From positions 1-64,000 of the forward strand of contig CACYHP010000003.1 of NCBI GenBank assembly GCA_902774295.1: DNA of 64,000 bases, given 5' to 3'. The notes below the pieces were generated by a model. The model made no database searches and had not been told where the DNA came from. It worked only from the letters and a program-made list of their open reading frames with translations. Made by a program: the position numbers and the translations under genes. Positions 1 through 64,000 of the stretch are shown here, one piece after another. The first letter of the stretch is position 1. Each line of letters begins with the position of its first letter. This DNA is from an uncultured Bacteroidia bacterium (lineage in GTDB: Bacteria > Bacteroidota > Bacteroidia > Bacteroidales > F082).

Positions 1-104
1 GATAATGCAGTAGATAACTAACTAAATCGTAACCTATTACTATCAAGAGCAATTAACCTACGCTCATTTCCAATAAATTACACTCTTTTCGTAACTTCAT
101 AGTG

Positions 105-112
105 CAAATTTA
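105..112 (-). promoter_or_regulatory. -7-box-like sequence near left edge
   Basis: The leftward strand reads TAAATTTG, a match to the Bacteroidetes -7 element TAnnTTTG. It is followed four bases later by an ATG (98-100) that opens only a 15-codon frame. No gene can be assigned. Apart from this, bases 1-170 hold no recognisable feature. Confidence 0.2.
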
Positions 113-170
113 CTAATTATTCTTGAATTTCCAAAACAATTTCTGTAAATCTTGTTAATCCTGTCTGAAA

Positions 171-485
171 TCATGCAAACTCATATTGCAAAATAGCAAT
201 ATTCAATGCTTCTTCTAATTTACAGATTGTTTCAAGCGAAAGGTTTTCCTCGCCTTTCAGCAGACGCGATACATATTGCGGCGAACATCCCATCCTTTCT
301 GCCAATTCTTGCCTCGAGATGTTTTGGTATTTCATAGACATAGCGACCTTTATGGCTATTTTTCTTGAATACTTCAGCCATCCCTGCGATTTGGCGGTCT
401 GATAAACCGCCTCTTTTTCACGCCATTCCGACGGCGTCGGCGATTGATAACTGCTCAATCTGGCTATTGCTTCGTCACGTGTCAT
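171..485 (-). CDS. XRE-family HTH protein, HigA-like antitoxin
   Basis: A 104-residue DNA-binding protein. A helix-turn-helix of the lambda Cro/CI (XRE) type occupies about residues 50-90 and is recognisable from the stretch ISRQELAERMGCSPQYVSRL followed by KGEENLSLETICKLEEAL. Its ATG overlaps the stop of the upstream gene in an ATGA arrangement (482-485), so the two are almost certainly translated together. A larger protein followed by an XRE protein is the HigB-HigA order of type II toxin-antitoxin modules, in which the HTH protein neutralises the toxin and represses the operon. The antitoxin role is inferred from this context; the HTH assignment itself is firm. Confidence 0.75.
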   Translation of the reverse strand: MTRDEAIARLSSYQSPTPSEWREKEAVYQTAKSQGWLKYSRKIAIKVAMSMKYQNISRQELAERMGCSPQYVSRLLKGEENLSLETICKLEEALNIAILQYEFA

Positions 486-1024
486 AATGCTATCTCCTTT
501 CTGTAATCTTCAAAACTTTCTTCATCAAATACATGCTCGTTTAAAAGGAAGTTTCTGACTTTTTCCATCCTTTCCAACTCAATCAAAGTGTGTTCGCGCT
601 CCTGCATGGTTCTCGTTAGTTTTATCGCACCTCCAGTGATAATATAGATGCCGACATTGAGTTTAATCGCATACAATCTCAACCAACTCTGCCGATTAGG
701 ACGACCTTTTTCTTTACCTAAAATCATCTCGCTGGTTCGATTATTATCAAGTGGGCGGAAAAATCTGTCAAGATTGGCTTCGGGAGAAATATCCATTATC
801 ACACAAGCCATCTCATCTCTGTCTTCCATCGTCTGATAAATAGCATCTTCGATGTTCGTTATCTTAAAATAAGAAATCAAATCATCAATATTCTGCATAA
901 AAAAATCAGCAAGCCATTCTGCATCACTCCATTGCGAAAGCACTCTTTCAAGTGCATTGACATTGTCTTTGTCATAACGCACAGCCCACAAACGTCCATT
1001 TTCTAATATCTTATCGAAAGTCAT
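482..1024 (-). CDS. Putative toxin partner of the XRE protein
   Basis: A protein of about 180 residues that I do not recognise with certainty. The ATG at 1024 (MTFDKILENG) is preferred over an in-frame upstream ATG at 1060, because a -7 box lies at 1045-1052 and the upstream ATG falls before that promoter. The C-terminal half (SWLRLYAIKLNVGIYIITGG, then a helix rich in Glu and Arg) resembles the strand-then-helix layout of RelE/HigB-fold toxins, but the N-terminal 100 residues are additional. It overlaps the downstream HTH gene by four bases. A stand-alone regulator or an abortive-infection component is also possible. The toxin call rests on gene order and size. Confidence 0.45.
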   Translation of the reverse strand: MTFDKILENGRLWAVRYDKDNVNALERVLSQWSDAEWLADFFMQNIDDLISYFKITNIEDAIYQTMEDRDEMACVIMDISPEANLDRFFRPLDNNRTSEMILGKEKGRPNRQSWLRLYAIKLNVGIYIITGGAIKLTRTMQEREHTLIELERMEKVRNFLLNEHVFDEESFEDYRKEIAL

Positions 1025-1044
1025 AACCCTAAAGTTTAACGTTG

Positions 1045-1075
1045 CAAAGATAATAAACAATTTAATATGTGCAAC
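1045..1075 (-). promoter_or_regulatory. Promoter of the HigBA-like pair
   Basis: The leftward strand has TATCTTTG (1045-1052) as the -7 box and GTTG (1072-1075) as a -33-like element 19 bases upstream, the spacing expected of a Bacteroidetes sigma-ABfr promoter. The start codon at 1024 lies about 20 bases downstream. Confidence 0.6.
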
Positions 1076-1095
1076 CTAAAAGTTTCATTTTTTAT

Positions 1096-1127
1096 AAAAA
1101 AAAGACGCCATAAATAAATATGACGTC
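1096..1127 (-). terminator. Intrinsic terminator of the rib operon
   Basis: On the leftward strand a 9-bp stem (GACGTCATA pairing with TATGGCGTC, one G-U pair, six-base loop, 1104-1127) is followed directly by eight T residues (1096-1103). It lies 32 bases after the ribH stop. Confidence 0.8.
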
Positions 1128-1130
1128 TCC

Positions 1131-1165
1131 TCTAAAGTCTAAAGACTAACGACTAAAGACTAAAT
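1131..1165. repeat. Degenerate CTAAAGACT phrase repeat
   Basis: Short near-tandem words of the type CTAAAGTCTAAAGACTAAC. The ribH stop codon (1160-1162) lies inside it. Similar word arrays occur at 49711-49800, 50513-50538 and 54076-54143. Confidence 0.5.
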
Positions 1166-1621
1166 CTGTTTTAGCAGATTTACCATTTCGATTGCAGTTG
1201 TCACTGCATCGTAGCCTTTGTTTCCGGCTTTTGAACCGGCACGTTCGACGGCCTGTTCGATGCTGTCTGTGGTGAGAACGCCAAAAATCACTGGCACTTC
1301 GGTCTGGAGACCAACTGTTGCGATGCCTTTGGTAGCCTCGTTAGCGACCATGTCGAAATGTGGTGTAGCGCCACGGATGACAGCGCCAAGGCACACGACG
1401 GCGTCGTATTTCTTGCTTGCAGCCATCTTCTTTGCCACGAGCGGGATCTCGAAAGCGCCCGGAACCCAAGCCACATCGATGTTTTTCTCATCACCACCGT
1501 GACGTTTGAAAGCGTCGATGGCACCACCCAACAGCTTGTTGGTGATGATTTCATTGAAACGGCCAGCCACGATGGCGATCTTCTGGCCCTGAGCTAATAA
1601 TTTTCCTTCTAAAATGTTCAT
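1160..1621 (-). CDS. ribH: 6,7-dimethyl-8-ribityllumazine synthase
   Basis: Condenses 5-amino-6-ribitylamino-uracil with 3,4-dihydroxy-2-butanone 4-phosphate to lumazine, the penultimate step of riboflavin synthesis, usually in an icosahedral or pentameric cytoplasmic shell. The 153-residue length is normal. Diagnostic segments are [12 protein letters not shown] near the N-terminus, [10 protein letters not shown] at about 50-60, and [12 protein letters not shown] with the catalytic His at about 80-90. It is the last gene of the rib operon, 115 bases after ribBA; that gap holds a palindromic repeat. An intrinsic terminator follows. The TAG stop lies within a CTAAAGACT-type repeat. Confidence 0.97.
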
Positions 1622-1660
1622 GTTTTAATATTTTAAGTTGTTAATAATTCACATTAATTC

Positions 1661-1760
1661 GTCATTTCGAGCTTGTCGAGAAATCCTTTTTAGAATATGC
1701 TTATGCGAAAAGAGGATTTCTCCACTTCGCTCCATTTCATTCCGCTTCGGTCGAAATGAC
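1661..1760. repeat. Palindromic dispersed repeat, copy 1
   Basis: Exactly 100 bases bounded by inverted termini GTCATTTCGA and TCGAAATGAC, with inner inverted segments AGAAATCC and GGATTTCT. It fills most of the ribBA-ribH gap and runs into ribBA, supplying its last codons and stop. Copies 2-4 are at 3929-4034, 8921-9003 and 9867-9944. Confidence 0.8.
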
Positions 1761-2975
1761 GGGAGAAACGTCTTTCACATGAAGTATATGTCCCATTTTC
1801 TTATATTTCGTATAAAGATAGAATGCATCCTTTTCGTTGCAGGTCATCTCGATAGGCTCACGACCGACGATTTCGATGCCGTAGCCTTCCAAGCCGCTGA
1901 TTTTCATCGGGTTATTGGTCATCACGATGATTTTCTTTGCGCCCAGATCTGCCAAAATCTCAGCGCCGGTGCCGTAATCGCGCAAATCGGCGGCGAAACC
2001 GAGTGCGAGGTTAGCCTCGACGGTGTCCATGCCTTTGTCCTGCAAAGTATAGGCTTTAAGCTTGTTTATCAAGCCGATGCCGCGGCCTTCCTGACGGAGA
2101 TATAGCAGCACGCCTCTGCCTTTAGCCTCGATACGGCGCATGGCCTCCTGGAGCTGCTCGCCACAGTCGCAACGCATCGAACCGAAAGCGTCGCCAGTCA
2201 AGCATTCAGAGTGCACACGGCACAAAACAGGCTCGTTTGTCGTCAAATCGCCTTTCACCAGCGCCACATGATGCTCGCCAGTGATCTTATCTACGTAACC
2301 GACAGCCTTGAAAGTGCCATATTTTGTAGGCAGTTCAGCCTCTGTCACCTTCTCGACGAGGATCTCAGTCTTTCTGCGGTATTTTATCAGTTCAGCTATC
2401 GAAGTGATTTTCAAGTTGTTAGCCTTCGCGAACTTTATCAGCTCGGTGGTGCGCATCATGGTGCCGTCTTCGCGCATGATCTCGCAGCAGAGACCGCATT
2501 CCTTTAAGCCCGCAAGACGCATCAAATCGACAGTAGCCTCAGTGTGACCGCCACGTTTCAGCACTCCACCCTGACGGGCTTCAAGCGGAAACATGTGCCC
2601 AGGACGACGGAAATCCTCAGGACGCACGCCGTCTTCAACGACTTTCATGGCAGTAATGGAGCGCTCCACAGCCGAGATGCCTGTCGTAGTGTCTATATAA
2701 TCGATTGAAACCGTAAATGCAGTGCAGTGATTATCAGTGTTTTCAGTCACCATCTGGTTGAGTTTCAAGCGTTTGCATATCTCAGAGCTCATCGGCATGC
2801 AAATCAGGCCTTTGCCGTATGACGCCATAAAATTCACGTTTTCGACGGTCGCAAACTCAGCCGCACAAATCAAATCGCCTTCGTTTTCGCGGTCAGGGTC
2901 GTCGACGACGATGATCATCTTACCAGCGCGAAGGTCTTCTAAAGCTTCCTCAATAGTGTTAAAATCTTTATTCAT
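1737..2975 (-). CDS. ribBA: Bifunctional DHBP synthase / GTP cyclohydrolase II
   Basis: Supplies both precursors of the riboflavin pathway. The N-terminal half (to about residue 205) is 3,4-dihydroxy-2-butanone-4-phosphate synthase, with the acidic loop [11 protein letters not shown] and the HTEATVDL segment. The C-terminal half is GTP cyclohydrolase II, with the zinc cysteines in [15 protein letters not shown], the RQEGRGIGL loop and the DLRDYG segment carrying the catalytic Arg. The normal C-terminus (KKMGHIL) is extended by about 14 residues, and the final VISTEAE plus stop codon come from the palindromic repeat at 1661-1760. It starts five bases after the ribE stop, so it is co-transcribed. 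Confidence 0.97.
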
Positions 2976-2980
2976 CTATA

Positions 2981-3622
2981 TTAAAAATTATTGTCTTTCA
3001 ATAAGTTAAGTAATCTCTCATCATTTCTTGCGGTGATATTTCCTACAAATTTCTCAATATATTTTCCGACGATGTCGTTCTCCAAATTCACGGTGTCGCC
3101 GATTTTTTTCTTCGTCAATGTCGTCTCGTCCTGAGTGTGCTGGATGATTGAAACTCCGAAGTCATAGCTGCTTACATCAGTGACTGTCAATGAGATACCG
3201 TCGATTGTGATAGAGCCTTTTTCAACGATATATCTCAAAATCTCAGGTCGTGTCTCTATTTTCACCCGTATCGCCTTGTCGTCGCGAGTCATCTTTGAGA
3301 TTATGCCAGTGCCGTCGATGTGGCCTGAAACTATATGTCCGCCAAAACGACCATTTGCAGGCATTGCTCTCTCGCAATTCACTAAATCGTTGATTCTCAA
3401 ATCTTTGAAATTAGTTCGGTTCATCGTTTCAGGCATCACGTCGGCGGTGTAAGAGTCGTTGTCGAATGTCGTAACCGTCAGGCAGACGCCGTTTGTGCAG
3501 ATGCTGTCGCCGATATGGATGTCGTCCAAAATCTTCTTCACAGCGATTGTCAGCCTGATGCTGTTGGCACCACGCGTGATCGCCTTCACCTTCCCGATTT
3601 CTTCAATTATACCCGTGAACAT
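2981..3622 (-). CDS. ribE: Riboflavin synthase, alpha subunit
   Basis: Dismutates two molecules of 6,7-dimethyl-8-ribityllumazine to riboflavin. The 213-residue protein has the invariant start MFTGIIEEIG and two tandem lumazine-binding barrels: VCLTV and GHIVSGHIDGTG in the first, GSITIDGISLTV and a matching second-barrel segment after it. Its start codon lies inside the end of ribD (16-base overlap), consistent with translational coupling in the rib operon. Confidence 0.96.
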   Translation of the reverse strand: MFTGIIEEIGKVKAITRGANSIRLTIAVKKILDDIHIGDSICTNGVCLTVTTFDNDSYTADVMPETMNRTNFKDLRINDLVNCERAMPANGRFGGHIVSGHIDGTGIISKMTRDDKAIRVKIETRPEILRYIVEKGSITIDGISLTVTDVSSYDFGVSIIQHTQDETTLTKKKIGDTVNLENDIVGKYIEKFVGNITARNDERLLNLLKDNNF

Positions 3623-4782
3623 ATCTTTCCTTTTATTAAAATATCTCCGTTAATATTTTGAATATCAATGTCTTGTAAATTTATCGCCTCGCTCATTTTA
3701 TCAATTCCCTTACCAGAAACAGGAGTCTTGGCGCCTTCTCCGCCTATGATTTTCGGAGCTATAAACGCCCATACCTCATCCACACAACCCGCCTCAAGAA
3801 ACGCGGCATTGAGTGTCCCGCCGCCCTCAAGGAGAAGCGAATCGATGCCTTGCGCGCCTAATTGTGCCATAAGGTCGTTGATGTCGACATGGCCATCTTT
3901 TGATGCACAATGAATAACCTCAAGACCTCTCATTTCCAGCGTTTGCAGTGAGTCGAGGAATCCTTTTTGTTTGTTAACGTTTAAAGAGGATTTCTCCACT
4001 TCGCTCCGCTCTGCTTCGCTTCGGTCGAAATGACGGCAAGCAACGATTGTCCTGTATTCTTTTGCTGTCTTAACCAATTGAGAATCAGCAGGTATCCTTA
4101 AATTGCTATCAACCACAATTCTTATCGGCTGATGATGATTTCCTTCCAATCTGCATGTCAGCATCGGGTCGTCGGCCAAAACCGTGCCGATTCCAACGAC
4201 AACGCCAGCTAATTCACTTCTCAATTCATGCACCATCTTGCGTGATTCCTCATTAGTCACCCACTTCGAATCGCCTGTATATGCTGCTATTTTGCCGTCG
4301 AGGGTCATCGCGGTCTTCATGATGACGTAGGGTCGCTTGGTAGTGATGTATTTCAAGAACACCTTGTTCATCTCGCGGATCTCGTTTTCGCAAAGCCCGA
4401 CCTCGACTTCAATGCCGGCGTCTTGTAAAATCTTGACACCTTTTCCGGCCACCAACGGGTTCGGGTCAAGGATGCCGACGAAGACTTTTTTGATACCTTT
4501 TTCAATGATTATCTCGGTGCAGGGAGGCGTTTTGCCGTAGTGGCAACATGGTTCAAGTGTTACGTAAAGTGAAGCGCCTTTAGTTTCTGTTTTACAGCGT
4601 GTTAAAGCATTGCGTTCGGCATGAAATTCGCCGTATTTTTCATGGTATCCCTCGGCGATTATTTCATCGTCTTTCACGACCACGCAGCCCACCAAAGGAT
4701 TCGGATGGACGTATCCTCCGCCCTTCTTGGCGAGCTTGATGGCACGCCGCATAAACTCGATGTCTTTTTCGCAATATGACAT
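3607..4782 (-). CDS. ribD: Pyrimidine deaminase/reductase RibD, with repeat-derived insertion
   Basis: Catalyses the second and third steps of riboflavin synthesis from the GTP ring-opening product. The N-terminal cytidine-deaminase-type domain carries HPNPLVGCVVV, the zinc/catalytic HAERN, and LEPCCHYGKTPPC. The reductase domain has MKTAMTLDGKIA, VGIGTVLADDP and LLLEGGGTLNAAFL. At 391 residues it is longer than usual. The excess is a segment of about 40 residues in the reductase domain, between IVACRH and GLEVIHCA, encoded by a palindromic repeat (3929-4034) read in frame. The function is probably retained because all motifs survive. It is the first gene of the operon, directly after the riboswitch terminator. 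Confidence 0.95.
   Translation of the reverse strand: MSYCEKDIEFMRRAIKLAKKGGGYVHPNPLVGCVVVKDDEIIAEGYHEKYGEFHAERNALTRCKTETKGASLYVTLEPCCHYGKTPPCTEIIIEKGIKKVFVGILDPNPLVAGKGVKILQDAGIEVEVGLCENEIREMNKVFLKYITTKRPYVIMKTAMTLDGKIAAYTGDSKWVTNEESRKMVHELRSELAGVVVGIGTVLADDPMLTCRLEGNHHQPIRIVVDSNLRIPADSQLVKTAKEYRTIVACRHFDRSEAERSEVEKSSLNVNKQKGFLDSLQTLEMRGLEVIHCASKDGHVDINDLMAQLGAQGIDSLLLEGGGTLNAAFLEAGCVDEVWAFIAPKIIGGEGAKTPVSGKGIDKMSEAINLQDIDIQNINGDILIKGKICSRV
3929..4034. repeat. Palindromic dispersed repeat, copy 2 (inside ribD)
   Basis: About 106 bases running from a degenerate left end (CTCATTTCCA, compare GTCATTTCGA in copy 1) to a perfect right end TCGAAATGAC. It contains the family core GGATTTCTCCACTTCGCTCC. 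Read on the ribD strand it is open throughout and adds a charged stretch including EVEKSS to the protein. Confidence 0.8.
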
Positions 4783-4810
4783 AAAAAAAGCCCTAAATAA
4801 ACATCAGGGC
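4783..4810 (-). terminator. Riboswitch expression platform, intrinsic terminator
   Basis: On the leftward strand the stem GCCCTGA/TTTAGGGC (7 bp including one G-U pair, seven-base loop) at 4790-4810 is followed by seven T residues that run directly into the ribD ATG at 4780-4782. The 5' arm is also exactly complementary, over eight bases, to the 5' strand of the riboswitch P1 region (TCAGGGCA, 4941-4948). That provides an antiterminator pairing when FMN is absent. Confidence 0.8.
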
Positions 4811-4840
4811 AGCATATTTTGAAAAATTAAAACAAACAAA

Positions 4841-4956
4841 CTTCTCTCATCCGGACTGTCACCGTCGGTTTCGGAATTTCACCGAATCAGTTCCCCTTGG
4901 GGAAGTCGCGGACTGTCACCGCCGGAAAGGAATTTCACCTTGCCCTGAAGTTTTCG
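4841..4956 (-). ncRNA. FMN riboswitch (RFN element)
   Basis: The leftward strand carries the conserved RFN series in order: AGGGCAAGGTGAAATTCC, GGCGGTGACAGTCCGCGA, GATTCGGTGAAATTCCGA, CCGACGGTGACAGTCCGGAT and a closing GAGAGAAG that pairs with the initial CTTC to form P1. It senses FMN and controls the ribD-ribE-ribBA-ribH operon. A terminator hairpin lies between it and ribD, so control is most likely by transcription termination. Confidence 0.96.
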
Positions 4957-4960
4957 ACTG

Positions 4961-4968
4961 CAAAAATA
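4961..4968 (-). promoter_or_regulatory. -7 box of the rib operon
   Basis: TATTTTTG on the leftward strand, a perfect TAnnTTTG. It ends 11 bases before the first base of riboswitch P1, which places the transcript start at the head of the aptamer. No clear -33 TTTG is visible. Confidence 0.6.
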
Positions 4969-4988
4969 CACAAAATTTTAATATTGTG

Positions 4989-6008
4989 CTATATTTTGTT
5001 GCATTTTTTTAACAAAATGAAGTCGAGAGTGACCATCGCGGCCATCGCCTCAACCATAGGAACCACTCGAGGCACCACACAAACATCATGACGTCCTTGA
5101 ATCTCTATTGTCGTCGCATTGCCTTGGATATCAACGGTTTGCTGAGGATACATCACTGACGGGATCGGCTTAAAAGCGACTTTGAAAACTATATCCTCGC
5201 CGTTTGTGATGCCGCCTTGCACGCCGCCAGAGTGATTGGTCTTTGTGCGGATTTGCTTGCCGTCAAACATGAATTCATCGTTACATTCGCTTCCTCGCAT
5301 GCCTGCTGCATTGAATCCTTCGCCTATCTCAAAGCCCTTTGCCGCGTTGATTGTCATCATCGCCTGTGCCAACACCGCATGAAACTTTTGAAAAGCGGGC
5401 TCTCCGAGGCCTACAGGAGTGTTTTTGACGATTCCTTGGACAACTGCGCCCACGGTATCCTTTTCTTCTCTATAACGGCTTAAAATGCGTTCAATCTCGT
5501 CTTTCGAGAAGCTTTTACTTCTCTCCTCGCCAATCTGAATCACATCTGATTGAATCTCAATGCCTTGCGATGCGAGAATCTGTTTGGCGATTGCACCCGC
5601 AACAACACATGGCAACAATGTCCTTGCCGAGCCTCTGCCTCCGCCTGCATAATCTCTGATTCCATACTTCATCTGATAGGTGAAATCGGCATGCGAAGGA
5701 CGGAAAACATCCTTGATATTCTCATAATCAGAGGTTTTCGCGTCTTTGTTGCGAATCAGGAACGCTATCGGAGTGCCGGTTGTCTTGCCTTCAAACAAGC
5801 CCGAGAGGAACTCAACCACATCAGGCTCCTTGCGCGTCGACATGGCATTATTCTGTCCCGACTTTCTACGTGATAACTCATTTTCAATCAATGATTTATC
5901 AAGCAAAATACCAGCAGGACAGCCGTCAATAACACCACCAATGGCCGGACCATGGGACTCACCGAAGGTAGTCAGACAAAATGCCGTTCCAAAAGAATTT
6001 GAATTCAT
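4989..6008 (-). CDS. aroC: Chorismate synthase
   Basis: Last step of the shikimate pathway, converting EPSP to chorismate with reduced FMN. The start at 6008 (MNSNSFGTAF) is chosen over an ATG six codons upstream because family members begin just before the FGT motif. The three family signatures are present: GESHGPAIGGVIDGCPAG near the N-terminus, DYAGGGRGSARTL in the middle and GRHDVCVVPRVVPMVEAM near the C-terminus. At 339 residues it is at the short end of the family. It lies downstream of the DUF349 gene across a perfect hairpin, and its product needs reduced FMN from the adjacent flavin pathway. Another shikimate gene (aroQ) lies at 55 kb. Confidence 0.95.
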   Translation of the reverse strand: MNSNSFGTAFCLTTFGESHGPAIGGVIDGCPAGILLDKSLIENELSRRKSGQNNAMSTRKEPDVVEFLSGLFEGKTTGTPIAFLIRNKDAKTSDYENIKDVFRPSHADFTYQMKYGIRDYAGGGRGSARTLLPCVVAGAIAKQILASQGIEIQSDVIQIGEERSKSFSKDEIERILSRYREEKDTVGAVVQGIVKNTPVGLGEPAFQKFHAVLAQAMMTINAAKGFEIGEGFNAAGMRGSECNDEFMFDGKQIRTKTNHSGGVQGGITNGEDIVFKVAFKPIPSVMYPQQTVDIQGNATTIEIQGRHDVCVVPRVVPMVEAMAAMVTLDFILLKKCNKI

Positions 6009-6016
6009 ATAAACAT

Positions 6017-6044
6017 GTAGGGACAAGGCTTGCCTTGTCCCTAC
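6017..6044. repeat. Perfect inverted repeat GTAGGGACAAGGC
   Basis: Two 13-base arms, GTAGGGACAAGGC and GCCTTGTCCCTAC, separated by TT. It sits between the stop of the DUF349 gene and the start of aroC. It could form a hairpin on either strand but has no T-tract next to it, so it looks like a dispersed palindromic repeat rather than a standard terminator. Confidence 0.7.
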
Positions 6045-6061
6045 GGAAATATCAGATTTTA

Positions 6062-7984
6062 TTATTGTTCGTTTAAAATCTTAACCTTTGCCTCGAGAAC
6101 CTTGACGTCGTTCTTGATCTTGGCAATCTTCTTCTCGTATTCAAGCTTGAGAAGCTCTGACTGCTTGCTTCTTGCGAAGAATCCGATGTTGTTCTCCAAA
6201 GTGGTGATCTCGTCACGCAGTCTCTGGATCTTGGTCTGGAGGTTCATGCGTTCTCTTCTGACTTTGTCGCGTGAATCCGGATCTTCCTTCAAACCTGAGA
6301 CCATGTTACGATACTCGTTGGTTGTCGCCTCGTTATCGTTGGCGCGCATCTTGTCGAACAAGCCGTCGATGAGGCTGCGGTATTCGTTCTGGATGCTGTC
6401 TTTGTACTTCATCGGGACGTGACCGATAGCCATCCATTCTCTCTGGAATCCACGGATTGCCTCCATATTCTCGTTACGGTCTTTCTTCAACTCGTAAGCC
6501 TTGATGCGCTCGATGATTTCCCGTTTTGCCTTGAGGTTAGCTTCCTCTTCGCCTTTAATTCCTGAGAAATGCTCAGCTTTTCTTGCAAAGAACGCGTCGC
6601 AGGCGCTGCGGAAACGCTTCCAGATCTTGTCTGAATGACGTTTCGGCACCGGACCTATGGTCTTCCATTCTTCCTGGAGCTGTTTGATGCGGTCGGTGGT
6701 CTTCTTCCACTCTGTCGAATCGACGAGATTCTCAGCTTCCACGCAGATTTGAACCTTCTTGTTGTAGTTTTCCATCTGCTGTACTTTGAGCTTGCTGAAG
6801 AACTCTTTCTTTGCCTCGAAGAATGTGTTCATCGAGCCTTTGAAGCGGTTCCAGATCTCATCGCTCTGTTTCTTCGACACAGGACCGATTTCCTTCCAGG
6901 TCTTGAACAAATCGTTAACCTCATTCGACTTTTTCTGATAGCCGTTGATGCTGTTAACAGGTTCATTCACAATCTCTTCCATCTTCACGCAGATAGCTTC
7001 CTTAGCCTCGTAGTTGGCTTTCTGCTCTTCCTCGATCTTTGCGTAATGCTCGCGGCGAATCTGGTTTACCTTATCGGTTGTGTTCTTGAAACGCTCCCAA
7101 ATCTCGTCTTTCTTATCTTGCGGAACAGGACCGATTTCCTTCCACTCGTCGTGATATTTCTGTAATGCCTTGAACGCTTTGGTCTGTGATTTCTCAAGAA
7201 GCAGGAGTTCAGCCTTTTCGCAAAGCTCGATCTTAGCCTCAAGATTCTTCTTCAGGTCAAGGTCACGCAACTCTCTGTTAATCTTAACTTTATCGTAGAA
7301 TTTCTCGATAAGGAAATGATATGTGTTCCAGATATTTGAAACCTCGTTTGCAGGCACCTGACCGATTTCTTTCCATCTGTCCTGAAGGGCGCGGAAGTCA
7401 TCGTAGGTCTTCTTCAGAGTCTCTTCAGAATAAATCAAAGCCTTCAATTCCTCAATGATTTCAAGCTTTTTCTGAAGGTTCTCAGCTTTCTGCTTCTCCT
7501 GTTCTTCCTTGTATCTCTCTTTGTTTACCTTGTAAATGTCGAAAGCGGCTTTGAAACGCACCTCCAGCGGGTCGTCTTTGTGCTCATAGCTTTCTTTGTC
7601 GCCACCGTCGAGGATGAATTGCTCCATCTCTTTATCACGATCAACCTTATTGAGTCTCAAGAAGTTAGTCTTGATAGCGGCAACTTTATCCTTGATCTTA
7701 GCAACATCCGGATCATGGACTGTTTCTTCAAGAAGTTCAACGAGTTGGAGTTTGTTAAGGTTCGAGAAATCGAATTCCAACTCTTCCTCCTCTTCGTTTT
7801 CGTTGTCGTTAGATAAATCAAGCTCGGCATCCTGTGGAATTTCCTCATTTTGAGGCAAAATTTCCTCTTCAGGAAGCTTCGTTTCTTCTTCATTAACATC
7901 AATTTTCACATTGATTTTTACAGAGCCAGGCAAAATTGTCGGCTTGTTGAGTTTCTCAATTGTCTTGAGTTCGGTAGCGTTCAT
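6062..7984 (-). CDS. DUF349-repeat coiled-coil protein
   Basis: A 640-residue, highly charged cytoplasmic protein. After an acidic N-terminal region of about 80 residues it carries at least five repeats of the DUF349 type, each with a W-x-x-IG-x-VP core (WKEIGQVPANE, WKEIGPVPQDK, WKEIGPVSKKQ, WKTIGPVPKRH, WMAIGHVPMKY) followed by a helix with IW-x-x-F. The last 90 residues are coiled coil (LQTKIQRLRDEITTLENNIG). Large DUF349 proteins like this are common in Bacteroidetes; their function is not established. It is transcribed divergently from the kinase-RapZ gene. Confidence 0.85.
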   Translation of the reverse strand: MNATELKTIEKLNKPTILPGSVKINVKIDVNEEETKLPEEEILPQNEEIPQDAELDLSNDNENEEEEELEFDFSNLNKLQLVELLEETVHDPDVAKIKDKVAAIKTNFLRLNKVDRDKEMEQFILDGGDKESYEHKDDPLEVRFKAAFDIYKVNKERYKEEQEKQKAENLQKKLEIIEELKALIYSEETLKKTYDDFRALQDRWKEIGQVPANEVSNIWNTYHFLIEKFYDKVKINRELRDLDLKKNLEAKIELCEKAELLLLEKSQTKAFKALQKYHDEWKEIGPVPQDKKDEIWERFKNTTDKVNQIRREHYAKIEEEQKANYEAKEAICVKMEEIVNEPVNSINGYQKKSNEVNDLFKTWKEIGPVSKKQSDEIWNRFKGSMNTFFEAKKEFFSKLKVQQMENYNKKVQICVEAENLVDSTEWKKTTDRIKQLQEEWKTIGPVPKRHSDKIWKRFRSACDAFFARKAEHFSGIKGEEEANLKAKREIIERIKAYELKKDRNENMEAIRGFQREWMAIGHVPMKYKDSIQNEYRSLIDGLFDKMRANDNEATTNEYRNMVSGLKEDPDSRDKVRRERMNLQTKIQRLRDEITTLENNIGFFARSKQSELLKLEYEKKIAKIKNDVKVLEAKVKILNEQ

Positions 7985-8125
7985 TTTTTGATAAATGTTT
8001 GATAATCAATAATTTAATTAAGTCGTTATCAGAATTTTGTTTTCACAAAACTCGATATTGGAGCAAAAATAGGCTGCAAAGATAATAATTTTCTCACGAA
8101 AATGCATTATTTTGAAAAAATTTTG

Positions 8126-8133
8126 TAAGTTTG
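8126..8133 (+). promoter_or_regulatory. -7 box upstream of kinase-RapZ gene
   Basis: TAAGTTTG matches TAnnTTTG and lies 18 bases before the ATG at 8152. The interval 7985-8151 is the divergent promoter region between two genes. Confidence 0.5.
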
Positions 8134-8151
8134 TAACCTAAATTTTTGCGT

Positions 8152-9672
8152 ATGTTGACTTTGGAAGAGATTAAGAAAACGATAGCGGAACTCATCGAAA
8201 ATTTGGGTGAAAAAGTATTGGAAATCAATGCGATGCCGAGTTCAGGCTCGTCGCGACGCTATTTTCGGGTTAAAACCGACAAACGTTATTTGATTGGAGC
8301 ACATAATCTCAACATTGAAGAAAATGAGGCTTTTTTCAGTTTTTCCAAGCATTTCCACGAATGCGGACTGCCTGTTCCAGAGATTTTGGCAATCTCTCCT
8401 TCCAAAGAGATTTACATTCAGACAGACTTGGGTGATGTCGCACTGTTCCATCATGTTGAAAACTGTTTGAAAAACGGCAAATATGATGAAAACACTATAG
8501 AATTATACAAAAAATCCCTTGATAATCTCGTTGATTTTCAGACAGTTGGACACAAAGGACTTGATTATTCCAAGGCGTTCCCCACTCCAGCTTTCGACGA
8601 GATGTCGATAATGGAGGATTTGAATTATTTCAAGTATTGTTTTTTGAAAGAACAGGAAGAGATTTCATTCAACGAGACTCGTTTAGACACTGATTTTCAA
8701 CGACTTGCGAAATACATTTTGGAGGCTCCATCAGATTTCTTCATGTATCGTGATTTCCAGTCGCGCAATATCATGATAGTTGATAACGAGCCTTATTTCA
8801 TTGATTATCAAGGGGGTAGAAAAGGACCGCTGCAATACGACGTGGTTTCGCTGCTGTATCAAGTGAAAGCGAGGATGCCGCAAGAGCTACGCAATGAACT
8901 GATTGAGTATTACAAAAAAAGGATTTCTCGACTCCCTGTGGTCGCTCGAAATGACAATCAGGACGTGTCATTTCGACCGGAGCGGAGCGAAGTGGAGAAA
9001 TCCTCAACAGCCGAAACATTCGACAAGTATTTTCCATCATTTGTGTTATTGCGACTGCTTCAAGTTCTTGGCGCCTATGGCTTCAGAGGCTTGATACAGA
9101 AGAAGTTACACTTCATGCAGAGCATTCCGTATGCCATTCGTGAGATCATGAAGGCTTGTGACAATTGGTCGTTACCTTTCGAGTTGCCGGAACTGCAAGC
9201 TGTCATCAAGCAGTTCGGTGTTTTGCTTTTAAAATACGAAAGCGTTGAGCCTGAGAGACTTACAATCACAGTAAACAGCTTCTCGTTCAAAAACGGCGGC
9301 GTTCCTTACGACAAGAGCGGCAATGGTGGCGGTTATGTTTTCGATTGCAGAGCTTTGCCGAATCCAGGACGTTTCGTGGAATTCAAGAAAAGCACAGGCG
9401 AAGATGCTGACGTAAAAGAGTTTTTAGACGACAAACCTGACGTGCATTACTTCTTGCAGAACGTTCAAATGCTTGTATATCAATCAATTGACAACTATCT
9501 TGAGCGCGGTTTCAAGAATCTGCAAATCAACTTCGGATGCACGGGCGGACAGCATCGTTCGGTGTTTTTCGCGCAAAGAATCGGCGAGCTTATACATGAA
9601 AACTATCCGATGGTGAACGTCGAAATCAACCACTTGGCACAACATATCTCTCATGTCTATGAAGCGAAATAG
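8152..9672 (+). CDS. APH-family (AmgK-like) sugar kinase fused to RapZ C-terminal domain
   Basis: A 506-residue fusion. Residues 1 to about 350 form an aminoglycoside-phosphotransferase-fold kinase: a Lys/Gly-rich N-lobe (SSGSSRRYFRVKTD), the catalytic loop YRDFQSRNIM at about 200 (Tyr replaces the usual His of HxDxxxxN) and IDYQGG in place of DFG. Residues about 370-506 match the C-terminal domain of RapZ (VNSFSFKNGGVPYDKSG, then GCTGGQHRSVFFA), which in E. coli senses glucosamine-6-phosphate. A repeat-derived insertion of about 28 residues (8921-9003) sits near the end of the kinase domain. The next gene is a MurU-like nucleotidyltransferase overlapping by 20 bases. Together they resemble AmgK-MurU, suggesting amino-sugar or muramate recycling; the substrate is inferred. 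The ATG at 8152 is used, not the in-frame TTG two codons upstream. Confidence 0.8.
   Translation: MLTLEEIKKTIAELIENLGEKVLEINAMPSSGSSRRYFRVKTDKRYLIGAHNLNIEENEAFFSFSKHFHECGLPVPEILAISPSKEIYIQTDLGDVALFHHVENCLKNGKYDENTIELYKKSLDNLVDFQTVGHKGLDYSKAFPTPAFDEMSIMEDLNYFKYCFLKEQEEISFNETRLDTDFQRLAKYILEAPSDFFMYRDFQSRNIMIVDNEPYFIDYQGGRKGPLQYDVVSLLYQVKARMPQELRNELIEYYKKRISRLPVVARNDNQDVSFRPERSEVEKSSTAETFDKYFPSFVLLRLLQVLGAYGFRGLIQKKLHFMQSIPYAIREIMKACDNWSLPFELPELQAVIKQFGVLLLKYESVEPERLTITVNSFSFKNGGVPYDKSGNGGGYVFDCRALPNPGRFVEFKKSTGEDADVKEFLDDKPDVHYFLQNVQMLVYQSIDNYLERGFKNLQINFGCTGGQHRSVFFAQRIGELIHENYPMVNVEINHLAQHISHVYEAK
8921..9003. repeat. Palindromic dispersed repeat, copy 3 (inside kinase-RapZ gene)
   Basis: 83 bases with inverted termini GGATTTCTC and GAGAAATCC. 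Two half-elements meet head to head at CTCGAAATGAC and GTCATTTCGACC. The reading frame stays open and adds residues around ARNDNQDVSFRPERSEVEKS. Confidence 0.8.
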
Positions 9673-10465
9673 AAGAACGGCATTTATCCTCGCGGCAGGT
9701 CTCGGGACCCGCTTAAAAGAGTTGACAGCTAACACTCCAAAGGCTTTAGTATCAATAAATAATAAGCCTTTACTTGAAGTGTTGCTTGAAGAGTTGATAA
9801 AACAGGATTTCAATCATATTGTCATAAATATTCACCATTTTGGAGAACAGATAATTGAGTTTTTAGGAGATTTCTCCACTACGCTTCGCTCCGGTCGAAA
9901 TGACGGGGATGGTGTCGTCATTTCGAGCGAAGTCGAGAAATCTCATGCTGACGTGATTATCGAGATTTCTGACGAGCGACCGCTTCTGATGGACACGGGA
10001 GGTGCCATCCTGCAGGCTCTGCCCTATTTCGAGCAAAGCGAAGCAGTGCTGGTTCACAACGTGGATGTGCTCACAAATGTTGATTTAAAAGGCTTTTACG
10101 ACGATTTCTGCAAAAGCGATGATGCCGCATGGCTTCTAACACAAGAACGAATCAGCAAACGTAAGCTGGTGTTCGACAATAACAACAATTTCCTTGGAAG
10201 GTTTAACACTGAAACCAATGATTATGACGGAAACGGCGCATTGCCAAACGAATGTAAATTATTGTCATTCAGCGGAATACATCTTTTCAAACCTCAATAT
10301 TTCAAGGAGTTTGAAGTAAAGCCTTGTTACGTTTTCGGATTATATCAGAAAATCGCTGAGAATCATAAAGTTACATCAAAACTGATACATCCCGAGTATT
10401 GGTTCGATTTGGGCACGCAGGAACAACTGAAAAACGCGGAATCATGGCTTTCATCCAGAAGATAA
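9653..10465 (+). CDS. Sugar-1-phosphate nucleotidyltransferase (MurU-like)
   Basis: A 270-residue member of the NTP-transferase (GT-A fold) family. The nucleotide-binding signature AAGLGTRLKELTANTPKAL is at residues 14-32, VHNVDVLTNVD provides the metal-binding Asp, and the C-terminus has WFDLGTQEQL. It would transfer UMP (or another NMP) to a sugar 1-phosphate; with the kinase next door the likely substrate is MurNAc-1-P or GlcNAc-1-P. That assignment is an inference. It overlaps both neighbours (20 and 22 bases), so the three genes form one operon. A 78-base palindromic repeat inserts about 26 residues after EQIIEFLGD. A second ATG at 9659 is equally possible. Confidence 0.85.
   Translation: MSMKRNRRTAFILAAGLGTRLKELTANTPKALVSINNKPLLEVLLEELIKQDFNHIVINIHHFGEQIIEFLGDFSTTLRSGRNDGDGVVISSEVEKSHADVIIEISDERPLLMDTGGAILQALPYFEQSEAVLVHNVDVLTNVDLKGFYDDFCKSDDAAWLLTQERISKRKLVFDNNNNFLGRFNTETNDYDGNGALPNECKLLSFSGIHLFKPQYFKEFEVKPCYVFGLYQKIAENHKVTSKLIHPEYWFDLGTQEQLKNAESWLSSRR
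9867..9944. repeat. Palindromic dispersed repeat, copy 4 (inside nucleotidyltransferase gene)
   Basis: 78 bases with perfect inverted termini GAGATTTCTC and GAGAAATCTC and the family core TCGAAATGACGG/GTCATTTCGA between them. The frame is preserved; the encoded segment includes LRSGRNDGDG and SSEVEKS. Confidence 0.85.
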
Positions 10466-13182
10466 GTGATTATATTACAAGTCATTACGATTTGACGAAG
10501 GAGAACATCACCATTGTTTTCCCGAACAAGCGTGCTGCTTTGCAGTTGAGAACCGAGCTCGCGAAGACCATAAAAACCAACTTCTGGGTGCCGCAAATCC
10601 TCTCTATCCAACAGGCGATGGAGGAATGGAGTGGCTTACAACTCATTGATAATATTGAAGTTATCTTTGAGATAATTAAGATGAATCAGGAGTTTTTCCC
10701 GTATGCTGCCCAGATGGCTAAGGATTTCGATGAGATCGACCAATACGGCGTGAATGCGGAAAAGCTTTTTTCACATCTGAAAGACGCGAAAGAGATTGAG
10801 GAATGGAATCTTGGCCTTGAAAACGGTGTGGAATCGAATTATCTGAAGTTTTTCGGGTCGCTTCTCACCTACTATAACAATCTTCGTGAAACTTTGTTGA
10901 AGAATTATCAGGGCTATTATGGCTTGATAACCAAGAAGATAGCGTCATTTGACGACTCCACTTTACAGAAATGCACCAAGGGCAGAAAAATCATTTTTGC
11001 CGGCTTCAATGCGCTTACTACTACCGAAGAAAACATTATCGTGCGCATGGTTGAAAGCGGTAACGCAGTGATGCTCTGGGACTTAGATAAGTATTATTTT
11101 GAAGATGAGCAGCAAGAAGCAGGACATTTTGCCAGAAAATTTTTCAAAAAACACCCAAATATTGAGAAAAACTTCATTGACGACAACTTCCTGACCCAAG
11201 AGAAAAAGATAAATGTAATCAGTGTTTCAGGTAATGCAGTGCAGACGAATGCCTTGCAGCTACAGCTAAAGAAGGATAAGGAGGATAAGAAGGATAAGAG
11301 AGAAGTGATTGTATTGGCGGATGAGTCGCTGTTGATACCGGTTTTGAATGCGATTCCGGAGGCAGTGGGCAACATTCAAGTGACGATGGGTTATCCTTTT
11401 GATAAGACTATAGTCTATCACTTTGTGGATCAATGGTTTAGATATCAAAACACATTAAGTGATAACGAGAACAAGATTTATCTCTGGACATTCTTGCGCT
11501 TCTGCAATTCCGATTTCATTAAGCTGATTTTCAAAGGGTTAGAATACGATAAGCTGAATTCCTGGCTGATGAAAATGGCTCAAGAATCAACTTATTATTT
11601 CAAAAAATCGGATCTGAAACAGTTTAAAGACAACACGCAACTCTTTGATTTTCTTAATCTTGCGATTAAAAAATGGAAGAATGCCAAGGAATGCGTATCA
11701 TCTTTAAAGGAATTATTGATTCTTTCAATAGCAAAACTTGAGAAAAACAAAAATTTCATTAAAAATCAGATCAGCGTTGCCGGTAGGATTACCAATAGAC
11801 TCGAATTACTTCTTAATAAATACTCGGATTATATCCAAATCATTGATTTACAAATGCTTTATGCGCAGGTTGCAAGTCAAATGGCAATCAATTTGCAGGG
11901 CGATAAAGATGGTTTGCAGATTATGGGATTGCTTGAAACTCGAAACCTTGACTTCGATGTCATTCATTTTTTGAGTGTTAACGAAGGTATCTTGCCTCAA
12001 AATAAGAACAATAACAGCTTGATTCCGTTTGACTTACGCAAAGCTTACGGCTTGCCGACATACGACCAGCAACAGGCTGTTTACGCATATCACTTCTATC
12101 GTCTGCTGCAAAACGCCAAGAAAATCAACCTGTATTACAATAACATTGCAGATTTGTCGGGCATGGGCGAGCCGAGTCGTTTCATCAGGCAGTTGGAGTA
12201 TGAATATGCAAAAAACAATCCTAAAGTAAAGCTTGAATATTTACAATATAAATCACCATCTATCAATGATAAAGAAAATGGTATAGAGGTGGTTAAAACC
12301 GACGAAATCTTAAATAAAATACAGAAACTCTCACCTACTTCTATTGGTGTTTATGTGAGATGTCCGCTGCAGTTTTATTGGAAAAACATCGAGAAAATCG
12401 AGGACAAATCGCCTGATGAGGAGATCCAGGTAAACGTTGTCGGAAGCATCATCCACGCAACTCTGGACTATTTTTACAAGCTTTTCAACAAAAACGAGAT
12501 TATTTCGTTGGCGCTTTTCGATGAGATGTACAAGAAACATTTCAAAGAATGCTATCATAAATCATTGATTGACAATGGATTCGCAAATGGTCTGCCGGAT
12601 ACAGGATTTAATTATCTGAACAAGACTGTCATTGACAATATGCTCGAAAACTTCATCCGTTATGAGAAGAAGTTCCTTGAAGAAGGCATACAAATGTCGA
12701 TAATCGACACAGAGATCGAGCTAACCAAAGAAGTTGAATATCAAGGACACAAGGTATTGCTTCACGGTTTCGCAGACAGAATCGACAAGGTCAATGAAGA
12801 AATCAGAGTTATCGACTACAAAACCGGCAAAGTGAACCCTTACGACGTGAAAATCGGCATAAAGAACGACAAAATCACGTCGATGGCAGAAAAATCGATA
12901 CAGTTGTTGATGTACAAATACCTGTATTTGCACAATCATCCTGAGGTTAAACCAGAATTGATTCAACCGGGAATCGTCGGCTTCCAGAAGTTAAGTCATG
13001 GTATTTACAATCTGGAAATCAACGAGTTACATGACCTGAGCAGCTCGTTTGAAGCGACTTGCGACAAGTACTTCAACGAGTTCTTGGAAGAGCTTTTCAA
13101 CAAAGACATTCCGTTCACACAAACCGAAGAAGTTAAAAACTGCAGTTTCTGCGATTTCAAGAGCATCTGCAAACGCGGATAA
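10444..13182 (+). CDS. AddB-like PD-(D/E)XK nuclease
   Basis: A 912-residue protein of the AddB/RecB-nuclease type, probably in double-strand break processing. The N-terminus (ITIVFPNKRAALQLR) is the degenerate helicase-like region. The nuclease domain has GSIIHATLDYF, GFADRIDKV and VIDYKTGKV (about residue 791). Four Cys at residues 640, 900, 903 and 909 reproduce the AddB iron-sulfur pattern, one distant Cys then C-x2-C-x5-C. The start at 10444 (MAFIQKISDYI) is preferred over an ATG 15 codons upstream inside the preceding gene. A low-complexity segment KKDKEDKKDK (about 276-286) is encoded by a 30-base repeat also found in the sigma-54 regulator gene. No AddA partner is visible here. Confidence 0.85.
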   Translation: MAFIQKISDYITSHYDLTKENITIVFPNKRAALQLRTELAKTIKTNFWVPQILSIQQAMEEWSGLQLIDNIEVIFEIIKMNQEFFPYAAQMAKDFDEIDQYGVNAEKLFSHLKDAKEIEEWNLGLENGVESNYLKFFGSLLTYYNNLRETLLKNYQGYYGLITKKIASFDDSTLQKCTKGRKIIFAGFNALTTTEENIIVRMVESGNAVMLWDLDKYYFEDEQQEAGHFARKFFKKHPNIEKNFIDDNFLTQEKKINVISVSGNAVQTNALQLQLKKDKEDKKDKREVIVLADESLLIPVLNAIPEAVGNIQVTMGYPFDKTIVYHFVDQWFRYQNTLSDNENKIYLWTFLRFCNSDFIKLIFKGLEYDKLNSWLMKMAQESTYYFKKSDLKQFKDNTQLFDFLNLAIKKWKNAKECVSSLKELLILSIAKLEKNKNFIKNQISVAGRITNRLELLLNKYSDYIQIIDLQMLYAQVASQMAINLQGDKDGLQIMGLLETRNLDFDVIHFLSVNEGILPQNKNNNSLIPFDLRKAYGLPTYDQQQAVYAYHFYRLLQNAKKINLYYNNIADLSGMGEPSRFIRQLEYEYAKNNPKVKLEYLQYKSPSINDKENGIEVVKTDEILNKIQKLSPTSIGVYVRCPLQFYWKNIEKIEDKSPDEEIQVNVVGSIIHATLDYFYKLFNKNEIISLALFDEMYKKHFKECYHKSLIDNGFANGLPDTGFNYLNKTVIDNMLENFIRYEKKFLEEGIQMSIIDTEIELTKEVEYQGHKVLLHGFADRIDKVNEEIRVIDYKTGKVNPYDVKIGIKNDKITSMAEKSIQLLMYKYLYLHNHPEVKPELIQPGIVGFQKLSHGIYNLEINELHDLSSSFEATCDKYFNEFLEELFNKDIPFTQTEEVKNCSFCDFKSICKRG
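11269..11298 (+). repeat. 30-base purine-rich repeat, copy 1
   Basis: A run built from AAGGATAAG and GAGGATAAG units. Its exact reverse complement occurs at 39827-39856 inside the sigma-54 regulator gene. Both copies are read in the same frame, giving KKDKEDKKDK. Confidence 0.85.
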
Positions 13183-13193
13183 CTTTAGCATAA

Positions 13194-14252
13194 TCACTTG
13201 AATATCAAGTCGATATACACTGGCAAATGGTCACTGTAGCCACCAAAGTACTTTGGTCCCACGTATGTTCTGAACAGTTTCACGCCACCAAATGATTCGT
13301 CTTTTTCAAAGAGAAAGTCGCCATGGTATATTTGTGCGCTATTTTTCTTGTACGATAAACCCTTGTCATTGTCAATCAATGATTTAGAGACAATGATTTG
13401 GTCAAAGATCTGCCAGTTGTACTGATGTTTCAATGTTCCTTCAAAGCCAAGATGCTTTCCATCGGTAAACAGATTCACTAAAACATCATTTTCACCAGTC
13501 TCATCAAGCGGTTTGGCACATAACACATCTTTGATACTCGGATCTTCCGGAGTGTCGTTAAAGTCGCCCATTATTATTATTTTAGGTATGGTCTGATGCA
13601 GAAACACCAACGAATCTACCCTGTGTTTCAATGTGTTAGCTGCAAGAGCTCGCAGTTTTATGGTCTCACGCTCGCCACCGTAACGCGACGGCCAGTGGTT
13701 GACGAAAACATGCAAAGTATCCCCTCGCCTGTCGTAAAATTTAGCATATAATATATCTCGTGTCTTATATTTCGGATTCTTTGGATTCCTCACCTTAATC
13801 GGTTCAGTATAAATGAGTTGCAGCTTGTCGATGCAATAAACCATAGCCACATCGATGCCTCGTTTGTCGTCGCCTTCATAATGAACTATGCGATAATTAT
13901 GTGTTTTCAAAGGCGTTTGATTAAACAGCATTTTCAGCACATATTCATTCTCAATCTCAGCAATTCCAAGCACTGCCAGCGGTTCGTTATCCGAAATTCC
14001 CAAAATCGCCTTGTACATGTTGTTTCGTTTCTTGTAAAACCGGGATTTTGTCCAATGTTGACCGCCATTTTCAGTAAATTCGTTATAAACTCTCGTGGAA
14101 TCGACAAACGGATCGAAAAAGTTTTCGAAGTTCCAAAATGCCACACGCATCCCCTCTCCCTCCTGTCCAAATGCGACAAAAGAGCTAACTACCTGTATTT
14201 CAATGATTAAACAGAATAGCAATGGGACTTTAAAATAAGATAAAGGTCTCAT
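13194..14252 (-). CDS. Secreted endonuclease/exonuclease/phosphatase-family protein
   Basis: A 352-residue protein of the DNase I-like metal-dependent hydrolase fold. After a signal-peptide-like hydrophobic N-terminus (cleavage probably after SFVAFG) it shows AFWNFENFFDP (metal/substrate Asn), IAEIEN (metal Glu), NHWPSRYGG, IIMGDFNDTPEDP and C-terminal SDHLPVY with the catalytic His. The substrate may be DNA or a phosphoester; sequence alone does not decide. It is convergent with the AddB-like gene (11 bases apart). A -7 box (TATCTTTG, 14274-14281) lies about 20 bases upstream. Confidence 0.85.
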   Translation of the reverse strand: MRPLSYFKVPLLFCLIIEIQVVSSFVAFGQEGEGMRVAFWNFENFFDPFVDSTRVYNEFTENGGQHWTKSRFYKKRNNMYKAILGISDNEPLAVLGIAEIENEYVLKMLFNQTPLKTHNYRIVHYEGDDKRGIDVAMVYCIDKLQLIYTEPIKVRNPKNPKYKTRDILYAKFYDRRGDTLHVFVNHWPSRYGGERETIKLRALAANTLKHRVDSLVFLHQTIPKIIIMGDFNDTPEDPSIKDVLCAKPLDETGENDVLVNLFTDGKHLGFEGTLKHQYNWQIFDQIIVSKSLIDNDKGLSYKKNSAQIYHGDFLFEKDESFGGVKLFRTYVGPKYFGGYSDHLPVYIDLIFK

Positions 14253-14273
14253 GTTTTTAAGTTTTTAGACAAG

Positions 14274-14281
14274 CAAAGATA
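14274..14281 (-). promoter_or_regulatory. -7 box of the EEP-family gene
   Basis: TATCTTTG on the leftward strand, 21 bases before the ATG at 14252. Confidence 0.5.
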
Positions 14282-14315
14282 CAAAATATTTTGGGTTACG
14301 ACACGTATTTTTCAT

Positions 14316-14323
14316 TATTTTTG
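14316..14323 (+). promoter_or_regulatory. -7 box of the thioredoxin-like gene
   Basis: TATTTTTG, with a possible -33 TTTG at 14290-14293 (22-base spacing). It decides the start: an upstream in-frame ATG at 14291 precedes the promoter, so the ATG at 14339 is used. Confidence 0.55.
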
Positions 14324-14338
14324 CAAAAATTTTCAGAC

Positions 14339-15535
14339 ATGATTAAAAAATTGTTATTTGTTGTTTGTCTACTGCTTCCAACAATCGGATTTTCACAGAC
14401 TAATATTCAGTTTAAGATTGATAATCAACAAGATGACGAATATTATTTTTGCAAATATGTTGGTGCAAAGTCTTTCGTTTTGGACACTTTAAAGTCTAAA
14501 AACGGTACGATGTGTTACAAAAGCAAGACGAAATTAACCGAAGGCATTTATCTTTTAAAAAACAGTAACAACTTCCCTTTGACTGAGGTTTTGGTAAGCA
14601 ACAAGCAACGTTTTAAAGTGATTATCAATGACTTGGACGATTGGAGCACTTATAAGGTAAAAGGTAGCGCAAAAGAGACAAAGCTTTACTACGAACTGAT
14701 GGCTAAAGTACGCAAAACCGAGGCGGATATTGCGGCTTTGGAGAGTGAAGAAGGTTATCATCCTGAAAATTGGAAGAAAGCCGACTCGCTGAAAAAGGAT
14801 TTGGATAATTTTGAAGAGTCATTGAGACTCAAGAAGAAAGACGCGTTTATCAATACGGTGATAAGTTCGTTAAAACGCCACACTATGGATGACTATTGGG
14901 ATGATTTTCCGTTAAATGATCCAAGAGTCATCACCTATCCACTGATAGAGAATAAGTTAAACACATATTTCGACAATCTCTACAACGATGCAAATCTCAT
15001 CAATGAAGAAATCGACAAACTTATAGCAAAAGCTGGCGATTGCGTTGCGGTGCGCGACTATCTGCTATGGTTTTTCTACATCAAATATTTCAATCCGAAA
15101 TACATGAATCTTGACGACGTTTACATCCATCTCGTCGACGACTATTTCATGAAGCTGGATTTGCCTAATGTGACAAGCAGCATGCTGAGCATAATGGCAG
15201 ACCGAGCCAGTTATCTTGAAAACCTTAAAATAGGCGCAAAACTGCCTGAAATTGGAGATATGTATTCCATTGAAGCCTCTTATATTGTTGTGGTTTTCTA
15301 CGATAAGACATGCCAGAAATGCGCTAAGGAAGGCCTTATCTTGGAAGAGACTCGTGAACGTCATCCTGAGATGGTGATTTTCCCGGTGGAAATCAACTCG
15401 ACAGACATAAACAATCTGCTTTCAAAATACGATATCCAGAACACGCCGATGATATATGTCCTTGATAAAGATAAACATATCATTGCTAAACGTATCAAAG
15501 CGGAACAGGTTGAACTGGTTTTAAACATGGATTAA
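14339..15535 (+). CDS. Periplasmic DUF4369/thioredoxin-like protein
   Basis: A 398-residue exported protein with signal peptide MIKKLLFVVCLLLPTIGFSQ. The N-terminal 100 residues look like the DUF4369 beta domain common in Bacteroidetes thiol-disulfide proteins, the middle is helical (about 110-310), and the C-terminus is a thioredoxin-like fold with the redox pair FYDKTCQKCAKE and the cis-Pro loop QNTPMIYVLDKD. A role in periplasmic disulfide exchange or a stress response is likely; the substrate is unknown. mnmE starts one base after its stop, so the two share a transcript. Confidence 0.8.
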   Translation: MIKKLLFVVCLLLPTIGFSQTNIQFKIDNQQDDEYYFCKYVGAKSFVLDTLKSKNGTMCYKSKTKLTEGIYLLKNSNNFPLTEVLVSNKQRFKVIINDLDDWSTYKVKGSAKETKLYYELMAKVRKTEADIAALESEEGYHPENWKKADSLKKDLDNFEESLRLKKKDAFINTVISSLKRHTMDDYWDDFPLNDPRVITYPLIENKLNTYFDNLYNDANLINEEIDKLIAKAGDCVAVRDYLLWFFYIKYFNPKYMNLDDVYIHLVDDYFMKLDLPNVTSSMLSIMADRASYLENLKIGAKLPEIGDMYSIEASYIVVVFYDKTCQKCAKEGLILEETRERHPEMVIFPVEINSTDINNLLSKYDIQNTPMIYVLDKDKHIIAKRIKAEQVELVLNMD

Positions 15536-15536
15536 T

Positions 15537-17054
15537 ATGAGCAAGTACGACACAATTTGCGCTGTTTCGACAGCATCCGGAACGGGAGCCATAGCGGTAA
15601 TCAGACTTTCAGGCACAGATAGCCATGATATTGCACGCTATATCTTCAGAAAAAACGGCAATACATTGAACGTCAATGAGATTGAGCCTTACAAAGTGTA
15701 TTATGGCGAGATATTCGACCCTGTGCCGGATGACAAGCCGATGATCGACGACGCGTTGGTGACTTTTTTCAAGGCACCCCACTCCTACACCGGCGAAGAT
15801 TCCGTTGAAATCAGCTGCCACGGCTCGGAATTCGTGCAGCAGAAGATATTAGAATTGCTCTGCGTCAGAGGCTGTCGTCTTGCTGAACCTGGAGAGTTCT
15901 CAAAACGTGCCTACATCAACGGGAAACTCGATTTGGCACAAGCCGAGGCAGTCGCCGACCTGATAGCGGCTCAAAACGAGGCAGAACACAGGATAGCAGT
16001 GAATCAGCTCAAAGGCGGTTTCTCAAATGAATTACGTGACTTGCGCTCAAAGTTGGTCGATTTGACCTCACTTTTGGAGCTTGAGCTCGACTTCTCGGAG
16101 GAAGACGTGGAGTTTGCTGACCGTACCAAGCTTAACGACCTGCTTGACACCGCCTTGAAACATATCGGAAAGCTCACCGATTCATTCAGAATGGGTAACG
16201 CGATAAAACACGGCATCCCTGTGGCTATCGTAGGTGAAACAAACACTGGCAAAAGCACGCTTTTGAATGCCATCCTCGGCGAAGATCGCGCCATCGTCAG
16301 CGATATCGAAGGAACCACACGCGACACCATCGAAGAGACATTCACCATTGAAGGCATGATGTATCGTTTCATCGACACAGCAGGCATACGTGAGACCACA
16401 GAAACCATAGAAAAGATCGGTATTGAACGCACTTTCAAGAAGATCTCGGAAGCCGACATCGTTATTGGCCTGCTCGACGGCACCAAGTCTGTGAAAGGCA
16501 TCATCAAAGCATGGAAAGACATTGTAAACCGTGTTAATTTGTTGAAACAGAATCTCATCATCATGGTGAACAAGAGCGACATCATGGATGCAACAAAAAT
16601 GTTCACCCTGAACGACGATTATCTCGATTATATGAAATCGACATACGAAAAAAACATCGAAAATCATGGCGGCTACATGACTGACGAGTATTGCTACAGC
16701 ATTACAGGAATGGATTTGTACGACATCCACGGTCTGCTCACATTCTCGTATATGTCGGCAAAGAATCCGGAAGATATTGAGAACTTGAAAAGCAGCATAC
16801 GCCATCGTTATACCGATATGCCAGATATTGATGGAAACACCACATTAGTCAGCAATATCAGGCATTTTGAGGCGTTGACCCATGCTAAAGAAAGCCTTGA
16901 GCAGGTGAAAAACGGTTTGGAAAACAAACTCTCCGCTGATTTACTTGCCGAGGACTTGCGACAGGCGCTTTATCACATCGGGAGCATCACCGGAGAGGTC
17001 ACAAACGGCGAGGTTTTAAACAACATCTTCAGCCGTTTCTGCATCGGAAAATAA
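15537..17054 (+). CDS. mnmE: tRNA modification GTPase MnmE
   Basis: With MnmG, makes the 5-carboxymethylaminomethyl modification of wobble U34. At 505 residues it is longer than many MnmE proteins. The N-terminal formyl-THF-binding domain has TICAVSTASGTGAIAVIRLSG and HSYTGEDSVEISCHGS. The inserted G domain has the P-loop GETNTGKST (about 234-242), GTTRDTIEE, DTAGIRET and NKSD. The C-terminus ends FCIGK, whose Cys is conserved. The P-loop GETNTGKS instead of GxPNVGKS is a mild variant. It ends 8 bases before the convergent transporter gene; no terminator hairpin is seen between them. Confidence 0.95.
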   Translation: MSKYDTICAVSTASGTGAIAVIRLSGTDSHDIARYIFRKNGNTLNVNEIEPYKVYYGEIFDPVPDDKPMIDDALVTFFKAPHSYTGEDSVEISCHGSEFVQQKILELLCVRGCRLAEPGEFSKRAYINGKLDLAQAEAVADLIAAQNEAEHRIAVNQLKGGFSNELRDLRSKLVDLTSLLELELDFSEEDVEFADRTKLNDLLDTALKHIGKLTDSFRMGNAIKHGIPVAIVGETNTGKSTLLNAILGEDRAIVSDIEGTTRDTIEETFTIEGMMYRFIDTAGIRETTETIEKIGIERTFKKISEADIVIGLLDGTKSVKGIIKAWKDIVNRVNLLKQNLIIMVNKSDIMDATKMFTLNDDYLDYMKSTYEKNIENHGGYMTDEYCYSITGMDLYDIHGLLTFSYMSAKNPEDIENLKSSIRHRYTDMPDIDGNTTLVSNIRHFEALTHAKESLEQVKNGLENKLSADLLAEDLRQALYHIGSITGEVTNGEVLNNIFSRFCIGK

Positions 17055-17062
17055 GATCTCAA

Positions 17063-18745
17063 CTATTCCTCAGCTGTAGCTTTGTCTAAGCGTTTCATCA
17101 TTGAGAACATGAAGATTGCGGAAATCACGCAAAGCACTATCAAGACACCCCAAATCATCACCAGAGAAAGTCCGGTGTTCCAGATATTACTGATGACTGA
17201 GGTCAGATAGTTACCTATTGCTGTCGCGCCGAACCAAAGTCCCATCATCAAGCCTTTGAGTTTCGGAGGAGCCACTTTCGACACAAAAGAGATACCCATT
17301 GGGCTGAGCAGCAGCTCTCCAAAAGTAAGCACTAAATAAGTGGATATCAGCCAGTTAGGTGATACAAGGATATTGCTTACACCACCAGTCTCGGCGAGCT
17401 CCTTCGGTGACGGAAGTCCGATTGATGCGGCTGCCATCACGCAGTAACCCAATGCTGCCACCAACATTCCCAATGCAATCTTACGAGGTGCTGAAGGCTC
17501 TTTGCCTCTCTTTGCCAATGCGCCGAACAACGCTATCGAAACAGGTGTCAGTGCCACCACAAAGAACGGGTTGAAATGCTGGAAGATCTGAGGAAGCAGC
17601 TCCACCCTGTCGTCGACGGTGATGGCTTTATACCACACACCTGCCACACATGCCGCCAACAACAAGGCAGAAAGAAGCTTTCCCTTTTTTGTATCACTTT
17701 GGAATATTCCAAACAAAGCATAAACGCCAACGGCTATCATCGCCAGCGTGAACACGTCGAATCCAATGCGGGTCCAGCCTGTCGCCACCGATGCTGTATA
17801 GTCACGGGCGAAATACGTCAGTGTCAGACCAGCCTGCTGGAACGCCATCCAGAAGAAGATAACCACTGCAAACACGAGGAACAACGCCAAAACACGGTCT
17901 TTTGTCTGTTTTGGAGTCAGTTCAACAACCTTTTCTTCAACGGCTGCCTTATCGCCTTTACGAACATCGACATGTTTGAACAGTCTTCTGAAGCCGAAAT
18001 AGATTGCAATTGATAATATCAACGAGAGACAAGCGATGCCGAATCCATAGCTGTAAGCCACTGATAATGAATCGATATAGCTTGTACAGAAGGCGGTCAT
18101 GTCGCCATTGAAACTGCTCTGATATCCTGCTAAAGTCTCGAGACGTGTCATACCGTCGGCAGTTATCGTTCCGTCAAGGAATTGATGTGCTAATGATGGA
18201 ATATTGGCATCATATGTATAGCCGCTCTTACCCAAGAAAAGGTTGGTGACAGCTGTTGCTGTAGTCGGAGCAAACATCGAGCCGATGTTGATTGCCATAT
18301 AGAAAAGGCTGAATCCGCCGTCACGTTTTGCAGCATATTTTGCATCGTCATAAAGATTACCGACCATCACCTGCAGATTGCCTTTGAACAAGCCTGTTCC
18401 CACTGCGATGCAGAACAAAGCTATTATCATCATGGTGAATGCCATGCTGCCAGCAGCGTCTTTTTGTGTAAACAGCAGCAGATAACCTGTAAACATCACC
18501 AAGATTCCGGTGACGACGGTCTTGCCATAGCCCCAGAATTTATCAGCAATGAAGCCTCCTAAAATCGGCATGAAATAAACCGTGGCAAGAAAAACTCCAT
18601 AAAATTGTCCTGCCGCCTTAGCCGACAAACCGAATTTTGCCTGCAAAAATAATACAAATATTGCAAGCATTGTGTAATAGCCGAAACGCTCGCCAGTATT
18701 AGCCAAAGCGAGAGCGTACAAACCTTTTGGATGACCTTTAAACAT
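17063..18745 (-). CDS. Proton-dependent oligopeptide transporter (POT/PTR)
   Basis: An inner-membrane peptide/proton symporter of about 560 residues with 12 or more membrane segments. The start at 18745 (MFKGHPKGLYAL) is used because the -7 box lies at 18770-18777, right at an upstream in-frame ATG (18772). Family hallmarks are ANTGERFGYYTM on helix 1 (the E-x-x-E-R-like region), GGFIADKFWGYGKTV, LFKGNLQVMVGNLY and FYMAINIGSMFAP. Probably imports di- and tripeptides. Confidence 0.9.
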   Translation of the reverse strand: MFKGHPKGLYALALANTGERFGYYTMLAIFVLFLQAKFGLSAKAAGQFYGVFLATVYFMPILGGFIADKFWGYGKTVVTGILVMFTGYLLLFTQKDAAGSMAFTMMIIALFCIAVGTGLFKGNLQVMVGNLYDDAKYAAKRDGGFSLFYMAINIGSMFAPTTATAVTNLFLGKSGYTYDANIPSLAHQFLDGTITADGMTRLETLAGYQSSFNGDMTAFCTSYIDSLSVAYSYGFGIACLSLILSIAIYFGFRRLFKHVDVRKGDKAAVEEKVVELTPKQTKDRVLALFLVFAVVIFFWMAFQQAGLTLTYFARDYTASVATGWTRIGFDVFTLAMIAVGVYALFGIFQSDTKKGKLLSALLLAACVAGVWYKAITVDDRVELLPQIFQHFNPFFVVALTPVSIALFGALAKRGKEPSAPRKIALGMLVAALGYCVMAAASIGLPSPKELAETGGVSNILVSPNWLISTYLVLTFGELLLSPMGISFVSKVAPPKLKGLMMGLWFGATAIGNYLTSVISNIWNTGLSLVMIWGVLIVLCVISAIFMFSMMKRLDKATAEE

Positions 18746-18769
18746 AATACCTATAATTAAATAATAGCG

Positions 18770-18777
18770 CAAAAATA
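18770..18777 (-). promoter_or_regulatory. -7 box of the POT transporter gene
   Basis: TATTTTTG on the leftward strand, 24 bases before the ATG at 18745. Confidence 0.5.
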
Positions 18778-18810
18778 AAAAAAATTCTTTAATCTTTCAG
18801 CATTTTTACC

Positions 18811-18818
18811 TATTTTTG
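18811..18818 (+). promoter_or_regulatory. -7 box of fusA
   Basis: TATTTTTG with a weak -33 (TTTA, 18788-18791, spacing 19). The leader to the fusA ATG is about 55 bases. Confidence 0.55.
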
Positions 18819-18877
18819 CAAACTGAAAAGCAAGATTAGCTAACTACTTTTATTTCATTGAAAATCAATATATTACA

Positions 18878-20947
18878 ATGAGTCAAAATATTTCAAAATT
18901 AAGAAACATCGGTATTGCTGCGCATATCGATGCAGGAAAGACAACTGTTTCCGAACGCATTTTGTTCTTCACTGGCGTGAACCGCAAACTCGGTGAGACA
19001 CACGACGGTCAGGCTACCATGGACTTCATGAAACAGGAGCAGGAGCGCGGCATCACCATTGCTTCAGCTGCTATTACAACGCATTGGAACGACTATCAGA
19101 TTAACTTAATCGATACTCCCGGCCACGTCGATTTTACTGTGGAAGTGGAGCGTTCGTTGAGAGTCATCGACGGCATGGTGGCAGTGTTCTGCGCTGTCGG
19201 AGGCGTGCAGCCACAGAGTGAGACAGTGTGGAACCAGGCTGACAAATACCGCGTGCCACGTATCGCTTTCGTGAATAAGATGGACCGCACCGGTGCCGAT
19301 TTCAATGAAGTCGTCAACCAGATGAACAAATATCTCGGAGCCAACGCAGTGCCGCTGCATCTGCCCATCGGCGTGGAAAACGACTTCGAAGGCATGGTCG
19401 ACCTCGTTAACATGAATTCGGTGATTTTTAAAGAAAAAGAACGCATCGTCGGTCCTATCCCGGAGAATCTGATGGGACAGGCTCAGGCGGCACGTCAGAA
19501 CCTCATAGAGCATGTCGCTGACTTTGACGATGACATCGCCGAGCTTTATCTCGCTGAGGAAGAGATCCCGGTAGATATGCTTAAAGCAGCCATCCGCAAA
19601 GCGACTATCAAACTCATGATGGTGCCTGTTTTGTGTGGCTCTGCATATAAAAATAAAGGTATCCAGCTGTTGCTCGACGCCATCGTCGACTACCTGCCAT
19701 CACCTAAGGACCTCGGCGCCATCATCGCGCACGACCCTTATGATGAGGAGAAGACATGCCAGCGCAACCCTGTCGAGAGCGAGCCATTGGCAGCCCTCGC
19801 ATTCAAGCTCATCAACGACCCTTACGTAGGTCAGCAGACGTTCATCCGCGTGTTCAGCGGCAAGCTCACCAACGGCATGAGCGTGTACAACACCAACAAA
19901 GGCAAGACTGAGCGTATCGGACGTATCTTCCGCATCAAGGCTAAGGAACGCGAGGAGATTCAAGAGGCAAGCGCAGGTGAAATCGTGGCTCTCGTGGGTA
20001 TGAAGATCACACGCACAGGCGACACCTTATGCGACGAGAACTCACCGTTGCTGCTTGAAAACATCCATATCCCGCCAGCGGTCATCGAGATGAAGGTGAA
20101 CCTCGAAGATAAGAAAAACCGTAACAAACTCGGTGAGGCATTGGCTAAGCTTTGCAACGAAGACCCTTCGTTCCGCGCTCATTTCGACGAGGAGACCGAA
20201 GAGACCATCATCGCGGGCATGGGCGAGCTGCACCTCGAGATCATCGTCGACCGTCTGAAAGACGAGTTCAAGGTGCCAGTAAGCGTTGGCGCGCCATCGG
20301 TATCATTCAGAGAGACAATCACTTCACAGTTCGAATGCAACTATAGATTTGTGAAACAAACTGGCGGCAAGGGTCAGTTCGCACATACCGTCATCCGCTT
20401 CGAGCCTAACCCAGGCAAGGGCTTCGAGTTCGTCGATATCACCAAAGGCGGCGTGATTCCTAAGGAGTTCATCCCATCAGTGGAGAAAGGTCTGCAGGCT
20501 GCCATGAACAAAGGCCCATTCGCAGGTTATCCTGTCGTTGACGTGAAATGCGTGCTCGTGGACGGTAGCTCCCACCCTGTCGACTCATCGGATATGGCGT
20601 TCCAGCTATGCGCCCAGATGTGTTTCAAACAGGCTTTCATGAAGGCAAATCCAGTATTGCTTGAGCCTACGATGAAGGTCGAAGTCAACACTCCCGACGA
20701 CTACATCGGCAACGTCACCGGCGACCTCAACAAACGCCGCGGACGTATCGAGGCTATGCGCCGTTTCCGTAAAGGCTCGCAGAAACTCGACGCCTTCGTG
20801 CCTCTGATGGAGATGTTCGGCTACGCTACAGCATTGCGAAACATCACTTCCGGACGAGCGAACTACTCGATGGAGTTCCATCAATACGTTCCGATGCCTC
20901 GCGACAAGCAGGAAGAAATAGTCAAGGAAAGAAATCAAGAAAAATAA
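18878..20947 (+). CDS. fusA: Elongation factor G
   Basis: Ribosomal translocase GTPase of 689 residues, normal length. G motifs are intact: AHIDAGKTT (G1), GITIASAA (G2), DTPGHVDF (G3), NKMDRTGADF (G4) and GSAYKNKG (G5). Domain IV has the usual tip region and a GYPVVDVKC segment, and the C-terminus has DLNKRRGRI. It stands alone here and is not in a str operon with rpsL/rpsG, so it may be either the main EF-G or one of the paralogues Bacteroidetes often carry. The GTPase motifs look functional. Confidence 0.93.
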   Translation: MSQNISKLRNIGIAAHIDAGKTTVSERILFFTGVNRKLGETHDGQATMDFMKQEQERGITIASAAITTHWNDYQINLIDTPGHVDFTVEVERSLRVIDGMVAVFCAVGGVQPQSETVWNQADKYRVPRIAFVNKMDRTGADFNEVVNQMNKYLGANAVPLHLPIGVENDFEGMVDLVNMNSVIFKEKERIVGPIPENLMGQAQAARQNLIEHVADFDDDIAELYLAEEEIPVDMLKAAIRKATIKLMMVPVLCGSAYKNKGIQLLLDAIVDYLPSPKDLGAIIAHDPYDEEKTCQRNPVESEPLAALAFKLINDPYVGQQTFIRVFSGKLTNGMSVYNTNKGKTERIGRIFRIKAKEREEIQEASAGEIVALVGMKITRTGDTLCDENSPLLLENIHIPPAVIEMKVNLEDKKNRNKLGEALAKLCNEDPSFRAHFDEETEETIIAGMGELHLEIIVDRLKDEFKVPVSVGAPSVSFRETITSQFECNYRFVKQTGGKGQFAHTVIRFEPNPGKGFEFVDITKGGVIPKEFIPSVEKGLQAAMNKGPFAGYPVVDVKCVLVDGSSHPVDSSDMAFQLCAQMCFKQAFMKANPVLLEPTMKVEVNTPDDYIGNVTGDLNKRRGRIEAMRRFRKGSQKLDAFVPLMEMFGYATALRNITSGRANYSMEFHQYVPMPRDKQEEIVKERNQEK

Positions 20948-20968
20948 GGCTTGCAAAAGCCTTATTTT
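20941..20968. terminator. Bidirectional terminator between fusA and trkH
   Basis: A perfect 12-bp stem (AAAATAAGGCTT and its complement) with a GCAA loop, flanked by A- and T-runs so it works on both strands. Both stop codons, fusA at 20945-20947 and trkH at 20962-20964, lie inside the stem. Confidence 0.88.
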
Positions 20969-22491
20969 TTGTTCCAGAATGTAGGTGTGAACAGCAACAA
21001 CACGGTGTAGATTTCAAGACGTCCGATAAGCATCAGGAACGACATCACCCATTTTGCTGTGACTGTCAAATCTGAGAACGTCGTAGCCGGACCGGTTGAT
21101 TTGTAGCCAGGTCCCATATTACTTAATGCAGTGACAGTGTTAAACACACTCTCCTCAAAATCGCATCCGGTGATAGCAAGCACGATGACGCTCACAATGC
21201 ATATTATGACGTAGAAGAACAGAAAATTCAGTGTCCTGAGAAGAATCTCGTTAGACACCACCTCTCTCGACACTTTCACTGTAAACACTGCGCTTGGATG
21301 CAGGAACTGTTTAATGGTTATGCGGATTGACTTCAGGCACACCATCCAACGTATAATTTTAATACCTCCTGATGTTGATCCCGCACATGAACCGCTGAGC
21401 ATAAGCAGCAATGTCGGGAAAAGGAACAATCCACCCCAAAGTGTGTAATCATAATAAGAACCCTGATATCCTGTCGAAGAGACGATTGTCACGACATGGA
21501 ACAAGGCGGCGCGGAACCTCGACTCAAATGTCGGCTCTGGATATGCTGAAGTGTCAGTGACGATTGTATTAACGTTTGGAGCATAATAGAACAAAGCCGT
21601 CATGACAGCCACCATAATGACTATAACACCAAAGAACCAACGCAATTCCTCATTTTTTAAGAAATATTTCACATCGCCTCGCGAAAGGAAATAATACAAA
21701 GAGAAGTTAATTCCCGATAATATCATGAACAGGACGCAGAAATACTCTACATAACTCGAGTTGAAATATCCTATGCTCGCCTGATGTGTGCTGAATCCAC
21801 CGCTCGACATGGTTGTAAATGCATGACATACAGCATCATACAGATTCATCGGACCTGCCCAATAAACCAAAGCGCAGCAGACTGTCAAGAACATATAAAT
21901 AATCCACAGATGGCGTGCTGTGACAGCCATTTTAGGATGTAACTTCTTGACACTCAGACCAGACATCTCAGCCGCATAAAGTGTCGTTTTATTTGATTTC
22001 TTATTCAAAGCAGGGATGATGGCAAGGAACAACACGATGATACCCAAACCGCCTAACCATTGTATAACGCTGCGCCAGAACAAGATGCCATGTGGCTGAG
22101 AATCAATGTTATTCATGATCGTCGCACCTGTCGTGGTAAAGCCCGACATCGACTCAAAGAAAGCGTCGGTAACGTTGTCGATGGCGCCAGTGAAAATGAA
22201 TGGCAGCATTCCGAACACTGCAAAGAGCACCCATGCCACGGTGACAAGCACAAACGAATCTTTCATCGTGAGGTTGTCGATTTTCTTCACTCTTTCATCG
22301 CCTCTTCTAGCTCTCTCACGACCAGCTGACAGCAGGATAAAGCCAAAGATTCCCGTGATCATGGTGGATGCAAGCAGCGCCACCACGTCTTTCTCGCCGC
22401 AGTGCACGTTGTAATATAACGCCACCATCGAGGCGACCAGCATGAAGAACGCCTCAACGAGAATAAAGACACCGTAAATCTTCGCTTTCAT
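20962..22491 (-). CDS. trkH: Potassium uptake protein TrkH/KtrB family
   Basis: Integral membrane potassium translocating subunit, 509 residues. The pore repeats carry FFESMSGFTTTGATI (first selectivity loop), CHAFTTMSSGGFSTH (second), FHVVTIVSSTGYQGSYY (third) and FNTVTALSNMGPGYKSTG (fourth), and the C-terminal region ends FLMLIGRLEIYTVL. All four filter glycines are present. The cytoplasmic partner TrkA is not in the window. A -7 box at 22513-22520 gives a leader of about 17 bases. Confidence 0.92.
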   Translation of the reverse strand: MKAKIYGVFILVEAFFMLVASMVALYYNVHCGEKDVVALLASTMITGIFGFILLSAGRERARRGDERVKKIDNLTMKDSFVLVTVAWVLFAVFGMLPFIFTGAIDNVTDAFFESMSGFTTTGATIMNNIDSQPHGILFWRSVIQWLGGLGIIVLFLAIIPALNKKSNKTTLYAAEMSGLSVKKLHPKMAVTARHLWIIYMFLTVCCALVYWAGPMNLYDAVCHAFTTMSSGGFSTHQASIGYFNSSYVEYFCVLFMILSGINFSLYYFLSRGDVKYFLKNEELRWFFGVIVIMVAVMTALFYYAPNVNTIVTDTSAYPEPTFESRFRAALFHVVTIVSSTGYQGSYYDYTLWGGLFLFPTLLLMLSGSCAGSTSGGIKIIRWMVCLKSIRITIKQFLHPSAVFTVKVSREVVSNEILLRTLNFLFFYVIICIVSVIVLAITGCDFEESVFNTVTALSNMGPGYKSTGPATTFSDLTVTAKWVMSFLMLIGRLEIYTVLLLFTPTFWNKK

Positions 22492-22512
22492 TTTCTAAAT
22501 GTTGTACGCTTG

Positions 22513-22520
22513 CAAAAATA
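22513..22520 (-). promoter_or_regulatory. -7 box of trkH
   Basis: TATTTTTG on the leftward strand, 22 bases before the ATG at 22491. The rest of the 22492-22712 interval holds the promoter of the RND operon. Confidence 0.5.
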
Positions 22521-22658
22521 TATATTTTTTAAATACAAACAAAAAAAGTTTTGTTGGAGATTATGCACTTGGGGTGAAATGACGGAGTACGCCTCTGAAC
22601 TGACAAAAATCGACGTTGAAAAGTTCCAAATCATTTAAAATCATTTGCATAAAATCTC

Positions 22659-22684
22659 TATCTTTGCGACCTATTATTAATAGG
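22659..22684 (+). promoter_or_regulatory. RND operon promoter with overlapping palindrome
   Basis: The -7 box TATCTTTG (22659-22666) is followed by the perfect inverted repeat CCTATT-ATT-AATAGG (22670-22684), which covers the predicted transcript start. This is a plausible operator, but no adjacent regulator gene is present. Confidence 0.45.
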
Positions 22685-22712
22685 TATGAAAAATAAAAAA
22701 AATTAAGATAAA

Positions 22713-24047
22713 ATGACAAGATTGAAAAGTGTATTTACGACGATTTTATGCCTTTCGATGGTTATGGGGAGCAGTCTTGCAAAAGCCCAGCAGGCACAGG
22801 ACTCGCTGATCATCAGCCTCGACCAGGCAATAGAAATCGCTCTTGATGAAAGCAGAACCATCAAGATTGCTGACATTAGCATTGAAAAATCAGGATACGC
22901 TAAAAAAGGCACATATGCCGCCCTGTATCCTAATATCAACGCCAACGGAAGCTACCAGAGAACAATTAAAAAGCAGGTGATGGCTATGGATTTCGGCGGT
23001 CAATCCATGGAAATCGCAGTCGGTAAATGGAACAACGTAAACGCTGGAGTTAGTGCAGCAATGCCTCTCATCAACGCACAGCTGTGGCAGACCCTGAAGC
23101 TGTCGGCATTGGATGTGGAACTCGCCGTCGAGCAGGCCCGCTCTTCGAAGATTTCGATGGTGGCACAGGTGAAGAAAGCCTATTATGCAGTGTTGCTGGC
23201 ACAGCAGGTTCATGAGGTTTACAAAGAGGTTTACGACAACGCTGTCAAGAACTTTGAGAGCACCGAGCAACTTTACAACGCTGGCAAGACATCAGAATAT
23301 GAATATCTTAGAGCGTCAGTTAACGTCAAAAACGCTGAGCCTAACGTCTATAGCTCCTTGACTGCAATCGAGCTCGCCATCTGGCAACTCAAAGCTGTGA
23401 TGGGCATCGACCTCGAGACAAGAATCAGCGTGCAAGGCAACATCGACCAATATAAAGACGAGATGATGTCGTACACCATCACAAGCGATGACGTGAATCT
23501 TGAAAACAACAGCACTTTAGCACAGATGGCAATTCAGAATCAACAGTTGGAGCGCACAATCAAGATGACCAAAGCTCAATACATTCCTACCCTATCAGCT
23601 TCATTCTCATATAATTACATAGCGATGGGCGATGATTTCAAGTTTAAATGGAATCCTTATTCAGTGGCTGGTTTAAGCCTCAATATCCCAATTTTCGAAG
23701 GCTTCTATAAACGTAATACGATCAAGCAGTATAAGGCTTCGCAGAATATGCTGGAACTTAGCATCGAAGACACTGAAAGAAACCTGAGAGTGGCATTCAA
23801 GAATTACGAGAATGAAATCACCACATACATGAAAAACTACGCTGCAGCCGAATCGACAGTGGAAATGGCTCAGAGAAGCTACGACATCGCTGAGAAGATG
23901 TATGAGCTTGGAACGACAACACTCACAGAGCTCAACGACGCCCAACTCGCATTGGTGCAGGCGCAACTCACAATGAGCCGTACCGTTTACAACTTCATGG
24001 TTACAAAGGCTTCAATCGAAGAACTTATAGGTGACGAATTTAAATAA
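22713..24047 (+). CDS. TolC-family outer-membrane efflux protein
   Basis: A 444-residue outer-membrane channel subunit. Signal peptide at 1-26 ending SSLAKAQQ. The rest is the twofold repeat of long helices and strands typical of TolC/OEP proteins (LDQAIEIALDESRTIKIADI, AALYPNINANGSYQ, later AQYIPTLSASFSYNY and a final ALVQAQLTMSRTVYNFM). It is the first gene of a tripartite RND pump operon: 21 bases to the membrane-fusion gene, then the RND pump. Likely exports small toxic molecules. Confidence 0.9.
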   Translation: MTRLKSVFTTILCLSMVMGSSLAKAQQAQDSLIISLDQAIEIALDESRTIKIADISIEKSGYAKKGTYAALYPNINANGSYQRTIKKQVMAMDFGGQSMEIAVGKWNNVNAGVSAAMPLINAQLWQTLKLSALDVELAVEQARSSKISMVAQVKKAYYAVLLAQQVHEVYKEVYDNAVKNFESTEQLYNAGKTSEYEYLRASVNVKNAEPNVYSSLTAIELAIWQLKAVMGIDLETRISVQGNIDQYKDEMMSYTITSDDVNLENNSTLAQMAIQNQQLERTIKMTKAQYIPTLSASFSYNYIAMGDDFKFKWNPYSVAGLSLNIPIFEGFYKRNTIKQYKASQNMLELSIEDTERNLRVAFKNYENEITTYMKNYAAAESTVEMAQRSYDIAEKMYELGTTTLTELNDAQLALVQAQLTMSRTVYNFMVTKASIEELIGDEFK

Positions 24048-24068
24048 GATAATAAAAATAGACGAAAT

Positions 24069-25082
24069 ATGAAAAAGCTAAGCACATTATTAATCGCATC
24101 AGCCGCTGTCGTTTTGATGTCATGCGAACAGCAGAATCAGAACACTCAGCAGGTTATGGAAAACCCAAAAGTGACAGTCACAACAGTAAACGCCGAATAT
24201 GTCTCACAACTTTCGGTCTATCCTACTACTATCGAAGCCGATATCGTGAACAACATCGCGCCACAGTCAGCAGCACGTATCAGCAAGATTTTTGTGGAAG
24301 TCGGCGACAAAGTCGAGGCAGGTCAGACACTTGCCGTCATGGACAAGGTGAATCTCGACAAGGCAAGACTTCAGCTCATCAACGACTCCATCGAATTCGG
24401 TAGAATCAAACAGCTTCATGAAATCGGAGCCACCTCACAGTCAGATTACGAGGCGATGACGTTGAAATACGATGTGACGAAACAAACATACAAAAACCTC
24501 TTGGAAAACACCGTCTTGAGAAGCCCTATCGCTGGTATAGTGACAGCCCGCAACTATGATGTCGGTGACATGTATGCTATGACGCAACCGCTTTTTGTCA
24601 TACAGAAAATCAATCCGGTGAAGATGCTCATCAACATCTCGGAAAGCCAGTATTCACAGATTAAGAAAGGCATGGAAGTGGAAATCACCACTGAGGCTTA
24701 CGGCGATCAGGTGTTCAAAGGTATCGTCGACCTCATCCATCCTACCATCAACGCGATGACACACACTTTCGCCGTCGAGGTGAAGTTCGCAAACAAAGAT
24801 CTCACATTGCGCCCAGGTATGTTCGCCCGCGTCACAGTCAACTACGGCGACAACTTCCGCGTTGTTATTCCTGACAGAGCTGTCATGAAACAGGTCGGCT
24901 CAGGCGAGCAGTATGTCTATGTCTTGAACGCCGACGGCACAGTGACTTACACCGTCGTCGAACTCGGCCGCAGAATGGGCAACAGATACGAGGTCATCAG
25001 CGGCTTGGACGACAACGCCACAATAGTCATGACAGGTCAGACAAAATTGAAAAACGGTATCACCGTCGATGTAGTGAAATAA
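24069..25082 (+). CDS. Membrane-fusion (HlyD/AcrA-type) lipoprotein of RND pump
   Basis: A 337-residue periplasmic adaptor. The N-terminus is a type II signal with lipobox VLMSC (Cys at 19). The biotinyl-lipoyl-like halves are IFVEVGDKVEAGQTLAVMD and LRSPIAGIVTARNYDVGD around a short helical hairpin; the beta-barrel has LRPGMFARVTV. It bridges the RND pump and the TolC-like channel encoded on either side. Confidence 0.92.
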   Translation: MKKLSTLLIASAAVVLMSCEQQNQNTQQVMENPKVTVTTVNAEYVSQLSVYPTTIEADIVNNIAPQSAARISKIFVEVGDKVEAGQTLAVMDKVNLDKARLQLINDSIEFGRIKQLHEIGATSQSDYEAMTLKYDVTKQTYKNLLENTVLRSPIAGIVTARNYDVGDMYAMTQPLFVIQKINPVKMLINISESQYSQIKKGMEVEITTEAYGDQVFKGIVDLIHPTINAMTHTFAVEVKFANKDLTLRPGMFARVTVNYGDNFRVVIPDRAVMKQVGSGEQYVYVLNADGTVTYTVVELGRRMGNRYEVISGLDDNATIVMTGQTKLKNGITVDVVK

Positions 25083-25103
25083 GTTTTTAAATAAAAGAAA
25101 ATC

Positions 25104-28100
25104 ATGAGTTTATATAGAACATCAGTAAACCATCCGGTAACGGTATCACTGGTTTTCATTACGGTGGCGATTCTGGGTGTGTTCGCACTGACCAAGCTGT
25201 CGATCAACCTCTTTCCAGACATGGGAACCAATGCCATCATGGTGATGACGTCATATTCAGGCGCCAGCGCGGAGGATATCGAGACGAATATCACCAAGAC
25301 TTTGGAAAACACCCTCAACGGCGTGAGCGACTTGAAACACCTCTCGTCGTCATCAAAAGAAAACGTGTCAGTCATCACACTGCAGTTTGAATACGGCATT
25401 GATATTGAGGATGCGACAAACAACGTGCGAGACAAATTAGACATGGTGCGGCAATACCTGCCCGACGGAGCAGGCAACCCTACCATCTTCAAGTTCAGCA
25501 TGGAAGACATCCCTGTGATGTTCCTTTCCGTGACAGCCGAAGAGAGCCTTTCGGGTCTCGACAAAATCCTTGACGACAAGCTCACAACACCTTTGGCACG
25601 TGTTCCAGGTGTGGGTACCGTCTCAGTGTCAGGTGCTCCAAAACGTGAGATTCAGGTGTATGTCGATCCTAACAAACTTGAAGCATACAACCTCACTGTT
25701 GAACAGATTTCGCAGGCTTTGGCATACGAGAACCGCAACACTCCTGCAGGAAATATCGACATCGGCTCAAACACTTACGCTGTGCGTGTCGAGAAAGAGT
25801 TCAAGTCAGCAAAGGAGATGCTCAATGTGGTTGTCGGCACCTTCCAGGGTACACCTATCTATTTAAGAGACGTAGCGAGAGTGAACGATGGCGAACAGGA
25901 ACGTCTGCAAAAAGTGTTCTCTAATAAGATTCAGGGCGCCATGGTGACAATCCAGAAACAGACTGACGCCAACTCAGTGCAGGTGTGTAAGGGCATCAAC
26001 AAAGAACTGGAAAAGATAAAGAAGACTCTCCCGTCAGACATCCAGATTAACCTGATTAACGATACGAGCGAGAGCATCATCAACACCATCGACTCATTGA
26101 AAGAGACTATCTTCATCACGTTTATCGTGGTTATGCTGGTGGTGTTTGTCTTCCTTGGCAGATGGAGAGCTACCATCATCATCGTGTTGTCAATCCCGAT
26201 CTCATTGGTGGCCTCAGTGGTGTACCTCTTTGCAACAGGCAACACGTTGAACATCATCTCAATGAGTGCTTTGACCATTGCTATCGGTATGGTGGTGGAC
26301 GACGCTATCGTGGTCTTGGAAAATATCACATCGCATATCGATCGAGGCGCGAAGCCGAAAGAAGCTGCTGTACACGCCACTCAGGAGGTGTCAATCTCCG
26401 TTATCGCCTCTACCCTCACCATGTTGGCGGTGTTCTTGCCTCTCACCATGGTCAACGGCGCTGTCGGCGTGTTCTTCCATCAGCTCGGCTGGATCGTCAG
26501 TATCATCATGATAGTGTCAACATCAGCTGCATTGACGTTAGTGCCGATGATGTGCTCAAAGCTTCTGAAACGCAACCCGAGAAGCCACGCCTGGCATAAG
26601 ATTCTGTTCACACCTATTAATAAAGGTCTCGACGCGCTGAGCCGCGGCTACGGACGCCTCATCAACTGGTCTGTGACACACCGCGCAATGACGATTACTA
26701 TCGCCATAGTGATATTCGCTGTGACACTCATCGTCACCTTGCCGGGAATGAAGACAGAATATCTGCCAAGCATGGACCAAGGTCGTCTGACAATCAATAT
26801 TGAGATGCCTGTCGGTACTCAGGAAGACATCACCGGTCAGCTTGGCGCTGAATTGGCAGAAAAATACATGGCTGAGATTCCTGAAATCAAGGTGATGAAC
26901 TATCGTTATGGTGTCGCTGACGAGGAAAACGCCTTCGCATCAATGCAGAGCAACGGTACTCACATCCTCGCGATGAACCTCAACCTTGGAAGTAAGGACA
27001 CACGTAAGAGAAGCACTCAGGAAATTGCAGAATATATCCGTAAAGACCTGAAAAACAACGCTGTGATTAAGAAATACAACGTCTCTGAAGGTATGGGCAT
27101 GGGTTCGACAGCCAGCGTGAAGATCGAGGTTTACGGCTACGACTTCAATGTATCCGACCGAATCGCCAACGATTTGGCATTAGAGCTCCGTGAACGTCCG
27201 GAGATTTCGCAGGTGCTCATCAGCCGTGACGAATACACCCCTGAGATGCACGTCGACTTCGACCGTGAGAAGCTTATGCTCAACGGCATCAACATCACAA
27301 CAGCTTCACAATATGTGAGAAACCGCATCAACGGTTCAGTGATGTCATATTTCCGCGAAGACGGTGACGAATACAACATCCGTGTGCGTTACGCTCCAGA
27401 ATTCAGAACAGGCGTTGAGAACATCGAAAACATCGTGCTTTACGGTGCATCGGGTAACGCTGTGAGATTGAGCGAGGTGGCAAAGATCGTTGAAGGTCGC
27501 ACCCCTCCTACTATCGAGCGTAAAGACCGTGAGCGTATCGTAACTATCACAGGCATTGTGTCGAAAGGTTATGCCTTGAGCGATGGCGTGGCAGCATCTG
27601 AAGCATGCATCGACAAAATTGAGATACCAGCCGAATTCCTGGTGAAGATCGCCGGTGACTACGAAGACCAGCAGGATGCATTCAAAGACATGTTCACACT
27701 CATCATCCTCATCGTCATATTGGTTTACGTCGTGATGGCATCACAGTTTGAGTCATTGCTCGACCCGTTCGTCATCATGTTCTCGGTGCCTTTTGCTATC
27801 ACCGGAGTTTTGATTGGACTTAGGGTCAACGGCATGGCGCTCGGTGTTATGGCGCTCATCGGTGTCATGATTTTGATGGGTATCGTGGTGAAGAACGGTA
27901 TCGTGCTCATCGACTACACCAGATTATGCCTCGAACGCGGCATGAGTGTCAACGAATCAGTCGTGACCGCCTCACGCCAACGTCTGCGTCCTATCCTTAT
28001 GACCACACTCACCACCGTGCTCGGTATGGTGCCTATGGCTCTCGGAACAGGTGAAGGCGCTGAGATGTGGAACGGCCTCGGCGTGGTAGTGTCATGGGGT

Positions 28101-28223
28101 CTCTCGATATCGACACTCATCACCCTCGTCCTCATCCCGACATTGTACGCTATCTTCATTTCAAGAAGAATCAGACGTCAGGAAAAAAGACATGCAAGAC
28201 TTGCAATGGCTAACGAACTTTAA
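25104..28223 (+). CDS. RND-family efflux pump, AcrB/HAE1-like
   Basis: Inner-membrane proton-driven exporter of 1039 residues, full length. Typical segments are an N-terminal helix then FPDMGTNAIMVMTSYSGASA, the TM4 proton-relay motif GMVVDDAIVVLENI (the Asp pair), a large periplasmic loop duplication, LIGVMILMGIVVKNGIVLID on the second half, and TTLTTVLGMVPMALGTGEGA near the end. It is the third gene of the operon and is followed after 11 bases by a small PII-like gene. Confidence 0.94.
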   Translation: MSLYRTSVNHPVTVSLVFITVAILGVFALTKLSINLFPDMGTNAIMVMTSYSGASAEDIETNITKTLENTLNGVSDLKHLSSSSKENVSVITLQFEYGIDIEDATNNVRDKLDMVRQYLPDGAGNPTIFKFSMEDIPVMFLSVTAEESLSGLDKILDDKLTTPLARVPGVGTVSVSGAPKREIQVYVDPNKLEAYNLTVEQISQALAYENRNTPAGNIDIGSNTYAVRVEKEFKSAKEMLNVVVGTFQGTPIYLRDVARVNDGEQERLQKVFSNKIQGAMVTIQKQTDANSVQVCKGINKELEKIKKTLPSDIQINLINDTSESIINTIDSLKETIFITFIVVMLVVFVFLGRWRATIIIVLSIPISLVASVVYLFATGNTLNIISMSALTIAIGMVVDDAIVVLENITSHIDRGAKPKEAAVHATQEVSISVIASTLTMLAVFLPLTMVNGAVGVFFHQLGWIVSIIMIVSTSAALTLVPMMCSKLLKRNPRSHAWHKILFTPINKGLDALSRGYGRLINWSVTHRAMTITIAIVIFAVTLIVTLPGMKTEYLPSMDQGRLTINIEMPVGTQEDITGQLGAELAEKYMAEIPEIKVMNYRYGVADEENAFASMQSNGTHILAMNLNLGSKDTRKRSTQEIAEYIRKDLKNNAVIKKYNVSEGMGMGSTASVKIEVYGYDFNVSDRIANDLALELRERPEISQVLISRDEYTPEMHVDFDREKLMLNGINITTASQYVRNRINGSVMSYFREDGDEYNIRVRYAPEFRTGVENIENIVLYGASGNAVRLSEVAKIVEGRTPPTIERKDRERIVTITGIVSKGYALSDGVAASEACIDKIEIPAEFLVKIAGDYEDQQDAFKDMFTLIILIVILVYVVMASQFESLLDPFVIMFSVPFAITGVLIGLRVNGMALGVMALIGVMILMGIVVKNGIVLIDYTRLCLERGMSVNESVVTASRQRLRPILMTTLTTVLGMVPMALGTGEGAEMWNGLGVVVSWGLSISTLITLVLIPTLYAIFISRRIRRQEKRHARLAMANEL

Positions 28224-28234
28224 AACGAAACAAC

Positions 28235-28528
28235 ATGACAGCAATATTCATCGCCTATAATCAGGCATATTATGAAGAAATCTCCGAACTCCTTGAAAAA
28301 CAAGGAGTTCGCGGATTCACCAAGTGGAACGAGATCACAGGCAGAGGCTCAGCAACGGGCGAGGCACATTACGGCACCCACACCTGGCCAACGTTCAACG
28401 ACGCCATGCTCACCTTCGTCGACGACGACAAGGTGGACAGCATCATGAACGCATTGCACGAGCATGACCTTCAGACTCCTGAACTGGGTCTGAGAGCCTT
28501 CTCTTGGAAAATCGATAAAACTATTTAA
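28235..28528 (+). CDS. Small PII-like protein at end of RND operon
   Basis: A 97-residue protein with the compact alternating strand-helix pattern of PII-like proteins: MTAIFIAYNQAYYEEISELL, then a T-loop-like region (TGRGSATGEAHYGTHTWP), a second helix and a terminal strand. It follows the pump gene by 11 bases. Small PII-like genes accompany RND operons in Bacteroidetes; a role in sensing or adjusting the pump is an inference. Its last 8 bases overlap the end of the convergent epimerase gene. Confidence 0.65.
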   Translation: MTAIFIAYNQAYYEEISELLEKQGVRGFTKWNEITGRGSATGEAHYGTHTWPTFNDAMLTFVDDDKVDSIMNALHEHDLQTPELGLRAFSWKIDKTI

Positions 28529-29642
28529 TAGAAAAACGATAGACGCAGGTGTGACTATATTTCTCACCCGGACGTAACACCACGCTCGGGAAATTCGGCT
28601 GATTTATAGCATCAGGGAACTTCTGCGTCTCAAGGGCTAATGACGCACGGTTGCATAACGGCTTGCCATATTTTCCTGTCGTCTTGCCATCAAAGAAATT
28701 ACCGCTATAGAACTGGATGCCAGGCTGGTCGGTCAGGACTTCCATCGACCTACCCGACTCCGGCTCGTAAACAGAGGCTGCCAAACCCATCTGACCAAGC
28801 GCCTTGTTCAACACCCAGTTGAAATCATAACCGCCACCGTACTCCATCTGTGGATGATAAATCACGATATCACGTCCTATTGGCTTCGCTTCCGTGAAAT
28901 CCATCGGAGTGCCTGTGACAGGGATGAATTCACCTGTCGGAACAAGACCTTCGTCAATCTCAGTGATAAGCTTTCCGTTAATCTTCATCTCATGGTCAAG
29001 GATTGTACCATTGCCCTCACCTTTCAGATTGAAAAACGAATGATGCGAGAGGTTGCATACCGTCGAAGCGTCGGTAGTTGCAAGATAATCGACAAGGAAC
29101 TCGTTATTAGGTGTCAATGTATAAGTCATGGTGATGTCAAGATTTCCAGGGAATCCATCCAATCCGTCAGGTAACACGACATGCAAAACTATTGAGGTAT
29201 CGTTCACCGACTGAACATCCCAGACCACACGGTCAACGCCGTACTCGCCGCCATGAAGCGTGCAGTCGCCATTATTCTTTGGAAGCTCATATTTCTTGCC
29301 GTCGAGAGTAAATTCACCATGACCGATGCGGTTTGCGCAACGTCCCACGACAGCGCCGAGATATCTCTCGCCAGTACAATTAATATATCTGTCAATTTTG
29401 TCGTAGCCAAGCACGATATCCTCGAAACTTCCTCTCTTATCAGGCATCCACAGCGACACTACACGACCACCGTAGTTTGTGACCTGCATGGTTAAAAATC
29501 CGTTCTTCAAAGTGTAAAGCGACACTTTCTTGCCATCGACTTCAGTATTGAAATCATTGACATTTAATAACTTAACTTCGTTTTTCTTAGTACAACCTAT
29601 CATAATCAATGTGCTTAATGCTAAAACTAAAAACTTTTTCAT
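28521..29642 (-). CDS. galM: Aldose 1-epimerase, lipoprotein form
   Basis: Interconverts alpha and beta anomers of aldoses such as galactose. 373 residues with a lipoprotein signal (MKKFLVLALSTLIMIGC), so it is probably anchored in the periplasm or on the outer membrane. Family motifs are GRCANRIGHGEF, the substrate-binding NLSHHSFFNL, GGYDFNWVL and DQPGIQFYSGNF with the catalytic Glu region near ASLALETQKFPD. A -7 box (TAATTTTG, 29661-29668) lies 18 bases upstream. Confidence 0.92.
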   Translation of the reverse strand: MKKFLVLALSTLIMIGCTKKNEVKLLNVNDFNTEVDGKKVSLYTLKNGFLTMQVTNYGGRVVSLWMPDKRGSFEDIVLGYDKIDRYINCTGERYLGAVVGRCANRIGHGEFTLDGKKYELPKNNGDCTLHGGEYGVDRVVWDVQSVNDTSIVLHVVLPDGLDGFPGNLDITMTYTLTPNNEFLVDYLATTDASTVCNLSHHSFFNLKGEGNGTILDHEMKINGKLITEIDEGLVPTGEFIPVTGTPMDFTEAKPIGRDIVIYHPQMEYGGGYDFNWVLNKALGQMGLAASVYEPESGRSMEVLTDQPGIQFYSGNFFDGKTTGKYGKPLCNRASLALETQKFPDAINQPNFPSVVLRPGEKYSHTCVYRFSIK

Positions 29643-29660
29643 TATCTAAATTTTATATTG

Positions 29661-29668
29661 CAAAATTA
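29661..29668 (-). promoter_or_regulatory. -7 box of galM
   Basis: TAATTTTG on the leftward strand, 18 bases before the galM ATG. Confidence 0.5.
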
Positions 29669-29699
29669 TAAAATATTTCAAACATAAACCATTTTTTAG

Positions 29700-29707
29700 T
29701 AATTTTG
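29700..29707 (+). promoter_or_regulatory. -7 box of the hybrid kinase, leaderless arrangement
   Basis: TAATTTTG ends five bases before the ATG at 29713, so the predicted transcript starts at or next to the start codon. Confidence 0.5.
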
Positions 29708-29712
29708 TCACG

Positions 29713-32172
29713 ATGAGAGAAGTTAAAACTATACGAAAGCATTACGAAAGTCGCGTCCGCTGGGAAGCCGTGATTATATATATCATAGCGATTCTCATCT
29801 GCTCTTCTATGATTTATTACGTCTCGAATCTTAAAAAATCAATTCTGGATCAGAGAGTTGCGATTGACCGAAATGAAATGGTGCTTCATTATACCAATGA
29901 ACTCATCCAGAATGTCAATCAGGCGCAGTCACATGCCCAGCTTTACTCAATATCAGGAAATCCTGAGCATCTGATAAGTTTTAACAACAATCTGCAGCAA
30001 ACGACGGCTATCAAAGACTCAATAATTTTTTATTCTGAAGATGACATAAACAACAAAAATATTCTTAATGATATTGTTGATTTGTTGCATCGTAAGGAAA
30101 GCATTATCAAAGAGTTAACTCATCATTATGATCTTTTTAACCCGTATGATGAGATTTATAAGCTTTTGTCGGATTACAAGCCTAAAGAGAAAACCACGCG
30201 CATTGTGGCCATCACCAAGGTTGACACCATCGTGAAAAAAGCTGACAAACAAAGCTTTTTCCATCGTGTCTTCTCATCGGAAATACCTCGCGATAGCGTC
30301 ATTTTCGTCACCACAACGACTTACGACACCATCACCGAGGAAACTCCAGCGAGCCGAATCGACCTCATGGAAGGTATTAAAATCTATACTGACAAGGGCA
30401 AGCAAGAATATCTCCAGCGACTACAAACCATTGAGAATCAATATCAAAGCTTTATAAAATCCGACCAAGAGATTTCAGAAGAGATTTCAGGACTGCTCAT
30501 TATCCTTCACAAGCAGACCCTTACTTCTGTGATGATTGCGATTCAAAAGAGCGAGACGATGATTCAGCGCAGCTTGAATTACACTATTTACGGCGGTACC
30601 GTGGCGCTCTTCTTTATCCTGTTGTTTATCTTCTTGATTTCCAGAGACATACAACGTGTCTCGCGTGCACGACGAGCTATGGAGGAAGCCCAAAGGCGCA
30701 CCGAGGAGATCATGGAGAGCCGTCACAAACTGCTTCTCTCAGTTTCGCACGACATCAAAGCTCCGCTGTCGTCAGTAATCGGATACATCGAGTTAATGCA
30801 GATGGAGCAACATAACGACAACGACAGGCAACGTCTCAACTCAATGAAGTACTCGTCGCAGCATATCCTCTCGCTTCTATCGAATTTGCTGGAGTTCTCA
30901 AGCCTCGAGCAAGGTAAGCAGTTTATCCGTCGTGCCGATTTCAATATCTCAGAACTGTGCGACCAGCTCGTTACCATGTTCCAACCTATCGCCGAAAACA
31001 AACAGCTGAAATTCTTCTATCACAAGCATATCACCGACAACCTGTTTATCAATTCAGATGCGTTGAAAATCAAGCAAGTGGTCAGTAATATCATCTCAAA
31101 TGCGATAAAATACACAATCGAAGGTGAGGTGCATTTCGGCGTTTATCTTGTCAGGAATAAATTGGTTTTCAACGTGATAGACCAAGGTATCGGCATGCCG
31201 ACAGAGAAAATTGAAGAGCTATTCAAGCCGTTCAGCAAAGCCGATAACAACACCGGTCTCGCTGAGGGCAACGGTTTCGGCCTCTTCGTCGTGAAAGGAC
31301 TTCTCGAAATCCTTGGCGGTAATATAAAAGTGATGTCGGAACTCGAAAACGGCAGCCACATCGAAATCTCAATACCGGTCAAGATTGTTGAGAAAAAAGA
31401 GGAAGAAAAGACCGAAACACCTGATACACAAATAGTTGCATCGAACAAAAAACTTCATATCCTTCTTGTTGACGACGACAACAGTCTTCTCGCCGTTATC
31501 GGAGCGATGCTTAACAAATTAGGTCACAGTTCTGACATCTGCCGCTCATACATCGAATTCAACAAGTATATCAATGAACTCGACAAATACGATATGGTCC
31601 TCACCGACCGCGAGATGGGCACTTTCTCCGGCAACGATGTCATGAAGACGATAAAAGCCATCAACAAAGAGAAAAAAGTCATCCTCATGACCGCCAGCGA
31701 CGAGTATTCAGAGAAGTTCGCACTCAATGAGGGTTTTGACGGATATATCAAGAAACCATTCAGTATCAAAGACTTGGCATCATTGTTAAATACCAGCGCG
31801 CCTGATGAGGACTGCCAACAATGCGAGTTTACAGACGATTTCCCACAGCTTTGCACTATGTTTGACAACGACAGCAACGCCATACGTGAGATTCTGCAGA
31901 CGTTTGTCAACTCCACATCGGATAACCTCGTCATCCTCAACGACGCCATCACCGAGCATGATTTCGCGAAAGCGCAGGTTGTCTGCCACAAGATGCGTCC
32001 AATGTTCATCCAGCTTGAGCAGAAATCGGCCGAATATCTCACCGATATGGATAGCCGCCGCGGTCAGGACGCTTCCACCCTTCCCGACTGGGAAGAAAAA
32101 GGCATCGAATTCATGAATCAATCCGATGCCCTCTTGGCTATGTTAGCCGAAAAATATGATATTTCTGATTAG
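29713..32172 (+). CDS. Hybrid sensor histidine kinase with receiver and HPt-like domain
   Basis: An 819-residue inner-membrane phosphorelay kinase. Membrane segments at about 19-40 and 292-312 flank a periplasmic helical sensor of about 250 residues. Then follow HisKA (SVSHDIKAPLSSVIGYIEL, His346), HATPase_c (N box NIISNAIKYT, DQGIGMP, GNGFGLFVVKG), a receiver domain (VDDDNS, phospho-acceptor Asp632 in LTDREMG, Lys in IKKPF) and a C-terminal helical HPt-like domain with His759 in CHKMRP. That gives a His-Asp-His chain needing a separate regulator; the sigma-54 regulator at 38.9-40.2 kb is a candidate. Its TAG stop overlaps the convergent typA stop by three bases. Confidence 0.9.
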   Translation: MREVKTIRKHYESRVRWEAVIIYIIAILICSSMIYYVSNLKKSILDQRVAIDRNEMVLHYTNELIQNVNQAQSHAQLYSISGNPEHLISFNNNLQQTTAIKDSIIFYSEDDINNKNILNDIVDLLHRKESIIKELTHHYDLFNPYDEIYKLLSDYKPKEKTTRIVAITKVDTIVKKADKQSFFHRVFSSEIPRDSVIFVTTTTYDTITEETPASRIDLMEGIKIYTDKGKQEYLQRLQTIENQYQSFIKSDQEISEEISGLLIILHKQTLTSVMIAIQKSETMIQRSLNYTIYGGTVALFFILLFIFLISRDIQRVSRARRAMEEAQRRTEEIMESRHKLLLSVSHDIKAPLSSVIGYIELMQMEQHNDNDRQRLNSMKYSSQHILSLLSNLLEFSSLEQGKQFIRRADFNISELCDQLVTMFQPIAENKQLKFFYHKHITDNLFINSDALKIKQVVSNIISNAIKYTIEGEVHFGVYLVRNKLVFNVIDQGIGMPTEKIEELFKPFSKADNNTGLAEGNGFGLFVVKGLLEILGGNIKVMSELENGSHIEISIPVKIVEKKEEEKTETPDTQIVASNKKLHILLVDDDNSLLAVIGAMLNKLGHSSDICRSYIEFNKYINELDKYDMVLTDREMGTFSGNDVMKTIKAINKEKKVILMTASDEYSEKFALNEGFDGYIKKPFSIKDLASLLNTSAPDEDCQQCEFTDDFPQLCTMFDNDSNAIREILQTFVNSTSDNLVILNDAITEHDFAKAQVVCHKMRPMFIQLEQKSAEYLTDMDSRRGQDASTLPDWEEKGIEFMNQSDALLAMLAEKYDISD

Positions 32173-33992
32173 TCGCTGACTTCTTCGCTGCGTCTGCCGC
32201 TGCGCTTACGCTCAATCTCATCAAGGATGATCTTTCTCAAACGCAAGCTCTTTGGAGTGACCTCGAGATATTCGTCATCGCGAATGTATTCCATATATTC
32301 TTCAAGCGACATTCTTACTGGCGGGATAAGCACGATTTTATCGTCAGAGCCAGATGCACGCACGTTGGTCAAATGCTTGGTCTTGTTGATGTTCAACACG
32401 ATATCGTTTGCACGTGTGTTCTCGCCGATGACCTCGCCCATGTAAACGTCTTCGTTAGGCTGCACGAAGAACTTGCCACGGTCCTGGAGTTTCCACAATG
32501 CGTAAGGCACAGCAGTACCAGTCTCCATTGCTATCAAAGCACCAACCTCGTGAGTGTCCATATCACCTTTCCAAGGCTCGTAATCTTTGAAACGATGCGA
32601 CATCACTGCCTCGCCTTCTGTTGCAGTCAACATAGCGCTACGCAAACCGATGAGACCTCTTGCAGGAATGTCAAAATCGAGATTCATACGGTCACCCTTT
32701 GGTGACATGTTTGTCATCTCGCCTTTGTGCTGTGATGCCAACTCGATGACACGACCTGCAAAGTTTTCAGGCACTTGCACGTTCATCACCTCGATAGGCT
32801 CGCATTTCTTACCGTCGATTTCTTTCAACAACACCTTCGGCTGACCGATCTGGAACTCATAACCTTCACGACGCATAGTCTCAACCAAGATACTGAGGTG
32901 AAGAATACCACGACCGTAAACCATAAGAGAATCTGGTGATTCGGTATCTTCGACCTTCAAAGCGAGGTTCTTCTCTGTCTCTCTGTAAAGACGCTCGCGC
33001 AGATGGCGTGATGTCACGAATTTGCCTTCTTTTCCGAAGAATGGTGAGTTGTTGATGGTAAACAGCATACTCATTGTAGGCTCATCAACATGGATTGGAG
33101 GCAATGCTTCCGGGTTCTCGAAGTCAGCGACGGTGTCACCGATTTCAAAGTTCTCAAGACCCATCACAGCGACGATATCGCCAGCCATCACAGGCTTCTT
33201 TGTTCTTTCCTTGCCGAGACCTTCAAATGTATAAAGCTCTTTAATCTGATTCTTTTCAATCGAACCGTCACGTTTCACCAACGAGACATTCATACCGGCC
33301 TGAAGGATACCGCGTTTCAGACGACCCACTGCGATACGACCTACATACGAGCTGTAGTCAAGTGAAGTGATGAGCATCTGTGGTGTTCCTTCCTCATATT
33401 TAGCCTCAGGAATGGTGTCGATGATGACATCCAAAAGGTACGAAACGTCATTGGTGACATGTGTCCAGTGGTCTGACATCCAGCCTTGCTTTGACGAACC
33501 GAACACTGTCGGGAAGTCAAGCTGGTCATCGCTTGCGCCGAGGTTGTACATCAAATCGAAGACAGCTTCCTGTGTCTCTTCTGGAGTGCAGTTAGGCTTA
33601 TCGACTTTATTGACAACCACGATAGGCTTCAGTCCGAGCTGGATAGCTTTCTCGAGCACGAAACGAGTCTGCGGCATTGGACCCTCGAAGGCGTCAACAA
33701 GAAGAAGCACGCCGTCGGCCATGTTCAAAACACGTTCCACCTCACCGCCGAAATCACTGTGGCCAGGAGTATCTATAATGTTGATCTTCACATCTTTATA
33801 ACGAACTGAAACGTTCTTCGACAAGATGGTGATACCTCGTTCACGCTCAAGGTCGTTGTTATCCAGAATCAAATCTCCTCCATTATCCTTATCTTCCCTG
33901 AACAGTTTTGACTGATACAGGATTCTGTCCACCAAAGTTGTCTTTCCGTGGTCAACGTGAGCGATAATCGCAACATTACGAATACTTGTCAT
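32169..33992 (-). CDS. typA: Ribosome-associated GTPase TypA/BipA
   Basis: Translational GTPase of 607 residues, normal length, involved in ribosome assembly and stress or cold adaptation. Motifs are AHVDHGKTTLVD (G1), RERGITI (G2), DTPGHSDFGGEV (G3), NKVDKPNC (G4). The C-terminal BipA-specific region has GLIGLRSAMLTATEGEAVM and DDEYLEVTPKSLRLRK. It is divergent from recQ with closely facing promoters, and its stop overlaps that of the hybrid kinase. Confidence 0.95.
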   Translation of the reverse strand: MTSIRNVAIIAHVDHGKTTLVDRILYQSKLFREDKDNGGDLILDNNDLERERGITILSKNVSVRYKDVKINIIDTPGHSDFGGEVERVLNMADGVLLLVDAFEGPMPQTRFVLEKAIQLGLKPIVVVNKVDKPNCTPEETQEAVFDLMYNLGASDDQLDFPTVFGSSKQGWMSDHWTHVTNDVSYLLDVIIDTIPEAKYEEGTPQMLITSLDYSSYVGRIAVGRLKRGILQAGMNVSLVKRDGSIEKNQIKELYTFEGLGKERTKKPVMAGDIVAVMGLENFEIGDTVADFENPEALPPIHVDEPTMSMLFTINNSPFFGKEGKFVTSRHLRERLYRETEKNLALKVEDTESPDSLMVYGRGILHLSILVETMRREGYEFQIGQPKVLLKEIDGKKCEPIEVMNVQVPENFAGRVIELASQHKGEMTNMSPKGDRMNLDFDIPARGLIGLRSAMLTATEGEAVMSHRFKDYEPWKGDMDTHEVGALIAMETGTAVPYALWKLQDRGKFFVQPNEDVYMGEVIGENTRANDIVLNINKTKHLTNVRASGSDDKIVLIPPVRMSLEEYMEYIRDDEYLEVTPKSLRLRKIILDEIERKRSGRRSEEVSD

Positions 33993-34020
33993 TTGTTTAA
34001 ATTTTTGAAAAAATCGGGCG

Positions 34021-34058
34021 CAAAAATACGAAAATTTTGCAAATAATCGTTATCTTTG
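34021..34058. promoter_or_regulatory. Divergent -7 boxes for typA and recQ
   Basis: Leftward TATTTTTG at 34021-34028 serves typA (ATG 33992). Rightward TATCTTTG at 34051-34058 serves recQ (ATG 34074). The two promoters overlap within about 60 bases, so they may compete. Confidence 0.5.
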
Positions 34059-34073
34059 CAAAAAAATAGTTGA

Positions 34074-36005
34074 ATGAGTGACCTGACGCGCGCTGTTTTG
34101 GTAAAATACTGGGGTTACCCGTCGTTCCGCCCAATGCAGGAAGACATTGTCGATTCTGTCATCGCGGGTCACGACACCCTTGCGTTGTTACCGACAGGTG
34201 GCGGAAAATCCATCTGTTTCCAAGTCCCCGCCCTCGCGATGGAAGGCGTCTGCATTGTCGTCACGCCCCTCATCTCACTCATGAAAGACCAGGTGCAGCA
34301 CCTGAAAAACATCAACATTCCCGCCTCCGCCATCTACTCCGGCATGCATCCAAGCGAGGTGGAGATAGCATACAACAAAGCCGTTTTCGGCAACCTGAAG
34401 TTTCTCTACGTCTCACCAGAACGTCTGATGACTGACGCTTTCGTAGAAGCTATCAAGAAAATGAAAGTGTGCCTGCTCGCCATCGACGAATCGCACTGCA
34501 TCTCACAATGGGGCTACGACTTCCGTCCACCTTACTTAAAAATCGCGGAGATACGTCCATATATTCCGAGCACTCCCGTTTTAGCCCTCACAGCTACGGC
34601 GACACCGAAAGTAGTAGAAGACATACAGTTCCGTCTCGGTTTCAAGGAGCAGAACGTGTTCCAGACAAGTTACGAGCGTAAAAACGTCACATATAACGTC
34701 ATGAAAGCCGCCGACAAATACGGAATCATGTACCGGCTCTTCATGAAGATGCAGTCTGGCAGCGGCATTGTTTATGTGCGCAGCCGCAAACGCACCAAGG
34801 TCATCGCCGACTGGTTGCAGTCTGCCGGCATCAGCTCTACCTTCTATCATGCAGGCATTGACGCCAAGACTCGTGACGAGCGCCAGAAACTGTGGATGGA
34901 CGGCAGAATCAAAGTCATCGTGGCGACCAACGCCTTCGGTATGGGCATCGACAAACCCGATGTGCGCCTCGTCGTTCACATGGACCTCCCCGACAGCCTC
35001 GAGGCTTATTTCCAAGAAGCAGGACGCGCCGGACGAGACCTCAAGCCATCAGAGGCGTTCCTCCTCGTGGCTGACAGCGACATCAAACAACTCAAAGACA
35101 ACCTTCAGCAATCATATCCTGAGCTCGACAAGATAAAAACCATCTACGAAGCCCTCGGTAATTACCTTCAGATTCCTGTCGGTGCAGGCAACGGCCAAAG
35201 TTACCCTTTCGACATGACAGAATTCGCGACAAGCTATGGATTCTCACTCCTCGAAGTGTTCAACTCTTTGAAACTCATGGAAAGAGAAGGCTTTTTCGCC
35301 CTCTCCGAGGCTATGGACTCGCCTTCACAGCTGTTTATCAAAGCCAGCCGCGAAGACCTCTACCGCTTCCAGGTCGAATATCCTGACTTCGACGTCATGA
35401 TAAAATACCTGCTTAGAAACTATCCCGGCATCTTATCCGATTTCGTCAAGATAAGAGAGGAACAAATCAGCCACAAACTCGGCATCGATGTTGTAAAAGT
35501 CGAGCAAACACTGAAGCAGTTGGAGAAATTCAACTTCCTGACATATATCCAACGCAGCGACAAACCGCAGATTCTGTTTCTCACCGAACGTCAGGATACA
35601 AGACATTTCATCCTGTCTGATGAGGTTTATAAAAATCGCAAAGACGATGCGACAAAACGTGTTCAAGCAGTTATTGATTTCGTTAATAACGACACAGAAT
35701 GCCGCAGCGTCCAGCTTCTGAGGTATTTTGGCGAGAAAATCAACACACGATGCGGCAAATGCGATGTCTGTAACATACGCAACCAGATGAATATCAACGA
35801 TGAAGAGTATAAAAACATTAGCGAACTAATACTTCAAGAGCTTAAAAAACGCGTCGTCCCATTGTATGAGACGCCTTCGTTGGCCAAGAATTATTTCGAG
35901 GAAAAAGTGCTTGAAACCGTGCGTTGGATGCTCGACAGCGGCATCATTGAGCAGGATGAAAACGGCAATCTAAAGGAAAAAGGCAAACAACAGACGCTGT
36001 TTTAA
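34074..36005 (+). CDS. recQ: ATP-dependent DNA helicase RecQ
   Basis: A 3'-5' superfamily 2 DNA helicase in recombination and repair. 643 residues. Motif 0 GYPSFRPMQEDIV, Walker A LPTGGGKSICFQ, Walker B variant DESH followed by the RecQ loop CISQWGYDFRPPY, motif III LTATAT, and motif VI QEAGRAGRD. The RecQ-specific zinc domain shows YFGEKINTRCGKCDVC. A typical C-terminal HRDC domain is not obvious; about 90 residues follow the zinc domain. Terminates at the hairpin 36013-36038 shared with the HU gene. Confidence 0.93.
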   Translation: MSDLTRAVLVKYWGYPSFRPMQEDIVDSVIAGHDTLALLPTGGGKSICFQVPALAMEGVCIVVTPLISLMKDQVQHLKNINIPASAIYSGMHPSEVEIAYNKAVFGNLKFLYVSPERLMTDAFVEAIKKMKVCLLAIDESHCISQWGYDFRPPYLKIAEIRPYIPSTPVLALTATATPKVVEDIQFRLGFKEQNVFQTSYERKNVTYNVMKAADKYGIMYRLFMKMQSGSGIVYVRSRKRTKVIADWLQSAGISSTFYHAGIDAKTRDERQKLWMDGRIKVIVATNAFGMGIDKPDVRLVVHMDLPDSLEAYFQEAGRAGRDLKPSEAFLLVADSDIKQLKDNLQQSYPELDKIKTIYEALGNYLQIPVGAGNGQSYPFDMTEFATSYGFSLLEVFNSLKLMEREGFFALSEAMDSPSQLFIKASREDLYRFQVEYPDFDVMIKYLLRNYPGILSDFVKIREEQISHKLGIDVVKVEQTLKQLEKFNFLTYIQRSDKPQILFLTERQDTRHFILSDEVYKNRKDDATKRVQAVIDFVNNDTECRSVQLLRYFGEKINTRCGKCDVCNIRNQMNINDEEYKNISELILQELKKRVVPLYETPSLAKNYFEEKVLETVRWMLDSGIIEQDENGNLKEKGKQQTLF

Positions 36006-36012
36006 ACAAAAA

Positions 36013-36038
36013 AAAGGTCGCTCTTACGAGCGACCTTT
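36013..36038. terminator. Bidirectional terminator between recQ and HU gene
   Basis: A perfect 11-bp stem (AAAGGTCGCTC and its complement) with TTAC loop, A-run on the left and T-containing run on the right. Confidence 0.85.
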
Positions 36039-36058
36039 ATTGTCAAATAGTAAAAACT

Positions 36059-36322
36059 TTATTTTACTAAATCAGCACTAGCTTTGAACTTAACAACTGT
36101 CTTAGGAGCAATTGTAATTTCTTTGCCTGTCTGTGGGTTACGACCTTTACGAGCAGGACGTTTTGTTGTTGAGAATGTACCGAATCCGACTAATGAGATA
36201 CGATCACCTTTACGGATTGCACCTGTTGCTGCGCAAATAAAAGCGTCCAATGCTTTTTTGGCGTCCACCTTTGTGAGGCCAGCTTTTTCAGCCATCACAT
36301 TTACTAATTCTGCTTTATTCAT
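36059..36322 (-). CDS. HU-family DNA-binding protein
   Basis: An 87-residue nucleoid protein with the full HU/IHF fold: MNKAELVNVMAEKAGLTK helix start, the GFGTFSTTKRPARKGRNPQT arm containing the signature, and IAPKTVVKFKASADLVK at the end. Binds and bends DNA. A -7 box TATATTTG at 36360-36367 gives a leader of about 33 bases. Confidence 0.95.
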   Translation of the reverse strand: MNKAELVNVMAEKAGLTKVDAKKALDAFICAATGAIRKGDRISLVGFGTFSTTKRPARKGRNPQTGKEITIAPKTVVKFKASADLVK

Positions 36323-36359
36323 TTTGAAAGTTTTAAAGTTTATAATTGTTTTGACATTG

Positions 36360-36367
36360 CAAATATA
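36360..36367 (-). promoter_or_regulatory. -7 box of the HU gene
   Basis: TATATTTG on the leftward strand. The region 36390-36430 upstream is an almost pure A/T tract on this strand, which could act as an UP-like element. Confidence 0.5.
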
Positions 36368-36439
36368 ACATAAAATCAGTCACTTACAACTTTTTTTTCA
36401 TTTTTTTTTAATTTTTTTGAAAAAAATTTAAATGACGAC

Positions 36440-37405
36440 TTACAAAATCAATGTCCAATCTTCGGAAACCCTTGTCCCTCTTAGGAATTCCGCAATTGGC
36501 ATCGCTTTCTTCCCAGGTTGTTGAATTTCCAAAAATTTTATGCAAGAATCCTTTAAAACTACTTCTAAATATGATTTTCCGTCGGTTTTCAGACTGTTAA
36601 CCCTGTCATTTTCACATGATTTTGACGCCAAATCCACTTCATAGACCTTTAAATCTAAAATTTCGCCTTGTGGATTTCTTATTTTAGCGTGTGCTGCAGG
36701 ATATGGAGAAAGTCCCCTTACAAAGTTGTATATTTCCCTTCCCGATTTATTCCAGTCGATGTAACAGTCCTCCTTGAAGATTTTTGGGGCCGGCTTCAAT
36801 ACCATGTTCTCTTTTTCAATCACCGAGGACTGACTCTGAGCCTGCACCTTCCCTTCTTCAATCATTTTTATCGTTTTGACAATCACGTCGTTTCCGAGGT
36901 GCATCAACGCATCGTGAAGCTCGCCCGCGTTCATCTTATCACTGATAGCGATCTTTCCCTGCATTATCATCGCTCCGGTGTCGATTTCCTTGTCGAGAAT
37001 AAATGTCGTCAACCCGGTCTCTTTCTCACCATTAATAATTGCATGGTTGATAGGCGCAGCGCCTCTATACTGCGGCAGCAGCGACGCGTGCAGGTTGATA
37101 GTTCCTTTTGGAGGCATGCTCCAGATCACTTCAGGGAGCATCCTGAATGCGACAACGACAAACAAATCGGCATTGTACGAACGCAGCTGCTCCACAAAAG
37201 CCTCATCTTTAAGCTTCTCTGGCTGCAATACCGGCAATCCATGTTTCAAGGCACATTCCTTGACTTCTGAAGCATGCATCTGCTTGCCGCGTCCTGCCGG
37301 TCGGTCAGGAGTGGTAATAACAGTTGCGACATCATAACCTGCCGCCAATATAGCCTCAAGTTGTGATGCCGCAAATTCTGGTGTACCGAAATATACTATT
37401 CTCAT
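36440..37405 (-). CDS. fmt: Methionyl-tRNA formyltransferase
   Basis: Formylates initiator Met-tRNA using 10-formyl-THF. 321 residues. N-terminal formyltransferase domain: MRIVYFGTPEFAASQL, catalytic NLHASLLPQYRGAAPINHAI with the SLLP signature, and LDKEIDTGAMI. C-terminal tRNA-binding barrel has NFVRGLSPYPAA. Its ATG overlaps the stop of the upstream TPR gene by four bases, so it is the second gene of a two-gene operon. Confidence 0.95.
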   Translation of the reverse strand: MRIVYFGTPEFAASQLEAILAAGYDVATVITTPDRPAGRGKQMHASEVKECALKHGLPVLQPEKLKDEAFVEQLRSYNADLFVVVAFRMLPEVIWSMPPKGTINLHASLLPQYRGAAPINHAIINGEKETGLTTFILDKEIDTGAMIMQGKIAISDKMNAGELHDALMHLGNDVIVKTIKMIEEGKVQAQSQSSVIEKENMVLKPAPKIFKEDCYIDWNKSGREIYNFVRGLSPYPAAHAKIRNPQGEILDLKVYEVDLASKSCENDRVNSLKTDGKSYLEVVLKDSCIKFLEIQQPGKKAMPIAEFLRGTRVSEDWTLIL

Positions 37406-38094
37406 TCAGCCATCTTTGCTTCTACGTAAGCAATATTCTTCAATACATAGAATCCTTCTGTGCTGGTAGGATAATCGTTCTTGATGATATTGTAAACTTC
37501 CAAAGCTTTCTTATAGTTTTCGACCATCTCGTAAGCATAGCCGGCTTTCATAAGGAACATTGGGCTTGTGAGTACGTTATTGGTCTCTTTTCCTGCTTTC
37601 TCATAGCATTTTGCAGCCTCAGCTGGATTGTCAAGTTCCATATAAGCATCACCCATAGCACCCATTGCCAAAGGCTTTACGAACAAATCTTTACCTTTGT
37701 ATTCGCTGAGATACTTGATAGCGTTATTATAATCACCTAAGTTAAGATAGCAAACACCTGCATAATATCTTGCAAGATTTCCTGACTTTGTTCCACCATA
37801 TTCACTGATAACACCAAGGAAACCATCAATATTGCCATCACCGCTGAGTGCTGTTGCATAGTCATCTTTTTCGAAGAGCTGCTCTGCATGGAACATAGCA
37901 TTGGCTGCTGCTGTCTCACGAGGTTCCATGACAAACTTCTTCACACCAAAAATAGCCAAAATGGCCACGACGAGTATCGCCACAATAATCGTTATAGATT
38001 TGCGATGATTCTCAATAAACATTTCAGTTTTACCTAATGTAGTTTCAATCTGTTCAAGACGTTCTTCGTCTTTCTGTACGTTTTCTTTTGCCAT
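37402..38094 (-). CDS. Membrane-anchored TPR protein
   Basis: A 230-residue protein: a charged cytoplasmic N-terminus, one membrane helix at about 35-52 (ITIIVAILVVAILAIFGV), then TPR-like repeats (YYAGVCYLNLGDYNNAIKYL, AMGDAYMELDNPAEAAKCYE, YAYEMVENYKKALEVYNII). Topology resembles YfgM-type ancillary translocon proteins, but that is only similarity of layout. It overlaps fmt by four bases. A -7 box lies at 38117-38124. Confidence 0.8.
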   Translation of the reverse strand: MAKENVQKDEERLEQIETTLGKTEMFIENHRKSITIIVAILVVAILAIFGVKKFVMEPRETAAANAMFHAEQLFEKDDYATALSGDGNIDGFLGVISEYGGTKSGNLARYYAGVCYLNLGDYNNAIKYLSEYKGKDLFVKPLAMGAMGDAYMELDNPAEAAKCYEKAGKETNNVLTSPMFLMKAGYAYEMVENYKKALEVYNIIKNDYPTSTEGFYVLKNIAYVEAKMAE

Positions 38095-38116
38095 ATAAAT
38101 ACATTTTTTCGGACTG

Positions 38117-38124
38117 CAAATTTA
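38117..38124 (-). promoter_or_regulatory. -7 box of the TPR-fmt operon
   Basis: TAAATTTG on the leftward strand, 23 bases before the ATG at 38094. Confidence 0.5.
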
Positions 38125-38159
38125 CGGTTTTTTTATTTATGTTTGAACAAATTTTTTAA

Positions 38160-38167
38160 TATATTTG
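38160..38167 (+). promoter_or_regulatory. -7 box of the trmH-like gene
   Basis: TATATTTG. It lies downstream of the first in-frame TTG at 38143, which excludes that codon as the start and supports a start at 38212. Confidence 0.5.
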
Positions 38168-38211
38168 TAAAAATTTTAAAACACAGGTTTAACAATCGTA
38201 AATCATTCATT

Positions 38212-38898
38212 TTGAACGCAAAAGAAAAAAAATTATACGAATTTCTTTCGGAATATATCACCGATGAGAGAAAACAGCGATTCGAACAGGTGCTTAATTA
38301 TCGCACGCGCCACCTCACAATTGTGCTCGAAGACATTTATCAGTCGCATAATGCAAGCGCCGTACTACGAAGCTGCGACCTCACTGGCGTTCAGGATATC
38401 CACATCATCGAAAACAAATGGGTCTATGACATAAACCCTGATATTGTTGTGGGTTCCAGCAAATGGCTCAACCTCCATAAATACAATGTAAATGAGTTCA
38501 ACACCCCCGAGGCTTTCGACTATCTTCACAGCAAAGGATATAAGATAGTCGCCACATGTCCTCATCAAAACGATTACAGCCTTGACACCCTCCCACTCGA
38601 CCAGCCTATCGCTGTGGTCTTCGGCACAGAGAAAACAGGCCTCACCGACTATGCACTGGAACACGCCGATATGTATGTACAAATCCCTATGCACGGATTC
38701 ACCGAGAGTTTCAACATCAGTGTTTCCGCAGCATTGCTGATGTACACTCTCACTCAAAGGCTACATAAAAGCGACATCGACTGGCATCTCTCCGAAGAGG
38801 AAAAACAAGAGATACGCCTCGATTGGACACGCAAATCCATCAATCGCGTCCGCACTTTTGAAAACAAATTTTACGAATTATACCCGGAATTTAAGTAA
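38212..38898 (+). CDS. trmH: SPOUT-family tRNA 2'-O-methyltransferase, TrmH-like
   Basis: A 228-residue knotted methyltransferase. Motif 1 NASAVLRSCD, motif 2 VFGTEKTGLTD and motif 3 IPMHGFTESFNISVSAAL are all present, with the N-terminal context LTIVLEDIYQ that is typical of tRNA (Gm18) TrmH. There is no ATG between the promoter and the first conserved residues; a TTG at 38212 (reading MNAKEKKLYEF) is the likely start. Its end overlaps the convergent sigma-54 regulator gene by 8 bases. Confidence 0.85.
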   Translation: MNAKEKKLYEFLSEYITDERKQRFEQVLNYRTRHLTIVLEDIYQSHNASAVLRSCDLTGVQDIHIIENKWVYDINPDIVVGSSKWLNLHKYNVNEFNTPEAFDYLHSKGYKIVATCPHQNDYSLDTLPLDQPIAVVFGTEKTGLTDYALEHADMYVQIPMHGFTESFNISVSAALLMYTLTQRLHKSDIDWHLSEEEKQEIRLDWTRKSINRVRTFENKFYELYPEFK

Positions 38899-40228
38899 GG
38901 TCAATTCCGTACAGATGCATCTTGTTATACAGTGTCTTGCGGTCAATCTGCAATAACTTTGCGGCAACGGTCTTGTTTCCGCGAGCCTTTTTTAACGCTG
39001 CAAGAATCTGTTGTTTCTCGTCACCGGGCTGCAATGCCATGTCTTCCACCTCCGGTGCCTTTTGCGTTTTATTCTTCAAAACAGGCAGATTATCAGCGCT
39101 AATCTCATTGTTTTCAGCGAACAAGGTAGCTCTGCGGATCACATTTCTCAACTCACGAAGGTTGCCATCCCATTGATATTGTTTCATTATATCCAGTGCC
39201 TCATTGCTGATGCGCTTCACATCCTTGCCCAATTCTGCGTTTGCCTGCTTCAAAAAATGATAAGCAAACTCTTCGAGATCTTCGACTCTGTCACGCAGTG
39301 GCGGCACTTCTATCGAGAATTCATTTATTCTATGATATAAATCCTGACGGAAACGGCCCTCCTCAATGGCTTTTTCCAAATCTTCGTTAGTGGCAGCGAC
39401 AATTCTTACATCCACGTCAATGTCCTGCGCCGAGCCCACAGGTCTCACCTTCTGTTCTTGTAAGGCTCTTAAAAGCTGTTTCTGCACCTCATACGGCAGG
39501 TTACCGACCTCGTCGAGAAACACTGTTCCGCCCTTTGCCTCTTCAAAAACACCGCGTTTGTCAGCGATTGCTGAGGTAAAAGAGCCTTTTTTATGTCCAA
39601 AGAGTTCTGAAGGAGCCAGCTCCATCGAGAGACTGCCGCAGTCAACGGCGATAAACGGCTTATCCTTGCGTCCACTCTGATCATGGATCATTCGGGCGAT
39701 ATATTCCTTTCCGGTGCCGCTCTCTCCAAGCACCAGCACCGACATCTTGGTAGGCGCCACAAGCGAGACATGGGTGTAAACCCTTTGTATCACCGGACTA
39801 TTACCCTTCACCATCGTCGCCACTCCCTTATCCTTCTTATCCTCCTTATCCTTCTTATCTGCTTTGTCCTGAGTTAAAGCTAATTCTATCTTCTGTTGCA
39901 GAACCTCAGGAATGATAGGTTTCTTAAGGTAGTCGAAAGCTCCAAGTTTTATGGCGTTCACAGCTGTCTGGACATCAGCATATCCAGTCATAATAATAAA
40001 AGGTGTCATGATCTTCTTTTCACGCAAATACGTGAGGAACATGATACCGTCGCCATCTGGGAGACGCAAGTCACTCAATATCAAATCGAATTGCGACGAT
40101 GCCGAGACCTGAAGTGCCTGCTCCAAACTCGAAATCAGCACCGTTTCCCAACTATTCTTCTGGAACCATGTCTTCAGCATGACTCCAAATGCCACATCAT
40201 CATCTACTATAAGAATCCTTCTTGACAT
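38891..40228 (-). CDS. Sigma-54-dependent response regulator (NtrC/ZraR type)
   Basis: A 445-residue two-component activator. The receiver has the acidic pair VDDD, phospho-acceptor Asp53 in SDLRLPDGDG and Lys in LKKP. The AAA+ domain has Walker A GESGTGKE (168-175), Walker B TVFLDE (235-240), and a sigma-54-contacting loop reading GSFTSA (215-220), a variant of GAFTGA that keeps the Phe and Thr. The C-terminal Fis-type HTH is GNKTVAAKLLQIDRKTLYNK. The linker after the receiver contains KKDKEDKKDK from a 30-base repeat. The start at 40228 (MSRRILIVDDD) follows a -7 box at 40250-40257; an upstream ATG precedes that promoter. No kinase is adjacent; the nearest is at 29.7-32.2 kb. Confidence 0.93.
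   Translation of the reverse strand: MSRRILIVDDDVAFGVMLKTWFQKNSWETVLISSLEQALQVSASSQFDLILSDLRLPDGDGIMFLTYLREKKIMTPFIIMTGYADVQTAVNAIKLGAFDYLKKPIIPEVLQQKIELALTQDKADKKDKEDKKDKGVATMVKGNSPVIQRVYTHVSLVAPTKMSVLVLGESGTGKEYIARMIHDQSGRKDKPFIAVDCGSLSMELAPSELFGHKKGSFTSAIADKRGVFEEAKGGTVFLDEVGNLPYEVQKQLLRALQEQKVRPVGSAQDIDVDVRIVAATNEDLEKAIEEGRFRQDLYHRINEFSIEVPPLRDRVEDLEEFAYHFLKQANAELGKDVKRISNEALDIMKQYQWDGNLRELRNVIRRATLFAENNEISADNLPVLKNKTQKAPEVEDMALQPGDEKQQILAALKKARGNKTVAAKLLQIDRKTLYNKMHLYGIDLT
39827..39856 (-). repeat. 30-base purine-rich repeat, copy 2
   Basis: Exact reverse complement of 11269-11298, inside the linker of the sigma-54 regulator, read in the same frame (KKDKEDKKDK). Confidence 0.85.
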
Positions 40229-40249
40229 ATTAATTTTTTCTGCTCGTTG

Positions 40250-40257
40250 CAAAAATA
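40250..40257 (-). promoter_or_regulatory. -7 box of the sigma-54 regulator gene
   Basis: TATTTTTG on the leftward strand, 21 bases before the ATG at 40228. Confidence 0.5.
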
Positions 40258-40289
40258 AATATTTTATTCTTACTGGCGACAAAAAACAG

Positions 40290-40330
40290 ATAAAAAAATA
40301 GAAATCCGACACCAGGCGGCATCGGATTTC
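40290..40330 (-). terminator. Terminator of the coiled-coil lipoprotein gene
   Basis: On the leftward strand a 9-bp stem GAAATCCGA/TCGGATTTC (40301-40330, 12-base loop) is followed by TATTTTTTTAT. Confidence 0.75.
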
Positions 40331-40357
40331 CGTAAATATTGAAAACGAGCAGAAAAA

Positions 40358-41218
40358 TTACTTGGTTAGAACAACCAAATATCTTGTTACTTTCCAGAAC
40401 ATCTCTGGATTTGTAATTTCAAGTGTCATGATCTTCTTACCGTCAGCGTCAGTACCTTTGACGAGTGTGTAAGAATCAACTGGGTGTGTTGAAAGAACGA
40501 CAGCCTTCTTTGAGTTGAATGTGATTGTGGTGAGGTTGCGCATGTCAGCCTTTGTGAATTCCTGTGTAGGAACGTCACTCTTCAAAACTTTCTTTGTGCT
40601 GAGGATGACACCCTTCTCTTTCAATTCTTTCACTGTACCGTTGATGTAATAAACAGCGTTCAACTCATTTGTCTGATTTTCAATGTTCTCATTCAGATTA
40701 GCAATCTGGTTGTTTGCATTGTTCAGGTTTGTGTTGAGGTTCTCAACCTGAGTGTTCAAGTTAGCAATCTGACCATCTTTCTCTGCAATCTGTGCCTGGA
40801 GATTTGAAATCATAGCTTCTTTCTCTTCGAGCTGAGCCTGTAATTTCTTAATCTGAGCGCGCAGGTTACCATTGTTTCTGTTTGATTTAGCAAGAGCATC
40901 ATTCAATGAATCCAAACGAGCGTGGTTGGCTGCCATAACTTCTTTGATTTGGAGGAGTTCAGCAACGACTTGATCTCTCTCGCTACCCTCTTGTTTAACT
41001 AAAAGGATACCTTCTGCATCACGAATTGCCTGGAGGTTGTTCTCAACTTCGTTGAGGATACCCATTGTGGCATTGAATTCGTTTTCCATTTTCTGATTTT
41101 CAATAACAAGAGATTCTTTTTCAGCAACTAATGCTTTGTACTTCTTTGAACTCTCAACGCATGAGCTTAATAAAAGAGCTACTAATGCGACAGATAAAAT
41201 TGTTAATGTCTTTTTCAT
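40358..41218 (-). CDS. Coiled-coil lipoprotein of unknown function
   Basis: A 286-residue envelope lipoprotein: signal with lipobox LLLSSC (Cys20), then a coiled coil from about 25 to 195 with heptads rich in Gln, Asn and Leu (NLNTQVENLNTNLNNANNQI), then a globular C-terminal domain of about 90 residues (GVILSTKKVLKSDVPTQEF to LVVLTK). The function is unknown; length and layout suggest a periplasm-spanning spacer. No -7 box is visible upstream. Instead a sigma-54-type promoter (41263-41278) and a cluster of TTCCACA motifs (41349-41402) precede it, so it may be a target of the regulator encoded next door. Confidence 0.8.
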   Translation of the reverse strand: MKKTLTILSVALVALLLSSCVESSKKYKALVAEKESLVIENQKMENEFNATMGILNEVENNLQAIRDAEGILLVKQEGSERDQVVAELLQIKEVMAANHARLDSLNDALAKSNRNNGNLRAQIKKLQAQLEEKEAMISNLQAQIAEKDGQIANLNTQVENLNTNLNNANNQIANLNENIENQTNELNAVYYINGTVKELKEKGVILSTKKVLKSDVPTQEFTKADMRNLTTITFNSKKAVVLSTHPVDSYTLVKGTDADGKKIMTLEITNPEMFWKVTRYLVVLTK

Positions 41219-41262
41219 TGTGTTATAATTTTAGATTAGTCTTTGCTAACGTTATTAGTTTG

Positions 41263-41278
41263 TGCCAAAATCGTGCCA
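41263..41278 (-). promoter_or_regulatory. Candidate sigma-54 promoter of the lipoprotein gene
   Basis: The leftward strand reads TGGCACGATTTTGGCA. Against the consensus TGGCACRNNNNTTGCW only one position differs (G for T), and the GG/GC doublets have the exact 10-base spacing. The start codon at 41218 lies about 33 bases past the predicted transcript start. Confidence 0.55.
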
Positions 41279-41348
41279 AACTGTTAATTTTTTAAAAATT
41301 TTTACTTTATTATTGATTTTCAATGATTTACAAATTTCTCCACTCTCA

Positions 41349-41402
41349 TATTCCACAGCCCTTATTGTGGAAAACTGTGGAATTGCTTCACACTTTTCCA
41401 CA
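41349..41402. promoter_or_regulatory. Cluster of four TTCCACA motifs
   Basis: TTCCACA or its complement at 41351-41357, 41366-41372, 41376-41382 and 41396-41402, spaced 15, 10 and 20 bases. They lie about 75-125 bases upstream of the sigma-54-like promoter, an enhancer-like position. Two extend to TTTTCCACA, which also fits a relaxed DnaA box. Confidence 0.45.
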
Positions 41403-41461
41403 CTATCTCGTTTCAACACTGCAAATATACGAAATTATTTGATACATAATGCATTATTTTT

Positions 41462-41469
41462 TATTTTTG
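41462..41469 (+). promoter_or_regulatory. -7 box of the MATE gene
   Basis: TATTTTTG. It lies after an in-frame ATG at 41449 and before the GTG at 41485, so the GTG is the likely start. Confidence 0.5.
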
Positions 41470-41484
41470 CATAAATTTTTTTTC

Positions 41485-42792
41485 GTGAATCGTTCAATTT
41501 TAAAATTAGCCATACCAAACATTATCAGCAACATAACTATTCCGTTGCTCGGTTTGGTGGATATGATTCTGATGGGACATCTCAGTTCACCTATTTATAT
41601 AGGTGCAATAGCCCTCGGAGGAACCATATTCAGCGTGCTATACTCTTTTTTCAGCTTCCTGCGTGCCGGAACCACAGGTTTTACTGCACAATCATACGGC
41701 GCTAAAGACTATTCTGAAATAAGCTACTCGCTTTACAGATCGATAACTATTGCGATTTTCGCATTCCTATTAATATTATGTATACAGAAACCTATCGCCA
41801 GACTCAGTCTGGCTCTACTGGAAGGCAGCGACGACGTTAAAAATCTGGCGATAACATATTTCTTTGTAAGAATCTGGGCTGCACCTGCCAATATGCTGCT
41901 TTATTGCCTCAACGGCTGGTTCATCGGAATGCAGAATACAAAGATTCCGATGGCTATAGCCATAATAATCAATGTGTTAAACATTGCCTTCAGCATTCTT
42001 TTTGTCGTGGTGATGAAACAAGATGTGGTCGGCGTGGCATTAGGAACCGTCATTGCTCAATATTGCGGACTCGCAACAGCACTAATTTTCATTTTGATAA
42101 AATACAACAAATATCTTATCAAGATTGACATTCATAAGTTATTGGATATTAACAAGTTAAAGAGATTTTTCAAGGTCAACACCGACCTGATGATCAGAAG
42201 CATACTCTTGGTTTTCACTATAGCGTTTTTCACCAACCAATCGGCGAAACTCGGAGATAATATATTGAGTATCAATATGATACTTCTACAATTTTTCTAT
42301 ATTTTCTCATATTTCACCGATGGCTTTGCATACGCCGGCGAGGCTTTGGTCGGGAAATTCATTGGTGCCCGCGACGAATCCAGCCTACGGAGCGTAGTAA
42401 TGCACCTTTTCAAATGGGGCGGCTTAATAAGCGTACCGTTTGCCATTCTTTATGCGCTCTTTCCTACCCCATTCGTGAAAATGATTTCCGACAGCCCTCT
42501 GATTCTCGAACAGATTCCACCTTATTACATATATATGGTGCTCATCCCGGTAATAACGTTCGCAGCTTTCCTGTGGGACGGCATTTATATCGGCGCGACA
42601 GCCTCAAAAGCCATCCGCAACACCATGATTATCTCGTCTATCCTGATTTTCCTGCCACTTTGGTATATCTTAGTCCCGATTTACGGCAACCACGGACTTT
42701 GGATAGCTTTCCTCGGCTTCATGCTCGCACGAGGCATCTCTATGACCTTCTTTGCGAAGAAAAACATATTACAACTTCCTAATAATCAATAA
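41485..42792 (+). CDS. MATE-family efflux transporter
   Basis: A cation/drug antiporter of about 435 residues with 12 predicted membrane helices. It starts at a GTG (MNRSILKLAIPNIISNIT), fixed by the -7 box at 41462-41469. Family features are LVDMILMGHLSSPIYIGAIAL, AGTTGFTAQSYGAKD in the first bundle and the equivalent GFAYAGEALVGKFIGARD in the second. It resembles DinF-type MATE proteins. The nuclease gene begins one base after its stop. Confidence 0.9.
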   Translation: MNRSILKLAIPNIISNITIPLLGLVDMILMGHLSSPIYIGAIALGGTIFSVLYSFFSFLRAGTTGFTAQSYGAKDYSEISYSLYRSITIAIFAFLLILCIQKPIARLSLALLEGSDDVKNLAITYFFVRIWAAPANMLLYCLNGWFIGMQNTKIPMAIAIIINVLNIAFSILFVVVMKQDVVGVALGTVIAQYCGLATALIFILIKYNKYLIKIDIHKLLDINKLKRFFKVNTDLMIRSILLVFTIAFFTNQSAKLGDNILSINMILLQFFYIFSYFTDGFAYAGEALVGKFIGARDESSLRSVVMHLFKWGGLISVPFAILYALFPTPFVKMISDSPLILEQIPPYYIYMVLIPVITFAAFLWDGIYIGATASKAIRNTMIISSILIFLPLWYILVPIYGNHGLWIAFLGFMLARGISMTFFAKKNILQLPNNQ

Positions 42793-42793
42793 G

Positions 42794-44068
42794 ATGCATA
42801 TACTATCAAAATCGACATATATCAAAGGCGAGCAATGCGAAAAAGCACTGTTTCTCTTTAAAAACAGACCGTTTTTGCGAGATAAACTAAGCATGGAACA
42901 ACGTGCTAAATTCAAACGTGGCACCGACGTCGGAATCCTTGCACAACAGCTTTTTCCCGGTGGCATCAACATGACTCCAGGCTCACCCACGCAGTTCAGC
43001 AAAAAAGCCGCAGAGACACTGAAAAACCTTACAAATCCTGCTATCAACGTGATGTACGAAGCGGTTTTTCAGTACGACGATACTCTGATCATGCTCGATA
43101 TTATTGTCCGCGACGGCGACAAATGGCGCGCAATCGAGGTGAAAAGCTCACTCAGCATTAGCCAAACATATATGAAAGACGCGGCTTTGCAATATTATGT
43201 CCTAAAAGGATGCGAAGTGCCTCTCTCCGATATCCAGCTGATGTATATCAATGCCGATTATGTCAAAAATGGCGACTTGGATTTATCACAACTATTTGTG
43301 TTTCAATCCGTTAAAGACTATGCCGAGCAATATCAGGAGGTGATTGCAAAGAATATCGCTCATTTCAAAGACATTATCAAACAGCCTCATTCGCCGAAGA
43401 TTCCTATTGGCGATCAATGCGATACACCATATCGTTGCGAGTTCCATGGCCATTGCTGGAAAGATGTCCCGAATGAAGCTAACAAACCGTATACCATTGA
43501 TTATAAGCCACTTTATGAATTATTAGGCGACAGAAACCAATCAACGGCTTATCTAAATCTGCTGTTTTATCGTCCAGCTGTGCCCCTTTTCGATGGCGAC
43601 AAGCCTTACACAGAGTTCATCATCGGATTTTCCATACTTTCAAACAATGGTAACTTCGATAAAATCTACAACTGGGACTGTCTCGAAGACCTTTCAAAAT
43701 GGCAAGAATGTCTCCCGATTTTATCTGAACAACTATCCGGTTTCGAACGCGTGGTATGCTTTGCCCCGCAAAACATCACTGCATCATTGCAAAAATATAA
43801 CTTATTGGAATCCAAAGATTTAAATTATAAAATATTTAATTTACGTGAAGTTTTGCAACAATCAGATTTTCATCACGAAAAGGTAAAAACCGACTTTTCT
43901 TTGAAAAATGTCTACGAGAGCATCTTCCCCAACAAGAATTTGTTCGAGCACAGTCGCATCATTTTAAACGCTCTCAGCGACAACATTATGGAAAGAAGTA
44001 TGATTACCAGTGACTTGGAATTGGAGAACAAAGCACTGCGCGAGATATACCTTCATTTCGCGCACTAA
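42794..44068 (+). CDS. RecB-like PD-(D/E)XK nuclease family protein (DUF2779-like)
   Basis: A 424-residue protein with a Cas4/RecB-type core: MHILSKSTYIKGEQCEKAL at the N-terminus, catalytic MLDIIVRDGDKWRAIEVKSS at about 110-130, and a Cys cluster CDTPYRCEFHGHC at about 215-227 that with the N-terminal Cys could hold an iron-sulfur cluster. The C-terminal 180 residues look like a predicted RNase H-like DUF2779 region. The cellular role is unknown. The start at 42794 is chosen because an upstream ATG lies inside the MATE gene. No CRISPR or cas genes are nearby, so a Cas4 role is not supported. Confidence 0.75.
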   Translation: MHILSKSTYIKGEQCEKALFLFKNRPFLRDKLSMEQRAKFKRGTDVGILAQQLFPGGINMTPGSPTQFSKKAAETLKNLTNPAINVMYEAVFQYDDTLIMLDIIVRDGDKWRAIEVKSSLSISQTYMKDAALQYYVLKGCEVPLSDIQLMYINADYVKNGDLDLSQLFVFQSVKDYAEQYQEVIAKNIAHFKDIIKQPHSPKIPIGDQCDTPYRCEFHGHCWKDVPNEANKPYTIDYKPLYELLGDRNQSTAYLNLLFYRPAVPLFDGDKPYTEFIIGFSILSNNGNFDKIYNWDCLEDLSKWQECLPILSEQLSGFERVVCFAPQNITASLQKYNLLESKDLNYKIFNLREVLQQSDFHHEKVKTDFSLKNVYESIFPNKNLFEHSRIILNALSDNIMERSMITSDLELENKALREIYLHFAH

Positions 44069-44115
44069 ATCTCAAAAAAGTTATCAACATCTTATAAACA
44101 AATAATCATTATTCA

Positions 44116-44123
44116 TAATTTTG
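44116..44123 (+). promoter_or_regulatory. -7 box of dnaB, leaderless arrangement
   Basis: TAATTTTG ends four bases before the ATG at 44128. Confidence 0.5.
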
Positions 44124-44127
44124 TGGT

Positions 44128-45678
44128 ATGAATAATGAAAGCATAAAAAAATCGGGTTTTGTTAGGTCACAAGCCGCTGCAGCGAATGCGGATGTGCTTA
44201 ATATTCAAGGGAGAATACCACCTCAAGCAGTCGATTTGGAGGAGGTCGTTTTGGGTGCGCTCATGCTCGAAAAAGAGGCAGTGAACGCGGTGATTGACAT
44301 TTTGTCGCCTGAGGTGTTTTATAAGGAGGCGCATCAGATAATTTTCGCAGCTATCAAGGATTTGTTCACCAAATCTGAGCCTGTCGATATCCTCACTGTT
44401 ACCAACCATTTGAAATCGACTGGTGACCTTGAGGCTGTTGGCGGTCCATATTATATCTCACAGCTCACAAACCGCGTCGTTTCATCAGCAAATATTGAGT
44501 ATCACTCAAGAATCATCTTGCAGAAATACATCCAGCGTCAGCTGATTCAGATCTCTTCCGAGACAATCAAAGATGCCTATGAAGACTCCGCCGATGTGTT
44601 TGATTTGCTTGACACCGCTGAGAATAAGCTGTTCCAGATCAGTGAAAACAACCTGCGTCGTAACTACGACCAGATGCCTGACTTGGTGAAACTCGCCATC
44701 GACGATATCGAGAAGGCGAAAAACGCCGGTTCAGCCCTCCGTGGCGTGCCTTCGGGCTATACCGAGCTCGACCGCATCACTCAGGGATGGCAGAAGTCCG
44801 ACCTCATCATCCTCGCCGCACGTCCGAGTATGGGTAAGACAGCGTTCGCACTCAACATGGCCCGCAATGCCGCCGTCGACTTCAACAAACCCATTGCTTT
44901 CTTCTCACTCGAGATGTCGTCAGTGCAGCTCGTCACACGTCTGATTTCTTCGGAAACATCATTAACTGCTGACAAACTGCGTTCAGGACAACTCGCAGAA
45001 TACGAGTGGCAACAGCTTAATACAAAAGTGTCGCCTCTCATCAATGCGAAGCTTTTCATCGACGACACGCCTCAGCTTTCTGTCTTCGACCTTCGCGCAA
45101 AATGCCGCCGACTGAAGCAGCAGCATGATATTCAGATGATTTTCATTGATTATCTGCAACTTATGACTGCAAAAACTGAGAAAAACGGCAACCGCGAGCA
45201 GGAAATCAGTAATATCTCACGTTCGTTGAAGAGTCTGGCGAAGGAGTTGAACGTCCCTGTCCTCGCTCTTTCTCAGCTTTCACGTAGCGTCGAATCGCGT
45301 CCGGGTTCTAAAAAGCCTATCCTTTCCGACCTTCGTGAATCTGGAGCTATCGAGCAGGATGCTGATATGGTTATTTTCATCTATCGTCCAGAATATTATG
45401 GACTTAGCGAAGACGAAGACCACTCATCAACCAAAGGAAAAGCCGTCATCAACATAGCAAAACACCGTAACGGCAAACTCGGTGACGTGGAGTTGCGTTT
45501 CGTGGGACAATACGCGCGTTTCGAAGACCTCGAGCAAGACTACACAAAGAGTTTTGGCAATGATAATAATAATGCCGGCGGCAATGACCAACCGGCACAA
45601 TTTGCTCCAAACGCCAACTTCAACACCCCTACAGAGCGCCGAATCGGCTCTAAAATGAACGATGACGTTCCATTTTAG
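44128..45678 (+). CDS. dnaB: Replicative DNA helicase DnaB
   Basis: Hexameric 5'-3' fork helicase, 516 residues, no intein. The N-terminal domain has PPQAVDLEEVVLGALMLEK. The RecA-like motor has Walker A ARPSMGKTAFALN (about 232-244), Walker B IFIDYLQLM, ALSQLSRSVESR and DLRESGAIEQDADMV. The C-terminal tail is Asn/Gly-rich. A -7 box sits four bases before the ATG, suggesting a leaderless message. Confidence 0.96.
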   Translation: MNNESIKKSGFVRSQAAAANADVLNIQGRIPPQAVDLEEVVLGALMLEKEAVNAVIDILSPEVFYKEAHQIIFAAIKDLFTKSEPVDILTVTNHLKSTGDLEAVGGPYYISQLTNRVVSSANIEYHSRIILQKYIQRQLIQISSETIKDAYEDSADVFDLLDTAENKLFQISENNLRRNYDQMPDLVKLAIDDIEKAKNAGSALRGVPSGYTELDRITQGWQKSDLIILAARPSMGKTAFALNMARNAAVDFNKPIAFFSLEMSSVQLVTRLISSETSLTADKLRSGQLAEYEWQQLNTKVSPLINAKLFIDDTPQLSVFDLRAKCRRLKQQHDIQMIFIDYLQLMTAKTEKNGNREQEISNISRSLKSLAKELNVPVLALSQLSRSVESRPGSKKPILSDLRESGAIEQDADMVIFIYRPEYYGLSEDEDHSSTKGKAVINIAKHRNGKLGDVELRFVGQYARFEDLEQDYTKSFGNDNNNAGGNDQPAQFAPNANFNTPTERRIGSKMNDDVPF

Positions 45679-45696
45679 TTTACCGTAAACAATAAA

Positions 45697-46635
45697 CTAC
45701 TTAACGATACGTGTTCCTGCGCTCGGGTTTCCGAGGCTTGTGGCGTCAGTGATGACTGCTTCGTGGCCTGTTTCCTCAACGAACTTGATGGCTGCGCGCA
45801 TCTTTGGTGCCATCGAGCCTTCGGTGAACTGACCTTCTTCAAGATATTTCTTGGCTTCTGCCACGGTAATCTTACCGAGAGCCTTCTCATTTTCCTTACG
45901 GAAATTGATATAAGCCTGAGGAACATCTGTCAAGATGTAGAATTCATCAGCTTTGACCTGCACTGCTGCCAGTGATGAAGCGAGGTCCTTGTCGATAACT
46001 GCCTCGACACCAACATAATAGCCGTCTTTCTCAACGACAGGGATGCCGCCGCCACCCACTGTGACAACGATATTACCTTGTCTTGCGAGCAACTCAACGA
46101 GCTCGATATTATTGATTTCCAATGGCTTAGGTGATGCCACGACTTTACGCCAGCCTCTACCTTTTGGATCTTCTTTGAAAATAGCGCCGGTGGCGGCGGC
46201 ATATTCCTCAGCCTCTTCCTTATCATAATAAGGACCGACAGGCTTGGTAGGATTCTTGAACATCGGATCGTTGCCATCAACCAAAACACGTGTCACCAAA
46301 GTGACGATATTATGCTTATAACCATGCTTTGACAACACCTTACGGAATCCCGTCTCAATCATATAACCTATTGAGCCCTGTGTCTCTGAAACGCAGAAAT
46401 CCATCGGCATAGCCTGCACGTCAAATGTCTTGGCACCAGCCTCATGCTGAAGCATCACATTACCCACCTGAGGACCGTTACCATGACCGATAATCAGATT
46501 ATCACCGTTTTTAATGAAGCTCATCAAAGCTTCGCAAGTGTCAGCAACATTGTCAATTTGTTCTTTGTAAGTTCCTTTTTGATTGCTTCTCAACAAAGCG
46601 TTACCGCCGAGAGCCACAACAACTAATTTACTCAT
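45697..46635 (-). CDS. arcC: Carbamate kinase
   Basis: Reversibly transfers phosphate between carbamoyl phosphate and ADP. 312 residues. Motifs are MSKLVVVALGGNALL at the N-terminus, GHGNGPQVGNVML, VTVGGGGIPVVE and EGQFTEGSMAPKMRAAI. The other arginine deiminase pathway genes (arcA, arcB) are not in the window. It follows a lipocalin-like and an SMR-like gene with gaps of 14 and 10 bases, so the three are probably one operon. Confidence 0.94.
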   Translation of the reverse strand: MSKLVVVALGGNALLRSNQKGTYKEQIDNVADTCEALMSFIKNGDNLIIGHGNGPQVGNVMLQHEAGAKTFDVQAMPMDFCVSETQGSIGYMIETGFRKVLSKHGYKHNIVTLVTRVLVDGNDPMFKNPTKPVGPYYDKEEAEEYAAATGAIFKEDPKGRGWRKVVASPKPLEINNIELVELLARQGNIVVTVGGGGIPVVEKDGYYVGVEAVIDKDLASSLAAVQVKADEFYILTDVPQAYINFRKENEKALGKITVAEAKKYLEEGQFTEGSMAPKMRAAIKFVEETGHEAVITDATSLGNPSAGTRIVK

Positions 46636-46649
46636 GTCTGTATCTATTA

Positions 46650-46985
46650 TTAATTTTTCTTCTTATATTTAACTGAATATCCTGATTGTGAAAGGATAAG
46701 CTCATTATCTGTCACATTTTCAATAATAAGCGTATCGGTAAACTGTCCTTTCACCGAGCCTGTATTCTCACCTTTTAAAATCAGCATATCGCCTTTCTTT
46801 TCCCATGATTTGAAAGTCACAAAGTCAATGTTGACATCAGATGCGGTGCCGTCTTTATACAAAACGAAGCCCTGCTCCTGAGTATAACTCGTACTCGGCT
46901 GCACCCATGTGCCAACGAGCGGATTGGTGCATGAAATCATCATAAAAGAAAGTGCCAAAGCACTGAATAACAATACTTTTTTCAT
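46650..46985 (-). CDS. Small lipocalin-like lipoprotein
   Basis: A 111-residue lipoprotein: signal with lipobox MMISC (Cys19), then a short beta-rich domain beginning NPLVGTWVQP, the start pattern of small lipocalin-like domains in Bacteroidetes, with strands DMLILKGEN and DTLIIENVTDNELIL. The ligand is unknown. It lies between the SMR-like gene and arcC with short gaps. Confidence 0.7.
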   Translation of the reverse strand: MKKVLLFSALALSFMMISCTNPLVGTWVQPSTSYTQEQGFVLYKDGTASDVNIDFVTFKSWEKKGDMLILKGENTGSVKGQFTDTLIIENVTDNELILSQSGYSVKYKKKN

Positions 46986-46995
46986 ATCAAATAAA

Positions 46996-47346
46996 CTATC
47001 TTGCTATCATTCCAACACCGAGCATCACGAAAAGGACGCCCATCCATCTGATGACGGGAACTGTTTCTCCAAGAAGAAACATCGCCAGAAGGATTGTAAA
47101 GATGTAACTTATACTTGTAAGTGGGTAAACTAGAGATAATGAATAACTTTTAAGCATAAACATGTAAATCACCATCGCGATGATATACAAAAGCAACGAC
47201 AAGCCGAGCTGCCAGTTCAGGAAACTCCTGAAAAACGCCCACGACATGCTGTAATCCACCACCTTGTCCATGCCAACTTTCATGAAAAATTGGGCGACGG
47301 CAAGGAAAGCCGATTGTATTATCGCTGTGATTATCAGTTTAAACAT
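46996..47346 (-). CDS. SMR/EamA-like small multidrug-resistance family protein
   Basis: A 116-residue membrane protein with four helices, the size and layout of SMR transporters: an N-terminal helix with AQFFMKVGMDKV (the position of the conserved acidic residue of EmrE is Gln/Phe here), SLSLVYPLTSISYIFTILLA, and a final helix RWMGVLFVMLGVGMIA. It may be an EamA-like half-protein rather than a true drug exporter. A -7 box (TAACTTTG, 47361-47368) lies 14 bases upstream. Confidence 0.75.
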   Translation of the reverse strand: MFKLIITAIIQSAFLAVAQFFMKVGMDKVVDYSMSWAFFRSFLNWQLGLSLLLYIIAMVIYMFMLKSYSLSLVYPLTSISYIFTILLAMFLLGETVPVIRWMGVLFVMLGVGMIAR

Positions 47347-47360
47347 AAAAAAATTTTTTG

Positions 47361-47368
47361 CAAAGTTA
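47361..47368 (-). promoter_or_regulatory. -7 box of the SMR-lipocalin-arcC operon
   Basis: TAACTTTG on the leftward strand, 14 bases before the ATG at 47346. Confidence 0.5.
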
Positions 47369-47377
47369 CTACTTTTT

Positions 47378-48088
47378 TCAATGCAAATAGTAATCTTTTA
47401 AAAAGTCTTTGTATTCTTTTGTGAAAGAATGATCCGGATGCCTTAACACGAAAGTCTCTGTTTTAATATTATCAACTTGACTTACAACAAGTTGCATATT
47501 GATTCGATTTGGTTCTTTGCCTTCAATCGGGACAATTAATAATTCTTTTTCAAGATAAAAACCTTGATTTTCAGCATCTTTCAGAAATGTCTTCGATTCG
47601 ATGGCTGGCAAGACCAAAGAGAACCTACCTTCTGGCTTCATTATTTTTTTAACCGCAGAAAGTAAATCATTGTAACTCAGTGTATTAGTATGACGTGCCA
47701 AGCCTTTTTTCGCCTTTTCAGGAATGTTATCTCCGAAATAAAATGGAGGATTTGACACCACCAGATCGTACTTTTTCTCACATATCTCAGCGTAATGCTT
47801 TATGTCGTCATGAATGGCTGAAAGTCGTGAATTCCACGCTGAATTGCTGAAATTTTGCGCCGCTTCTTCGTATGAATCGTTATCGATTTCCACTGCATCG
47901 GCACTTTTTATGCCTTTTTGCGCCAGCATCAGAGGAATCAAGCCACAGCCTGTACCAATATCTATAACATCATCATTATCAGACACTTCCGTCCAACGGG
48001 CAAGCAAAATGGCATCCGTCCCGATTTTCATGGTCGAGCGATGATGAAAAAGACCGAATTTTTTAAAGAAAAACGGACGGCAATCCAT
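47378..48088 (-). CDS. trmN6: tRNA1(Val) (adenine-37-N6)-methyltransferase
   Basis: SAM-dependent methyltransferase of 236 residues. Motif I is DIGTGCGLIPLML; the N6-adenine catalytic motif is VSNPPFYF (NPPY class). The N-terminus FKKFGLFHHRSTMKIGTDAILL is characteristic of the YfiC/TrmN6 group. It follows rimM by three bases in an operon with a permease gene. Confidence 0.88.
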   Translation of the reverse strand: MDCRPFFFKKFGLFHHRSTMKIGTDAILLARWTEVSDNDDVIDIGTGCGLIPLMLAQKGIKSADAVEIDNDSYEEAAQNFSNSAWNSRLSAIHDDIKHYAEICEKKYDLVVSNPPFYFGDNIPEKAKKGLARHTNTLSYNDLLSAVKKIMKPEGRFSLVLPAIESKTFLKDAENQGFYLEKELLIVPIEGKEPNRINMQLVVSQVDNIKTETFVLRHPDHSFTKEYKDFLKDYYLH

Positions 48089-48091
48089 AAA

Positions 48092-48619
48092 TCACATATT
48101 GAGATACATATCAATCAGGCCTTCTGGAGCCTTGACAATCAATATTTTAGCTTTTTTATCAACCTTCTGAATAATGTCATCGTGAATAGGAATCAGAATT
48201 TCCTTCCCATCTTTCATCACTTGGATTACAGCCTGCGTAGGGTACTCCAAAACATCCGAAATCTCCCCTATTTCGCCCTTCAGCACATCTACCATCTTGA
48301 AACCCACGATTTCCTGGAAATAAAAATCATCGTCTTCAAGCTCAGGCATTAGTTCATTAGGCAAAAAAACAGCCTTTCCCATAAAAGCGACTGCCTGTTC
48401 CACCTTTTTCACATCCTGAAGCTGCACAATCATCTTATCGCCGTTAATCTTCTGATTTTCAATAAAATACGGAATAAGATTACCTCTGTCTTCAATCAAA
48501 ACGTATCTCAAATCTTTGAAGTCTCCAGGATTTGCCACATCGAGTTTAACGGTTATCTCACCTTTCAAACCATGTGTTTTCGTAATTTTTCCAAAGAAAA
48601 AGCAATCGTTTTTTGTCAT
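48092..48619 (-). CDS. rimM: Ribosome maturation factor RimM
   Basis: 16S rRNA processing/30S head assembly factor, 175 residues. N-terminal beta-barrel begins FFFGKITKTHGLKGEITVKL; the C-terminal PRC barrel has IVGFKMVD and IPIHDDIIQKVD. It is unusually placed between a metal-exporter-like permease gene (one base upstream) and trmN6, rather than with rpsP/trmD/rplS. Confidence 0.92.
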   Translation of the reverse strand: MTKNDCFFFGKITKTHGLKGEITVKLDVANPGDFKDLRYVLIEDRGNLIPYFIENQKINGDKMIVQLQDVKKVEQAVAFMGKAVFLPNELMPELEDDDFYFQEIVGFKMVDVLKGEIGEISDVLEYPTQAVIQVMKDGKEILIPIHDDIIQKVDKKAKILIVKAPEGLIDMYLNM

Positions 48620-48620
48620 A

Positions 48621-49685
48621 TTAGAATCCTATTAAAAGTCCAACAACTCCAACAGCGATGCCCAACACTATTTTTATTCCTTTTGAAAGCAGAAACGCCT
48701 TTCTTGACTCGGCAAGCAACGGCAAAGCACCGTGGCCGTCCTGAACTATCGAATTTGCAAGCAAAATGCTGAATGGCAATGTGCCGTTCGCAAACAAAAG
48801 CACGAAAACAAGATGCGGTCCCGACTGAGGGATGATGCCAATCAAAATCGCGACAAGCAGCACAATGTATGGATTTTCATTTACAAGTCCTTGAATATCA
48901 ATATAATTGTCAAGAATTGTAATAACCAAAATCACTCCGAAGCTCCACATGAAAATCTTCGGCAGATGCACTTTGATGACGTGTTCCCAAAGGTGTTCCT
49001 GCAAGAAATGCTCTTTTGCGACCACGACGATAGCGAGAATCACAGTAAACATTGCGATTAACGAATAGCGAATCCATTCTTCGTCGCCACCATGTTCGTG
49101 ACCGTGTTCATGACCTTCATCGATGACACCGCCGAGTATCAAACCTAAAACCAAAACGCACATCGCGATAAGCAAAGCTCTCACAAAGGTTATGTTTTTG
49201 AAATTGTTCTTCACCGTATGCTCATGATGATGGTGATGGCATTCCGGCTCATCGTGAAGCGGGAAAGCCCTCTCCGACAGCCCGATGAATTTGTTTTTCA
49301 TTGTGAGCTGAAGCACTGCGCCCACCACGATAGCAGCGACAAACATTATCAAAGTGATTTTTAGCGCATCTCCAGGGAACATTGAGAACATGAAAAACGC
49401 CTCATCACCAGCGGTAGCTATCAAAGCCGCCATCAGAGCCGGGAAGTTCACGACTCTGTGAATATACAGCGAGACAATGGTATAAGTCCCGAGACAGCCT
49501 GGGATAACTCCCATCAGCGCTCCTATTAATATCTGCATCCATGGCGAAGCCTGCAGCTTCTTAGACCAAATACCGTCGGTCTTGACATTGATAAATTCAA
49601 TAATCATCATCATTCCGATGACGAAAGCCGTTATCGTAAGTGTTTGTTGCAGAATAACATACAATTGTTCTAACATCGTTTTCAA
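48621..49685 (-). CDS. Putative heavy-metal exporter, 10-TM permease (ArsP_2-like)
   Basis: A 354-residue integral membrane protein with about ten helices in two halves, each with a proline/glycine-rich loop (GALMGVIPGCLGTYTIVSLY and AILIGIIPQSGPHLVFVLLF). His-rich cytoplasmic or periplasmic loops, ECHHHHHEH and EGHEHGHEHGGDEE, indicate binding of a divalent metal. It resembles predicted metal/arsenic exporters. An ATG at 49676 is an alternative start. First gene of an operon with rimM and trmN6; -7 box at 49694-49701. Confidence 0.8.
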   Translation of the reverse strand: MKTMLEQLYVILQQTLTITAFVIGMMMIIEFINVKTDGIWSKKLQASPWMQILIGALMGVIPGCLGTYTIVSLYIHRVVNFPALMAALIATAGDEAFFMFSMFPGDALKITLIMFVAAIVVGAVLQLTMKNKFIGLSERAFPLHDEPECHHHHHEHTVKNNFKNITFVRALLIAMCVLVLGLILGGVIDEGHEHGHEHGGDEEWIRYSLIAMFTVILAIVVVAKEHFLQEHLWEHVIKVHLPKIFMWSFGVILVITILDNYIDIQGLVNENPYIVLLVAILIGIIPQSGPHLVFVLLFANGTLPFSILLANSIVQDGHGALPLLAESRKAFLLSKGIKIVLGIAVGVVGLLIGF

Positions 49686-49693
49686 ATTTTCTG

Positions 49694-49701
49694 CAAAAAT
49701 A
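49694..49701 (-). promoter_or_regulatory. -7 box of the permease-rimM-trmN6 operon
   Basis: TATTTTTG on the leftward strand, eight bases before the ATG at 49685. Confidence 0.5.
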
Positions 49702-49710
49702 CTATTTTTT

Positions 49711-49800
49711 TAGTTAGAAGTTAGTAGTGATCAGTTAAAAAAAAGTTGAGAATGGAAAAACCACTCTCAACTTCTAACTCCTAACTTCTAATTCCTAACT
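49711..49800. repeat. TTAGAAGTTAG-type phrase repeat around the hsp20 terminator
   Basis: TAGTTAGAAGTTAGTAGT (49711-49728) and the inverted CTTCTAACTCCTAACTTCTA (49771-49790) with ATTCCTAACT following. The two blocks face each other across the hsp20 terminator hairpin. Confidence 0.5.
49737..49771 (-). terminator. Intrinsic terminator of hsp20
   Basis: On the leftward strand an 11-bp stem GTTGAGAGTGG/CCATTCTCAAC (one G-U pair, TTTTT loop, 49745-49771) is followed by eight T residues (49737-49744). Confidence 0.82.
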
Positions 49801-49801
49801 A

Positions 49802-50224
49802 TTAAAGAACATCAATGTTCTTTGATACCTTCATCTCTTTCTTTGATTTCTTCGGCAGGACGACGGTCAGGATACCGTGTTCGACTTTTGCGGAGATCTT
49901 ATCAGTTTCCACGTCATCAGGCAAAGTGTAGTTCTGTTCGTAGTTGGTGTACGAGAACTCACGACGCAGATAGTGGTGTTTGTGATCTTCGTCTTTATGT
50001 TCTGTCTTATTCTCGATGGCGATGTTCAGATTACCGTCCTCGTTGATGTTCACGCGGCAGAACTCTTTTCTGATACCTGGGGCTGCGAGCTCCATTGTGT
50101 AGGCCTTTTCGTCCTCTTTCACGTTGACTGCCGGTGCTGTTGTGTTGGCACGAGGCATTAAATCACTGTCGAAGAATTCGTCAAATACTGTTGGGAACCA
50201 ACTGTTTTTAAATACTGGTAACAT
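49802..50224 (-). CDS. Small heat-shock protein, Hsp20/alpha-crystallin family
   Basis: ATP-independent holdase of 140 residues. The alpha-crystallin domain spans about 30-135 and has ELAAPGIRKEF, YLRREFSYTNYEQNYTLPDD and VEHGILTVVLPKK. The start at 50224 (MLPVFKNSWF) is fixed by a GGAGG Shine-Dalgarno (50234-50238), rare in this window. No -7 box is seen upstream; a sigma-54-like promoter (50300-50315) and a pair of direct repeats (50329-50364) are present instead, which suggests stress control by a sigma-54 activator. Confidence 0.93.
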   Translation of the reverse strand: MLPVFKNSWFPTVFDEFFDSDLMPRANTTAPAVNVKEDEKAYTMELAAPGIRKEFCRVNINEDGNLNIAIENKTEHKDEDHKHHYLRREFSYTNYEQNYTLPDDVETDKISAKVEHGILTVVLPKKSKKEMKVSKNIDVL

Positions 50225-50299
50225 AATTTTATACCTCCATAATTTGTTAAACAATCTTTTTTCGCCTTTGCTTTCGCATCGGCTTTCGACAGGAATATA

Positions 50300-50315
50300 T
50301 TCAAATTATGTGCCA
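50300..50315 (-). promoter_or_regulatory. Candidate sigma-54 promoter of hsp20
   Basis: The leftward strand reads TGGCACATAATTTGAA. The -24 element TGGCAC is perfect and the spacing is correct; the -12 element is TTGAA instead of TTGCW, so the GC doublet is imperfect. Confidence 0.45.
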
Positions 50316-50328
50316 GAGGAATTTTTCG

Positions 50329-50364
50329 GACAAAATGGCATGTTTAGCGACATTTTGACATGTT
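50329..50364. promoter_or_regulatory. Twin 16-base direct repeats upstream of hsp20
   Basis: GACAAAATGGCATGTT (50329-50344) and GACATTTTGACATGTT (50349-50364), 12 of 16 bases identical, exactly 20 bases apart (two helical turns). They lie just upstream of the -24 element and look like binding sites for an activator. Confidence 0.5.
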
Positions 50365-50375
50365 AAATATTATTT

Positions 50376-50505
50376 TAGACAGGATTTACAAGATTAACAG
50401 GATAAAGGACCACCCTAACATTATCTTGTAAATCCTGTCAATCCTGTCTATAAAAATCTTGTAAATCCTGTAAATCCTGTCTATAAAAATCTTGTAAATC
50501 CCGTC
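50376..50505. repeat. AATCCTGT-type repeat block with 33-base tandem units
   Basis: Two 33-base units differing at one base (50423-50455, 50456-50488) plus a partial third (50489-50505), built of ATCTTGTAAATCCTGT and CAATCCTGTCTATAAAA. An inverted copy (50376-50402) stands opposite. A single degenerate copy occurs at 141-166. The region 50255-50545 between hsp20 and the tRNA gene holds this block plus the hsp20 control sites. Confidence 0.8.
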
Positions 50506-50538
50506 AAAAAAAGACCCCAGACTAGAACGTCTAAGGTC
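50506..50538 (-). terminator. Terminator of tRNA-Ser(CGA)
   Basis: On the leftward strand a 10-bp stem GACCTTAGAC/GTCTGGGGTC (two G-U pairs, six-base loop, 50513-50538) is followed by seven T residues (50506-50512). Confidence 0.75.
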
Positions 50539-50545
50539 TAAATCG

Positions 50546-50632
50546 CGGAGAGAAAGGGATTCGAACCCTTGGAACGCGAAAGCGTTCAACGGTTTTCGAG
50601 ACCGCCCCATTCGACCACTCTGGCATCTCTCC
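50546..50632 (-). tRNA. tRNA-Ser, anticodon CGA
   Basis: An 87-base class II tRNA. Acceptor GGAGAGA pairs with TCTCTCC, D-arm GCCAGAGTGG, anticodon stem GCGGT/ACCGT with loop CTCGAAA giving anticodon CGA, a long variable arm with AACGCTTTCGCGTT, and T-arm GGGTTCGAATCCC. The CCA end is not encoded. It decodes UCG. Confidence 0.95.
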
Positions 50633-50650
50633 TAACCTTTTTACATAATA

Positions 50651-50674
50651 AAAGCAACCCTTCAGAGTTGCTTT
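50651..50674 (-). terminator. Hairpin between the two tRNA-Ser genes
   Basis: AAAGCAAC (50651-50658) pairs with GTTGCTTT (50667-50674), eight-base loop; on the leftward strand it is followed by TTTTATTATG. Probably ends the tRNA-Ser(TGA) transcript, perhaps incompletely. Confidence 0.6.
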
Positions 50675-50679
50675 CTCAG

Positions 50680-50764
50680 CGGAGACAGAGGGATTCGAAC
50701 CCCCGATACATTTCTGTATAACGGTTTTCAAGACCGCCGCGATCGACCGCTCTGCCATATCTCC
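50680..50764 (-). tRNA. tRNA-Ser, anticodon TGA
   Basis: An 85-base class II tRNA. Acceptor GGAGATA pairs with TGTCTCC (one G-U), anticodon stem GCGGT/ACCGT with loop CTTGAAA giving anticodon TGA, long variable arm ATACAGAAATGTAT, T-arm GGGGGTTCGAATCCCTC. The CCA end is not encoded. It decodes UCA and UCG by wobble. Confidence 0.95.
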
Positions 50765-50768
50765 GCTG

Positions 50769-50776
50769 CAAAAATA
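50769..50776 (-). promoter_or_regulatory. -7 box abutting tRNA-Ser(TGA)
   Basis: TATTTTTG on the leftward strand ends four bases before the first base of the mature tRNA, so transcription may start at or next to the tRNA 5' end. Confidence 0.5.
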
Positions 50777-50838
50777 CAAAAGTTTTTAATGCAACAACAT
50801 TTTTTTGAAAAATTTTTTAATTTTCCCGAAAAAATCCC

Positions 50839-50846
50839 TATCTTTG
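50839..50846 (+). promoter_or_regulatory. -7 box of the TPR/HTH gene
   Basis: TATCTTTG, nine bases before the ATG at 50856. It excludes the longer reading frame that opens at 50805. Confidence 0.55.
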
Positions 50847-50855
50847 TTCCCGCTT

Positions 50856-52385
50856 ATGAAGTTGTTTTATCGACATATTGTTTTTATTTCATTGTTACTC
50901 ATAGCATTATGCTTTAACTCCTGTAACAAGAAATCCATACCGACAGAGATTATGGACTTTAAAAACAGTTATGAAAACACCGACGAGCATATCGACAAAT
51001 TGGCAAAAATTGCCGACAGCTGTTCCGATTTTTACGCCAACGACCCCATTTTTCTTGAAAAAAAGTCACAAATTTTCTTCCAAAAAGGCAGAAAAGAACA
51101 TAAAAAATTCGATTATCTGAATGCCGCAAAAGCTTTTATTGAGTCATACGATTCACAGAAAGCCCTAATTTCTTTGAAAAAAGAGACCGACAACGACGAT
51201 TTTCATTACCTCGGACAGATTCTCGACAATATCGGCGACGTGTATTCCGATGTCAACAGTTTGAAACCAGCCTCATATTTTTATGATCAGGCCCTTCTGC
51301 AGTTTGAAAACGCCAGCCGCCAACATGAAGTCATCGACATGCTATTAAAAATAGGTGACCTCTATCTGCACAACCATATTTCAAACATTGCGCTCCTCAA
51401 CTACGAGACAGCTGAAGAAAAGAAAAACCTTACTGAAGAGCAATACGATCTCATCCAGATTAAAAAAGGAATAGCATTATACGACATTTCGGATATAAAT
51501 TCTGCCGATTCCACATATGGAAGAATGTGGACAAAATCGCCGCATCTAATTGAGTTTCAGTATTTTACAGCATGCCATTTTTATTACAACAACAAATTTG
51601 ACACTGCCCTGCCCTATTTGCTGAAATGTTTTGACGATGGCGACAAAAAACTCAAGGTAGAAGCCGCGGAAATGCTCGCTAGCATCTACTTTTCACTCAA
51701 TCAACACGACAAAGAGCTATACTACGCACAGTATCAAGCGAAAGCTCAATCGGCAGAGGCACGCCTCACACCTGTAAAGATGGAACTCGACAATGTTTAT
51801 GAGAAATTTGTCACCGACAACAACCCGAACAAATCAGATAAGTCACACAGTTTCAATGGTTTAATTTGGATTCTCTTTGTTGTCATCATTATATTAGTAA
51901 TAGGTGTTATTGCATTTTATCAATACACAAAAAGAAATGCAGCAAACAAAGAAACAACAGCCGAGACCGTCAAAGAAACGCCAAAACGTACTTATGAAGA
52001 GGATTATCAGCTATTTGTAAACTCCAAGATTTACAAGGAAATCAAAGAATCGCTTGAAGGCAAAGAGATTTTGATAAAAACAGTTGGCGACTATCCTCGA
52101 CTTGCATTGACGAAAGTCAAATTGGTGACACTCACCACCACTTTCAACGAGTCGTTTCCTAATTTAACACATTCATTATCAAATACTTACCCAGCATTAA
52201 CTCCTGCTGATTTCAGGTTTATCATCTTAAGTTTCATGGGCTTCTCAAATCTTGAGATTGCGGTCTTGCTCAAGCAGACATACAGCTCAGCCAACAAACG
52301 AGGCAACCGTATTGAGAGTATTTTAGGCACTCAACAAGAACTAAATCACTTTATTCCGGGCTTTTTTAGCACTTTCAAGTACTAA
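50856..52385 (+). CDS. Membrane TPR protein with C-terminal LuxR-like HTH
   Basis: A 509-residue protein read as a transmembrane one-component regulator. The N-terminus MKLFYRHIVFISLLLIALC is a signal, possibly lipoprotein (FNSC). Residues about 30-340 are helical TPR-like repeats outside the cytoplasm. A membrane helix follows at about 343-366 (LIWILFVVIIILVIGVIAFY). The cytoplasmic tail ends in a helix-turn-helix-like segment, PADFRFIILSFMGFSNLEIA then VLLKQTYSSANKRGNRIESI, which matches the LuxR-like tail of Bacteroidetes TPR regulators. DNA binding is inferred. It lies 140 bases upstream of a GWxTD-protein gene on the same strand. Confidence 0.75.
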   Translation: MKLFYRHIVFISLLLIALCFNSCNKKSIPTEIMDFKNSYENTDEHIDKLAKIADSCSDFYANDPIFLEKKSQIFFQKGRKEHKKFDYLNAAKAFIESYDSQKALISLKKETDNDDFHYLGQILDNIGDVYSDVNSLKPASYFYDQALLQFENASRQHEVIDMLLKIGDLYLHNHISNIALLNYETAEEKKNLTEEQYDLIQIKKGIALYDISDINSADSTYGRMWTKSPHLIEFQYFTACHFYYNNKFDTALPYLLKCFDDGDKKLKVEAAEMLASIYFSLNQHDKELYYAQYQAKAQSAEARLTPVKMELDNVYEKFVTDNNPNKSDKSHSFNGLIWILFVVIIILVIGVIAFYQYTKRNAANKETTAETVKETPKRTYEEDYQLFVNSKIYKEIKESLEGKEILIKTVGDYPRLALTKVKLVTLTTTFNESFPNLTHSLSNTYPALTPADFRFIILSFMGFSNLEIAVLLKQTYSSANKRGNRIESILGTQQELNHFIPGFFSTFKY

Positions 52386-52431
52386 AATCACCATATCGTA
52401 ATTATTTGTAAATCAGATAATTACAGAGATT

Positions 52432-52450
52432 TCTTCCACATTTTTCCACA
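52432..52450 (+). promoter_or_regulatory. Two TTCCACA motifs upstream of the GWxTD gene
   Basis: TCTTCCACA (52432-52440) and TTTTCCACA (52442-52450) in tandem, 10 bases apart. Same motif as the cluster at 41349-41402; about 40-55 bases upstream of the -24-like element at 52487. Confidence 0.4.
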
Positions 52451-52486
52451 AAAAACACCTCCAAAATCCTTGACAAATTTTTCTCA

Positions 52487-52502
52487 TGGTAGTAATTTTG
52501 CA
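52487..52502 (+). promoter_or_regulatory. Promoter of the GWxTD gene (sigma-54-like and -7-box overlap)
   Basis: TGGTAGTAATTTTGCA has the GG-N10-GC doublets and TTGCA of a sigma-54 promoter but departs from TGGCAC at two bases of the -24 element, and has T at the R position. The same bases contain TAATTTTG, a housekeeping -7 box, so either polymerase form could use it. Confidence 0.35.
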
Positions 52503-52525
52503 CTCGAAACAAAATTATGTGCATC

Positions 52526-54013
52526 ATGAAAAAGTTATTTCTAATCAGCTTAATGGTAATGCTTGGTGTTACGGTTTGCGCCCAGCAAAAAAAATCATTG
52601 AACGCATATATATCGTATGCGGTTTTTGATACTCCTGGCGAAAACTCGACACCTTACGTTGAGACATATATAACATTTGATAAAAGCAGCCTCGTATATG
52701 TTAAAAATGAGGATGGTCAGTACACTGCCACAATCAATGTTACCGTAATGTTCAAGCAATGGGAATCGGTTCAGAACTTCGGAAAATACTCACTGACAAG
52801 CCCAATGGTAGCTGATACAACAGGAATTACTGGATTTTTCATGGATATGCAGCGCTATTCTCTTGATAACGGCACATATAATTTTGAGGTGATTCTTGAA
52901 GATGCCAACAACAAGAGCGACAAACCATACAAAGCTATCGACCAGATAATTATAGATTTTCCTGAAACATTCTGTATTTCAAGTATCCTGAGCCTTGAAA
53001 GCTTCACGAAAGCAGAAAAAGAGAACAATACGACGAGAAACGGATACGATATCATCCCTATGGTTTTACCATACTATCCGGAGACACTCAACAAACTGAC
53101 ATTCTACGCTGAGATCTACAACGCAAAGAAACAACTCGGTGAAGGTGAGAAATATCTGCTCAACACATATATCTGCGCTTTTGAGAACAACACAGTATTA
53201 AACAACTTCTATTTCACTAAACGAATGACAGCCAAGGATATAGATGTCATCATAAACAATATGGACATCAGCAATCTTCCTTCAGGCAACTATTATCTTG
53301 TGCTCGAAGCGCGCGACAGAAACAACGAAATCATCGGTTTGAACCGTTATTTCTTCCAGAGAAGCAATCCTTATTATCAGATTGATAACACACTGCTCGC
53401 TGCCATCAATCCTGACGATGTCTTTAGCGGCAGCATCAATAATCTCGACACAATTCGCGAATATATCAAGATGCTCTCACCTATCTCGACATTGGTTGAG
53501 AAAGACTATGCCTACGAGCTTATAAAAAGCGATGACATCAGAACGATGCAGCAATACTTCTACACATTCTGGTCAAGCAGAAACAAGTTAGAACCTAAAC
53601 GGGCTTGGCTTGACTATTATGCTCAGGTTCAGAGAGTTAACGCTTCTTTCAAAACCGTCAACGGCAAAGGATATGACTCCGATCGAGGCCAGGTATTCTT
53701 GAAATATGGCGTTCCTGACAGAATTGTGGAGAGCTACTTCGAACCTGGCGCCTATCCATATGAGATCTGGCATTATTACGTCCTCGGCAATAGCCAGCGT
53801 AACAAGAAATTCGTGTTCATGACTCAAGATCTCGTGACAAATGATTTCAAACTGATCCACTCCGATGCTACAGGTGAGATCAGCAACTACAGATGGCCTA
53901 ATATAGTCTATTCTGGAACATACGGCTCATATTTCGATTACGGTGTAGATGGTGCAGCCAATCCAAACTCATACGGCGACAAAGCTGTTGATTACTACGA
54001 AAACCCACGATAA
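52526..54013 (+). CDS. GWxTD-domain exported protein
   Basis: A 495-residue exported protein. The start at 52526 (MKKLFLISLMVMLGVTVCAQ) gives a clean signal peptide; an ATG three codons upstream is possible. The N-terminal 300 residues are beta-rich. The C-terminal 180 residues carry the GWxTD-domain pattern (AWLDYYAQVQRVNASF, SDRGQVFLKYGVPDRIV, YEIWHYY). GWxTD proteins are common in Bacteroidetes and their function is unknown. It may be a target of the membrane TPR/HTH protein upstream or of sigma-54 control. A terminator follows at 54042. Confidence 0.82.
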   Translation: MKKLFLISLMVMLGVTVCAQQKKSLNAYISYAVFDTPGENSTPYVETYITFDKSSLVYVKNEDGQYTATINVTVMFKQWESVQNFGKYSLTSPMVADTTGITGFFMDMQRYSLDNGTYNFEVILEDANNKSDKPYKAIDQIIIDFPETFCISSILSLESFTKAEKENNTTRNGYDIIPMVLPYYPETLNKLTFYAEIYNAKKQLGEGEKYLLNTYICAFENNTVLNNFYFTKRMTAKDIDVIINNMDISNLPSGNYYLVLEARDRNNEIIGLNRYFFQRSNPYYQIDNTLLAAINPDDVFSGSINNLDTIREYIKMLSPISTLVEKDYAYELIKSDDIRTMQQYFYTFWSSRNKLEPKRAWLDYYAQVQRVNASFKTVNGKGYDSDRGQVFLKYGVPDRIVESYFEPGAYPYEIWHYYVLGNSQRNKKFVFMTQDLVTNDFKLIHSDATGEISNYRWPNIVYSGTYGSYFDYGVDGAANPNSYGDKAVDYYENPR

Positions 54014-54041
54014 CATACCACACATACTTTGTTTCGATAAT

Positions 54042-54075
54042 GGGGCTTGATGAGAATCGAGCTCCTTATCTTTTT
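54042..54075 (+). terminator. Terminator of the GWxTD gene
   Basis: A 10-bp stem GGGGCTTGAT/ATCGAGCTCC (two G-U pairs, GAGA loop, 54042-54065) is followed by TTATCTTTTT. Confidence 0.75.
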
Positions 54076-54143
54076 AGAGTGGAGAGTTGAGAGTGTAGAG
54101 TTTAGAGTAGTTTTAAAGTTTATAGTTTAAAGTTTATAAGTTT
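54076..54143. repeat. AGAGTTGAGAGT / TTTAAAGTTTATA phrase repeats
   Basis: Near-tandem words GAGTGGAGAGTTGAGAGTG and then AAAGTTTATAGTTTAAAG and AGTTTATAAG fill most of the gap between the GWxTD gene and the glycosyltransferase gene. Confidence 0.5.
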
Positions 54144-54156
54144 ACAAAAAATTTTG

Positions 54157-54164
54157 TATCTTTG
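54157..54164 (+). promoter_or_regulatory. -7 box of the glycosyltransferase gene, leaderless arrangement
   Basis: TATCTTTG ends five bases before the ATG at 54170. A weak -33 (TTTA, 54133-54136) stands 20 bases upstream. Confidence 0.5.
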
Positions 54165-54169
54165 CCGTC

Positions 54170-55189
54170 ATGAAAAAAGTTGCGGTAGTCATATTGAACT
54201 ATAACGGAAAGAAGTTCCTTGAGAAGTTCCTTCCGACAGTCATCGAGCACAGCTCCGATGTAGCTGACATTATCGTCGCTGACAATGCCTCCACCGATGA
54301 CTCCGTAGCTTTCATGAAGTCAGTTTTCCCAGATATCAGATTGATAATCAACAACAATAACGACGGCTTTTCAACCGGTTACAATCTCGCATTGCGTCAA
54401 GTTGAAGCTAAATATTATTGCTTGTTAAATTCTGATATCGAGGTAACTCCACATTGGATCGAGCCTGTTATCGAGCTGATGGAGAGCGATGACACTATAG
54501 CAGCTTGCCAGCCAAAGATTCTCTCGTATTACGACAAAGAAAAGTTCGAATATGCCGGTGCCGGTGGCGGTTTCATCGACAAATATGGCTATCCTTTCTG
54601 CCGTGGCCGCGTTTTTCAGCATCTTGAAACCGACAACGGACAATATGACGATATTAAAGAAGTCTTCTGGGCGACTGGAGCCTGCATGTTTGTAAGATCT
54701 GACGTTTATCACAAATTCGGCGGTTTGGACGACAGTTTCTTTGCACACATGGAAGAAATCGATTTCTGCTGGCGCGTGAAAAACATGGATTACAAAGTGA
54801 TGTATTGCCCACAATCCAAGGTTTTTCATATCGGCGGAGGCACCTTACCCAAGAGCTCGGCAAGAAAGACATATCTCAACTTCAGGAACAACCTGTCATT
54901 GCTGATGAAAAACCTTCCCAAAGGTGCTGTTTTTCCAACCATTTCTTACAGAATCCTGTTGGACTGGGTTGCTGGATTAAAGTTCCTTTTCGATGGCAGT
55001 TTCGCTGATTTTTGGGCAGTAACGAGAGCACATTTTAGTTTTTACAGACATATTCCGGCACTAAGAAAAAAGAGAAACGCACTACCACAAAAGCACGTTT
55101 CACAAGTGTATCAGAAAAATATCGTTTTCAAGCACTTCCTTGAGAAAAAGAAGCTGTACACCGAACTGGATGAGAGAGACTTCTCTTGA
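54170..55189 (+). CDS. Glycosyltransferase family 2
   Basis: A 339-residue GT-A glycosyltransferase, rhamnosyltransferase-like. Nucleotide-sugar site VVILNYNGKKFLEKFLP and ADNASTDDS; metal-binding LLNSDIEVTP; acceptor-side ATGACMFVRSD and MEEIDFCWRVK. A possible membrane-association helix lies at about 255-275. Probably adds a sugar to an envelope glycan; donor and acceptor are unknown. It has no other glycan genes next to it. Confidence 0.88.
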   Translation: MKKVAVVILNYNGKKFLEKFLPTVIEHSSDVADIIVADNASTDDSVAFMKSVFPDIRLIINNNNDGFSTGYNLALRQVEAKYYCLLNSDIEVTPHWIEPVIELMESDDTIAACQPKILSYYDKEKFEYAGAGGGFIDKYGYPFCRGRVFQHLETDNGQYDDIKEVFWATGACMFVRSDVYHKFGGLDDSFFAHMEEIDFCWRVKNMDYKVMYCPQSKVFHIGGGTLPKSSARKTYLNFRNNLSLLMKNLPKGAVFPTISYRILLDWVAGLKFLFDGSFADFWAVTRAHFSFYRHIPALRKKRNALPQKHVSQVYQKNIVFKHFLEKKKLYTELDERDFS

Positions 55190-55197
55190 AATTAAAG

Positions 55198-55270
55198 GAT
55201 TATAGTCATCATTTTTCGGCTGCCACCTTCCTTCGGAAGCTGAAGGCCTTCAAAATTGATGACTATAATC
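55198..55270. terminator. Long structured hairpin between glycosyltransferase and aroQ
   Basis: A 14-bp perfect basal stem GATTATAGTCATCA (55198-55211) with its complement (55257-55270), an inner TTTT/AAAA and GGC/GCC pairing and an apical CTTCC-TTCG-GAAG hairpin. The aroQ stop codon starts at 55271. T-runs follow on the + strand. Probably a bidirectional terminator, but longer and more structured than the others here. Confidence 0.6.
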
Positions 55271-55690
55271 TTATTTTTTATTAAGGTATAATATTGCTTC
55301 AGAATATCCTTCCAAACCTTTACCAACTATAGATTTTACAGCTGCTTCAGCAGTGTATGAATGATGTCTATACTCTTCCCTTTCGTAAATATTCGAAATA
55401 TGAACCTCAACAACAGGAATTCCGATCGCTCTAACAGTGTCGGCCAAAGCTATTGATGTGTGCGCATACCCTCCGGGATTAAACACCACACCATCGAATT
55501 TACCCATTGTCTCCTGCAATTTATCAATCAAAACGCCCTCATGATTCGACTGGAACGTTTCAATATCACAATCCGGAAAACGTTTTTTAACAACCTCAAA
55601 ATATTCGTCAAGTGATTGATTACCATATATTTCTGGCTCTCGCTTGCCGATAAGGTTAAGATTCGGTCCGTTTAAAATCAAAATCTTCAT
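55271..55690 (-). CDS. aroQ: 3-dehydroquinate dehydratase, type II
   Basis: Dehydrates 3-dehydroquinate in the shikimate pathway. 139 residues, dodecameric class. Motifs are ILNGPNLNLIGKREPEIYG (with the catalytic Tyr), QSNHEGVLID, FNPGGYAHTS, EVHISNIYEREEYRHHSY (catalytic His). The start at 55690 is preferred over an ATG two codons upstream. It is the last gene of the leftward run that contains the P-type ATPase, nine bases after that gene. Confidence 0.94.
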   Translation of the reverse strand: MKILILNGPNLNLIGKREPEIYGNQSLDEYFEVVKKRFPDCDIETFQSNHEGVLIDKLQETMGKFDGVVFNPGGYAHTSIALADTVRAIGIPVVEVHISNIYEREEYRHHSYTAEAAVKSIVGKGLEGYSEAILYLNKK

Positions 55691-55699
55691 AATCAAAAA

Positions 55700-58420
55700 C
55701 TATCTTTTTTTCAAAAAACGTATAAGTTCACCAATAATGATAACCGGGCTGGTCCCAATGAAACAAATCAGCCAGTCTTGCCATTTCAGAGGCTCAACGC
55801 TGAACATCTCGCCACCTAAAGTGATTATGGCGAACTGTCCGACGAGAATTATCAGCAATGCGAGCTCAAAACCTCCAAAGGTCTTTGGAAGATTGCGGAA
55901 AGCCGATGTCCCTGTATGATAAGCCTTGGCGTTGAAAAGATTCCAGAACTGCATAAACACAAATATCGTGAACGTCAACGAATGCTCGTAGGTTGTATAG
56001 CTTTTTGCGCCGACGATATTTATATTGAAGAAATTTGACAGATAATCTTTTATAGAGAACTCTGTCAGACAGTTAATCTCAACATGCTTGAAATACTGAA
56101 CAAATCCTAGTAAAACCAGCACAAATATCATTCCCACGATGATTATTGATTTTATCATCGGCTTTGTCAGTATGTGCGCGTCTTTTGAGCGTGGTTTCTC
56201 ATCCATCACTGTCTCTGACGGTGGCAATGATGCCAAGGCGAGCGCCGCGAAGGTATCCATTATCAAGTTAACCCAGAGCATCTGAGTCACAGTGAGAACC
56301 GCATCGGTGCCAAGCAATGCGCCAAGCATCACCACGAGACATGCCGCCACGTTGATTGTCATCTGGAACAGCACAAAACGTTGAATATTCAGATAAAGCG
56401 AGCGTCCCCACATCACTGCGCGGACTATGCTTCTGAATGAATTGTCGAGGATAGTTATGTCGGAGGCTTCTTTCGCCACCGTTGTGCCATCGCCCATTGA
56501 GAGTCCCACTTGAGCCGCTTTCAATGCAGGAGCGTCGTTGGTGCCGTCGCCGGTGACTGCCACCACCTCGCCGTAAGACTGCTGCAGACGCACCAAGCGT
56601 TCCTTGTCCATCGGTCTGGCACGCGACATGATCTTTATTAACGGGATGCGGCGTTTTGCCTCCTCATCGGTAAGCGCCTCAAAATCCTTGCCGGAGATGT
56701 GGTTGAAATCTTTTTGATCGGTCTCTTTCCATAATCCCAGCTGACGGCCAATCTCAATGGCGGTTCCTGGAGTGTCGCCGGTCACTATTTTGACGTCTAT
56801 ACCTGCTCTTAAGCATTTTGCCACAGCATCTGCCACATCTGGACGAATCGGGTCAGCGATGGCTGTAGCCGCAACAAATATGAGATTATCAGCAATGAGA
56901 TTATCAGTTTTCGGGTCAAACGACTGCTCGTTAGGGTCAGCTTCTTTGTATGCCAAGGCAAGCGTTCTCATCGCCTTATCATTATATGCACTTAATTGAT
57001 TTACAATGGTTTCACGATATGGTTCAATATCAACGACACCATCTTTTGTGGCTATTCTGTTACAATGCGCAAGAATAATCTCAGGAGCACCTTTCACATA
57101 AAACATCGGCTTGTTGAATGTCTTCGATTCAACAATCGTAGCCATAAACTTATATTTAGTGGAGAATGGCACCTGATAAAGCAACTTCGTGTCTTCCCTA
57201 TAATCAATATAGTTAACTCCTTGATTATAAAGCCATAACAGAAGTGCACCTTCAGTAGGATTGCCTATCGCCTTAACTTTTTCTTTATCAGTAAAATCGA
57301 GAAAAGCGGTTGTATTGACGGAGATACATTCTTTTAAAACATCATTACATCCGCTATATGACAGTATGTCGTTGACACTCATCTGATTCTGTGTCAACGT
57401 GCCAGTTTTGTCGGTACAAATCACCGTAGCAGCGCCCATAGTCTCACAAGCGTGCAATTTTCTGACTAAGTTGTTGGTTACCAACATCCTACGCATACTC
57501 AGAGCAAGACTTAAGGTGACGCTCATAGGTAATCCTTCCGGAACAGCCACCACAATAATGGCAACCGCAATCATCAATGTATTCAATGCATATTGTGCAA
57601 ATCTAAGCCAGTCGATGCCGTCACCGATGCCATCAACATGAATGAAATACATTATCAAACGTATCACGAAGATCGAAGCGGCGATGATATAGCTCGCATA
57701 GCAAATCACCTGTCCGAGTTTGTCGAGTTGGATATTCAAAGGCGTTTTGACATTGTTGTCAATCTGCGAACCTTTGTAAACCTTGCCCCATTCTGTGGCG
57801 TCTCCTACCCTTTCGATCTGCACGATGCCGTGACCATCAATGACTTTGCTGCCTCGCATAACCCAATTTGAGGGATATGTAGCCTCGTTGTTGAATTCTT
57901 TCTCGTCGATGGTTTTTCGTGCCATCGGCTCGCCTGTAAGATCCGATTCGTTGACTTGCAATGAAAAAGCGTCAAGAAGGATACCGTCAGCCGGCACCTC
58001 ATCGCCTGTTTCAATAATCACGATGTCACCGACGACGATCTCGCGCCGTTGGATGAGTGTGACATTGCCTTCACGAATGACTTTCACGGTTTCCTCATCA
58101 TTAACCTGATTGAGGATGTCGAATTTTTTATTGGCGTTGACTTCGAAGATGAATCCGACGCATGTCGCCAACATTATAGCCACAAAAATTCCAAGCGGCT
58201 CAAACAAAACACTATAGCCTTCATCGGTAGTAAAATATTGATATACAGACACTCCGATGGAAAGCGCGAGGGCAATCAGCAGGATTTGAATAATCGAATC
58301 CTTGAATTTGCCCAGAAACTGATGGAATATCGACTCCTTTTGTGGAGGCGTAAGAATATTAAAGCCGTGCAAAGCACGGCTTTGTTCTACTTGTTTCTTA
58401 TCAAGTCCTTGATACTTCAT
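55700..58420 (-). CDS. P2-type calcium-transporting ATPase
   Basis: A 906-residue ion pump of the SERCA/PMCA-like class. The N-terminus is a cation-ATPase domain (LTPPQKESIFHQFLGKFKDS); the actuator loop is LTGEPMARKT (TGEP where TGES is typical); helix 4 has VAVPEGLPMSVTLSLALSM with the PEGL ion-site motif; the phosphorylation motif is CDKTGTLTQNQM; nucleotide binding FSTKYKFMATIVESK and KGAPEIIL; hinge VTGDGTNDAPALKAA. The C-terminal region has NLIMDTFAALALAS. Calcium is inferred from the PEGL motif. It follows the lipoprotein gene by two bases. Confidence 0.92.
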   Translation of the reverse strand: MKYQGLDKKQVEQSRALHGFNILTPPQKESIFHQFLGKFKDSIIQILLIALALSIGVSVYQYFTTDEGYSVLFEPLGIFVAIMLATCVGFIFEVNANKKFDILNQVNDEETVKVIREGNVTLIQRREIVVGDIVIIETGDEVPADGILLDAFSLQVNESDLTGEPMARKTIDEKEFNNEATYPSNWVMRGSKVIDGHGIVQIERVGDATEWGKVYKGSQIDNNVKTPLNIQLDKLGQVICYASYIIAASIFVIRLIMYFIHVDGIGDGIDWLRFAQYALNTLMIAVAIIVVAVPEGLPMSVTLSLALSMRRMLVTNNLVRKLHACETMGAATVICTDKTGTLTQNQMSVNDILSYSGCNDVLKECISVNTTAFLDFTDKEKVKAIGNPTEGALLLWLYNQGVNYIDYREDTKLLYQVPFSTKYKFMATIVESKTFNKPMFYVKGAPEIILAHCNRIATKDGVVDIEPYRETIVNQLSAYNDKAMRTLALAYKEADPNEQSFDPKTDNLIADNLIFVAATAIADPIRPDVADAVAKCLRAGIDVKIVTGDTPGTAIEIGRQLGLWKETDQKDFNHISGKDFEALTDEEAKRRIPLIKIMSRARPMDKERLVRLQQSYGEVVAVTGDGTNDAPALKAAQVGLSMGDGTTVAKEASDITILDNSFRSIVRAVMWGRSLYLNIQRFVLFQMTINVAACLVVMLGALLGTDAVLTVTQMLWVNLIMDTFAALALASLPPSETVMDEKPRSKDAHILTKPMIKSIIIVGMIFVLVLLGFVQYFKHVEINCLTEFSIKDYLSNFFNINIVGAKSYTTYEHSLTFTIFVFMQFWNLFNAKAYHTGTSAFRNLPKTFGGFELALLIILVGQFAIITLGGEMFSVEPLKWQDWLICFIGTSPVIIIGELIRFLKKR

Positions 58421-58422
58421 TA

Positions 58423-58998
58423 TTAGTTATTTCCGTATTCTTCCAAGGCTTTATAGAAATCGTTCTTGTACTGCTCCTGTTTGAAGTCAATCTTCAACTC
58501 TGTGTCAGCGCTCATAGTCTCAACGACTGTATTCAGAACATCTTCGCCTGAATATTCGATGCAGACATAAACAGCAATCTTACCAGGGGTGAGCTTGCTT
58601 GGCTGAGCGTCCCAGCATGTCACAGGGGTGTTTTTAAGTTTACCTTTGACAACACCAATTGACTGAATTGTACCTTTAGCGATGTTTTTCACGTTATCGC
58701 CATCACGGTGCTGCTGTGTGAACTGGTCAACTGATCTTTGAACGACAGACTCGATCATAGCCTGGATACCGTCACGTGCATTCTGCTCTGCAAAAATACG
58801 TGCTGACTGAATGTCATATTCGCTTTCAGCGATAGTCTGTGCCAGATACTTGAAATTACCTTTTGATGCTGTGCAGTCTGGGCATGGCAGTTCTGAAGGC
58901 TGATTCTGTGGTTTCTGAGCAACTTCCTTGCTTGAGCCGCATGATACTACGAGTAATGAAATCAATGCGATTCCCAAAAGTAAATTGATTTTTTTCAT
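58423..58998 (-). CDS. LPP20-like lipoprotein of unknown function
   Basis: A 191-residue lipoprotein: lipobox LLVVSC (Cys20), then LPCPDCTASKGNFKYLAQTI. The body (IFAEQNARDGIQAMIESVVQ, VKNIAKGTIQSIGVVKGKLK, KIAVYVCIEYSG) has the helix-strand layout of the LPP20/FlgP-like family that includes surface and stator-associated lipoproteins. It ends two bases before the ATPase gene. No function can be assigned. Confidence 0.65.
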   Translation of the reverse strand: MKKINLLLGIALISLLVVSCGSSKEVAQKPQNQPSELPCPDCTASKGNFKYLAQTIAESEYDIQSARIFAEQNARDGIQAMIESVVQRSVDQFTQQHRDGDNVKNIAKGTIQSIGVVKGKLKNTPVTCWDAQPSKLTPGKIAVYVCIEYSGEDVLNTVVETMSADTELKIDFKQEQYKNDFYKALEEYGNN

Positions 58999-59029
58999 GA
59001 TAATTAATTTTTAGTTAATAATTAAACAT

Positions 59030-59962
59030 TTATTTCACATTAAAAAAAGCTTTCTCTTTGACAAATTTTGAGCCGAATCTGAAACGCACTTCCACATAAT
59101 TGTCATCCTGACTGTAGCAATAGTCGGAATTGTAGTTGATAACTATGTTGTCACCAACGTTTTTAACAGTAAATTGTGTGGCGCAGTTCGATGATGTACG
59201 CGGTTTCTGCGATGTTGTAATAGTTTTTCCGTTGTACACCAGCTTGATAGTGAGTTTTCCGGTCGTATTGTCAACAACATCGATGATTATATTGTCATAA
59301 ACACCAATATATCTGTTGATAAGACCTTCAACGGTGAAATATCTCGAATCATCAGTTCCGAGTTCTTTTGAGAGTGCGCCAAGAGCTGTTATGGCATCAT
59401 CAACCTGCTCAACGGTTTCGATGTTATCCAATCCGTCTTCATAACCGGCAATCCTGTCATTAAGTTCTTTCTCATGTTTCTCGTAAGCTGTAACAAGCTC
59501 AACCAAGTCGAAACGTGAAAATGGATATTTCACATACAGATTATAATATTGCTCTCCGGTTTTTTTATTTTTGTAGAGCTCTTGATAAGTCTCGGCCTTT
59601 GTGATGCTCACACCTTGAATTGCAGGCATCTTAGCAATTTTTGACGTCGACTCTATCGACATTGTGGCGTTTGTGCTTGCATTGGTGCCTTCAACAGTCT
59701 TTTGAGTATAAGAATTAACTGTACGTGACACGTTTGTAGCCACTGACGATGCTATATCAGCGCGGACTTTCTGCATGGCGTCAGACTTAGCCTCTTCAAG
59801 TGTCGGTTTATCCGACTGCACGATGATATAGTCTTGTACGCTGCCCTTTCCTACCCATTCAGGTTTTGGACCGCTTTTTTCAACGAGTTTGAATCCTTTC
59901 TTCTGAGCGCATGCACAGAGAGGAAGCACCATCGCTAAAGCTATTATCAATAATTTTCTCAT
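59030..59962 (-). CDS. LPP20-family exported protein
   Basis: A 310-residue exported protein with signal peptide MRKLLIIALAMVLPLCACAQ. LPP20-like core: GPKPEWVGKGSVQDYIIVQS, LEEAKSDAMQKVRADIASSV and YYNLYVKYPFSRFDL. The C-terminal 90 residues are beta-rich. It lies 15 bases after the next upstream gene and 31 before the lipoprotein gene, as part of one leftward run. Confidence 0.68.
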   Translation of the reverse strand: MRKLLIIALAMVLPLCACAQKKGFKLVEKSGPKPEWVGKGSVQDYIIVQSDKPTLEEAKSDAMQKVRADIASSVATNVSRTVNSYTQKTVEGTNASTNATMSIESTSKIAKMPAIQGVSITKAETYQELYKNKKTGEQYYNLYVKYPFSRFDLVELVTAYEKHEKELNDRIAGYEDGLDNIETVEQVDDAITALGALSKELGTDDSRYFTVEGLINRYIGVYDNIIIDVVDNTTGKLTIKLVYNGKTITTSQKPRTSSNCATQFTVKNVGDNIVINYNSDYCYSQDDNYVEVRFRFGSKFVKEKAFFNVK

Positions 59963-59977
59963 TTTTACTAATTTTTA

Positions 59978-60526
59978 TTATTCAAAAATCCATGATACGT
60001 TAGGCTCGGCGTTCTCTTCTGAAGACTCCACTTCGTCAATTGCCTTGTAATATTCAACAGCTCTCTTTTTACCAACGTTGATGAGTTTCTTCAACTTAGG
60101 ATCACGTGCCTTGATTGATTTGATGGCTTTGGAGACAGCCTTGTTGTCGTTGTCATCCATAGCTTTTTTGGTAATCATCTCCTGAGCGAGAATAACCTTA
60201 TTGACATTGTCAACGAAATAGAAAGACACTTCAACTTCTGCCATATATTGAGGCGGTATTGATGTTGTCACATTTTTCGAAAGAATTGTGACTGATGTCA
60301 CGATAAGGAAGCGGCTATCATTTGTTGTTGAACCGAGTCCATTAAGTGTAACTGCCTGATTTACATTGTTATACAACACTGTAAGAGCATCACCTTTAAC
60401 TTCATTGTTTTTTGGCATAAGCACGCGAACAGGGATCATCTGCTCAAAAGTCATCTCATTTTGGGCGCAGAGCAATCCTGAAATTGCGCAAAGCACTGCC
60501 AACATTAAGAATTTAATCTTTTTCAT
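59978..60526 (-). CDS. Small exported protein of unknown function
   Basis: A 182-residue exported protein with signal peptide MKKIKFLMLAVLCAISGLLC. The start at 60526 avoids an ATG three codons upstream that lacks the charged signal start. The body is beta-rich with FLIVTSVTILSKNVTTSIPP and a helical C-terminus ending EPNVSWIFE. It resembles no family I can name. It sits 15 bases from both neighbours. Confidence 0.6.
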   Translation of the reverse strand: MKKIKFLMLAVLCAISGLLCAQNEMTFEQMIPVRVLMPKNNEVKGDALTVLYNNVNQAVTLNGLGSTTNDSRFLIVTSVTILSKNVTTSIPPQYMAEVEVSFYFVDNVNKVILAQEMITKKAMDDNDNKAVSKAIKSIKARDPKLKKLINVGKKRAVEYYKAIDEVESSEENAEPNVSWIFE

Positions 60527-60541
60527 ATCAGTCAATTTTAA

Positions 60542-61975
60542 TTACAGAACCAACCAAACCTCACTTGGACCGCGCATATAAATCGTGCCATCGATATTAT
60601 AGTTGTTTCTTAAATATGTTTGCAAACCTTGTAAATAATCTTGAGTATCGACACGTTGGATCGCTCCACGACGACCTGTTCTTGTCAAAGGAATCATCAC
60701 CTGATTGAATGTCAAGACGTTAGGTGTGATAACTCTTGTTGGATTGTTATCGACAGTATTGTCCTGCAGCCAATAGTAGATGATATCGCCGAGAGTTGTC
60801 TGTTCGCCTTCGAAAGCGAAAGTGGTTCTCAGGAAGTCATAGTCAGAATTATCTGTTCTCTTGATTTTAACAGTGATTTGGCGACCGTTGTTCGACATAT
60901 CGACGAACTCATCCTGGAGTTTCTTGCAGAAGGCGTCCATGTGGTTAAGCACTGCCTCTTCAAGCAAAGTGTTGATTGTAGCTGAGTTAGATGGTTTTCC
61001 ATCGCCATGAGCGTGTGCGATTTCTCTTGCGTTTGCGCTCACATCCACAGCTCTCATATTGAAAGAGACGTAGCGTCCCATGCCTTTTTCCATCACTTCG
61101 AAGTCAAGGTCAACGATGAAATCGACGTTTGCAGTACGTTTGATGCGGTCGATTGGCGATTCGGCGATAGCGCCGTCAAGGCCGTAGTCATCACTTATCA
61201 AAGCATTCTCCTGATCTTCCTGTTTCAAGCTCTTCAGAAGGAATTCAAGACTTTGTACTTCAAAGCCTTTGTTCTTGAAAATCTCGTTGAGTGAAGCTAT
61301 CACGAGACGAAGGTCGCGGCTGTCTTCTCTACCAAAGATATCGTAGTTGACGATGGTCTGGACGTTGCCGTTCTCGTCTTTCCATTTCTGGACATAACCC
61401 ATCTCGTTGCAATACACGTCGGAAGGCACCACCATCAGCATTGGTTTTGCATATTTACCAGCATCGGTGTTTTTGACTTTCTCAGCATAGCCTTTGTCCT
61501 GCATGTATTTCGTAAGTTCATCGTAAAGCACTTGAACATCAACGGAAACGGTATAGACCTTACCGTTTTTCACTGATTGTGGGTTGCCGGTCTTATTGAT
61601 GAAACGATGATATTGTCCGCCCGGGTTTTTCTTGGTCGGAAGAGCCAAGAAACTCTCGAAGAACTCGATGTTATTCTCAGCTGTGGTGTAAGACACGATA
61701 GCCGGAGTTGCTTTTGTGTTGCCAGATGCAGTGATTCCGCGGAAAAGGCATGCGGCCACAGCGTCACGCTTAGCCATCTCGACGCCTTCTGTAGCATCTT
61801 TGGCTGTTGTGGTCACAGTGAACACTTTTGTGCCATCCTGACCGACTCCGATGTATTGAACCTCGTACTGTTGGTCAAGGATTGAGCGTTTTTCGTTGTT
61901 TTTCTGCGCAAACATGGTGCTTGCCATCATAAGCAAAGCGACCATTGGCATCATTTTTAGTCTTAAACTTTTCAT
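60542..61975 (-). CDS. Exported protein, DUF6175-like, copy A1
   Basis: A 477-residue exported protein with signal peptide MKSLRLKMMPMVALLMMAST ending MFAQ. The start at 61975 follows a -7 box at 61994-62001. The N-terminal 180 residues have an LPP20-like pattern (AKDATEGVEMAKRDAVAACL). The C-terminal domain (MLMVVPSDVYCNEMGYVQKW, DIFGREDSRDLRLVI, ANVDFIVDLDFEV, IIYYWLQDNTVDNNPTRVIT, GTIYMRGPSEVWLVL) is closely similar to the right-most gene at 63118. Similar proteins in Bacteroidetes are listed, from memory, as DUF6175; the function is unknown. Confidence 0.72.
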   Translation of the reverse strand: MKSLRLKMMPMVALLMMASTMFAQKNNEKRSILDQQYEVQYIGVGQDGTKVFTVTTTAKDATEGVEMAKRDAVAACLFRGITASGNTKATPAIVSYTTAENNIEFFESFLALPTKKNPGGQYHRFINKTGNPQSVKNGKVYTVSVDVQVLYDELTKYMQDKGYAEKVKNTDAGKYAKPMLMVVPSDVYCNEMGYVQKWKDENGNVQTIVNYDIFGREDSRDLRLVIASLNEIFKNKGFEVQSLEFLLKSLKQEDQENALISDDYGLDGAIAESPIDRIKRTANVDFIVDLDFEVMEKGMGRYVSFNMRAVDVSANAREIAHAHGDGKPSNSATINTLLEEAVLNHMDAFCKKLQDEFVDMSNNGRQITVKIKRTDNSDYDFLRTTFAFEGEQTTLGDIIYYWLQDNTVDNNPTRVITPNVLTFNQVMIPLTRTGRRGAIQRVDTQDYLQGLQTYLRNNYNIDGTIYMRGPSEVWLVL

Positions 61976-61993
61976 ATTGAAAATATTAACATG

Positions 61994-62001
61994 CAAAAAT
62001 A
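61994..62001 (-). promoter_or_regulatory. -7 box of copy A1
   Basis: TATTTTTG on the leftward strand, 19 bases before the ATG at 61975. It gives the downstream half of the run its own promoter and excludes the in-frame ATG at 62047. Confidence 0.5.
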
Positions 62002-62024
62002 CAATTTTTTTATTCCCAAATATA

Positions 62025-62609
62025 TTATTTCCAATTAATTGGGACATTTCTCATCTCTATCTTGCAATCGCCGATGTCGAATTTCATCACAGGCATGATT
62101 TGCGTTTTCGCCGGATTGATTTTTTCAGGCACATCAATAGTTGCCTTAATAGGGATATCTGTCAAAGCGTTGTAATCTGTTGACGACCAGCTTCTTGCGT
62201 GTTCGTTACCCTCGCAGTCGTATGCAAGGAAATGTCCGCCCACATACATGTGCTTGTTGACATCATGGTTGGTGAATTTTATGGTCAGTTTCACCAGTTG
62301 GCTTGATTTACTGCCGATGAGGGATACGAATTCAACATCGAGCCATTCGTCGCATGGGTTTGAAATTGTCAACTCGCTTGCCGGTGCCTGTGCTGATTTC
62401 TGTTTAGGTTCGGCTTTAGGAGTTGCAGGTTCTTCCTTCACTTCCTGTTCGGCATTTTTCTTGCGGTTAATTTTCTTCTCTCTCTTTGTAGTATTGTCTC
62501 TTGCTTTAAGAGTTTGCTGCTCAAACGGGTCGTTTGATTGAGCCACAGCTATTTCCGGAATCACCGAAATAAACATAAAAGCGATTAAAAAGTAGATTAA
62601 TTTCTTCAT
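62025..62609 (-). CDS. Exported protein of unknown function, copy B1
   Basis: A 194-residue exported protein. Signal peptide MKKLIYFLIAFMFISVIPEI (start at 62609; ATG two codons upstream possible), then a charged Lys/Glu linker (KREKKINRKKNAEQEVKEEP) and a C-terminal beta domain of about 115 residues: ISNPCDEWLDVEFVSLIGSK to KIEMRNVPINWK. The domain is clearly paralogous to that of the next gene (B2). Function unknown. Confidence 0.65.
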   Translation of the reverse strand: MKKLIYFLIAFMFISVIPEIAVAQSNDPFEQQTLKARDNTTKREKKINRKKNAEQEVKEEPATPKAEPKQKSAQAPASELTISNPCDEWLDVEFVSLIGSKSSQLVKLTIKFTNHDVNKHMYVGGHFLAYDCEGNEHARSWSSTDYNALTDIPIKATIDVPEKINPAKTQIMPVMKFDIGDCKIEMRNVPINWK

Positions 62610-62629
62610 ATTCATTGATTTTTAAATGA

Positions 62630-63094
62630 TCACTTATCTTCTTTCTTTATTTTTTTCCAAATAATCGGGACATTTCTCATCTCAATATGGCAGTCGTCAA
62701 TATCGAAAGCTATAACAGCCATCTTCTTCACCTTTTTCGGCACGACTTTACCTGGAACATCAATCGAAAAATTGACTTTTTTATCAGTCAGAGCTTTATA
62801 TTCATTACTTCTTGAAGTATTATGTGCAACTCCTTCTGTATCATAAGCCATGAAGTTTCTGACGCGAATATCTTTGTTTACATTTCTGTTGATGAACCTG
62901 CAATTAAGCACCATTGTCTGCTCGTCTTTGTCGCCAATCAACGAGATGAGCTTGAAATCAATTTCCTCACCTTCACAAGGGTTGCTTATCTCAATATCTT
63001 TGTTGGAATATTTGATTTTCTGATAAATTGTGCCACATGAAGAAAGCAGCATCAGAATCATCGTAAGACTTAATAGTAAAGATATTTTTCTCAT
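62630..63094 (-). CDS. Lipoprotein of unknown function, copy B2
   Basis: A 154-residue lipoprotein with lipobox LMLLSSC (Cys20). Beta domain EISNPCEGEEIDFKLISLIG, RFINRNVNKDIRVRNFMAYD, HIEMRNVPIIWK is paralogous to copy B1 but lacks its charged linker. It lies 20 bases upstream of B1 and 23 after the right-most gene. Probably the result of tandem duplication. Confidence 0.68.
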   Translation of the reverse strand: MRKISLLLSLTMILMLLSSCGTIYQKIKYSNKDIEISNPCEGEEIDFKLISLIGDKDEQTMVLNCRFINRNVNKDIRVRNFMAYDTEGVAHNTSRSNEYKALTDKKVNFSIDVPGKVVPKKVKKMAVIAFDIDDCHIEMRNVPIIWKKIKKEDK

Positions 63095-63117
63095 ATAACT
63101 CGTTTAATATCAATCAA

Positions 63118-64000
63118 TTAAATTATCAACCAAGCTTCACCTGGACCTCTCATATAAATAGTACTTTCAATATTATAATTATCGAGGAGGAACTCCTGAA
63201 GCTGTGTCACATATTCATTTGAATCGAGGCGGCGAACCGCACCTTTTTTGTTCACCGTTATCATCGGAATCATCACCTGGTTGAATGTCAACACGTTAGG
63301 TGTAATATTTCTTGTAGGGTTATTGTCGATGGTGTTGTCCTGAAGCCAATAGTAGATGATATCGCAAAGTTTCTCCATCTTGCCTTCATACAAGAATTTC
63401 GAACGCTGGAAATCGTAGTCTGAATTATCGGTCTTCTTGATTTTCACGGTTACACGATGACCGTCTGTTTCCATTTTCTTATATTGGCGCTGAATCGCGT
63501 CGCAGAAATCGTCGACATAGTTGATGACCGCCTCTTCGAGCAATGTGTTGACTGTTAAAACCCTTGATGGGCGTCCGTCGCCATAGGCATGAGCTATTTC
63601 CACTGCGTTTGAGCAAGGATCAACGGCACGCATATTGAAAGCGACATATCTATAGTCATCGATTTCATAAAGTGCGAAGTCGAGGTCAACGATAAAATCG
63701 ACGTTTGATGCACGTTTTATGCGGTCGAGCGGCGATTCCTTGACAGTGCCCGCCAAGCCGTAATCCTCGCCAATAAAGGCGTTTTCGTCATTTTCGCTAT
63801 TCAAACTCTTGAGGAGGAATTCAAGGCTTATCGTCTCAAATCCTCGTGAAGCAAAAATATCGTTTAGCGATGATATCACCAAACGCAGGTCGCGGCTGTC
63901 CTCTCTTCCAAAGATGTTGTAATCAGATATTGTCTGCACCTTGCCATTCTCGTCTTTCCACTTCTGAACGAAGTCCATCTCGGTGCAGTAAACATCAGCC
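63118..64000 (-). CDS. Exported protein, DUF6175-like, copy A2 (partial at edge)
   Basis: The 5' part lies beyond the right edge of the window. The frame stays open through the last bases (codons reading ADVYCTEMDF), which align with SDVYCNEMGY in copy A1, so the ATG at 63978 is internal. The visible 294 codons match the C-terminal domain of A1 throughout (IFGREDSRDLRLVISSL, LEFLLKSL, LDRIKRASNVDFIVDLDF, IIYYWLQDNTIDNNPTRNIT, STIYMRGPGEAWLII). First visible gene of the A2-B2-B1-A1 run. Confidence 0.72.
   Translation of the reverse strand, partial: ADVYCTEMDFVQKWKDENGKVQTISDYNIFGREDSRDLRLVISSLNDIFASRGFETISLEFLLKSLNSENDENAFIGEDYGLAGTVKESPLDRIKRASNVDFIVDLDFALYEIDDYRYVAFNMRAVDPCSNAVEIAHAYGDGRPSRVLTVNTLLEEAVINYVDDFCDAIQRQYKKMETDGHRVTVKIKKTDNSDYDFQRSKFLYEGKMEKLCDIIYYWLQDNTIDNNPTRNITPNVLTFNQVMIPMITVNKKGAVRRLDSNEYVTQLQEFLLDNYNIESTIYMRGPGEAWLII

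Follow-up and report, generated by a model that had tools for sequence, protein, structure and literature searches.

At the right end of the 64,000-nucleotide stretch analyzed here (the window; positions 1 to 64,000 of contig CACYHP010000003.1), we found a run of genes for exported proteins that, with a probability of roughly 0.55, represents an enlarged form, specific to its lineage, of an ancient and uncharacterized outer-membrane cassette of Bacteroidota. On the same reading, the products of this run would form a periplasmic scaffold anchored to the outer membrane, which would probably be ring-forming. The recurrent gene set of the cassette is c4, AN, DUF6175, P3, P2, and P1.

Layout of the gene run

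All of the open reading frames named in a first-pass annotation of this DNA proved to be real and lie on the minus strand where they had been placed. Their reading order is A2-B2-B1-A1-P3-P2-P1, followed by a gene for a calcium-type P-type ATPase and then by aroQ. The gaps between neighbors from A2 to P1 are 15 to 49 bp (A2-B2, 23 bp; B2-B1, 20 bp; B1-A1, 49 bp; A1-P3, 15 bp; P3-P2, 15 bp; P2-P1, 31 bp), and pepE lies on the same strand 75 bp upstream of A2 (locus L001). No terminator-like sites were found on the minus strand in the gaps from pepE to aroQ, and a single intergenic site on this strand matched the Bacteroidota promoter pattern, located before A2 just past the window edge (64604 to 64572). 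A promoter match in the pepE-A2 gap was also present in seven of nine relatives checked. The earlier description of a one-strand run of exported proteins holds, and the run resembles a transcription unit.

Proteins encoded by the run

A1 (60542 to 61975, minus strand; 477 aa) and A2 (63118 to 64542, minus strand; 474 aa, with signal peptide I) are both fusions of AN and DUF6175. A2 had been recorded as partial; the sequence beyond the right edge demonstrated that it is complete there and is cut by the window only, which holds 63118 to 64000. The longest open reading frame for A1 extends to 62047, and the start is probably at 61975 instead, so no overlap of A1 with B1 is required. Compared to the curated cut-off of 23 bits for PF19672 (DUF6175), A1 scored 237.2 bits (E value, 2.7e-70) and A2 scored 192 bits (E value, 1.6e-56, from the in-window part only), which makes both of them members of this family. 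The two proteins share 56% identity over 473 aa, and in a tree of A proteins the A2 copies form a clade of their own with 100/100 support. The predicted model of A1 (m01276d4dfe44; pLDDT 79, pTM 0.59) had no significant match in the PDB, the top fold-level lead being PelC (5t0z_D; TMt 0.59, E value 0.64). A PDB profile search with A gave nothing credible, and hhalign comparison of DUF6175 to LpoB/CsgG profiles gave probabilities of about 1% or less. FlgT has a middle domain that resembles TolB, and A was considered as a FlgT-like protein with an LPP20-like N domain and a TolB-like domain; this was dropped because the profile alignment of AN to LPP20 gave no match (0.5%) and because of the lack of a significant PDB match for the A1 model.

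P1 (58423 to 58998, minus strand; 191 aa) is a predicted lipoprotein with the lipobox VVSC, within the motif LLVVSC, the Cys of which is conserved in the P1 family. P2 (59030 to 59962, minus strand; 310 aa) is an exported protein whose signal peptide I was judged by eye. The claim that the run includes two LPP20-like proteins was borne out by profile-profile comparison to Bacteroidota LPP20 proteins, in which P1 matched at 97.2% (E value, 2.8e-11) and P2 at 96.6% (E value, 6e-10). P2 and P1 matched one another at 94%, or at 78% after signal peptides were removed. The sole match of the P1 family to PDB profiles was Lpp20 (5ok8; E value, 0.029), and 14 of the 27 P1 family members matched PF02169 at an E value of 0.1 or less, the best at 3.7e-4. 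At the curated PF02169 cut-off there was no match for P1 or P2 or elsewhere in the genome, a search in which the control was also silent. The PDB profile search with P2 gave nothing credible, and no flagellar genes were seen near P1 and P2.

The LPP20 likeness is confined to these two and does not extend to P3 (59978 to 60526, minus strand; 182 aa), the other exported protein of the trio, which carries signal peptide I but lacks a lipobox. P3 is instead predicted to have an alpha/beta fold like that of the PelC/CsgG/LptE/PqiC group. Its predicted model (m639e6ecf2ff7; pLDDT 89, pTM 0.79) gave 68 Foldseek matches to the PDB at E values of 0.001 or less, most with a probability of 1.00 and with modest TMt values of 0.26 to 0.59, and these included CC_3750, PelC, HpaA, CsgG, XCC0632, LptE, and one LPHT ring chain. 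Comparison of P3 to LpoB/CsgG profiles by hhalign gave probabilities of about 1% or less, and the PDB profile search with P3 gave nothing credible.

B2 (62630 to 63094, minus strand; 154 aa) is a small predicted lipoprotein with the lipobox LSSC and matched no curated family above cut-off, and B1 (62025 to 62609, minus strand; 194 aa) is an exported protein in which a low-complexity linker precedes the B domain. The two share 50% identity over 117 aa (E value, 8e-30). Matches of B to ETRAMP, T4 Y03C, and SAR2788 in Pfam and NCBIfam were rejected as sub-cut-off and limited to low-complexity or short stretches, and the PDB profile search with B gave nothing credible. In a first profile comparison A, B, P3, and c4 had seemed to be related, but the resemblance disappeared once signal peptides were removed, indicating that these were its source; A and B are thus unrelated families, as had been proposed.

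The first-pass annotation had also described A2-B2-B1-A1 as a symmetric duplication. The symmetry is present in the gene order only and is not that of an inverted repeat, since both copies of A and both copies of B share one direction. A single symmetric duplication is contradicted by a sister genome in which A2-B2-B1 and A1 are on different contigs (L070 versus L069) and by five genomes in which B1-A1 are present and A2 and B2 are jointly absent. Of 16 related genomes, 8 have A2 as well as B2 and the other 8 have neither. Most likely, A2-B2 is an extra variant of the A-B pair that has been separately gained or lost.

The cassette across Bacteroidota

Dozens of loci, in lineages ranging from Bacteroidales to Saprospiraceae and Flavobacteriales, show the order c4-AN-DUF6175-P3-P2/P1, with AN and DUF6175 encoded by separate adjoining genes in most relatives. 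Among 295 Bacteroidales genomes sampled, DUF6175 was present in 66, P3 in 63, and both in 60 (Fisher, 1e-51), and in 58 of 59 genomes the gene immediately upstream of P3 was DUF6175, with a median gap of 33 bp. Normally the first gene is c4, which encodes an exported domain followed by a C-terminal outer-membrane beta-barrel (PF13505; 3.9e-6), and it was present in 48 of the 66 genomes with DUF6175 (2e-33). In other classes, an LPP20 protein that scores above the Pfam cut-off and has a P3-like C-terminal part adjoins a DUF6175 protein that is likewise above cut-off, and in one such locus (L198) the fusion adjoins a c4 with an OMP-barrel match. These fusions tie P3 to LPP20, and the FlgT-like domain order, LPP20-like and then P3-like, belongs to this pair of domains instead of to A. 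Because the run resembles one transcription unit and A (as AN plus DUF6175), P3, P2, and P1 remain linked across Bacteroidota, it is very probable that the exported products work jointly at the envelope, as had been suggested.

The window's genus departs from this pattern. No c4 barrel was found at the cassette locus, and the sole c4 homologue found in the window's own genome (G000:C1:658313-659983) is diverged, has no evident barrel at its end, and is located away from the locus. Two genomes of the same genus (G201 and G286) have no cassette, and neither do most of the 295 genomes. B was present in only 8 of the 295 genomes, whereas 66 have DUF6175, and genomes of the Limimorpha group encode it away from A; P3-B fusions also exist (L038 and L083). 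B is accessory to the cassette: the scattering of A and B in relatives that would refute the earlier reading was seen in part for B and was not seen for A-P3-P2-P1.

Proposed scaffold and its alternatives

In the scaffold that we propose, all of the cassette products would be exported, and the lipoprotein P1, together with the c4 barrel where present, would tether the assembly to the outer membrane on its inner face. P1/P2 and P3 would oligomerize into a periplasmic ring or scaffold, which is proposed because their fold relatives FlgP, FlgT, PelC, PqiC, and CsgG form rings. A would be a core subunit, bound to P3, and B an optional pairing partner of A. The analysis establishes the gene content and order, the co-occurrence, the paralogy, and the resemblances of domain and fold, whereas we infer the formation of this complex, its ring shape and orientation, and the contact between A and B. 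Some members of the PelC/CsgG/LptE/PqiC fold group, LptE among them, form no rings. Ring formation has been published for FlgP, where it is tied to FlgT (PMC12222027), and for PqiC and PelC (PMC10897342). Tentatively, and with the odds against it, the cassette could encode a new outer-membrane ring machine with c4 as its barrel anchor, DUF6175 as its core, and ring subunits that resemble FlgP and PelC, and its job would be unrelated to flagella or known exporters; in the window's genus it might have two alternative A-B pairs, perhaps interchangeable.

It is unlikely that the cassette is an export channel for a polymer or protein in the manner of PelBC or CsgG, with the c4 barrel as the pore and P3 as a PelC/CsgG-like periplasmic gate. 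PelC and CsgG are among the fold matches of P3, c4 ends in an OMP barrel, and PelC, according to one report, is a ring of twelve lipoproteins that works with the PelB barrel (PMC12141448). However, the c4 barrel region, at just ~150 residues, is no larger than a small barrel, c4 is absent from 18 of the 66 DUF6175 genomes and from the locus in the window's own lineage, and no recurrent polymerase, glycosyltransferase, or obvious cargo gene was found beside the cassette. The matches of P3 to LptE, XCC0632, and other PqiC-type structures (E value of 3e-4 or less) would suit an outer-membrane complex for lipid or LPS handling in which P3 acts like LptE or PqiC, but we regard this as improbable: no recurrent flanking cluster resembled MCE, LptD, or ABC transporter genes, a minority of the clusters being annotated, and such systems have nothing that corresponds to the LPP20 and DUF6175 partners. 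Just as improbable is an accessory ring of the gliding or type IX secretion apparatus, which would be analogous to flagellar FlgO/FlgP/FlgT; the single-chain fusions of other classes parallel FlgT and gldE-gldD immediately precede the diverged c4 homologue, but the cassette is missing from the two congeners and most other genomes sampled. Less probable again is that the run encodes exported proteins that are co-regulated but mixed in function. B comes and goes and is apart from A in the Limimorpha group, which would suit this, but order and adjacency are fixed despite great sequence divergence, and the AN-DUF6175, LPP20-P3, and P3-B fusions speak against it.

The Ca2+-type P-type ATPase (55700 to 58420, minus strand; TIGR01517, 642.9 bits compared to an equivalog cut-off of 507, PMCA-type) and aroQ, for a type II 3-dehydroquinate dehydratase (55271 to 55690, minus strand, 9 bp from the ATPase; TIGR01088, 170.8 bits compared to a cut-off of 169.85), are positional neighbors, the ATPase being outside the cassette. 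That the run cooperates with the ATPase, perhaps through Ca2+ that the pump delivers to the periplasm, is very unlikely despite the 2 bp between the P1 stop and the ATPase start, and a general link is largely refuted, since an ATPase follows the cassette in just 23 of 79 related loci, none is nearby in the other 56 (some of which end at contig ends), and both cassette-less congeners keep pepE and the ATPase in the same place.

Comparison with known systems

The cassette is present in about a fifth of the Bacteroidales species sampled, and we found nothing published on it: in the literature searched, no paper names DUF6175 and none bears on LPP20 in Bacteroidetes. If the products do form an outer-membrane ring, DUF6175 and several unnamed families would gain a testable role. 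The lineage that has two A-B pairs, some of them naturally lost, lends itself to direct comparison.

Compared to other PF19672 proteins, those of the window's lineage are fused to AN and duplicated. P1 and P2 resemble the LPP20/FlgP family (PF02169; H. pylori Lpp20 and Campylobacter FlgP) by profile-profile comparison, although the cassette LPP20 proteins of other classes pass the curated cut-off and those of the window do not. The predicted fold of P3 is like those of PelC, PqiC, LptE, and CsgG (Foldseek E values of 1e-5 to 3e-4), whereas their gene neighbors differ from those of P3. In the Vibrio flagellar H/T ring, P3 matches the 352-residue LPHT ring chain 8z5n_0, which we take to be FlgT, with TM-scores of 0.26 to 0.47; no similarity to FlgT was detected in A. 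FlgT shares an SHS2-like fold with Lpp20 and FlgP (PMC12222027). The fused cassette proteins share its domain order, whereas in the window's cassette type separate genes mostly encode these domains. If a ring is formed, FlgP/FlgT-type and PelC/CsgG-type parts would have been reused for another purpose in Bacteroidota, a phylum that is important in guts, rumen, and sediments.

Gene content of the cluster

The window lies in a 2.38-Mb Bacteroidales genome (G000:C3:1-64000). Within the named collection, the genomes closest to it are MAGs from rumen and gut, e.g., RUG079 and UBA1173, followed by Candidatus Limimorpha. Every open reading frame named in the first-pass annotation was found in the sequence, and A2 (63118-64542, minus strand, 474 aa) was completed from 16 kb past the window. 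The pepE gene lies upstream of A2 on the same strand, and the 75-bp gap between them holds a promoter motif of the Bacteroidota type, TTG-N-TATATTTG (64604-64572). No other intergenic match occurs on this strand from 54000 to 66000, and the motif was also found in this gap in 7 of 9 relatives checked. From A2 through aroQ, the gaps are 23, 20, 49, 15, 15, 31, 2, and 9 bp, and none of them contains a terminator-like site on the same strand. The promoter motif and these short, terminator-free gaps make a single predicted transcript from A2 to aroQ likely. By eye, A1, A2, B1, P3, and P2 have signal peptidase I signal peptides, and B2 and P1 have lipoboxes.

A1 and A2 (56% identical) are DUF6175 proteins bearing an additional N-terminal domain (AN); B1 and B2 are 50% identical over their common domain. 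P1 and P2 both fell below the Pfam LPP20 cut-off and matched an alignment of Bacteroidota LPP20 proteins (97.2%, E 2.8e-11, and 96.6%, E 6e-10, respectively), and the sole match of the P1 profile among PDB sequences was a weak one to Lpp20 (5ok8; E 0.029). For P3, no sequence match was found. Its predicted structure (pLDDT 89) matched one outer-membrane fold group (68 matches at E<=0.001), including CC_3750, PelC, HpaA, an Acinetobacter minor lipoprotein, CsgG, XCC0632, LptE, and one chain, 352 residues long, from the LPHT flagellar ring; TM-scores were modest (TMt <=0.59), and the resemblance is therefore stated at the fold level only. No significant structure match was found for the A1 model (pLDDT 79).

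Conservation of the cassette

Scanning genome contigs with an A alignment gave 79 loci, out of a pool of relatives that numbers at least 500. In most of these, AN and DUF6175 are separate adjoining genes with P3 after them and then P2 and P1, whose order varies; 45 of the 79 begin with c4, which encodes a protein of ~550 residues that has an outer-membrane beta-barrel at its C-terminal end. DUF6175 was present in 66 of 295 Bacteroidales genomes, P3 in 63, and both in 60 (Fisher 1e-51), and c4 was present in 54, together with DUF6175 in 48 (2e-33), P values that overstate the independent evidence because the genomes have common ancestry. Of the 59 genomes with both mapped, 58 have DUF6175 and P3 as immediate neighbours on the same strand (median gap, 33 bp). 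In other classes of the phylum, an AN plus DUF6175 protein is encoded beside an LPP20 protein with a P3-like C-terminal part, so that P3 and its LPP20 partner form a single chain, the LPP20-like part first and the P3-like part second; at one such locus (L198), a c4 with an outer-membrane barrel match is also present. P3-B fusions were found at L038:7949 and, by eye, at L083. Fusions and a constant order despite wide divergence argue strongly for a joint function of the products. The cassette is a widespread, uncharacterised Bacteroidota envelope module; the first-pass observation is real and, for A-P3-P2-P1, has more support than the annotation had stated.

Several loci carry variations. P3 is duplicated in tandem at L075:11570-13150 and L080:11828-13466, the first copy having a long C-terminal extension. 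A lineage-specific exported protein of ~217 aa (c20) replaces c4 between pepE and the cassette at L071, L072, L086, L092, L093, L096, and L097. A long exported protein (c24; as many as 900 residues), with a stretch that by eye resembles a transglutaminase, lies beside the cassette at L073:4817-7444, L074:4808-7435, L077, L085, and L088.

In the genus of the window, c4 is absent from the cassette locus. The sole homologue found (G000:C1:658313-659983; L133:8313-9983) is diverged (E 9e-32), lies directly behind gldE and gldD, gave no barrel match, and has two 'AKIGTKEG' repeats. Genome G101 (L134) likewise has a c4 homologue behind gldE-gldD.

Neighboring and accessory genes

The A-B-B-A arrangement had been described as a symmetric duplication, and this was not borne out. 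In the A tree, A2 copies (9 rows, 100/100) split from A1 copies on a long stem, and thus the A duplication predates the genome group carrying both. In the JAKSNA sister genome, the A1 operon (L069) lacks B, and A2-B2-B1 is on another contig (L070). Five genomes have an operon that begins pepE-B1-A1, and whole-genome searches found no A2 or B2 elsewhere in them. Of 16 genomes, 8 carry both A2 and B2 and the other 8 carry neither. Because the five genomes with this shorter operon occupy two positions on the A1 tree (L058/L059 and L062/L063/L065), at least two independent losses are suggested. Given this joint presence and absence and the JAKSNA split, A2-B2 behaves as a unit, and the best reading of A-B-B-A is that an A2-B2(-B1) block was set before A1-P3-P2-P1. 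The B family is accessory: it was found in 8 of 295 genomes, of which four lack DUF6175, and it is located apart from A in the Limimorpha group. Three relatives of the window's genome have, at another location, a third DUF6175 gene of a short form (G363:C2:279440-280267, G365:C8:108538-109395, and G368:C12:7471-8340).

The proposed link to the P-type ATPase, a PMCA-type calcium ATPase, was likewise not supported. This gene lies behind the cassette at 23 of the 79 loci, and all 23 belong to the lineage of the window or to its near relatives. Two genomes of the same genus (G201 and G286) lack the whole cassette, and in both of them pepE and the ATPase (61-62% identical) remain near each other at the corresponding place. 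The cassette therefore lies between two genes of the backbone, and the ATPase is independent of it. In some relatives, an exported, weakly P1-like protein of ~400 residues (c21) is encoded between P1 and the ATPase (L057:13630-14844, L060:13677-14843, L061:13723-14889, L066:12370-13626, and L068:13534-14796).

Proposed role and comparison with known systems

Starting from the observed parts, order, co-occurrence, and LPP20 and PelC-type resemblances, we propose as most likely that the cassette products form a periplasmic scaffold anchored to the outer membrane, probably with rings. P1/P2 and P3 would oligomerise, A would be a core subunit adjoining P3, and B would be a pairing partner of A. 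Among known systems, FlgP assembles into rings arranged concentrically, and an insert shared with FlgT is linked to ring formation in the FlgP family (PMC12222027); PqiC assembles as an octamer and PelC as a dodecamer (PMC10897342), and in the PelBC export complex PelC is a twelve-lipoprotein ring (PMC12141448). The cassette combines known fold types in a manner for which we found no description in the literature.
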